Origin: a virus | Direction: 5' to 3' (one strand) | Length of the DNA stretch: 27,806 nt | Virus record (IMG/VR): IMGVR_UViG_3300020470_000166 | Span: 1-27,806 of that record | Shown: positions 1 to 27,806 of the stretch, one piece after another | Position numbering within the stretch: the stretch's first letter is position 1 | Layout: each line of letters begins with the position of its first letter | Notes under the pieces: generated by a model | Databases searched by the model: none | Told to the model about the DNA's origin: nothing | The model's input: the letters and a program-made list of their open reading frames with translations, nothing else | Program-made: the position numbers and the translations under genes

Positions 1-255
1 GAAAATTGCGTTCAGTACATACATAATTTTAATCCTGAGAAATCCCAAAATCCTTTTGCTTACTTTACGCAGATTATTCATTATGCGTTTCTCAGGAGAA
101 TTCAAAAAGAGAAGAAGCAATTAGAAATCAAGAATAAAATTCTTGAGAAGACTGGATATGAAGAAGTCTTTTATGATGATAGTTTAAGTGACGGTGGTAA
201 CTATTCTGACTATAATAGTATTAAAGATAGTATTCATTCTAAGTCTAGATCATAA
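1..255 (+). CDS. 55: Late sigma factor gp55, C-terminal part (partial at left edge)
   Basis: The window opens inside a reading frame (frame 1) that ends at TAA 253-255, giving 84 residues of a C-terminus. The stretch NPFAYFTQI followed by RRIQKEKKQ is the conserved signature of T4-type gp55. This divergent sigma factor directs host RNA polymerase to late promoters and works with the sliding clamp gp45, encoded at 9028-9693. The tail after the signature is acidic and Ser/Tyr-rich (DDSLSDGGNYSDYNS), as in many sigma-55 tails that contact the clamp; that role is family knowledge and is not shown here. The stop overlaps the next start as TAATG. The promoter-recognition region lies outside the window. 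Confidence 0.85.
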   Translation, partial: ENCVQYIHNFNPEKSQNPFAYFTQIIHYAFLRRIQKEKKQLEIKNKILEKTGYEEVFYDDSLSDGGNYSDYNSIKDSIHSKSRS

Positions 256-434
256 TGAGATTAACTGAAGAAGTAATTAACAAGGTTGCAGTATTAATGC
301 AGCATACCAAGAAGGACGGCACTGTCAATTGGAAGGATGGTGATGAGATTGATGTATGTCTTGCTGGCACATTTGCTGGTGACAAATTCATTACCATTAT
401 AAACAGAACAAGAAGCAACACGACTAAACAATGA
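255..434 (+). CDS. Small hypothetical protein between gp55 and gp47
   Basis: A 59-residue ORF from the ATG at 255, which overlaps the gp55 stop by one base, to TGA 432-434, which overlaps the gp47 start by four bases. The tight coupling on both sides is the main argument that it is real. The protein begins MRLTEEVINKV and has a short charged middle (KKDGTVNWKDGDEID), then a hydrophobic strand (DKFITIINR). It has no signal peptide, membrane segment or recognisable motif. A small gene in this position is common in T4-like cyanophages. Function unknown. Confidence 0.7.
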   Translation: MRLTEEVINKVAVLMQHTKKDGTVNWKDGDEIDVCLAGTFAGDKFITIINRTRSNTTKQ

Positions 435-1465
435 AGGTTGCAATTATTACAGATCAGCATTTTGGTGCTCGTAAGAACTCCAAGTTATTCCATGACTATT
501 TTCTAAAGTTTTACAATGATATATTCTTCCCTGCCATAGAGGAGCGTGGGATTGATACTATTATTGATATGGGAGATACCTTTGATAATAGGAAGGGAAT
601 AGATTTTGCTGCTTTGAAATGGGCAAAAGAAAATTATTATGATAGACTTACATCCTATACTATCCATACTATTGTTGGTAACCATACTGCTTATTATAAG
701 AATACCAACGAAGTAAATGCTATAGATTTATTACTTAAAGAGTACCCTAATATAACTTGTTATTCAGAAGCAACTGAAGCAAAGTTTGGTAAGTTAAAGG
801 TTTTATTCGTTCCTTGGATGAATAGTGAGAATGAAAAAGAGACGCTGACTAAGATTGCTAAGTCAAAAGCAAAGATGTGTATGGGTCATTTAGAGATCAA
901 TGGGTTTACTGCTACTCGTGGTCATGTAATGATGGATGGATATGAATCTGATATATTCGATAAGTTTGCAAAGGTATTCTCAGGTCATTACCATACAAGA
1001 TCTAATAATGGAAAGATATATTACTTAGGTAATCCATATGAGATGTTTGCTAATGATACTGGAGATGATAGAGGATTTCATATTTTTGATACAGAGACAT
1101 TAGAGACTGAAGAGATACGCAATCCTTATAGATTATTCTATACAATAACGTATGAAGATAATGATCATCAAACATTTGATGCTAGACAATTTAACGATAA
1201 GATAGTAAAATTATTAGTAAAAAAGAAGTCTTCTCCTAAGAAGTTTGATCAATTCATAGACAAGTTATATGCTGCTGATGTTGCTGAACTTAAGGTTGTT
1301 GAAAACTTCCAAGAAGAAATAGATCACGATAATATTGATATAGAATCTGAAGATACAATATCTCTATTGAGTAAGTATGTTGAGGAATCTGAATCTAATA
1401 TCAATAAGTCTCAAATTCAAAGTTTGATTCAAGAGATCTATAAAGAGGCGTGTGAGTTAGTCTAA
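431..1465 (+). CDS. 47: gp47-like recombination nuclease subunit (SbcD/Mre11 family)
   Basis: A 344-residue metallophosphoesterase that forms the nuclease half of the gp46/gp47 complex, which resects DNA ends for recombination-dependent replication. The Mre11 motifs appear in order: DQHFG near residue 8, GDTFDNRK near 48, GNHTAYY near 83, GHLEINGF near 153 and GHYHTRS near 186. These supply the metal-binding Asp/His/Asn residues. Length matches T4 gp47 (about 340 residues). The ATG overlaps the preceding stop by four bases, and the stop abuts the next gene as TAATG. Its partner gp46 follows after one small ORF. Nothing appears to be missing. Confidence 0.95.
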   Translation: MKVAIITDQHFGARKNSKLFHDYFLKFYNDIFFPAIEERGIDTIIDMGDTFDNRKGIDFAALKWAKENYYDRLTSYTIHTIVGNHTAYYKNTNEVNAIDLLLKEYPNITCYSEATEAKFGKLKVLFVPWMNSENEKETLTKIAKSKAKMCMGHLEINGFTATRGHVMMDGYESDIFDKFAKVFSGHYHTRSNNGKIYYLGNPYEMFANDTGDDRGFHIFDTETLETEEIRNPYRLFYTITYEDNDHQTFDARQFNDKIVKLLVKKKSSPKKFDQFIDKLYAADVAELKVVENFQEEIDHDNIDIESEDTISLLSKYVEESESNINKSQIQSLIQEIYKEACELV

Positions 1466-1734
1466 TGTATATTCTTACTCTGGAGGGTCGAGAAGACCAA
1501 GGAGCGTACTCTGTTACAAATGAAGAAGGTAGACAGGTTCTCTATCTATTTGAGGAGGAAGATGATTGTGATAGATTTGCTATGATGTTAGAGGAAAAGG
1601 AAGACCATCCTGACCTAAATGTCCTAGAAGTTGATGATCATTTAATCGTCAAGACGTGCCAACTGCATGGCTATGAATATGCAGTCATTACTAAAAATGA
1701 TCTTGTGATACCCCCTGATAATGATAACGTTTAA
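1465..1734 (+). CDS. Small acidic protein, DUF3110-like
   Basis: An 89-residue protein between gp47 and gp46, overlapping the former by one base and the latter by 14. The pattern starts with MYILTLEGREDQGAYS, continues with a strand LYLFEEEDDCDRFAMMLEE, and then has a strand/helix reaching ViPPD. This resembles the DUF3110 family of cyanobacteria, in which a short ferredoxin-like fold carries the signature V-x-x-F-E-x-x-D-D-A-x-R-[FY]-A. The match is by eye from memory, so the family call is tentative. If it is right, it is another sign of a cyanobacterial host, since DUF3110 is largely cyanobacterial and plastid. Function unknown. Confidence 0.7.
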   Translation: MYILTLEGREDQGAYSVTNEEGRQVLYLFEEEDDCDRFAMMLEEKEDHPDLNVLEVDDHLIVKTCQLHGYEYAVITKNDLVIPPDNDNV

Positions 1735-3436
1735 ATCTATTAGATATAAGAATTTTCTTAGCACGGGTAATCATTTTACCAATATTAATTTTAATGGATC
1801 TCAGTTTAATACTTTAATCGTTGGTAATAATGGTGCTGGTAAGTCTACATTATTAGATGCTTTAACATTCTCGTTGTTTGGTAAGTCATATAGAGGTGTT
1901 ACTAAGAGTCTCCTTGTAAATTCGATGAATGAAAAGGATACTGTAGTAGAGATAGAATTTATTATTGGTACAGTTAAATGGAAGATTATAAGAGGTATTA
2001 AACCTAATAAGTTTGAGATTTATAAAAATGGAGAACTATTAAATCAGGATTCTCATGCAAATGCACAGCAGACTTGGTTAGAGAATGTAGTTCTTAAGAT
2101 GAATTACAAATCATTTACCCAGATTGTTATTCTTGGTAGTAGCAATTTTGTTCCTTTTATGCAACTGAGTGCTTCTAATAGGAGAGAGGTTATTGAGGAT
2201 TTACTTGATATTAAGATATTCTCTTCAATGAATAGTATCCTTAAGGAGAGAGTTAAGTCTGTTAGAGATTCTATAAGAGAGTTAGAATTTAAAAAGATAA
2301 CATTGGAAGAGAAGTATCAGATGCAACAATCTTTTATAGATGAGATTGAGGCATTAGGTAAGAAGGATATTAATAATAAAAAGAAGAATATTAAGGAGTT
2401 GATTAAGGAGCAAGATAACTTATTAAAAGAAGAAAAAGAACTTGAAGAGTTGTTAAGTAATAAGAACAAAGAGGTCATAAAATACTCTGGATCTAAAGCA
2501 AAACTTAAGAAGTTAGGAAATCTTAAAGGTAAAATATCACAGAAAGTAGCAACCATCACCAATGAACATAAGTTCTTCACAGGTAATACGGTTTGTCCCA
2601 CATGTACCCAAGAGATCGAAGAGACCTTCAGAATAAATAAAATTGAGGACTCCCAAAATAAAGCAAAAGAGTTGCAATCTGGGTATAAAGAGCTCGAGGA
2701 TGCAATTAAAGAGGAAGAGTTGAGGGAGTCCACCTTCATTAGTTTAACAGAAGAGGTAACTAATCTAACGCATGGCATTTCTCAAGTTAATACAAAAGTC
2801 TCTGGTTATCAAAGACAAGTCAGAGATTTGGAACAGGAAATTCAAACTATTACCACTCAACTTGAAGACAGAAATACTGAACATGAGAAGTTAGCAGATT
2901 TTAAAAAACAATTTGAACTTGCTTGCGTTAGTGCAGAATCCCAAAAAGATGATATAATAAAATACGACTTTGTATCTGATCTCCTGAAGGATGGCGGTGT
3001 TAAAACCAAAATTATCAGGAAGTATCTTCCGTTGATTAATCAACAAGTCAACAGATACCTTCAGATGATGGAGTTCTATATTAATTTCGCATTGGATGAA
3101 GAATTCAATGAGTCTATTAGATCTCCTATTCAAGAGGATTTTTCTTATGCTTCATTTTCTGAAGGTGAGAAGATGAGAATTGATTTAGCACTCTTGTTTA
3201 CTTGGCGAGAAGTTGCTAAAATAAAAAATTCACTCAACTGTAATTTGATTATTTTTGATGAGACTTTTGACTCTTCCTTAGATGGATTTGGTACTGAAGA
3301 ATTTTTGAAGATAATTAGATATGTGGTTAAGGACGCTAATGTCTTTGTAATCTCTCATAAAGAGGGATTGCAGGATAAGTTCACCAATGTAATTAGATTT
3401 GAAAAAATTAAAGGATTCAGCAGGATGGCATCATGA
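1721..3436 (+). CDS. 46: gp46-like recombination ATPase (SbcC/Rad50 family)
   Basis: A 571-residue ATPase that partners gp47 in end resection. In order: an N-terminal ATPase half with Walker A GNNGAGKS (residues 35-42); a long Lys/Glu-rich coiled coil from about residue 170; a zinc hook CPTC (292-295); a returning coiled coil to about 400; and the C-terminal half with ABC signature FSEGEKMRIDLAL, Walker B LIIFDETFD and switch histidine ISHKEG. All catalytic elements are intact, and length is close to T4 gp46 (560). The ATG lies inside the preceding ORF (14-base overlap). The stop overlaps the epimerase start by four bases. The coiled-coil stretch produces long meaningless antisense ORFs. Confidence 0.95.
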   Translation: MITFKSIRYKNFLSTGNHFTNINFNGSQFNTLIVGNNGAGKSTLLDALTFSLFGKSYRGVTKSLLVNSMNEKDTVVEIEFIIGTVKWKIIRGIKPNKFEIYKNGELLNQDSHANAQQTWLENVVLKMNYKSFTQIVILGSSNFVPFMQLSASNRREVIEDLLDIKIFSSMNSILKERVKSVRDSIRELEFKKITLEEKYQMQQSFIDEIEALGKKDINNKKKNIKELIKEQDNLLKEEKELEELLSNKNKEVIKYSGSKAKLKKLGNLKGKISQKVATITNEHKFFTGNTVCPTCTQEIEETFRINKIEDSQNKAKELQSGYKELEDAIKEEELRESTFISLTEEVTNLTHGISQVNTKVSGYQRQVRDLEQEIQTITTQLEDRNTEHEKLADFKKQFELACVSAESQKDDIIKYDFVSDLLKDGGVKTKIIRKYLPLINQQVNRYLQMMEFYINFALDEEFNESIRSPIQEDFSYASFSEGEKMRIDLALLFTWREVAKIKNSLNCNLIIFDETFDSSLDGFGTEEFLKIIRYVVKDANVFVISHKEGLQDKFTNVIRFEKIKGFSRMAS

Positions 3437-4347
3437 CAAGATCATTAGTAACTGGAGGAGCAGGGTTTATTGGATCAAACCTGGTAGATAAACTTCTTGC
3501 AGAAGGACATGAGGTAGTTGTAATTGACAATGAGTATTCGGATGCTCATGATCAGTTCTACTGGAATGAGAACGCAGAGAATCATAAGTTTGATATTTGT
3601 GATTATGAGAATACTAGACCATTGTATGATGGTGTAGATTATGTATTTCATATTGCAGCAGAAGCAAGAATTCAACCAGCAATAGAGAACCCTATTAGAG
3701 CAGTTCAAATAAACTCTGTAGGAACCTGTACAGTACTTCAGTGTGCTAGAGAAGCAGGAGTTAAGAAGGTGATGTATTCATCTACTTCATCTGCTTATGG
3801 TATGAATAGTGTACCAAATTCAGAATGTCAAGATGATGATTGTTTGAATCCCTATTCAGTATCAAAGGTGAATGGTGAGAAGTTATGCAAGATGTATACA
3901 GATCTATTTGGTCTTAAGACTGTTATCTTTAGATACTTTAATGTCTATGGTGAGCGTCAACCATTAAGAGGACAATATGCTCCTGTTATTGGCATCTTCC
4001 TACGTCAAATGAAAGCAGGTGAAAAGTTAACTATTGTGGGTGATGGTGAGCAACGTAGAGATTTTACTCATGTATCTGATGTAGTACAGGCAAATTATCT
4101 TGCTGCCATTACTGATGTTAAAGATGAGTATTATGGATGTGTCTATAATGTAGGTAATGGTAAGAACTATTCTGTCAATCAAGTTGCACGAATGATTACT
4201 TGTTTAGATAGTAGAATGACCTATATACCTGAGAGACCTGGTGAAGCAAGAGAAACACTTGCACAGAATACTCTTCTGAGACTTATCTTCGGGTGGAGAC
4301 AAACCGTAGAACTGGAGGATTGGATCGGTGGACAAACCATACGATGA
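3433..4347 (+). CDS. NAD-dependent sugar-nucleotide epimerase/dehydratase (extended SDR)
   Basis: A 304-residue extended short-chain dehydrogenase/reductase, the family of UDP-glucose 4-epimerase and related sugar-nucleotide enzymes. It shows the Rossmann motif TGGAGFIGSNL at residues 7-17, the acidic cofactor-binding residue after VVVID, the active-site serine in SSTSSAYG, and the YSVSK (YxxxK) catalytic pair. Further on are RYFNVYGERQ and DGEQRRDFTHVSDV, typical of GalE-like substrate domains. The C-terminus (GWRQTVELEDWI) matches the usual family ending, so the gene looks complete though compact. The exact sugar cannot be read from sequence. It sits between gp46 and replication genes, far from the other glycan genes at 25629-27806. 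It may supply nucleotide sugars for virion or host-surface glycans. Confidence 0.9.
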   Translation: MTRSLVTGGAGFIGSNLVDKLLAEGHEVVVIDNEYSDAHDQFYWNENAENHKFDICDYENTRPLYDGVDYVFHIAAEARIQPAIENPIRAVQINSVGTCTVLQCAREAGVKKVMYSSTSSAYGMNSVPNSECQDDDCLNPYSVSKVNGEKLCKMYTDLFGLKTVIFRYFNVYGERQPLRGQYAPVIGIFLRQMKAGEKLTIVGDGEQRRDFTHVSDVVQANYLAAITDVKDEYYGCVYNVGNGKNYSVNQVARMITCLDSRMTYIPERPGEARETLAQNTLLRLIFGWRQTVELEDWIGGQTIR

Positions 4348-4558
4348 TTCTAATTGGAGAGAGGAATATAAGGCTTATACCTCTAGTAGGTATGAGTTAG
4401 ATTTGCTTGAGAATGGACCAAGGAGTCTTGCTCAATCTTGGATGATGGGTGCATTGCACAACAAATGGAAGAAGATTCATGGTATAGTGGAACCTGAACC
4501 TCCTGATTGTTCATCCAATCTTAAGGACTCACTTAAAAAGTTCGATGAAATTACCTAA
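4328..4558 (+). CDS. Small hypothetical protein
   Basis: A 76-residue ORF starting 20 bases inside the epimerase 3' end in another frame. It is hydrophilic, with many aromatics (WREEYKAYTSSRYELD; SWMMGALHNKWKKIHG). It has no membrane segment or known domain. The sequence does not resemble a frame-shifted epimerase tail, because the epimerase already has a normal C-terminus. I have the impression that similar proteins sit in this position in marine T4-like phages but cannot confirm it. Its own 3' end overlaps the next small ORF by 14 bases. Function unknown. Confidence 0.6.
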   Translation: MDKPYDDSNWREEYKAYTSSRYELDLLENGPRSLAQSWMMGALHNKWKKIHGIVEPEPPDCSSNLKDSLKKFDEIT

Positions 4559-4703
4559 CTGGCAGCACAATTCGGGCAAAGAACCGAAGCGAACGCTTAA
4601 ACCTCAAGCGTTGCGTAGTGCAAGAGAAAGACGTAGACAATTAAAAAAGCGTCTACTTATGACCTCTTCCCCACGGAAGGGGTTTTATAATGTGTACATA
4701 TAA
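4545..4703 (+). CDS. Small basic hypothetical protein
   Basis: A 52-residue ORF from ATG 4545 to TAA 4701-4703, beginning MKLPNWQHNSGKEPKRTLK. It is strongly basic (LRSARERRRQLKKRLL), which would suit nucleic-acid binding, though that is inference. The 14-base overlap with the upstream ORF and the coupled layout favour translation. Against it, the last codons run through a possible hairpin and the TATAAT element of the next gene, so the true product might be shorter or absent. No close family recognised. Confidence 0.5.
   Translation: MKLPNWQHNSGKEPKRTLKPQALRSARERRRQLKKRLLMTSSPRKGFYNVYI
4669..4686 (+). terminator. Possible weak intrinsic terminator
   Basis: CCCC (4669-4672), a six-base loop ACGGAA, and GGGG (4679-4682) are followed by TTTT (4683-4686). 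A four-pair all-GC stem with a short U-run is at the weak end for an intrinsic terminator. It lies inside the small ORF 4545-4703 and directly before the TATAAT of the next transcription unit. That position, between two units, is the main support. Confidence 0.3.
4686..4696 (+). promoter_or_regulatory. Putative promoter (-10 TATAAT) for the CobT-like gene
   Basis: A consensus -10 TATAAT at 4686-4691 sits 21 bases before the ATG at 4713. No good -35 hexamer lies 16-18 bases upstream, which suggests an activator-dependent (middle-type) promoter. The 11 bases TATAATGTGTA are identical to those before the CobS-like gene at 7084-7094. A Shine-Dalgarno-like AAAGGA (4703-4708) follows. Confidence 0.5.
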
Positions 4704-4712
4704 AGGAAACAC

Positions 4713-6929
4713 ATGAACAAGTCAATCAACCTAGAGATCAAAGGACAACTAGCAAAACTACTTGCTACTGAAGATTTGATTATAGAGAATAAACAAGTAG
4801 AGACTGCAATGTTTAATGTTGATACTCGTGTTTTGACTTTGCCTATGTGGGATGCAGAAGAGAATGTATATGATATGTTGGTTGCTCATGAAGTAGGGCA
4901 TGCACTATTCACACCTAATAGAGATCCAAGAAAAGGTATTCCTCAGACATTCATTAATGTTACAGAAGATGCTCGTATTGAAAAGTTGATGAAGCGTAAG
5001 TACGAAGGTCTTCCTAAAACATTTTATGGTGGTTATAACCAATTATATAAGGATGACTTCTTTGATCTTGCTGGTGTTGATATTGATAAGATGAATCTTG
5101 CAGATAGAATGAATCTTCACTTTAAAATTGGTCCTTTTATGGGTATCAAATTTAATGAGGAAGAGCAAAAGATTGTTGATGCAACTTCTAATTCAGAGAC
5201 TTTTGAAGATGCAGAAGATGCAGCAGAGATGTTATACAACTACTGTAAGCAAGAACTTGCAGAGCAAGAAGCACAGCAGAAGAAGGAAGAAGAAGAATTT
5301 GAAGCGATGATGAAGATGGAAGGAAATAATAGTGAGGGTGATGATATGAATGAAGATGTCTTTGAATCATATAATGAAGATCAGTTGGATGCTGATACTG
5401 ATACTGATGGAGAAGGAACTCCAAAATCTGGTCGTCCTGATTTAGGTGAAGATGATACAGAGTATGAGGATACTACTGATAATGCAACAGGAAATGATGC
5501 AAGTGGTCCTTCTGAGCAGGATTCAGAACCTCAAGTTAGAACTGACACAGCATTAGCAAAAGCAATCAAAGATTTAGTTAATGATCAAGCACAACCAAAT
5601 GAATATATTGAATTACCTCATTTAAATTTAAATACTGTTATCAATCCAAATGTTGCTGTTCATACTTACATACAAGAATATTGGAGACAGCATGACGAGG
5701 ATAGGAAAAATTATAATGAAGGATTTGAGTATCTATTGCAAGACTATGCTCACGTTGAAGAGGAATATCAACGGTATAGAAAATCCGCACAAAAAGAAGT
5801 TAATTATTTGGTAAAGGAATTTGAGTGTAAGAAGGCAGCAGACTCTTATGCAAGAGCAACAGTATCTAAGACTGGAGTTTTAGATTGTTCTAAACTTCAT
5901 ACCTATAAGTATAATGAGGATCTATTTAAGAAGGTAACAACTCTTGCTGATGGTAAGAATCATGGTCTAGTATTCATTCTTGATTGGTCAGGTTCAATGG
6001 CAAGTTGCTTAATGGATACTCTTAAGCAGTTATATAATCTTGTATGGTTCTGTAGAAAGGTTGGTATTCCTTTTAAGGTTTATGCTTTTACTTATGAGTT
6101 TAATCGTACTGTCACTGATAATGGATATGATCTTATCAAACATTATGAACCAAAGGAAGGATTGCTTGCTGTAGATGATAGATTCTCTTTAATGGAATTC
6201 TTTACTAGTGAATCAAACAGTAAAGAGTCTGAGAAGCAGATGATTCAGATCTGGAAGATTGCATATGGAATGAAGAATTATTGTTCATATCCTACTCCAC
6301 CAAGATTAAATCTATCTGGTACACCTTTAAATGAGACTATTATTGCTCTAAATCAAATCCTTCCAAAGTTTAAAAAGGATACTGGTGTTCAAAAAGTTCA
6401 ATGTGTTATCCTTACTGATGGTGAAGCAAATCATCTTCCTAAGCATAAACTAGTAGAACGTCGTTGGGAAGATAAACCATACTTAGGATGCAATTCTATT
6501 AATCCAGTAAAGGATCATTTACGTAATCGTAAGAATGGTAGAACATATAGGATCAAGCATGCATGGAATGAGTTTACAGGCACTCTTATAGAGTATGTAA
6601 AGGATAATAATCAAGGTATTAACTTTGTTGGTATTAGACTTCTTGCTCCTCGTGACTCTGGATACTTTATTGATCGTTACTTAGGATGGAATTCTCCAGA
6701 AGCACTTAAAGCAAAAGCACAATGGAAGAAGACTAAGAGTTTCTCTATGGAACTTGATGGATATAATAAGTACTTTGGTTTATCATCTGCTACTCTCGCA
6801 CAAAGCGATGATTTTGAAGTTGAAAATTCTGCTACTAAAGCACAAATTAAGAGAGCATTTATTAAATCTTTGAAGACTAAGAAACTAAATAAGAAGGTCT
6901 TAGGGGAATTCGTGGAGTTAATAGCATAA
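4713..6929 (+). CDS. CobT-like protein: HExxH zincin motif plus C-terminal VWA domain
   Basis: A 738-residue protein with three visible parts. The N-terminus carries a zinc-metallopeptidase-like motif HEVGH (His59, Glu60, His63), followed by NVTEDARIE (residues 82-90), whose acidic residue could be the third ligand. The middle (about 170-280) is a low-complexity Glu/Asp-rich linker. The C-terminal part is a von Willebrand A domain with MIDAS residues DWSGS (Asp424, Ser426, Ser428), SGTPLNE and LTDGEAN. This resembles CobT, the VWA partner of the CobS AAA+ ATPase in cobaltochelatase. The CobS-like ATPase lies just downstream. No CobN-like chelatase subunit is in the window, so a role in cobalt insertion is unproven. 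A MoxR/VWA-type remodelling or protease system is an alternative. Confidence 0.75.
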   Translation: MNKSINLEIKGQLAKLLATEDLIIENKQVETAMFNVDTRVLTLPMWDAEENVYDMLVAHEVGHALFTPNRDPRKGIPQTFINVTEDARIEKLMKRKYEGLPKTFYGGYNQLYKDDFFDLAGVDIDKMNLADRMNLHFKIGPFMGIKFNEEEQKIVDATSNSETFEDAEDAAEMLYNYCKQELAEQEAQQKKEEEEFEAMMKMEGNNSEGDDMNEDVFESYNEDQLDADTDTDGEGTPKSGRPDLGEDDTEYEDTTDNATGNDASGPSEQDSEPQVRTDTALAKAIKDLVNDQAQPNEYIELPHLNLNTVINPNVAVHTYIQEYWRQHDEDRKNYNEGFEYLLQDYAHVEEEYQRYRKSAQKEVNYLVKEFECKKAADSYARATVSKTGVLDCSKLHTYKYNEDLFKKVTTLADGKNHGLVFILDWSGSMASCLMDTLKQLYNLVWFCRKVGIPFKVYAFTYEFNRTVTDNGYDLIKHYEPKEGLLAVDDRFSLMEFFTSESNSKESEKQMIQIWKIAYGMKNYCSYPTPPRLNLSGTPLNETIIALNQILPKFKKDTGVQKVQCVILTDGEANHLPKHKLVERRWEDKPYLGCNSINPVKDHLRNRKNGRTYRIKHAWNEFTGTLIEYVKDNNQGINFVGIRLLAPRDSGYFIDRYLGWNSPEALKAKAQWKKTKSFSMELDGYNKYFGLSSATLAQSDDFEVENSATKAQIKRAFIKSLKTKKLNKKVLGEFVELIA

Positions 6930-7078
6930 TGCTAACAAGAGAAGAATGGGATATGATTGCTAGGTGTGTGCATTGTCATCCACCTAGTATTACTACTGAA
7001 CAAGCAAATAACTTAATTCAGAAACTATCAGAGACAGTTAAAGAACTGGAACATCTAAAAGAGAATAGTATGGTATAA
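6929..7078 (+). CDS. Small hypothetical protein with CxxC-like HC motif
   Basis: A 49-residue ORF whose ATG overlaps the preceding TAA by one base (TAATG). It starts MLTREEWDMIARCVHCHPP and ends in a predicted short amphipathic helix (ANNLIQKLSETVKELEHLKEN). The Cys-Val-His-Cys-His cluster could bind a metal, but a single cluster is weak evidence. It sits between the CobT-like and CobS-like genes and stops five bases before the promoter element at 7084. Function unknown. Confidence 0.55.
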   Translation: MLTREEWDMIARCVHCHPPSITTEQANNLIQKLSETVKELEHLKENSMV

Positions 7079-7083
7079 GAGTA

Positions 7084-7094
7084 TATAATGTGTA
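7084..7094 (+). promoter_or_regulatory. Putative promoter (-10 TATAAT) for cobS
   Basis: TATAAT at 7084-7089 within TATAATGTGTA, identical over 11 bases to the element at 4686-4696. It is 24 bases before the ATG at 7113. There is no convincing -35 at the usual spacing. The leader (ACAAATAAAAAACATT) has no Shine-Dalgarno sequence. Confidence 0.5.
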
Positions 7095-7112
7095 TAACAA
7101 ATAAAAAACATT

Positions 7113-8261
7113 ATGCCTTTTGAAATTAAAATGACTGAAGACCAGATCAAAGATGGTTTGAAGAAAACATACGGCACAGAATTTACTGCTGCTGATATTC
7201 GTGCCTTCTGTGCCATGAATGATATTGGTTATCAGACAGTCACTAAAAAACTACTTAAGCATAAAGTAGAGAAGGGTAAATGGAATTTGGAAGTTACTAC
7301 TAAAGCAGTTGAGAACATCGAACGTTCATTCAAAGCACCTGCTGCTCCTACTGTTACTCCTGCTGTAGTTCAAAATCTTATCCCAGAGAAGGATTCAACT
7401 TTTGTTAAGTTTGGGAACTTCAATGACGTTAAGAAGATTATTCAGTCCAAATTATTTTATCCAACATTCATCACTGGTTTGTCTGGCAATGGTAAGACAT
7501 TTAGTGTAGAACAAGCATGTGCTCAATTAGGAAGGGAGTTAATTCGTGTCAACATCACAGTCGAAACGGACGAAGACGATCTCATTGGTGGTTTCCGTCT
7601 TATTGATGGCAGCACTGTTTGGCACAACGGTCCTGTTATCGAAGCATTACAAAGAGGGGCAATCTTGCTTCTGGATGAAGTTGATCTTGCCTCTAACAAG
7701 ATCTTGTGCCTCCAGTCAATCTTAGAAGGTAAAGGAGTATTCCTTAAGAAGATTGGTAAGTTTGTAAAACCTGCTCCAGGATTTAATGTTCTTGCTACTG
7801 CTAATACAAAAGGTAAGGGATCTGACGATGGTAGATTCATAGGAACTAATGTTCTTAATGAAGCATTCTTAGAGAGATTCTGTGTAACTTTTGAGCAACA
7901 GTATCCATCACCTTCAACTGAATATAAGATCCTTGTAGCAAAGGCAATAGAGGTTGGACTATCTAAGGGTGACCATGACCTTAATCAACACTCTGACTTC
8001 TGTCAGCGTCTTGTAGACTGGGCAGACATCATCCGTAAAACATTCTATGATGGTGGTATTGATGAAGTTATATCAACTCGTCGTTTGACACACATCATTA
8101 GAGCGTTTAGTATCTTTAATAACAAAGAGAAGGCAGTTAACATATGCCTTAATAGATTCGATGATGAGACTAAACAGTCATTCCTTGAACTCTATGATAA
8201 AGTTGATCCTAACTTCGTACCATCAGAAGAAGATGGACAAGAAGATCAATCCTTGATATAA
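7113..8261 (+). CDS. cobS: CobS-like MoxR-type AAA+ ATPase
   Basis: A 382-residue AAA+ ATPase. An N-terminal region of about 90 residues precedes a Pro/Ala/Val/Thr linker. The ATPase core has Walker A GLSGNGKT (122-129), Walker B GAILLLDEVD (182-191), a sensor-1 strand NVLATANTKGKG and an arginine-finger region with AFLERF. This is the CobS/MoxR branch. CobS powers cobaltochelatase in aerobic B12 synthesis, and cobS is a known auxiliary gene of marine T4-like cyanophages. Its neighbour at 4713-6929 is a VWA protein, which matches the CobS-CobT arrangement. Codons around 7540-7700 are richer in C-ending forms than the flanks. Whether it acts on the host chelatase or on another client is not decided by sequence. 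Confidence 0.85.
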   Translation: MPFEIKMTEDQIKDGLKKTYGTEFTAADIRAFCAMNDIGYQTVTKKLLKHKVEKGKWNLEVTTKAVENIERSFKAPAAPTVTPAVVQNLIPEKDSTFVKFGNFNDVKKIIQSKLFYPTFITGLSGNGKTFSVEQACAQLGRELIRVNITVETDEDDLIGGFRLIDGSTVWHNGPVIEALQRGAILLLDEVDLASNKILCLQSILEGKGVFLKKIGKFVKPAPGFNVLATANTKGKGSDDGRFIGTNVLNEAFLERFCVTFEQQYPSPSTEYKILVAKAIEVGLSKGDHDLNQHSDFCQRLVDWADIIRKTFYDGGIDEVISTRRLTHIIRAFSIFNNKEKAVNICLNRFDDETKQSFLELYDKVDPNFVPSEEDGQEDQSLI

Positions 8262-8276
8262 TACTAGGAGAAAAGC

Positions 8277-9041
8277 ATGTCTACTATGAGTGATGAGAAG
8301 AATAGAGTGACCCCTCAGGAATCTGATGAGTATGATCCACCAAAGGCAAAAGATGCCGATAGGATCACCTCATTAGAGAGTGAGGACTATGATCTTACTT
8401 GCCCAGAACCCAAACATTCTAAGTATTGGTATGATTGGGATAGAAATGGATTAACAGAGAATCCATTTAAAGATAAAGATTTATTTGCAAGTATGGATGG
8501 TGTTGATTTTAGTCTTAGTGGAACCGATCCTTATGCTAGTGCAGTTGATTTCCAAGTAGAGAATATGGTTGGTGCAGCAGAGGAGATTAAAATTGATACC
8601 AGTGGTATTGGTACTGATGTAGTTACTTTTGGAGCAGCACCAGATTGGGGTGATGAGATCAGTATTACTGGTAATCCCTATGCTTCTCCAGATACTATAA
8701 ATTTTGAGATTCCAAAACCAGAACCAAATCTAGATTTTAAATCTCAAAAGTATGAAGAAGATAAAGGTATTGCAGACCTTAAAGATTATGTCTCTTCTAC
8801 TTATCGAGGACATTATACAAATAAGAATTCAGATACTCAAACTCTCGATCTTATTCACTCTGTAGGTGATGCAGAATCATTCTGTCGTTCTAATGCACTT
8901 AAGTATTTGAGTCGCTATGATAAGAAGGGATCTGCAAAACAGGATATTCTAAAAGCAATGCATTATTGCTTACTTCTTTATTACTTCAGTGGCAACACTA
9001 AAGAACCTGATTACACTAACACTCGTTATGAAACTTTCTGA
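8277..9041 (+). CDS. Acidic protein with internal repeats and a DUF3310-like C-terminus
   Basis: A 254-residue protein in two parts. The first 170 residues are acidic and probably disordered, with two internal near-duplications: ESDEYD/ESEDYD (near residues 15 and 34) and PYASAVDF/PYASPDTINF (near 82 and 133). The last 70 residues (from TLDLIHSVG through SNALKYLSRYDKKGSAKQDILKAMHYCLLL) resemble DUF3310, a small helical phage domain typically containing N-A-x-K-Y-[IL]-x-R. DUF3310 function is unsettled. A Shine-Dalgarno AGGAG lies 7-11 bases upstream. The end overlaps gp45 by 14 bases, so the two are probably co-translated. Confidence is high for the gene and moderate for the domain. Confidence 0.75.
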   Translation: MSTMSDEKNRVTPQESDEYDPPKAKDADRITSLESEDYDLTCPEPKHSKYWYDWDRNGLTENPFKDKDLFASMDGVDFSLSGTDPYASAVDFQVENMVGAAEEIKIDTSGIGTDVVTFGAAPDWGDEISITGNPYASPDTINFEIPKPEPNLDFKSQKYEEDKGIADLKDYVSSTYRGHYTNKNSDTQTLDLIHSVGDAESFCRSNALKYLSRYDKKGSAKQDILKAMHYCLLLYYFSGNTKEPDYTNTRYETF

Positions 9042-9693
9042 TAAAACAGTTAATCTACTTAAGAATTTCAGCAACATTAATCAATCTATTCTCTTTAAAG
9101 AGGGTAGTAAACTTCGCACTATGAGTGTGATGAAGAACATTCTTGCGGAAGCAGAAGTTAATGAAAAATTCCCAAAAGATTTTGGGATATATGATTTGAA
9201 TCAATTCCTCAATGGTATGGGATTGCATCAGAATCCAGACTTGGATTTTACTAATGATAATCATGTGGTTATCAAAGAAGGTAGAATGAGATCCAAATAC
9301 TTCTTTGCTGATCCTAGTGTAATAGTCACACCTCCAGATAAGAATTTGGATCTTCCTAGTGAGGATGTATCATTTGAGTTGAATACACAACAGTTGGATC
9401 GTTTGCTCAAAGCAGCAGCGATTTATCAGTTGCCAGATTTAGCAGTTGTTGGTGAAGCAGGAGTAGTAAAAGTTGTTGTTAGAGATAAGAAGAATGATAC
9501 TTCTAATGATTTTGCTATTACAGTAGGTGAGACTAAAGATAAGTTTATGTTCAACTTCAAGGTAGAGAATATTAAAATTATTCCTGGTACTTATGATGTT
9601 GTAGTATCTCAAAAACTATTATCTAGGTTTAAGTGTAAGGACTATGATCTCACATACTTTATTGCATTAGAACCTGATTCATCTTTTGGTTAA
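9028..9693 (+). CDS. 45: Sliding clamp gp45
   Basis: A 221-residue DNA polymerase processivity clamp. The frame is open from ATG 8989, but the natural start is ATG 9028 (MKLSDKTVNLLKNF). That matches the conserved clamp N-terminus, and the 13 extra residues would lie in the coding end of the upstream gene. Length agrees with T4 gp45 (228). The pattern NINQSILFKEGSKLRTMS followed by SFELNTQQLDRLLKAA marks the two clamp-fold repeats. The trimeric ring tethers gp43 and is also required with gp55 for late transcription. It is loaded by gp44/gp62, both encoded nearby. The stop overlaps the next ATG as TAATG. Confidence 0.93.
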   Translation: MKLSDKTVNLLKNFSNINQSILFKEGSKLRTMSVMKNILAEAEVNEKFPKDFGIYDLNQFLNGMGLHQNPDLDFTNDNHVVIKEGRMRSKYFFADPSVIVTPPDKNLDLPSEDVSFELNTQQLDRLLKAAAIYQLPDLAVVGEAGVVKVVVRDKKNDTSNDFAITVGETKDKFMFNFKVENIKIIPGTYDVVVSQKLLSRFKCKDYDLTYFIALEPDSSFG

Positions 9694-10622
9694 TGAGAAA
9701 TTCTATCCTCTATGGAGATTGTAGAGAGACATTAAAACAGTTTGCTTCATATACCGATAAGGCGAGGATGTGTGTAACGTCACCGCCTTATTATGGTCTT
9801 AGGGATTATGGTGGTGAAGAGAACCAAATAGGTCAGGAACAATCCCCAGAAGAGTTTATACAAAACTTAGTTGAAGTGTTTAGGTTGGTAAAGGATTGTC
9901 TAACTGATGATGGTACATTGTGGGTTAACATAGGAGATAGTTATTACAACTATAGACCTGGTAAAGGACAAGCATTACCAAAACAAACAGTAAGTAAGAC
10001 TAAACAAGATTTACCTGACAAGTGTGCAAAGAGAGGTAACAGATTAGAGGGACTTAAGGAGAAGGATCTAATTGGTATCCCTTGGATGTTAGCATTTGCA
10101 TTACGTGCTGATGGTTGGTATCTACGTCAGGATATAATATGGCATAAACCTAATCCAATGCCTGAGAGTGTGAAGGATAGGTGTACCAAATCACATGAAT
10201 ACATTTTTCTATTAAGTAAGAACAAGAGGTATTATTATGATAATGAAGCAATTAAAGAACCTGCTAAGGATTGGGGAACACGGGACAGGACAAACGGTAA
10301 GTATCATAATAAAGGGACAGGACTCAACCCTCACACTGGTCTTAGTAAATCATACGCTAAAAAGAATAAGCGAAGTGTATGGTCGGTAACTAATAAACCA
10401 TATAAGGGAGCACACTTTGCAGTTTATCCTCCTGATCTTATTGAACCATGTATAAGAGCAGGTAGTGAAGCAGGTGATATAATATTAGATCCTTTTATGG
10501 GTTCTGGTACAACTGCTAGAGTTGCAAGGTCTCTAAATAGAGATTACATCGGATGTGAACTTCACGAAGATTATCGTGAATTAATAGAGATACCTTCTTT
10601 GGATGGATTAGTTGAGAAGTGA
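9693..10622 (+). CDS. Beta-class DNA methyltransferase (SPPYY type)
   Basis: A 309-residue S-adenosylmethionine-dependent DNA methyltransferase. Catalytic motif IV comes first, TSPPYYG (residues 29-35). The AdoMet-binding motif I comes late, LDPFMGSGTT (residues 265-274), with a target-recognition region between them; this is the beta-class order. An S/T-P-P-Y motif is more often found in N4-cytosine enzymes, while DPPY or NPPY is usual for N6-adenine enzymes, so N4-cytosine is the likelier product. The recognition sequence cannot be read. It is an orphan here, because the adjacent genes are small and not nuclease-like. A role in protecting phage DNA from host restriction is plausible. The end overlaps a GTG-started small ORF. 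Confidence 0.9.
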   Translation: MRNSILYGDCRETLKQFASYTDKARMCVTSPPYYGLRDYGGEENQIGQEQSPEEFIQNLVEVFRLVKDCLTDDGTLWVNIGDSYYNYRPGKGQALPKQTVSKTKQDLPDKCAKRGNRLEGLKEKDLIGIPWMLAFALRADGWYLRQDIIWHKPNPMPESVKDRCTKSHEYIFLLSKNKRYYYDNEAIKEPAKDWGTRDRTNGKYHNKGTGLNPHTGLSKSYAKKNKRSVWSVTNKPYKGAHFAVYPPDLIEPCIRAGSEAGDIILDPFMGSGTTARVARSLNRDYIGCELHEDYRELIEIPSLDGLVEK

Positions 10623-10738
10623 AAAAGTATGCACCATTTAAGTTAAATTGTTTTGGAGTCTTAGGAATTATTTTGATACTTGATGGTATTGCATCTCTTG
10701 TATTTGTTTATTATGCTATAATGGAAATGATGAAATGA
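10619..10738 (+). CDS. Tiny single-pass membrane peptide (GTG start)
   Basis: A 39-residue ORF using GTG 10619-10621, overlapping the methyltransferase stop as GTGA. After MKKYAPFKLNCF comes a long hydrophobic stretch GVLGIILILDGIASLVFVYYA, a convincing membrane helix with a positive N-terminal flank. It overlaps the next ATG by four bases. The coupling on both sides and the next membrane protein support it. It is too short for a family call. Confidence 0.5.
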   Translation: MKKYAPFKLNCFGVLGIILILDGIASLVFVYYAIMEMMK

Positions 10739-10932
10739 TTAAATTATGGGAGATTTGGAAGTATGCCTTGGGAAGTTTCTCGGATAATAAAACTGCAAAG
10801 TATGATAATGCAGTATGTGCTGTTCGCAGCGTTATCTTTGTCAGTTATCTTGTTACTAACTGTTTTATTACTGCTGGTGTAATTCGTCATTGGAACCCTC
10901 CTAATCATGTACAAAGTATGCGGATTAGATGA
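10735..10932 (+). CDS. Small membrane protein, conserved cyanophage type
   Basis: A 65-residue protein starting MIKLWEIWKYALGSF, followed by a charged segment and one membrane helix (about residues 30-51, VRSVIFVSYLVTNCFITAGVI) before IRHW. The start WEIWKYALGSF is one I associate with small proteins of marine T4-like phages; this is recollection, not a search. It follows another tiny membrane peptide with a four-base overlap, so the two may act together at the membrane. Function unknown. Confidence 0.7.
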   Translation: MIKLWEIWKYALGSFSDNKTAKYDNAVCAVRSVIFVSYLVTNCFITAGVIRHWNPPNHVQSMRIR

Positions 10933-11167
10933 TTCTTATCCTAAGAACATCGTATTTGAAAAAGAATATGAAGATTGGACAGAATCTCAAGATAAGGCTG
11001 TCCAATTGCTTGAAGATGGTGTAGAATGGGTTCAGATCCTTATTGGGGATACTGACGATTGGGGGTTACTCCAAGAGTTAAATCTAGAAAGGGGTATTGT
11101 TGATAAAAACTTCAACACTCATGTTCTAGCACCTTATTATGTGAGATTGAAAAATTATGAGGGATGA
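10907..11167 (+). CDS. Hypothetical protein before gp44
   Basis: An 86-residue acidic soluble protein, overlapping its upstream neighbour by 26 bases and gp44 by 11. The sequence has a predicted helix (ESQDKAVQLLEDGVEWVQILIG) and several Trp/Asp pairs (DDWGLLQELN). No motif or domain recognised. The alternating overlaps place it in the clamp-loader translation unit. Confidence 0.65.
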   Translation: MYKVCGLDDSYPKNIVFEKEYEDWTESQDKAVQLLEDGVEWVQILIGDTDDWGLLQELNLERGIVDKNFNTHVLAPYYVRLKNYEG

Positions 11168-12101
11168 ATTCCTTTGGGTTGAGAAGTATCGACCTAAGAC
11201 AATTGAAGAATGTATTTTACCTCAGAATATCAAGAAGACTTTTCTTGAATTTTTGGAAGCAGGAGAAGTACCTAATTTACTTCTTTCTGGTCCTGCAGGA
11301 TGTGGTAAGACAACAGTAGCAAAAGCACTGTGTAATGAGTTAGGAGTAGACTATTATGTCATTAATGGATCAGATGAAGGCAGGTTTCTCGACACTGTTC
11401 GGAACAACGCAAAGAACTTCGCATCTACCGTCTCTCTTACGAGCGAGTCGAAGCATAAAGTCATCATCATCGACGAGGCAGACAATACCACTTCCGACGT
11501 ACAACTCCTTCTTAGAGCGTCTATTGAGGAGTTCTCAAACAACTGCAGATTCATCTTTACCTGCAATTACAAAAACAAAATCATTGAACCCCTCCATTCG
11601 AGATGCTCCGTCATCGAGTTCTCAATCGCAGGAAAACAAAAACCAGCAATCGCTGGACAATTCTTCAGCAGACTTAATACCATCTTGGACAACGAGCGGG
11701 TTGAAGCTGATAAGAAAGTCCTCGCAGAACTCATCAACAAACACTTCCCAGACTGGAGAAGAGTCCTCAACGAGTGTCAACGATACTCAGTAAGTGGAAA
11801 GATAGATTCTGCAATTCTTGCAACCTTTGGGGATGTTAAGACTGAGGATCTAGTAAAACATTTAAAGAGTAAGAATTTTACGGAAGTCCGTAAATGGGTA
11901 GTTCAGAATTTGGATAATGATCCTGCTCTTATTCTTAGAAGAATCTACGATTGCATGTATGATTCTTTGGAACCTAGCAGCATACCTGCCGCAGTTCTGA
12001 TTATTGCAAAGTATCAATATCAGATAGCGTTTGTTGCAGATCAAGAGATTAATCTCTTAGCGGCATTAACCGAACTAATGTGTGAATGTAAATTCAAATG
12101 A
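11157..12101 (+). CDS. 44: Clamp loader large subunit gp44 (AAA+)
   Basis: A 314-residue AAA+ ATPase that, with gp62, opens and loads the gp45 ring. It starts with WVEKYRPKTIEECI, the usual replication-factor-C N-terminus. Walker A is GPAGCGKT (45-52), Walker B is IIIDEAD (103-109), and sensor/arginine-finger features are FIFTCN and HSRC. Length matches T4 gp44 (319). A notable feature is the base composition of 11385-11790: codons there favour C in third position, and a hand count gives about 45% GC over 11401-11760 against about 36% in 11821-11940. This suggests a recombined patch; the reading frame is not disturbed. The stop overlaps the next gene as ATGA. Confidence 0.95.
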   Translation: MRDEFLWVEKYRPKTIEECILPQNIKKTFLEFLEAGEVPNLLLSGPAGCGKTTVAKALCNELGVDYYVINGSDEGRFLDTVRNNAKNFASTVSLTSESKHKVIIIDEADNTTSDVQLLLRASIEEFSNNCRFIFTCNYKNKIIEPLHSRCSVIEFSIAGKQKPAIAGQFFSRLNTILDNERVEADKKVLAELINKHFPDWRRVLNECQRYSVSGKIDSAILATFGDVKTEDLVKHLKSKNFTEVRKWVVQNLDNDPALILRRIYDCMYDSLEPSSIPAAVLIIAKYQYQIAFVADQEINLLAALTELMCECKFK

Positions 12102-12427
12102 CTAACGAAGCAAGAACAAAAAAAGACATGGATGTAAAAGTCATCCGTTTAGTAACAACAGAAGATGTTGTAGCAGACGTACTAGAAGAGACTGATGATT
12201 CAGTTACAATTCGTGGAGGGATCGTAGCAGTTCCAACCAAGGATGGTAACATCGGATTCGCATCTTGGACACCTCTTCTTGCTAGTCCTGTTGAGGATAT
12301 AACACTTAGCAAGGAGCATGTTGTTTATATTGGTGATCCCAATCCTGCATTGATAGATCATTATGCTAATCAGTTTAGTAAAATTGTAACTCCCGATTCT
12401 GTACAAGACGGAATTATTGTTCCCTAA
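12098..12427 (+). CDS. Small beta-rich protein, paralog A of three
   Basis: A 109-residue protein: VKVIRLVTTEDVVADV, a turn, then SVTIRGGIVAV, a glycine/aspartate loop, FASWTPLL, a strand HVVYIGDPNPALIDHY and a short tail. The same order recurs in the proteins at 17976-18320 and 18321-18596: [IV]xxxTxExx[IV] strand, strand ending in P/V, PW or SW motif, [IV]xx[IL]x[DE]P, then a helix with Tyr. The pattern of five short strands would suit a small beta-barrel such as the Sm-like fold; that is inference. It is co-translated with gp44 (ATGA) and with the next gene (TAATG). Function unknown. Confidence 0.75.
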   Translation: MTNEARTKKDMDVKVIRLVTTEDVVADVLEETDDSVTIRGGIVAVPTKDGNIGFASWTPLLASPVEDITLSKEHVVYIGDPNPALIDHYANQFSKIVTPDSVQDGIIVP

Positions 12428-12948
12428 TGATTGACATTAAACTTTGTGATTTGAATAGTTTTTTTGGATGTGTTGATGCAACTAACACACCTGAACTAAA
12501 AACTAATGCCTTTCGTCCTCTTAGGACTTATCTACAGGAGAAGTCTTTTGAGAAGCATTCTGGTGGTCAACTAACCTATGTTGGTAACTATGCAGATGGT
12601 CAAGACTTCGTTGATAATGATGGAGTCCCTTATGAGATGAAAGGTTCTTTGGGATTATTTAATAAGAATGGATCATGCAAACAGGTTATCCTGAAAAATA
12701 ATATGCCTGGTCGCAGCAAACAAAACTTGGAAAAAACTTTTGAGTATATGTTTTTGGTTGATACTAAGAACATGAGTATTGCTGTTACAACATGGGATAT
12801 TGTGGAGAGTAGATCCAAACTTGATGGAGCAGGTGCAACATTCAAACTTCAAGCAGGTGATTACACTATGCTTGCTGAGAATGTTAAACCATCTGTAAAG
12901 AATATTACTGCAAATGAACTTCTAGAATCTTTAGAGAGCATTCTATGA
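12427..12948 (+). CDS. Putative PvuII-like type II restriction endonuclease (PD-(D/E)xK fold)
   Basis: A 173-residue protein. Residues 58-72 read GQDFVDNDGVPYEMK, which fits the PvuII active-site stretch as I recall it: G-x-D-x-V-D-N-x-G-x-x-Y-E-x-K, with catalytic Asp58, Glu68 and Lys70 of PvuII corresponding to Asp60, Glu70 and Lys72 here. A GGQ motif upstream (46-48) parallels GGK in PvuII. Length is similar to PvuII (157). The next gene is a Dam-type adenine methylase overlapping by four bases, so this looks like a restriction-modification pair carried by a phage. PvuII itself pairs with an N4-cytosine enzyme, and CAGCTG occurs in this window (17544-17549), so specificity may differ. Alternatively it could degrade host DNA. 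The family call rests on one motif. Confidence 0.65.
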   Translation: MIDIKLCDLNSFFGCVDATNTPELKTNAFRPLRTYLQEKSFEKHSGGQLTYVGNYADGQDFVDNDGVPYEMKGSLGLFNKNGSCKQVILKNNMPGRSKQNLEKTFEYMFLVDTKNMSIAVTTWDIVESRSKLDGAGATFKLQAGDYTMLAENVKPSVKNITANELLESLESIL

Positions 12949-13808
12949 AGAAGTCCCTTAAGTCTCTTAAAACACCTCTCAGGTATCCTGGTGGTAAGTC
13001 TCGTGCTTGTATAAAGATGGAGAAGTATCTACCGAATTTGGCAACCTACGAGCAATATAGAGAACCCTTTATTGGGGGTGGGTCTTTTGCAATACATGTT
13101 ACTAAATTGTATAATAATTTACCTATTTGGGTAAATGATTTATATAAACCATTAGCGACATTTTGGCAGCAACTTCAGGAATCTGGAGATGTTATGTCTG
13201 AGAGATTGTTAGAACTTAAAGAGGAATACAATACACCAGACAAAGCAAAAGAACTTTTTGAGACAGCAAAGAAGGAACTAAATGAAAGTGATCAATCCGA
13301 ATTATCTCGTGCTTGTAATTTTTACATTATTAACAAGTGCTCTTTTTCTGGTCTCACTGAGTCCTCCTCCTTCTCACCTCAGGCAAGTACCTCCAACTTT
13401 ACAGTTAGAGGAATTGAAAAACTTCCAGAGTATAAAGAGTTAATATCCAATTGGGTTATAACAAATTACTCTTATGAAGAGGTGTTGAAAGATGGAATGG
13501 ATTCTTTTATATACTTAGATCCACCATATGATATTAAAGATAATCTATATGGTAAGAAGGGTGGAATGCATAAGACATTCGATCATGATAAATTTGCAGA
13601 AGATTGTGAGGCATGTCAGTCTCACCAACTAGTATCATATAATAATTCTCAGTTAGTAAAGGATAGATTTGCTGGTTGGGATGCAGCAGAATATGAACTA
13701 ACATATACCATGAGATCTACAGGAGATTACATGGGCGATCAAAGTACTCGTAAAGAGTTGCTTTTACTAAATTATGAAAGAAGTAGTTTAATGGAGTTCT
13801 TCAAATGA
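12945..13808 (+). CDS. dam: Dam-like DNA adenine N6-methyltransferase (D12 class)
   Basis: A 287-residue alpha-class adenine methyltransferase. It begins with the family hallmark TPLRYPGGKSR (residues 10-20). The AdoMet motif I is EPFIGGGSF (40-48), and the catalytic motif IV is LDPPYD (191-196), in I-then-IV order. D12 enzymes include Dam (GATC) and EcoRV-type methylases, so GATC is a guess. GATC is not rare in this window (for example 452-455). The start overlaps the PvuII-like gene by four bases, which suggests coordinated expression of nuclease and methylase. The stop overlaps the next start as ATGA. Length is close to Dam (278). Confidence 0.92.
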   Translation: MKKSLKSLKTPLRYPGGKSRACIKMEKYLPNLATYEQYREPFIGGGSFAIHVTKLYNNLPIWVNDLYKPLATFWQQLQESGDVMSERLLELKEEYNTPDKAKELFETAKKELNESDQSELSRACNFYIINKCSFSGLTESSSFSPQASTSNFTVRGIEKLPEYKELISNWVITNYSYEEVLKDGMDSFIYLDPPYDIKDNLYGKKGGMHKTFDHDKFAEDCEACQSHQLVSYNNSQLVKDRFAGWDAAEYELTYTMRSTGDYMGDQSTRKELLLLNYERSSLMEFFK

Positions 13809-13963
13809 AATGTAGAGTTCAATTATATGTCGCTGGCAAACTCTTCAATGAAGATGTATATGCTAGAGATTATCAGGAAGCAAGACAAGTTGCTCTTGCA
13901 AGAAATCCAAATGCCAGAGTCGTAAGTGTAAATACGATAATGGAGTCTTTTAATGACAATTGA
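13805..13963 (+). CDS. Small conserved hypothetical protein before gp62
   Basis: A 52-residue ORF, ATG 13805 to TGA 13961-13963. It begins with a strand MKCRVQLYVAGKLFNED, then a helix (YARDYQEARQVALARNP) and a final strand (ARVVSVN), a compact beta-alpha-beta arrangement. It overlaps the upstream methylase by four bases and gp62 by 11. It closely resembles small proteins I associate with marine T4-like phages in this place, from memory. Function unknown. Confidence 0.7.
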   Translation: MKCRVQLYVAGKLFNEDVYARDYQEARQVALARNPNARVVSVNTIMESFNDN

Positions 13964-14336
13964 GTTGAAGCATTGGTTGAATTCTATCAACCATACTAAA
14001 GAGGATTTAACTGATGATCCTGATGCGATCAAATCTTATCCTCCCTATATTATTAACAAATGTCTATCTGGACACCTAGATTGCATACTCTTTGCTAATG
14101 AAATGAACAAATATCCTTCTCTAGATAGGGATATGCAATATAAATTTTATCTAAATAGTCTGAGGAAACGGAAGAGATTCTCTCCGTGGATGCGAAAAGA
14201 TAAGATTAGTAACCTTGACCTTGTTAAACAATACTATGGATATAGTAATGAAAAAGCAATGCAAGCGTTGAATATTTTATCTAAAGAACAACTCGATTTT
14301 ATTAAACAACGACTTGACATTGGTGGAATGACATGA
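13953..14336 (+). CDS. 62: Clamp loader small subunit gp62
   Basis: A 127-residue protein between gp44 and regA, where the clamp loader small subunit belongs. It starts MTIELKHWLNSIN and has the conserved middle PPYIINKCLSGH and PWMRKDKISNLDLVK, followed by YYGYSNEKAMQALNIL, all typical of the short cyanophage gp62. It is shorter than T4 gp62 (187), as other marine homologs are. It joins four gp44 subunits to form the loader of gp45. The start is chosen at ATG 13953, which overlaps the previous ORF by 11 bases; the end overlaps regA by four. Confidence 0.88.
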   Translation: MTIELKHWLNSINHTKEDLTDDPDAIKSYPPYIINKCLSGHLDCILFANEMNKYPSLDRDMQYKFYLNSLRKRKRFSPWMRKDKISNLDLVKQYYGYSNEKAMQALNILSKEQLDFIKQRLDIGGMT

Positions 14337-14773
14337 CTACTAGTACTATTGAACCACAAGTTAACTGGAAGCCTGAAATGATGGTGGAGGTTATGCTTAA
14401 CGAACCAGATGATTTCCTTAAAGTACGTGAGACATTAACACGTATTGGAGTTGCCTCAAGGAAGGAGAAAAAGTTATATCAATCTTGCCACATTCTTCAT
14501 AAGCAAGGTCGCTATTACATTACTCACTTCAAAGAATTATTCGCATTAGATGGGAAACACGCTAACCTTACTGTTAACGACGTTCAGCGTCGGAATCGTA
14601 TCGCTCGTTTGCTTTCTGATTGGGGTCTCATATCTGTAGTCAATGCTGAGAGCATAGCTGATGTTGCTCCATTGAACCAAATTAAGGTCTTAGCATACAA
14701 AGATAAGGGTGAATGGATCCTGGAACAAAAATATAACATCGGTTCTAAGAAAAAAGTGGAAACTACTGAGTAA
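14333..14773 (+). CDS. regA: RegA translational repressor
   Basis: A 146-residue RNA-binding protein that represses translation of early phage mRNAs by occupying their initiation regions. The central part, YITHFKELFALDGKHANLTVNDVQRRNRIARLLSDWGLI in overall order, matches the RegA core with its strand, acidic loop and Arg/Asn helix. It is somewhat longer than T4 RegA (122), with an extra C-terminal segment. The location after gp62 is the T4 order. A new promoter (-10 at 14780-14785) follows within 10 bases, so this gene closes the clamp-loader unit. Confidence 0.92.
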   Translation: MTTSTIEPQVNWKPEMMVEVMLNEPDDFLKVRETLTRIGVASRKEKKLYQSCHILHKQGRYYITHFKELFALDGKHANLTVNDVQRRNRIARLLSDWGLISVVNAESIADVAPLNQIKVLAYKDKGEWILEQKYNIGSKKKVETTE

Positions 14774-14785
14774 ATAGAGTATAAT
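14757..14785 (+). promoter_or_regulatory. Putative sigma70-type promoter for glycogen phosphorylase
   Basis: TGGAAA (14757-14762, four of six matches to TTGACA), a 17-base spacer, and a perfect TATAAT (14780-14785). It begins in the last codons of regA. The predicted start near 14792 leaves a leader of about 15 bases that ends CACCATT before the ATG and has no Shine-Dalgarno sequence. Confidence 0.65.
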
Positions 14786-14806
14786 CTCTTTAGTAGTATC
14801 ACCATT

Positions 14807-17191
14807 ATGTCATTACTTTATAATGGTATCAAAGAACGTCTATTTTATACATTAGGTAAACGTCCAGATATCGCAACATCACATGATTTTTACATGGCAC
14901 TTAGTTATGCCGTGCGAGATCAGATGATGACGCATTGGTTAGACACCAAACCAAAGTCGAAGAAAGAAGTAGCATATCTATCAGCAGAGTTTTTAATTGG
15001 TCCTCAACTTAATAGGAATCTTATTAATCTAGGAATCCGTGATGAGGCAGAACAAGCATTAAAAGAGTACGATCAAGATATAGACAAGATACTTACACAA
15101 GCAGAGGAACCTGGACTTGGTAATGGTGGTCTAGGTCGTCTTGCTGCATGCTATATGGAGTCTCTAGCGACTTTACAAGTACCTGCTACTGGTTATGGTA
15201 TCAGATATAAGTATGGCATCTTTAAGCAGATTATAAGAGAGAATCAACAACTTGAGATAACTGATAATTGGTTGCATGGAGAATGGCCTTGGGAATTGTG
15301 TCAACCAGATGAATCAGTTCATGTAGGATTTGGTGGTAAGGTAGAGAATTATATCTCAGATCATAATCATTATAGGGTACGTTGGGTTCCTGATGAGCAA
15401 GTAGTTGCTGTACCCTATGATGTATTGCAGTTAGGATATAGAGTTAACTCTTGCAATAGATTGAGGTTATGGAGAGCAGATGCTACTGAGACATTTGACT
15501 TCTATGCATTTAATATTGGAGATTATCTTGGTTCAGTAGAACAGAGTGTATCTTCAGAAACTATCTCTAAGGTTTTGTATCCTAATGATGGTACAGATGC
15601 TGGTAAGCAACTAAGACTGAAGCAGCAGTTCTTCTTTGTTAGTGCATCTCTACAAGATATGTTTAACAGTCTTAAGAGAAGAGGTATTCCTATTGAACAG
15701 TTCCCTGAATATTGGCAGGTTCAATTAAATGATACCCATCCATCTGTTGCTGTAGCAGAGTTGATGAGATTGTTTGTGGATGTCAATCATATGGAGTGGG
15801 ATCAGGCATGGGAGTTAACTACTAAGTCTATTGCCTACACTAACCATACTCTTTTACCAGAAGCATTAGAGAAGTGGGATCTTAAACTCTTTAAGACTCT
15901 CCTACCTAGACACATGGAGATTATCTATGAGATTAATCGTAGGTTCTTACAGGTAGTAAGACTTCATTATCCTGGTAATGAATCCATACAAGAGAAGTTA
16001 TCTATTATTGATGAATCTCATAACAAGTATGTTCGTATGGCACATCTTGCTACTGTAGGATCTCATCATGTAAATGGTGTTGCTGCTTTACACTCTGAGT
16101 TAGTTAAGACACAATTGATGCCAGAGTTCTCTGAGTTATGGCCTCATAAGTTTACTAACGTAACTAATGGAGTTACACCTCGTCGTTGGATAGCATCTTG
16201 CAATCCATCATTAACTGAAGTTCTTGATCAATATTGTGGTTCTGATTGGATCACTAATATGGGTCAACTTAAAAAATTAGAAAGTAATATTGACTATGAT
16301 CTATTAGAGAAGTTGGGAACAGCAAAACTAATAGGTAAACATAGACTTGCTGATTATATCTTCAAGAATCTTGGTATATCTGTTGATCCTAATAGCATGT
16401 TTGATGTGCATGTTAAAAGGATACATGAATATAAGAGACAACATTTACTTGTTCTTCAGATTATCTCTCAGTATCTTAATATCAAAAACGGAAAGGACTT
16501 CGTTCCTCGCACAGTAATATTTGGTGGTAAAGCAGCACCAGGTTATTACATGGCAAAACATATCATTCATTTTATTAATTCTGTTGCAGAGGTTATTAAT
16601 ACTGATCCTGATATGGATGGTAAGTTGCGTGTAGTCTTCTTACCAAACTATAGTGTTAAGTTAGGGGAACTTGTATATCCTGCTGCTGATTTATCCGAAC
16701 AGATATCTACAGCAGGTAAGGAAGCATCAGGCACAGGGAATATGAAGTTCATGATGAATGGTGCTCTTACTATAGGAACACTTGATGGTGCTAATGTAGA
16801 GATACGTGAACTTGTAGGAGAAGATAACTTCTTCTTATTTGGTAAGACTGAATCTGAGATTGCAGACTTATGGAAGAATAACTATGATCCTAAGCACTAT
16901 ATGAGTCCAGAACTTTGGGAAGTAATTGATCTCATTAAAGGTGGACATTTTACTGGGGGTAATAAAGATGTCTTTAATCCATTAATGGATAACCTTTTGA
17001 ATCATGATCCCTTCTGCGTATGTGCAGACTTTGATGATTACATACATGCTCATGAACGTGTACGTGATGCATGGAGAGATCGTGATAAGTGGAATCACAT
17101 GGCGGTTATCAACACTTCAAGGTCTGGTTTCTTCTCTTCTGATAGATCTATTACGGATTACTGTACTAAAATTTGGGGTATTCCGACCTAG
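14807..17191 (+). CDS. glgP: Glycogen phosphorylase
   Basis: A 794-residue, apparently complete alpha-glucan phosphorylase. It releases glucose-1-phosphate from glycogen using inorganic phosphate and PLP. Family landmarks in order: GLGNGGLGRLAACY and PATGYGIRYKYG in the N-terminal half; NDTHP; NVTNGVTPRRW; RIHEYKRQ; GGKAAPGYYMAKHII; and the PLP site SGTGNMKFMMNGALTIGTLDGANVE, with the Schiff-base lysine at residue 647. Bacterial enzymes run about 800-840 residues, and the short N-terminus lacks the regulatory extension of eukaryotic ones. Composition is AT-rich and codon use looks like the neighbouring phage genes, so it is not a very recent acquisition. It has its own promoter and is followed by another for hsp20, so it forms a separate unit. 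The likely role is mobilising host glycogen for energy and pentoses during infection. Confidence 0.95.
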   Translation: MSLLYNGIKERLFYTLGKRPDIATSHDFYMALSYAVRDQMMTHWLDTKPKSKKEVAYLSAEFLIGPQLNRNLINLGIRDEAEQALKEYDQDIDKILTQAEEPGLGNGGLGRLAACYMESLATLQVPATGYGIRYKYGIFKQIIRENQQLEITDNWLHGEWPWELCQPDESVHVGFGGKVENYISDHNHYRVRWVPDEQVVAVPYDVLQLGYRVNSCNRLRLWRADATETFDFYAFNIGDYLGSVEQSVSSETISKVLYPNDGTDAGKQLRLKQQFFFVSASLQDMFNSLKRRGIPIEQFPEYWQVQLNDTHPSVAVAELMRLFVDVNHMEWDQAWELTTKSIAYTNHTLLPEALEKWDLKLFKTLLPRHMEIIYEINRRFLQVVRLHYPGNESIQEKLSIIDESHNKYVRMAHLATVGSHHVNGVAALHSELVKTQLMPEFSELWPHKFTNVTNGVTPRRWIASCNPSLTEVLDQYCGSDWITNMGQLKKLESNIDYDLLEKLGTAKLIGKHRLADYIFKNLGISVDPNSMFDVHVKRIHEYKRQHLLVLQIISQYLNIKNGKDFVPRTVIFGGKAAPGYYMAKHIIHFINSVAEVINTDPDMDGKLRVVFLPNYSVKLGELVYPAADLSEQISTAGKEASGTGNMKFMMNGALTIGTLDGANVEIRELVGEDNFFLFGKTESEIADLWKNNYDPKHYMSPELWEVIDLIKGGHFTGGNKDVFNPLMDNLLNHDPFCVCADFDDYIHAHERVRDAWRDRDKWNHMAVINTSRSGFFSSDRSITDYCTKIWGIPT

Positions 17192-17208
17192 GTTTTTCTA
17201 AGTTGTAG

Positions 17209-17214
17209 TATAAT
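17209..17214 (+). promoter_or_regulatory. Putative promoter (-10 TATAAT) for hsp20
   Basis: TATAAT at 17209-17214, 62 bases before the hsp20 ATG. No good -35 is seen (ACCTAG at the expected place). The predicted transcription start falls at about 17220-17222, the first base of a strong hairpin. Confidence 0.5.
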
Positions 17215-17219
17215 TAGTA

Positions 17220-17240
17220 GTGTACGCCGAAAGGGTACAC
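17220..17240 (+). promoter_or_regulatory. 5'-UTR hairpin with GAAA tetraloop ahead of hsp20
   Basis: GTGTAC (17220-17225) pairs with GTACAC (17235-17240). G17226 is bulged, and CC/GG closes a GAAA loop (17229-17232), giving eight pairs. It starts six bases after the -10 box and so would cap the 5' end of the mRNA. A terminal hairpin of this kind can protect mRNA from 5'-dependent decay; that role is inferred. The Shine-Dalgarno AAAGGAG (17261-17267) stays outside it. Confidence 0.6.
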
Positions 17241-17275
17241 ACAACATAAACTCGCTTAGTAAAGGAGCTACTATC

Positions 17276-17710
17276 ATGGGTAACCTAACACGTTTCCACA
17301 CGGCAGATATGCCAGTACTGTTCGATAGAATAATGAAGAACAGTATAGGGATGGACGATTATTTTGATCGGTTCATGAATCTACACGAAACCACATCAAA
17401 CTATCCCCCATATAATTTAATTCAAGTAAACAATGTCGAATCCAGATTGGAGATCGCACTTGCGGGATTCAAGAAGAAGGAAGTCAACGTCTACACGGAG
17501 TTTGGAAAATTATTTGTCGAAGGCCAAAAAGAAGACACAGAGACAGCTGAGACTTTTGTCCATAAAGGACTGGCCAAGCGGTCTTTCTCTAGGGTCTGGA
17601 CAATCACAGATGATACCGAGGTACGAGATGTCCGATTTGATGACGGATTATTGGTCGTAACACTTGGTAAAGTTGTACCAGAGCATCATGCTCGTAAGGA
17701 CTATTTGTAG
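17276..17710 (+). CDS. hsp20: Small heat-shock protein Hsp20 (alpha-crystallin family)
   Basis: A 144-residue chaperone of the alpha-crystallin family, a common gene in marine T4-like cyanophages. It has a short N-terminal arm ending near YPPYNLI, then the beta-sandwich domain: SRLEIALAGFKKKEVNVY, KLFVEGQ, and FSRVWTITDDTEVRDVRFDDGLLVVTLGKVVPE, where the G-L-L-x-V-x-L signature is intact. The C-terminal I-x-I anchor is not obvious; the tail ends PEHHARKDYL. It has a strong Shine-Dalgarno (AAAGGAG) and a structured leader. Codons favour C and G in third position more than in most neighbours, which might reflect high expression or a separate origin. It may stabilise phage or photosynthetic proteins in infected cells. 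Confidence 0.92.
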   Translation: MGNLTRFHTADMPVLFDRIMKNSIGMDDYFDRFMNLHETTSNYPPYNLIQVNNVESRLEIALAGFKKKEVNVYTEFGKLFVEGQKEDTETAETFVHKGLAKRSFSRVWTITDDTEVRDVRFDDGLLVVTLGKVVPEHHARKDYL

Positions 17711-17721
17711 GAGGTGCAATC

Positions 17722-17877
17722 ATGAAACTCACTACTCCATTCAGCGTAATTAAAAACGCTATGAGTGACATCCGTAGGATGCACGACTTCAACTATAATC
17801 TTCCCAAAGAAAATTATTGGGAAGATGAATGTAGATCACATCCAACCAATCAACATTGTTTGGTTTATTGTGACTAA
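17722..17877 (+). CDS. 51-residue peptide with CP12-like C-terminal motif
   Basis: An ORF from ATG 17722 with an excellent Shine-Dalgarno (AGGAGGTG, 17709-17716), 11 bases after the hsp20 stop. The second half reads YWEDECRSHPTNQHCLVYCD. The spacing C-x3-P-x4-C-x-V-Y fits the GAPDH-binding tail of CP12 (C-x2-N-P-x4-C-R-V-Y in typical members). CP12 is a small redox switch that binds GAPDH and PRK and slows the Calvin cycle; cyanophages are known to carry cp12 genes. The N-terminal part (MKLTTPFSVIKNAMSDIRRM) lacks the helical region and other cysteines of full CP12. It could therefore be a minimal CP12 mimic or an unrelated conserved cyanophage peptide. Confidence 0.65.
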   Translation: MKLTTPFSVIKNAMSDIRRMHDFNYNLPKENYWEDECRSHPTNQHCLVYCD

Positions 17878-17903
17878 ATAAAACTGAATATCTTCGCCGC
17901 AAT

Positions 17904-17940
17904 GGGGTGTTCTGGCAAAATCCAGTTGACACCCCTTTTT
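17904..17940 (+). terminator. Strong intrinsic terminator after hsp20 unit
   Basis: GGGGTGT (17904-17910) pairs with ACACCCC (17929-17935), and an inner CTGG/CCAG (17912-17915 with 17922-17925) closes a CAAAAT loop. Five T residues (17936-17940) follow. It ends the hsp20 unit 27 bases after the CP12-like peptide stop. Its 3' arm contains the -35 of the next promoter. Confidence 0.85.
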
Positions 17941-17954
17941 ATTGGCAGTATAAT
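17926..17954 (+). promoter_or_regulatory. Perfect-consensus sigma70 promoter before the gp43 unit
   Basis: TTGACA (17926-17931), a 17-base spacer, TATAAT (17949-17954): six of six at both boxes and ideal spacing. The predicted start is near 17961, giving a short leader of about 15 bases (ATAAACCATT before the ATG, no Shine-Dalgarno). It drives two small genes and DNA polymerase. The -35 box lies within the terminator stem. Confidence 0.85.
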
Positions 17955-17975
17955 ACCATCATAAGATAAACCATT

Positions 17976-18320
17976 ATGGCAAATAAACTAGCAGTAATAA
18001 AAACTGGTGAGCAGATTATTACAAAGGTTGAAGAGATGCTTTTGGACGATAAAGTTGTTGGATACTTCTTTATTAAACCATGTGTTGTAAAAACTTCAGA
18101 ACCTATTGTTAATAAAGAGAGTGGTGGTGCTTCTTTTGATATTAAGTTAGCACCTTGGATTCCTTTAGGTAAAGGAACTAGGTTCCCAGTACCTTTGGAT
18201 TGGATCGTTACTTTTATAGACCCAGTTGACGAACTAGCGTCAATGTATATGAATGATGTTCTCAAAGAGACTGAAGAGACTCAAGAAAAAACAATTGTAA
18301 TACCTGAAGAGGACAGTTAA
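17976..18320 (+). CDS. Small beta-rich protein, paralog B of three
   Basis: A 114-residue protein, the first gene behind the consensus promoter. Its order is LAVIKTGEQIITKVEEM, then a strand FFIKPCVV, a charged loop, IKLAPWIPLG, a strand WIVTFIDPVDELASMY, and an acidic tail (KETEETQEKTIVIPEEDS). This matches the protein at 12098 (TTEDVVADV; SWTPLL; IGDPNPALIDHY) and the next one. I read these as three diverged copies of one small fold, possibly Sm-like. The acidic tail is unique to this copy. It directly abuts the next gene. Function unknown. Confidence 0.75.
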   Translation: MANKLAVIKTGEQIITKVEEMLLDDKVVGYFFIKPCVVKTSEPIVNKESGGASFDIKLAPWIPLGKGTRFPVPLDWIVTFIDPVDELASMYMNDVLKETEETQEKTIVIPEEDS

Positions 18321-18596
18321 ATGGCAGATGAACTTAACCCACAGTTAATAGTGTTCCATACTGGTGGAACTGTTGTTTCTGAAATTGAAGAAGTTGGAGC
18401 AGACATAGGAGAACCTGATTGTAAATTAATCAATCCTTATAATATTGTTCCTCAACCAAATGGTAATGCTACCTTGCAACCTTGGATGGGTGAACTAACA
18501 AATCAGAAAGAATTTATGATTAGTTCTGATAAAATCTTGACTATATGTGAACCTCTTGGTAAAATAAAAGATACATATGAAAGTCTGAACTCGTAA
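18321..18596 (+). CDS. Small beta-rich protein, paralog C of three
   Basis: A 91-residue protein whose ATG directly follows the previous stop and whose TAA overlaps the gp43 ATG (TAATG). Landmarks in the same order as its paralogs: LIVFHTGGTVVSEIEE, CKLINPYNIV, TLQPWMGEL, a strand ILTICEPLGKIKDTY. The glutamate of the first motif (TGE/TTE) is replaced by Gly. The three-gene arrangement B-C-gp43 and the placement of copy A beside gp44 tie the family to replication genes by position only. Confidence 0.75.
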   Translation: MADELNPQLIVFHTGGTVVSEIEEVGADIGEPDCKLINPYNIVPQPNGNATLQPWMGELTNQKEFMISSDKILTICEPLGKIKDTYESLNS

Positions 18597-21094
18597 TGAG
18601 GTTCTATACGAACGTTCAAATGGTTGGGGATAACTTCCTTGTTCGTGGTTATGAAGATGGTAAACACTTCGCAACCCGTGAGAAGTTCTACCCAACCCTT
18701 TTTGTTGAAGCACCTAAAAAGAAGACCCACTATAGAACTCTTGATGGTAAGCAGGTAGCACCTGTTAAACCTGGAACAGTACGTGAGACAAGAGAGTTTA
18801 TAAAGAAGTATGAACCTGTACCAGGATTTGATGTATATGGTAATGAGAGATTTATATACCAGTACATCTCAGAGAAATATCCTGACGACGAATTGAAGTT
18901 TGATATTAGTAAGATTAAATTAGTTACAATTGATATTGAGGTTAAGTCCGAGCAAGGATTCCCTGATGTAGAATCTGCTTCTGAAGAGATACTCCTTATA
19001 TCAATTCAAGACTATGCTACTAAAGAGATTATTACTTGGGGTAATGGTCCATTTAAAACTCATCAAGATAATCTATATTACAAGCAATTCAATAATGAGT
19101 ATGATCTACTAAATGACTTTATCAATTGGTGGATGATAGAGGATAATACTCCAGAAGTTATTACGGGATGGAATAGTAAACTTTATGATATACCATATAT
19201 TGTTCGTAGGATAGAACGTATTCTTGGTGAGAAATTAATGAAGAGATTGTCACCTTGGGGATTGGTGACTGAAGATGAGGTCTTTATTGCTGGTAGAAAA
19301 CAGATTGCTTATGATATAGGTGGTGTATCTCAGTTAGACTATCTTGATCTTTATAAGAAGTTTACTTATAAGGCACAGGAGTCTTATAGGTTGGATTATA
19401 TTGCTAGTGTAGAACTTGGACAGAAGAAGTTAGATCATAGTGAATTCGACACATTTAAAGATTTCTATACAAATGGGTGGAAAAAGTTTGTAGAGTATAA
19501 TATAATTGACGTAGAACTTGTTGACCGTTTGGAAAGCAAGATGAAGTTGATTGAACTCGCACTCACTATGGCATATGAAGCCAAGGTGAATTACGAAGAC
19601 GTATTTTATCAAGTTCGTATGTGGGATACAATCATTTATAACTATCTAAAGAAGAGGGGTATAGTAATTCCTCCAAAGATAAAAACAGATAAAGACGCAA
19701 AGTACGCAGGAGCTTATGTCAAGGAACCGAAACCAGGACGCTATGATTGGGTTGTCTCTTTTGACCTTAATAGTCTGTATCCTCATCTTATTATGCAATA
19801 CAATATCAGTCCAGAGACCCTCAGGGAGACTAGACATCCCAGCTCGAGCGTTGAACGGATTCTAAACAAAGAGTGTGACTTTGACGGTGAGTATTCTGTT
19901 TGTGCTAATGGAGCACAATATAGGAAGGATATTCGTGGGTTCCTTCCTGAACTAATGGATAAGATGTATGGAGATCGTGTGATCTTCAAGAAAAAAATGT
20001 TGGAGGCAAAGCAAGCATATGAGAAGACCCCCACTGAGGCATTGGAAAAGGAAATTGCAAGATGCAACAACATCCAAATGGCGAAAAAGATCTCTCTTAA
20101 TTCTGCTTATGGTGCTATCGGCAATCAGTACTTCAGGTATTTTAAATTAGCAAATGCCGAGGCGATTACTTTATCTGGGCAAGTATCTATTCGATGGATA
20201 GAGAATAAGATGAATGCCTATATGAATAAACTTTTGAAAACAGAGGATGTAGATTATGTTATTGCTAGTGATACTGATAGTATCTATCTCAACTTGGGTC
20301 CTTTGGTTGAGACTGTATACAAGGGGCGAGAGAAAACTAATGAGGTCGTTGTTGGGTTCCTTGACAAGGTGTGTCAAACTAAACTTGAACCTTATATTGA
20401 AAGTGCTTACGAAGAATTGGCCAGGTATGTCAACGCCTACGACCAAAAAATGCAAATGAAGCGAGAGAATATCGCTGAACGTGGTATTTGGACTGCTAAG
20501 AAAAGATATATTTTAAATGTGTGGGATAGTGAAGGAGTAAGATATGAAGAAGCTAAGTTAAAGATGATGGGTATTGAAGCAGTTAAGTCTTCTACTCCTG
20601 CACCATGTCGTCAGTTAATTAAGGAAGCACTTAAACTTATAATGAATGGTACAGAAGATGATGTTATTGATTTTATTGAGCAGTCTCGTAAGGATTTTAA
20701 GAATCTTCCACCAGAAGATATCTCGTTTCCAAGATCTGCAAGTAACGTTGAGAAGTATAGAGCAGTAAATTCGATATATGCAAAAGGAACTCCTATACAT
20801 ATACGGGGGGCTTTGCTGTTTAATTATTATGTTAAGAAACATAAGTTAGATAAAAAGTACTCATTCATCAGTAATGGTGAGAAGGTTAAATTTTGTTATT
20901 TAAAATTACCCAATCCTATACATGAGAATGTGATGTCTTTTATTCAAGACTTCCCTAAGGAACTTGAATTGAACAACTACGTTGATTACGATCTACAATT
21001 TGAGAAGTCTTTTGTTGAACCTCTCAAAGCGATTCTTGATGCGATTGGTTGGAATGTAGAAAAAACTGCGACGCTGGAGGCGTTTTTTACCTAA
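18596..21094 (+). CDS. 43: DNA polymerase gp43 (family B)
   Basis: An 832-residue replicative polymerase. It starts MRFYTNVQMVGDNFLVRGYE, the usual T4-like beginning. An N-terminal proofreading domain has Exo I VTIDIEV (about residue 106) and a later YNIIDVELVDRL (Exo III). Polymerase motif A is DLNSLYPHLI (Asp390), motif B is KKISLNSAYGAIGN, and motif C is SDTDSIY (Asp559, Asp561). All catalytic residues are present. Length is slightly under T4 gp43 (898), usual for marine homologs. The C-terminal end should carry the clamp-binding tail (TATLEAFFT; the FF pair suits this). There is no intein or split, which some T4-like polymerases have. Transcribed from the consensus promoter at 17926. Confidence 0.97.
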   Translation: MRFYTNVQMVGDNFLVRGYEDGKHFATREKFYPTLFVEAPKKKTHYRTLDGKQVAPVKPGTVRETREFIKKYEPVPGFDVYGNERFIYQYISEKYPDDELKFDISKIKLVTIDIEVKSEQGFPDVESASEEILLISIQDYATKEIITWGNGPFKTHQDNLYYKQFNNEYDLLNDFINWWMIEDNTPEVITGWNSKLYDIPYIVRRIERILGEKLMKRLSPWGLVTEDEVFIAGRKQIAYDIGGVSQLDYLDLYKKFTYKAQESYRLDYIASVELGQKKLDHSEFDTFKDFYTNGWKKFVEYNIIDVELVDRLESKMKLIELALTMAYEAKVNYEDVFYQVRMWDTIIYNYLKKRGIVIPPKIKTDKDAKYAGAYVKEPKPGRYDWVVSFDLNSLYPHLIMQYNISPETLRETRHPSSSVERILNKECDFDGEYSVCANGAQYRKDIRGFLPELMDKMYGDRVIFKKKMLEAKQAYEKTPTEALEKEIARCNNIQMAKKISLNSAYGAIGNQYFRYFKLANAEAITLSGQVSIRWIENKMNAYMNKLLKTEDVDYVIASDTDSIYLNLGPLVETVYKGREKTNEVVVGFLDKVCQTKLEPYIESAYEELARYVNAYDQKMQMKRENIAERGIWTAKKRYILNVWDSEGVRYEEAKLKMMGIEAVKSSTPAPCRQLIKEALKLIMNGTEDDVIDFIEQSRKDFKNLPPEDISFPRSASNVEKYRAVNSIYAKGTPIHIRGALLFNYYVKKHKLDKKYSFISNGEKVKFCYLKLPNPIHENVMSFIQDFPKELELNNYVDYDLQFEKSFVEPLKAILDAIGWNVEKTATLEAFFT
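21071..21088 (+). terminator. Possible intrinsic terminator overlapping the gp43 end
   Basis: ACGC (21071-21074), loop TGGAG, GCGT (21080-21083), then a run of six T (21083-21088). The stem is only four pairs, but the U-run is good. It lies in the last codons of gp43. Partial readthrough into the small genes downstream would be expected. Confidence 0.4.
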
Positions 21095-21265
21095 ATGGAA
21101 TTACCTGTAGACGACAAAGAGTTGTCCACTATTATAAGTGCATTGCACTTGGGTGGTGACACAGCACTTTATCAGAAGTTGAAGATTGTAAAGGAGACTA
21201 GAGATGCAAATCCTGGTGGTCCTTACAAGAAAATTATCAGGGAGCAATATGGCATGGTCTTTTAG
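21095..21265 (+). CDS. Small hypothetical protein after gp43
   Basis: A 56-residue ORF whose ATG directly follows the gp43 TAA. It starts MELPVDDKELSTIISAL, probably helical, and continues TALYQKLKIVKETRD to GGPYKKIIREQYGMVF. No motif recognised. The position directly behind DNA polymerase and intact frame make it believable. I have the impression that similar small proteins occur at this place in marine T4-like phages. Function unknown. Confidence 0.65.
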   Translation: MELPVDDKELSTIISALHLGGDTALYQKLKIVKETRDANPGGPYKKIIREQYGMVF

Positions 21266-21277
21266 ACTAAATGATGG

Positions 21278-21283
21278 TATAAT
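21278..21283 (+). promoter_or_regulatory. Putative promoter (-10 TATAAT) before the uvsX unit
   Basis: TATAAT at 21278-21283, 21 bases before the ATG at 21305. The -35 position reads TGGTCT (21255-21260; weak). The leader ends TTTACCACT before the ATG with no Shine-Dalgarno, like the leaders at 14807 and 17976. Confidence 0.5.
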
Positions 21284-21304
21284 ATCGCTATCGAGTTTAC
21301 CACT

Positions 21305-21460
21305 ATGGTTTTAGTTTACATTATCATTGCCCTGTTACTATTTTTAGTTGGATGGGGATTCTACCTAACAGTAGGAGCAGGTAAAGAAGAACTCAAAGAT
21401 CCCATTAAAGAACATGCTAAGATGCATGAACTTGGAATTGCACACAAACACGATAAGTGA
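21305..21460 (+). CDS. Small single-pass membrane protein
   Basis: A 51-residue ORF, ATG 21305 to TGA 21458-21460. Residues 2-24 form a clear membrane helix (VLVYIIIALLLFLVGWGFYL), followed by a charged tail KEELKDPIKEHAKMHELGIAHKHDK. The orientation is probably tail inside the cytoplasm. The His-rich C-terminus (HAKMH, HKHD) is notable and could bind metal, but this is a guess. Its stop overlaps the next ATG by one base. It resembles small conserved membrane proteins of marine T4-like phages from memory. Confidence 0.7.
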   Translation: MVLVYIIIALLLFLVGWGFYLTVGAGKEELKDPIKEHAKMHELGIAHKHDK

Positions 21461-21603
21461 TGAAGATTGAACTTGATTTGACTAAAGAAGAATTTTTTGA
21501 AGTTCTTGATGCTACTCATAAAGAGCATTCGGATTGGAGAAAAAGAGACTTCAAACACAGCATTTATTTAAAATTGAAAGAGGTGTATGATGGACTTCCT
21601 TAA
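21460..21603 (+). CDS. Small hypothetical protein before uvsX
   Basis: A 47-residue ORF, ATG 21460 to TAA 21601-21603, overlapping uvsX by 14-17 bases in another frame. It starts MKIELDLTKEEFFEVLDATHKEH and continues as a basic, probably helical segment (WRKRDFKHSIYLKLKEVYD). Helical and charged, with no known motif. The coupled overlaps suggest real translation. Function unknown. Confidence 0.6.
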   Translation: MKIELDLTKEEFFEVLDATHKEHSDWRKRDFKHSIYLKLKEVYDGLP

Positions 21604-22594
21604 AGAAATTGTAAAAGAAATCGGAGATGACTACACCCAACTCGCAAGAGACATCGACGACACAGAAGAATATATTGATACGGGCAGTTACATCTTTAAT
21701 AGCCTTCTTTCGGGTTCTATTTTTGGCGGTGTATCTAGGAATAAGATTACTGCCATTGCTGGCGAGTCTAGTACTGGCAAAACTTTCTTCTCCCTCGCAG
21801 TTGTCAAGAATTTTCTGGACAATAATCCTGACGGTTACTGTCTTTATTTCGATACTGAAGCTGCTGTTAATAAGGGATTACTTGAATCTCGTGGGATTGA
21901 CCTAAATAGGATTGTGGTGGTGAATGTAGTCACCATAGAAGAGTTTAGATCAAAGGCGTTAAAGGCAGTTGATATATACTTAAAAAAATCTGAAGAGGAA
22001 CGCAAACCCTGTATGTTTGTGTTAGACTCTTTAGGAATGTTGTCTACTGAAAAAGAAATCAGAGATGCATTAGATGATAAACAAGTCAGAGACATGACCA
22101 AATCTCAACTTGTTAAGGGAGCATTCCGTATGCTAACATTAAAACTTGGTCAAGCAAACATACCCCTTATAGTTACAAATCACACATACGATGTTATCGG
22201 TAGTTACGTCCCTACTAAAGAAATGGGAGGAGGCAGTGGCCTCAAGTACGCCTCGTCTACGATCATTTATCTCAGCAAAAAAAAGGAAAAGGATCAGAGC
22301 GAAGTTGTTGGAAACATTATTAAAGCTAAGACAGCCAAGTCTAGACTTTCCAAAGAAAACAAAGAAGTAAATATACGTCTTTATTTTGATGAGAGAGGAT
22401 TAGATCGTTATTACGGTCTATTAGAACTAGGTGAGATAGGAGGGTTGTGGAAAAATGTCGCAGGTAGATATGAGATTAATGGTAAGAAGGTTTATGCCAA
22501 AGCAATCTATAAAGATCCTGAAGATTATTTTACCGAAGAGATATTAGAAAAATTAGATGCTATAGCAAAAGAAGAATTTAGCTACGGCAGATAA
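21587..22594 (+). CDS. uvsX: UvsX RecA-like recombinase
   Basis: A 335-residue strand-exchange protein that forms filaments on single-stranded DNA and starts recombination-dependent replication. It has Walker A GESSTGKT (residues 59-66), the catalytic-acid region LYFDTEAAV, Walker B PCMFVLDSLG, and the loop/DNA-contact region with LIVTNHTYDVIGSYVPTKEMGGGSGLKYAS, in that order. Length is a little below T4 UvsX (391). There are two adjacent ATGs (21587 and 21590). The AAGAGG at 21578-21583 is better spaced for the second, so the protein may begin MDFLKE. It overlaps gp41 by one base. Confidence 0.95.
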   Translation: MMDFLKEIVKEIGDDYTQLARDIDDTEEYIDTGSYIFNSLLSGSIFGGVSRNKITAIAGESSTGKTFFSLAVVKNFLDNNPDGYCLYFDTEAAVNKGLLESRGIDLNRIVVVNVVTIEEFRSKALKAVDIYLKKSEEERKPCMFVLDSLGMLSTEKEIRDALDDKQVRDMTKSQLVKGAFRMLTLKLGQANIPLIVTNHTYDVIGSYVPTKEMGGGSGLKYASSTIIYLSKKKEKDQSEVVGNIIKAKTAKSRLSKENKEVNIRLYFDERGLDRYYGLLELGEIGGLWKNVAGRYEINGKKVYAKAIYKDPEDYFTEEILEKLDAIAKEEFSYGR

Positions 22595-23967
22595 TGGACA
22601 CTATTGAAGTAACTATTTTAGAGAATCTCATTTACAATGAGGAATACTCTAGAAAGGTGATACCTTTTATTGAGCCTGATTATTTTCAGGAGCAAGGACA
22701 AAAATTAGTTTTTGAAGAAGTTGTTCAATTTATAACTAAGTATGATACTCAGATAACTGTTGAAGCACTGTTAATTGAGATATCAAATCGTAGGGATCTT
22801 ACTGAACAGTTGCTTAAAGACGTTCAGGTTTTAGTTGGTAATCTTGAACATAGTCCACAGGATGAACAGTGGTTATTAGATTCTACTGAGAAGTGGTGTA
22901 GGGAACGTGCTATTTACTTAGCACTAATGGAATCAATAGGAATTGCAGATGGACAAGATGACAAGAAAGGAAGGGATGCTATTCCTAGCATTTTGTCTGA
23001 CGCTCTGGCTGTTTCTTTCGATAATAATATAGGACACGATTACTTTGGTAATGTTGATGAACGTTATGAGTACTATCACAAGAAGGAAGAGAAGATCCCA
23101 TTTGATCTTGAATACTTTAACAAGATTACAAAGGGTGGAGTACCGAATAAGACTCTCAACATTGCTCTCGCTGGCACAGGTGTTGGAAAATCTTTATTCA
23201 TGTGTCATGTGGCAAGCTCAGTGTTGTTCCAAGGCAAAAATGTTCTCTACATTACATTGGAAATGGCAGAGGAAAAGATTGCGGAGAGGATTGACGCTAA
23301 TCTACTTAATGTCAACATACAAGATATAACAGATCTTCCTAAACCAATGTTCCAAGGGAAGATTGATACTCTTATGGGTAAGACACAAGGGCAACTTATC
23401 ATTAAAGAATACCCTACTGCGTCTGCACACTCAGGACATTTCAAAGCATTACTTAATGAACTTGCATTGAAGAAGTCATTCAGACCTGATATAATATTTG
23501 TAGATTACTTAAACATCTGTGCTTCCAGTCGTTACCGTGGGAACTCAACAGTCAACTCATATTCATACATCAAAGCGATTGCGGAAGAACTCCGTGGTCT
23601 CGCTGTTGAAGCGAATGTTCCTATCATCTCAGCGACTCAAACTACTCGTAGCGGATTTGGTTCTAGTGACGTTGATCTTACCGACACCTCTGAATCTTTT
23701 GGCCTTCCTGCTACTGCTGATTTTATGTTTGCACTTATATCGACAGAAGAGTTGGAAGGTATGAATCAGATAATGGTAAAGCAATTAAAGAATAGATATA
23801 ATGATCCTACAATGTTTAAGAGATTTGTTGTAGGTATTGATAGAGCAAAGATGAGATTATATGATGTTGAGCAAAAGGCACAAGAAGGTGTAGTTGATAA
23901 TGGTCATGATAAGGAGGATACTCCTGAGACTAAGTTTAAGGATAAGTTTGGAGGATTTACCTTTTGA
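22594..23967 (+). CDS. 41: Replicative helicase gp41 (DnaB-like)
   Basis: A 457-residue hexameric helicase that unwinds ahead of gp43 and recruits primase. A helical N-terminal domain (about 1-130) is followed by a RecA-type motor: Walker A GTGVGKSL (194-201), the strand-and-glutamate LYITLEMAEE, Walker B PDIIFVDYLN, and SATQTTRSGFG (motif H3/H4). Length is close to T4 gp41 (475). The TAATG with uvsX points to co-translation. The end is Lys/Asp-rich, FKDKFGGFTF. The primase gp61 and loader gp59 are not in this window. Confidence 0.95.
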   Translation: MDTIEVTILENLIYNEEYSRKVIPFIEPDYFQEQGQKLVFEEVVQFITKYDTQITVEALLIEISNRRDLTEQLLKDVQVLVGNLEHSPQDEQWLLDSTEKWCRERAIYLALMESIGIADGQDDKKGRDAIPSILSDALAVSFDNNIGHDYFGNVDERYEYYHKKEEKIPFDLEYFNKITKGGVPNKTLNIALAGTGVGKSLFMCHVASSVLFQGKNVLYITLEMAEEKIAERIDANLLNVNIQDITDLPKPMFQGKIDTLMGKTQGQLIIKEYPTASAHSGHFKALLNELALKKSFRPDIIFVDYLNICASSRYRGNSTVNSYSYIKAIAEELRGLAVEANVPIISATQTTRSGFGSSDVDLTDTSESFGLPATADFMFALISTEELEGMNQIMVKQLKNRYNDPTMFKRFVVGIDRAKMRLYDVEQKAQEGVVDNGHDKEDTPETKFKDKFGGFTF

Positions 23968-24527
23968 TACATGAAGTCCGTAATTTTATAGAACCTGAGA
24001 TATGCCAATGGGTTATAGATTGGTTTGAGAATACTCCTAAAGATTATGATAATTTACAGGACGAATTCTTTTTGGGTAGGACTATTGCAATATCTAATGT
24101 AAATCAATATGAAGTTAAAAAAAGATTTAAGATATTTGATCAGATGATGGTTCAAACCATTGCTAAATTATTTCCTGAGGATGAATATATTTTTACTGAG
24201 AATACAAATGTAGTTAAGTGGCCTTCTGGAATACGTGCTTCGGATACAAGCAGTTATGCTATGGACCCTCATAGGGATAATGAATATGATCTTGAGAAGG
24301 ACGAGCATTTAACAATGAGGGATTATACTACTATATGTTATTTGAATGATGACTATGATGGTGGACATACATTTTTTCCAGAATATGGTACGGAGTGTAT
24401 TCCTGAGACTGGTAAGGTAGTATTTTTACCGAGTGATATATTACATGGTGTTACTTCAATTCGTGGTGGTACTAGATATACTATTGCTACTTGGTTTACT
24501 AGAGATAGGGAGTCGATAGAATTTTGA
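23964..24527 (+). CDS. 2-oxoglutarate/Fe(II) oxygenase, prolyl-4-hydroxylase-like (TTG start)
   Basis: A 187-residue dioxygenase. The iron triad is His103 and Asp105 (PHRDN) and His161 (LHGVTS). The 2-oxoglutarate arginine is Arg171 in GGTRYTIATWF, and the strand TTICYLNDDYDGGHTFFPE is typical of the prolyl-4-hydroxylase group. The frame needs a TTG start at 23964-23966, overlapping the gp41 stop as TTGA, because no ATG is available before the conserved N-terminal region IHEVRNFIEPE. The substrate is unknown. Such oxygenases are frequent in T4-like cyanophages and may hydroxylate structural proteins or nucleotides. Confidence 0.85.
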   Translation: MIHEVRNFIEPEICQWVIDWFENTPKDYDNLQDEFFLGRTIAISNVNQYEVKKRFKIFDQMMVQTIAKLFPEDEYIFTENTNVVKWPSGIRASDTSSYAMDPHRDNEYDLEKDEHLTMRDYTTICYLNDDYDGGHTFFPEYGTECIPETGKVVFLPSDILHGVTSIRGGTRYTIATWFTRDRESIEF

Positions 24528-25024
24528 ATATACCTTTAGAGTTGATGGGAGATCCATCTGAAATTGAATATCCAGATAGAAGACAGTTTCCATGTGATAA
24601 GACAGTGGATAAGTGGAAGTCTATTGGACATCTTTACGTTAACTATACGGGATTATTGAGAGAGGAATATAGAGGACTTCCTGATTGGTGTACTAAGGTG
24701 AAGAACTATCTTGTTAACAAATACGAGTTACAAGATGCTTGTTCATCTATCTACTGTATGCCACCAGGAACGATTATGCCAGAGCATAGGGATACTTATC
24801 CACGTTATAAGTCTATGCATAATCTTGACAAATTAGAAAAAATCTGTAGAATATTAGTATTCCTAAATGACTGGGAATCAGGACATTACTTCGAGGTTGA
24901 CACAAAACCAGTAGTGAACTGGACCAAAGGAGAATATATAATGTGGAGAGGTGATACACCGCATATTGCGGCTAATGTTGGATCTACCAACAGATATACT
25001 ATGCAAATTACAGCACATGACTAA
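24524..25024 (+). CDS. Second 2OG-Fe(II) oxygenase, aspartyl-hydroxylase-like (TTG start)
   Basis: A 166-residue protein unlike the first in detail but with the same active-site plan. It has His88 and Asp90 (PEHRDTYPRY), His147 (TPHIAANVG) and Arg157 (NRYTMQITA). CRILVFLNDWESGHYFE supplies the core strands, and EYIMWRGDTPH is similar to the Asp/Asn beta-hydroxylase group. It too starts with TTG (24524-24526) in a TTGA overlap; ATG 24545 would remove only seven residues and is an alternative. It overlaps the next gene by eight bases. The two oxygenases are adjacent and presumably co-expressed, but do not look like recent duplicates. Substrate unknown. Confidence 0.8.
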   Translation: MNIPLELMGDPSEIEYPDRRQFPCDKTVDKWKSIGHLYVNYTGLLREEYRGLPDWCTKVKNYLVNKYELQDACSSIYCMPPGTIMPEHRDTYPRYKSMHNLDKLEKICRILVFLNDWESGHYFEVDTKPVVNWTKGEYIMWRGDTPHIAANVGSTNRYTMQITAHD

Positions 25025-25295
25025 AATCAAATTGACAAAAAAGCAAAGACATCAAGTTAAATCTAGGTGGTATTATATTTTCTGGGGTGCTGCTACAGTA
25101 TCTGTCTTTGCTGGACAAATGTATGTTGGATCTGGATATCGTCAGATGTCAAGATCTTTTAATCGTATTTTGGATGCGGTTATTATTGAATTAGTAGAAG
25201 ATAAAAAACATTATCCTAAATTGGAACCAGTCCCAGATCATTGGGAGGAAGAGGGCATGTGGCATCCTACTGATCCACCAATTAGGGTATGGTAA
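25017..25295 (+). CDS. Membrane-anchored hypothetical protein
   Basis: A 92-residue protein. I chose ATG 25017 (MTKIKLTKKQRHQ) rather than the further upstream ATG 24951, which lies deep within the oxygenase. It has a basic N-terminus, one membrane helix (about 18-38, WYYIFWGAATVSVFAGQMYVG), then a helix and a Pro/Trp-rich tail (PVPDHWEEEGMWHPTDPP). The positive-inside rule puts the N-terminus in the cytoplasm. A similar basic/helix/WxP arrangement occurs in marine T4-like phages, from memory. Function unknown. Confidence 0.75.
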   Translation: MTKIKLTKKQRHQVKSRWYYIFWGAATVSVFAGQMYVGSGYRQMSRSFNRILDAVIIELVEDKKHYPKLEPVPDHWEEEGMWHPTDPPIRVW

Positions 25296-25308
25296 TTAAA
25301 GGAGGGAT

Positions 25309-25635
25309 ATGAGTCCAGATAGACACGATATCCCAATCATTGGAGACTTCTATACAAAAGCAGAAGTGGATAAAATGATTGCGGATGCTCTAGCAGAAGC
25401 AAGAGCGATTGATGAAGCATCTATGCGGAAACATAATCGTGATGCTACGATCATAAGTATGATCCTTGGGTTTACTTGCCTTGCATTATTCCTTGATGGA
25501 TTACTTCGCATACTCGGAATCATTCCACCATTTATGGATTTAGATGTTAATGTTATAGATGACATCATTGATAAAGTAGAAGGTGATATGATGCCTATGA
25601 TTCAAGATACTTATAAGAAGATTCCAAAATGGTAA
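25309..25635 (+). CDS. Membrane protein with N-terminal coiled segment
   Basis: A 108-residue protein with a strong Shine-Dalgarno (AAGGAGGG, 25298-25305). The start reads RHDIPIIGDFYTKAEVDKMIADAL, a phrase similar to short tail- or capsid-decoration repeats (xxTKAEVDxxI) seen in phage proteins. It is followed by an Ala-rich helix, a membrane helix (about 46-73) and an acidic C-terminal part. It pairs with the membrane protein upstream at a 13-base gap and overlaps the sulfotransferase by seven. Function unknown. Confidence 0.7.
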   Translation: MSPDRHDIPIIGDFYTKAEVDKMIADALAEARAIDEASMRKHNRDATIISMILGFTCLALFLDGLLRILGIIPPFMDLDVNVIDDIIDKVEGDMMPMIQDTYKKIPKW

Positions 25636-26345
25636 GAAGAGCAGTTATTGATTATTTGGTTGATGAGTATCCTGAGTACTGCTCTACATTTACCTTTAAA
25701 TTGCATAAAGGATTACCAGGACAAGCAATTCATAGAGATGGTTTTATAAATTGTTACTTAGATGTTAAACGTAAGTTAGTTTATTTACATGTTGATAAGT
25801 GCGGTAGTACGTCAATAACATCAGCATTCTTAATGGAAGGAGAGAGTTTTATTCCTCTTGAGAAGTTTCCTAAAGCGAATGACTATGATGCTATGGCAAA
25901 GTTTTTAGTTGAGAGTGGATATACATTTTTTTCAATGTCTAGAGATCCTGTTAGTAGATGGATTTCTGGACTTAATGAGTTTATGTGTAGATATAAAGCA
26001 CCTACTGAATGGGTAATTAAACAAGTCAAAAATAAGAAGTATGTATTTGATGAGCATACCGCACCACAGCACTTGTTTTTAAGACTATGTTCGGATTATA
26101 ATGGTACGATAAAGTTACTTAAATTAGACAGTCACTTAAATGATAAGGTTAACAATTATCTTAGAAGTGTTCCAGGTAGGGAACATAAAGATCTAGAGAT
26201 AGGTCATTTAAGAGACTCTAAATATTTTGTGCCAAATTGTACTATGTTAGCGAAGAAGGTATTTCACACATACATTGAACCTGACATGGAAGCCTTTAAT
26301 AAATTTTATGCTCCCGACTATGAGTTATACAGTTCCGCTGAATGA
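25629..26345 (+). CDS. Sulfotransferase-family protein (PAPS-binding)
   Basis: A 238-residue protein with the two motifs of PAPS-dependent sulfotransferases. The 5'-phosphosulfate loop is HVDKCGSTSI (residues 54-63; typical HxPKxGSTS). The 3'-phosphate motif is SRDPVSRWISG (104-114; RDPxxRxxS). A histidine-bearing pair between and after these may be catalytic. These enzymes move sulfate from PAPS to sugars or tyrosines. The first 45 residues do not match the family and hold IHRDG, reminiscent of a dioxygenase-like HxD, probably coincidental. It starts a block with an aminotransferase and a glycosyltransferase, so glycan sulfation is the likely job. Substrate unknown. Confidence 0.8.
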   Translation: MVRRAVIDYLVDEYPEYCSTFTFKLHKGLPGQAIHRDGFINCYLDVKRKLVYLHVDKCGSTSITSAFLMEGESFIPLEKFPKANDYDAMAKFLVESGYTFFSMSRDPVSRWISGLNEFMCRYKAPTEWVIKQVKNKKYVFDEHTAPQHLFLRLCSDYNGTIKLLKLDSHLNDKVNNYLRSVPGREHKDLEIGHLRDSKYFVPNCTMLAKKVFHTYIEPDMEAFNKFYAPDYELYSSAE

Positions 26346-26958
26346 TCAGGTTGCCAGAGATTGTGCAATAAAAGAATTTGAAGATTTATTAGCAGAATTT
26401 TATGGTGCTCCATATGCAATAGCAGTGGACTCATGTACTCATGCAATGGAATTGTGTATGAGATATGAGAAGTATGATACTGTTAAAGTTCCTACTCATA
26501 CTTACCTATCAGTACCTTTGATAATGAAGAAGATAGGTGGTATTAAATGGAGATGGGAAGATCTTGAATGGAAAGAATATTATTATATTACTGGAACAAA
26601 TATAATTGATGCTGCTGTGATATGGAAGAAGGATTCATATATTCCTGGTACATATTTTTGTTTAAGTTTTCAGCAAAGAAAACATCTACCGTTAGGACGT
26701 GGTGGTATGATTCTTACTGATGATCCTAAAGCATATTATTATCTAAAGAAGATGTCATGTGATGGTAGAGATTTTTATAGACCTTGGAGAGATCAAGATA
26801 TAGATGTTATGGGTTATCATTATTATATGACTCCAGAAAAAGCAGCAGAAGGTATAGATAAATTTCAGGATGCATTGGTAAAACCAACTAGGGAATGGTC
26901 TTACAAGGATTATCCTTACTTACCAGGATTGAGTGTATTTAAATATGACAAGTTTTGA
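26320..26958 (+). CDS. Minimal DegT/DnrJ/EryC1-type PLP aminotransferase
   Basis: A 212-residue protein; ATG 26320 (MSYTVPLNDQ) is preferred over 26275, which lies inside the sulfotransferase. It overlaps that gene by 26 bases. EFYGAPYAIAVDSCTHAMEL matches the DegT N-terminal cofactor region, THTYLSVP the next strand, and SFQQRKHLPLGRGGMILTDD the PLP-lysine loop (Lys121 expected to hold the cofactor). It ends with MTPEKAAEGIDKFQDAL. Typical family members have about 370 residues. This one lacks most of the middle and C-terminal segments yet keeps the lysine loop. A sugar-amino-transfer role with the neighbouring glycosyltransferase is likely, but activity is uncertain. Confidence 0.8.
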   Translation: MSYTVPLNDQVARDCAIKEFEDLLAEFYGAPYAIAVDSCTHAMELCMRYEKYDTVKVPTHTYLSVPLIMKKIGGIKWRWEDLEWKEYYYITGTNIIDAAVIWKKDSYIPGTYFCLSFQQRKHLPLGRGGMILTDDPKAYYYLKKMSCDGRDFYRPWRDQDIDVMGYHYYMTPEKAAEGIDKFQDALVKPTREWSYKDYPYLPGLSVFKYDKF

Positions 26959-27806
26959 TGATAAACTGAAGGGGTTGCCTCCCATATTTTATTTAAATAT
27001 GGATCATAGAACTGAGAGGAAGGCACACCTTGAGAATGAATTTAGTAAGTGGGGTATCACAGATTATACTAGGGTATCTGCTAATAGATTTCATACAAGT
27101 AAAATAAGTGAATGGGGTCATAAATTAGACTTGATGCTTCTTGCTCCATCTGATGCATCAATTGTAATGAATGAGTTCTGGACATTTATTGATTGGTATG
27201 ATTCTGGTATATCAGAAAATATGCTTTTGATACAGGATGATTTGGCATTAGATCTAATAGAGCATTGGCCATTTGATTGGAAGACTTTATATAATAATTT
27301 ACCATATGATTGGGATATAGTACAACTATACTATTGCCATAATGATTATATAAGAATGCACTTATCACCTAGAATTGGTGAGAGTTCATCTGCTGCATGT
27401 ATTCTCATTAACAGACACTTTGTTGAGAAGTTAAAGAAGTTACATCTTCAACCTGATGGATCATTTAAATTGAAGAATGATCTAAGAGATGTTACTGTTC
27501 CACCAGAATGTTATAGTAGTGATGACTGGTTAATATATCAAGTTGGTAAGTCATATACATTACCTGTTTTTGCTTTAAACCAAAGACTAGCAACACGACC
27601 AGATAATAGACAAGAAGCAAATAAAGATGAAGAAGTATATGATGAAGTAGTTGCTCAGTATCATAATAAAATATATGATATACTAGCAACAACATGTACT
27701 AGAAAGTGGTGGGAAACTCAGAGCAAGAGATTTACTGCTGATGATATTTTAAGTTGGGGTTCTAGTGTACATAATGATATGATTATTCAATTACCTCAGT
27801 ATGATA
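26945..27806 (+). CDS. Glycosyltransferase family 25-like protein (partial at right edge)
   Basis: An open frame from ATG 26945 that overlaps the aminotransferase stop by 14 bases and stays open to the window edge (287 residues, no stop seen). PIFYLNMDHRTERKAHLENEF matches the GT25 opening (I-N-L-x-x-R-x-x-R), and MLLIQDDLALD resembles the [EQ]DD motif that binds the metal and nucleotide sugar. The rest has many aromatics and a charged linker (RQEANKDEEVYDE). GT25 enzymes decorate lipooligosaccharides or collagen-like chains. A sulfotransferase and sugar aminotransferase directly upstream make a glycan-modification module. The C-terminus and final length are outside the window. Confidence 0.7.
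   Translation, partial: MTSFDDKLKGLPPIFYLNMDHRTERKAHLENEFSKWGITDYTRVSANRFHTSKISEWGHKLDLMLLAPSDASIVMNEFWTFIDWYDSGISENMLLIQDDLALDLIEHWPFDWKTLYNNLPYDWDIVQLYYCHNDYIRMHLSPRIGESSSAACILINRHFVEKLKKLHLQPDGSFKLKNDLRDVTVPPECYSSDDWLIYQVGKSYTLPVFALNQRLATRPDNRQEANKDEEVYDEVVAQYHNKIYDILATTCTRKWWETQSKRFTADDILSWGSSVHNDMIIQLPQYD

Follow-up and report, generated by a model that had tools for sequence, protein, structure and literature searches.

A lineage of T4-like cyanophages appears to have kept a working glycogen phosphorylase (GlgP) of Cyanobiaceae origin, cut to its catalytic core, that would mobilize host glycogen for phage dNTPs, perhaps regardless of redox state. We put the probability of this reading at roughly two in three. 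It grew out of a single glgP gene in a virus record 27,806 bases long (the whole of the stretch analyzed, hereafter "the window") and extends to a widespread group of related phage genes.

A complete phosphorylase in a cyanophage replication block

The gene and the features around and within it that matter for the argument are as follows.

13953–14336, plus strand: gp62 clamp-loader subunit, a syntenic marker (PF16790)
14333–14773, plus strand: regA, translational repressor, 5' neighbor of glgP (PF01818, PHROG 242)
14757–14785, plus strand: promoter-like TGGAAA-17-TATAAT, 10/12 (promoter scan, weak)
14807–17191, plus strand: glgP, glycogen/alpha-glucan phosphorylase, GT35, 794 aa (open reading frame, profile and PDB matches)
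16745–16747, plus strand: codon of Lys647, aligned with Lys680 of human liver phosphorylase 1fa9
17162–17188, plus strand: short GlgP C-terminus, with Cys786 kept and GIPT (4 residues) after Trp790, then stop (alignment)
17276–17710, plus strand: hsp20, 3' neighbor of glgP (PF00011, PHROG 432)
18596–21094, plus strand: gp43 DNA polymerase, 83% identical to P-SSM2 and P-SSM5

The glgP frame starts with ATG and is intact, with no internal stops. Its product covers the whole of PF00343 (1–713 of 713 profile positions; 1034 bits vs. a cut-off of 27), belongs to GT35 by TIGR02093 (1139.9 bits vs. a curated cut-off of 552.9) and has as its top PDB match 9wvu, "Alpha-1,4 glucan phosphorylase" (query 4–791, E 4.7e-303). 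It falls below the curated cut-offs of two narrower equivalogs, the PRK14986 glycogen phosphorylase (NF011562; 873 vs. 1546) and the PRK14985 maltodextrin phosphorylase (NF011561; 908.8 vs. 1273). Lys647 falls on Lys680 of 1fa9, which we take to be the PLP lysine, while Lys537, Arg538, Lys543 and Glu639 align with positions 568, 569, 574 and 672, and His347, Asn454 and Tyr542 with 377, 484 and 573 of the same structure, all presumably catalytic or phosphate-binding. Each of these residues is 100% conserved across 117 phage, 43 host and 11 outgroup rows—a count that includes near-identical rows and leaves five second-copy host rows out of the host group. Together these matches bear out the sequence-only reading, which had called the gene a complete alpha-glucan phosphorylase with all family landmarks and its PLP lysine at residue 647. 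The protein also matches PHROG 23782 (774 positions) over 12–762 with 916 bits; that family has no function assigned, and phosphorylases on phage or prophage records had therefore already been clustered.

The surrounding gene order, gp62-regA-glgP-hsp20-gp43-uvsX-gp41, makes glgP a gene of a T4-like cyanophage (Kyanoviridae), embedded in the replication block. By gp43 the nearest named phages are the Prochlorococcus phages P-SSM2 and P-SSM5 (83%), with single-cell virus records reaching up to 84%, and we infer that the host of the window phage was a marine picocyanobacterium. The GC (0.371) and GC3 (0.272) of glgP lie within the range of the window's other genes, in keeping with the earlier view that its composition resembles that of its phage neighbors.

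Metagenomic contigs are short, and one record classed viral (L389) looks cellular, so an artefact—a bacterial glgP assembled into phage DNA, or host contamination—has to be weighed. Two contigs, L005 (99%) and L087 (98%), align with the window in one piece over both glgP junctions, and the window is accordingly no chimera at either. The regA-glgP-hsp20 order, with phage genes on both sides as first claimed, recurs in many contigs, among them L003, L004 and L006 as well as L102, L103 and L104, the last three with a glgP-hsp20 spacing of ~660 nt vs. 85 in the window. Since a complete isolate genome (S-SCSM2R) also carries glgP, and the phage copies form a phage-only clade in our trees, we reject chimerism and contamination and regard an artefact as extremely improbable. 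L087 itself, 8.3 kb long, had been binned into an Actinomycetota MAG; because it carries regA, hsp20 and a GlgP 98% identical to that of the window, it is a phage contig that was mis-binned. Another contig, L063, is identical to the window from ~12,200 to 15,800 and then 67–85% identical from 16,000 to its end, as would follow from allele exchange within the gene or from an end effect of assembly.

The claim that glgP has its own sigma70 promoter fared less well. The scanned stretch holds 8 promoter-like sites vs. 14.9 in shuffles. TATAAT occurs within 75 nt upstream of glgP in 41 of 42 distinct sequences, and random 75-nt windows drawn from those loci contain it in 121 of 1920 cases, yet this count is no promoter evidence because outside the close relatives the match lies inside regA, in codons for Tyr-Asn. 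An intergenic TATAAT is confined to those close relatives (nine distinct upstream sequences, one identical to the window's). The first possible glgP start often lies within or just after regA, and the gene is at least as likely to be read through from regA as to have a promoter of its own.

One phage clade beside the host enzymes

In a 76-row tree, all 43 phage GlgPs fall into a single clade (SH-aLRT 100, stem 0.59), which sits next to host GlgP, with 27 Cyanobiaceae host proteins grouped at a support of 88; "Cyanobiaceae" here is the GTDB family of a Cyanobium genome, and L151, initially placed in the host group, comes from an Acaryochloris genome and falls outside the family in this tree. 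A 36-row tree again recovers the phage clade (16/16, support 100; hosts 77). Here a clade uniting phages with the small-genome hosts, and with it an origin of phage glgP inside that host group, is not rejected (AU p 0.316). Both are quick trees built from searches with phage baits, such that acquisitions unlike this clade could be missed. A scan for a second acquisition baited with host GlgP returned 12 stretches, of which 11 encode relatives; seven were already known contigs, L387, L390 and L391 were new (the tree was made without these) and L389 was the cellular-looking record, with the narrow search patterns making this a weak test.

Phage and host proteins reach at most 71% identity (thinned set, host proteins fetched), and phage proteins share 70–96% with one another after thinning at 97%; the window's GlgP is 67–69% identical to the host protein in the 30 best-matching genomes. 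Phage glgP is under purifying selection (NG86 dN/dS 0.055–0.183 in 11 pairs). Lying beside host GlgP and kept under selection, it is an auxiliary metabolic gene in the usual sense of a host-derived, maintained gene. The marine picocyanobacterial (Cyanobiaceae) enzymes share its family and catalytic residues and are its likely donor lineage. Most simply, phage glgP would have been taken from a picocyanobacterial (Cyanobiaceae) ancestor in one old event. The phage-only clade, the purifying selection and the matching composition likewise agree with the long residence in phages that had been proposed from composition.

Widespread in uncultured viruses, rare among deposited phages

An IMG/VR scan with the window's GlgP matched 95 stretches, all of which encode relatives, and a scan with a 16-row alignment matched 214, of which 201 do; the best 80 loci of each scan were kept for further analysis. 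Among deposited phage genomes, 22 records match the window's GlgP, and just one of them is a cyanophage, S-SCSM2R (71% identity). The other 21 are <60% identical and are Salmonella, Escherichia or gut records. The same deposited collection, counted with duplicates and single-cell viruses, holds 451 records whose gp43 shares at least 60% identity with that of the window.

S-SCSM2R is an isolate whose host is Synechococcus sp. WH7803. Its "carbohydrate phosphorylase" (PQ898602.1, XQU50173.1) is, like that of the window, the product of a T4-like cyanophage gene, is 71% identical over 99% of the query and belongs to the same phage clade. It differs in position: a peroxiredoxin gene lies on one side of it and glycosyltransferase genes on the other, and psbA follows ~7.5 kb further on; no annotated gene stands between regA and the small heat-shock gene of this phage.

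The suggestion that the gene is new or rare is thus not supported as it stood. Rarity is rejected for uncultured viruses (95 and 201 relatives) and stands for deposited phages, with their one cyanophage carrier. Novelty is tempered by that isolate and by the part of PMC10452541 available, which counts host GlgP among the 12 host proteins that S-SM1-infected cells go on making and among 8 that have homologues in phages and/or viral fragments. The 45 cyanophage gene classes in the Figure 2 legend of that paper do not include glycogen phosphorylase. Elsewhere, alpha-glucan phosphorylase is listed in mangrove soil viromes (PMC6460857, in the portion available), and glgA is reported in ocean viromes by PMC4053976, the accessible text of which gave no match for phosphorylase. 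Among the titles and abstracts turned up by searches of the open-licence PMC literature, none describes the phage GlgP clade, its positions or its missing ends, and no paper on S-SCSM2R came up there. What was known, then, is the kind of enzyme and, in passing, its viral homologues; what is new is a widespread phage lineage consistently without the host-type ends.

Genomic positions of phage glgP

Leaving aside the cellular-looking L389 from 93 loci, we distinguished 92 glgP loci by position: 65 beside regA and/or hsp20, 16 with nrdB, 6 with psbA and 5 with position not assigned. In nrd-type loci glgP lies behind nrdB (ribonucleotide reductase), with nrdA too where the contig extends far enough; genes of 770 and 394 aa upstream of glgP, considered as glycogen enzymes by their size, proved to be NrdA and NrdB. 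The psbA-type group counts S-SCSM2R with its psbA 7.5 kb off. Where regA precedes glgP, the gap between matches is 5–44 nt in 56 of 62 loci. Mapped on the tree as "regA" vs. "other," position changes at least seven times by starred branches, or perhaps slightly fewer times, as L037 and L039 (position not assigned) were scored "other." The gene has moved repeatedly among replication, dNTP-synthesis and photosynthesis neighborhoods.

The interval between regA and hsp20 varies by itself, from ~160 bp in S-SM2 to one holding a 3.5-kb gene in SynMITS9220M01. For a sample independent of glgP, IMG/VR was searched with three RegA proteins, taking the best 80 of at least 600 matches per bait (the sample thus leans to the baits). 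After removal of duplicates this gave 148 loci, of which 15 end too early and 133 are resolved: 97 with a gap <400 bp, 28 with a longer gap without glgP and 8 with glgP. The 28 longer gaps contain 34 open reading frames of at least 80 aa, 20 of which were scanned against profiles. Those that passed the curated cut-off comprised five 2OG-Fe(II) oxygenases, two phosphomannomutase-like proteins of PF03332, one nucleotidyltransferase and one DNA methylase; an IS110-type transposase and a further nucleotidyltransferase (one each) matched below the cut-off only, and 9 of the 20 were without any profile match. Because the longer gaps hold varied genes and glgP sits in 8 of 133, the regA-hsp20 interval is a general cargo slot, with glgP as its occupant in a minority of phages. 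The sequence-only reading was to fall if glgP proved common and already described at this locus, which holds in part: common it is when counted from glgP (65 of 92) and uncommon when counted from regA (8 of 133), and a description of the locus was not found in print.

Some loci carry a phosphomannomutase-like (PF03332) gene within 800 nt after glgP (13 of 92). Set against regA-hsp20 stretches without glgP, the association looks strong (9 of the 57 glgP loci that extend 1000 nt or more downstream vs. 3 of 125; p 0.0017), but among occupied sites only it fades (8 of 39 vs. 3 of 28; p 0.34). The gene is absent from S-SCSM2R, and similar genes occur in P-TIM68, S-SSM7 and S-SSM6a, all outside the deposited-phage GlgP matches. 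A specific link between PF03332 and glgP is thus not supported. Among the matches of the L012 representative are many phosphomannomutases and, at a weak score, one alpha-phosphoglucomutase (4bnd, E 3e-6).

Absence of the host-type ends

The ends of the protein, which the sequence-only reading did not mention, may matter more than what it claimed. They were compared on a single alignment from which rows with identical last 200 residues had been removed. After Trp790, phage proteins continue for 2–11 residues (median 4; the 79 rows of 85 with a complete end), as against 13–32 in Cyanobiaceae (median 14; 54 rows, partial L389 included), 14–32 in other cyanobacteria (median 21; 25 rows, mostly best-scoring loci) and 7–21 in non-cyanobacterial GlgPs (8 rows). 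A Cys in this tail is found in 0 of 79 phage, 50 of 54 Cyanobiaceae, 6 of 25 other cyanobacterial and 0 of 8 non-cyanobacterial rows; among the 25 other cyanobacterial rows, just 2 have at least two. Just before the tail, Cys at position 786 is present in 78 of 79 phage and 41 of 54 Cyanobiaceae rows, and 39 of the 54 Cyanobiaceae rows have both this residue and a tail Cys.

The N-terminus follows the same pattern. Ahead of phage position 4, with lengths counted by rule from the earliest possible start codon, Cyanobiaceae proteins have 28–66 residues (52 rows; Cys in 48) and phage proteins 3–41 (median 4; 80 rows; Cys in 0), six of the phage rows having long in-frame additions unlike the host extension. 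A PTPGC motif of the host extension, present at 43 of 60 cellular loci, occurs at none of 130 phage loci (duplicates included). The window's own short N-terminus is real, since the frame opens just ~11 codons before the ATG (open frame 805). Cyanobiaceae host GlgP thus has an N-terminal extension and a C-terminal tail, and the phage protein has neither. As hosts and the other sampled cyanobacteria have longer ends, both would most simply have been lost once, on the phage stem.

Cyanobacterial GlgP is described as bearing a regulatory peptide at its C-terminus. A possible meaning of the short phage ends comes from Synechocystis GlgP1, whose C-terminal peptide is reported to carry two Cys that form a disulfide under thioredoxin control (PMC12892837, as far as its accessible text goes). 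GlgP1, compared here by description only, is a cyanobacterial-type GT35 phosphorylase like the phage enzyme, but the phage protein of the window stops 4 residues after Trp790 and so has neither the C-terminal extension nor the two tail Cys of the GlgP1 type. By analogy, phage GlgP may stand outside host redox control: without the host N-terminal extension and C-terminal peptide, it may work regardless of the host's redox state. The weakest link of such an escape would be the marine host tail, in which one Cys together with Cys 786 would have to serve as the redox switch.

A plainer account is that phage GlgP is an ordinary extra copy, doing the host-type job and supplying dosage when host expression is off, with the missing ends reflecting pressure for short genes and carrying no regulatory meaning. 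It gains from the near universality of host GlgP (matched in 143 of the 151 Cyanobiaceae genomes sampled), from the fact that the missing ends flank an intact core and from the non-cyanobacterial enzymes, which also lack a tail Cys (0 of 8) and in part have short tails (7–21). Pressure on length alone sits poorly with the six phage rows that carry long N-terminal additions, in which length was not always trimmed, and with a short tail in 79 of 79 complete phage rows (2–11 residues vs. 13–32 in cyanobacteria) that leaves no overlap. We consider the plain extra copy unlikely, and prefer a core enzyme whose missing ends may have regulatory consequences. A fuller version of the preferred reading—that one lineage lost on its stem both ends, by which cyanobacteria would couple glycogen breakdown to photosynthetic redox state, that infected cells would burn glycogen even in the light, and that some phages add a PF03332 step from glucose-1-phosphate to glucose-6-phosphate and so have a route of their own from glycogen into the pentose phosphate pathway—is a possibility we hold tentatively, at somewhat less than even odds.

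A predicted route from glycogen to phage dNTPs

During infection, phage GlgP would release glucose-1-phosphate from host glycogen and phosphate; phosphoglucomutase would convert this to glucose-6-phosphate, and glucose-6-phosphate dehydrogenase would pass it into the oxidative pentose phosphate pathway, yielding NADPH and ribose for phage dNTPs. In some phages, the PF03332 (HAD-type) protein could carry out the conversion of glucose-1-phosphate into glucose-6-phosphate. The route from glycogen through these two sugar phosphates to the oxidative pentose phosphate pathway is described in the available portions of PMC12892837 and PMC11257934. With GlgP matched in 143 of the 151 host genomes, the phage copy would add to an existing pathway and fill no gap. 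Its position beside nrdAB and the DNA polymerase block fits a role in dNTP supply.

Cyanophages are already thought to steer carbon flux into the pentose phosphate pathway with talC, zwf, gnd and cp12 (PMC10452541, in the part available). Like these host-derived carbon genes, and together with talC on some records, glgP would serve the same end, but it would act upstream, at the storage polymer. Of 18 glgP-bearing records, six carry talC (two of these, L023 and L024, look like near-copies), two CP12 and three psbA-type genes; the records were picked mostly for length and all but S-SCSM2R may be fragments, such that an absence says little. Twelve of the 18 had no talC match, an observation that runs counter to the main reading, with the same proviso on fragments. 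The link to the pentose phosphate pathway and nucleotide synthesis that had been proposed from the gene's identity is plausible in light of the nrdAB-glgP loci and the talC-bearing records.

Phosphorylase reactions are reversible, and GlgP could instead work toward glucan synthesis or remodeling, or furnish sugar phosphate for phage glycan genes in place of nucleotides. In S-SCSM2R, the annotation puts glycosyltransferase, KdsB and KdsA genes after glgP, and the PF03332 gene downstream in 13 of 92 loci could be read the same way. The 16 of 92 loci behind nrdAB and the 65 of 92 in the replication block fit nucleotide supply better, and we judge a glucan or glycan role distinctly improbable. Mobilization of host glycogen for phage dNTPs remains our preferred reading.

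Implications for cyanophage infection

With one deposited cyanophage carrier, against 8 of 133 resolved regA loci in an IMG/VR sample, this function seems under-represented among deposited genomes. According to PMC10452541 (in the text available), CO2 fixation stops in infected cells, so the source of carbon for phage synthesis matters, and phage GlgP points to stored glycogen. The isolate S-SCSM2R, with its Synechococcus sp. WH7803 host, makes escape from host regulation testable. If phage GlgP is indeed free of host redox control, it would be a clean case of a virus keeping an enzyme's catalytic core and discarding its switch.

Cargo in the regA-hsp20 gap

The regA-hsp20 gap is a general cargo slot in T4-like cyanophages. 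Its contents, taken from 28 regA-baited IMG/VR loci (gap of at least 400 bp, without glgP), include 2OG-Fe(II) oxygenases, phosphomannomutase-like proteins, one nucleotidyltransferase and one methylase. Large proteins in the gap (e.g., L276:2652-4427 and L362:2803-5355) gave no match in a Pfam scan. Separately, family matches lie after gp41:

window 23964-27805, 2OG-Fe(II) oxygenase, sulfotransferase and DegT-type aminotransferase families; Asp/Arg hydroxylase family, score below cut-off

glgP-bearing records

The order gp62-regA-glgP-hsp20 is present on L087 (PBPX01000015.1, 8267 bp), titled as an Actinomycetota MAG, with GlgP 98% identical to that of the window; this is a phage contig mis-binned in a bacterial MAG. 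Another contig, L063, is identical to the window and then drops to 67–85% identity within glgP, continuing to its contig end, which fits allele exchange or an assembly end effect:

window about 15800-16770, lowered L063 identity, inside glgP

L389 (IMGVR_UViG_3300044729_004416, 50 kb), classed as viral, carries a partial GlgP with 74% identity to the host bait and a host-type tail; the adjoining frames look cellular, judged by eye only.

A PF03332 phosphomannomutase-like gene lies ≤800 nt downstream of glgP in 13 of 92 loci, for example directly after or overlapping it:

L012:2463-3173, PF03332 gene
L023:2955-3668, PF03332 gene
L146:4134-4829, PF03332 gene

The protein encoded beside glgP could act as a phosphoglucomutase.
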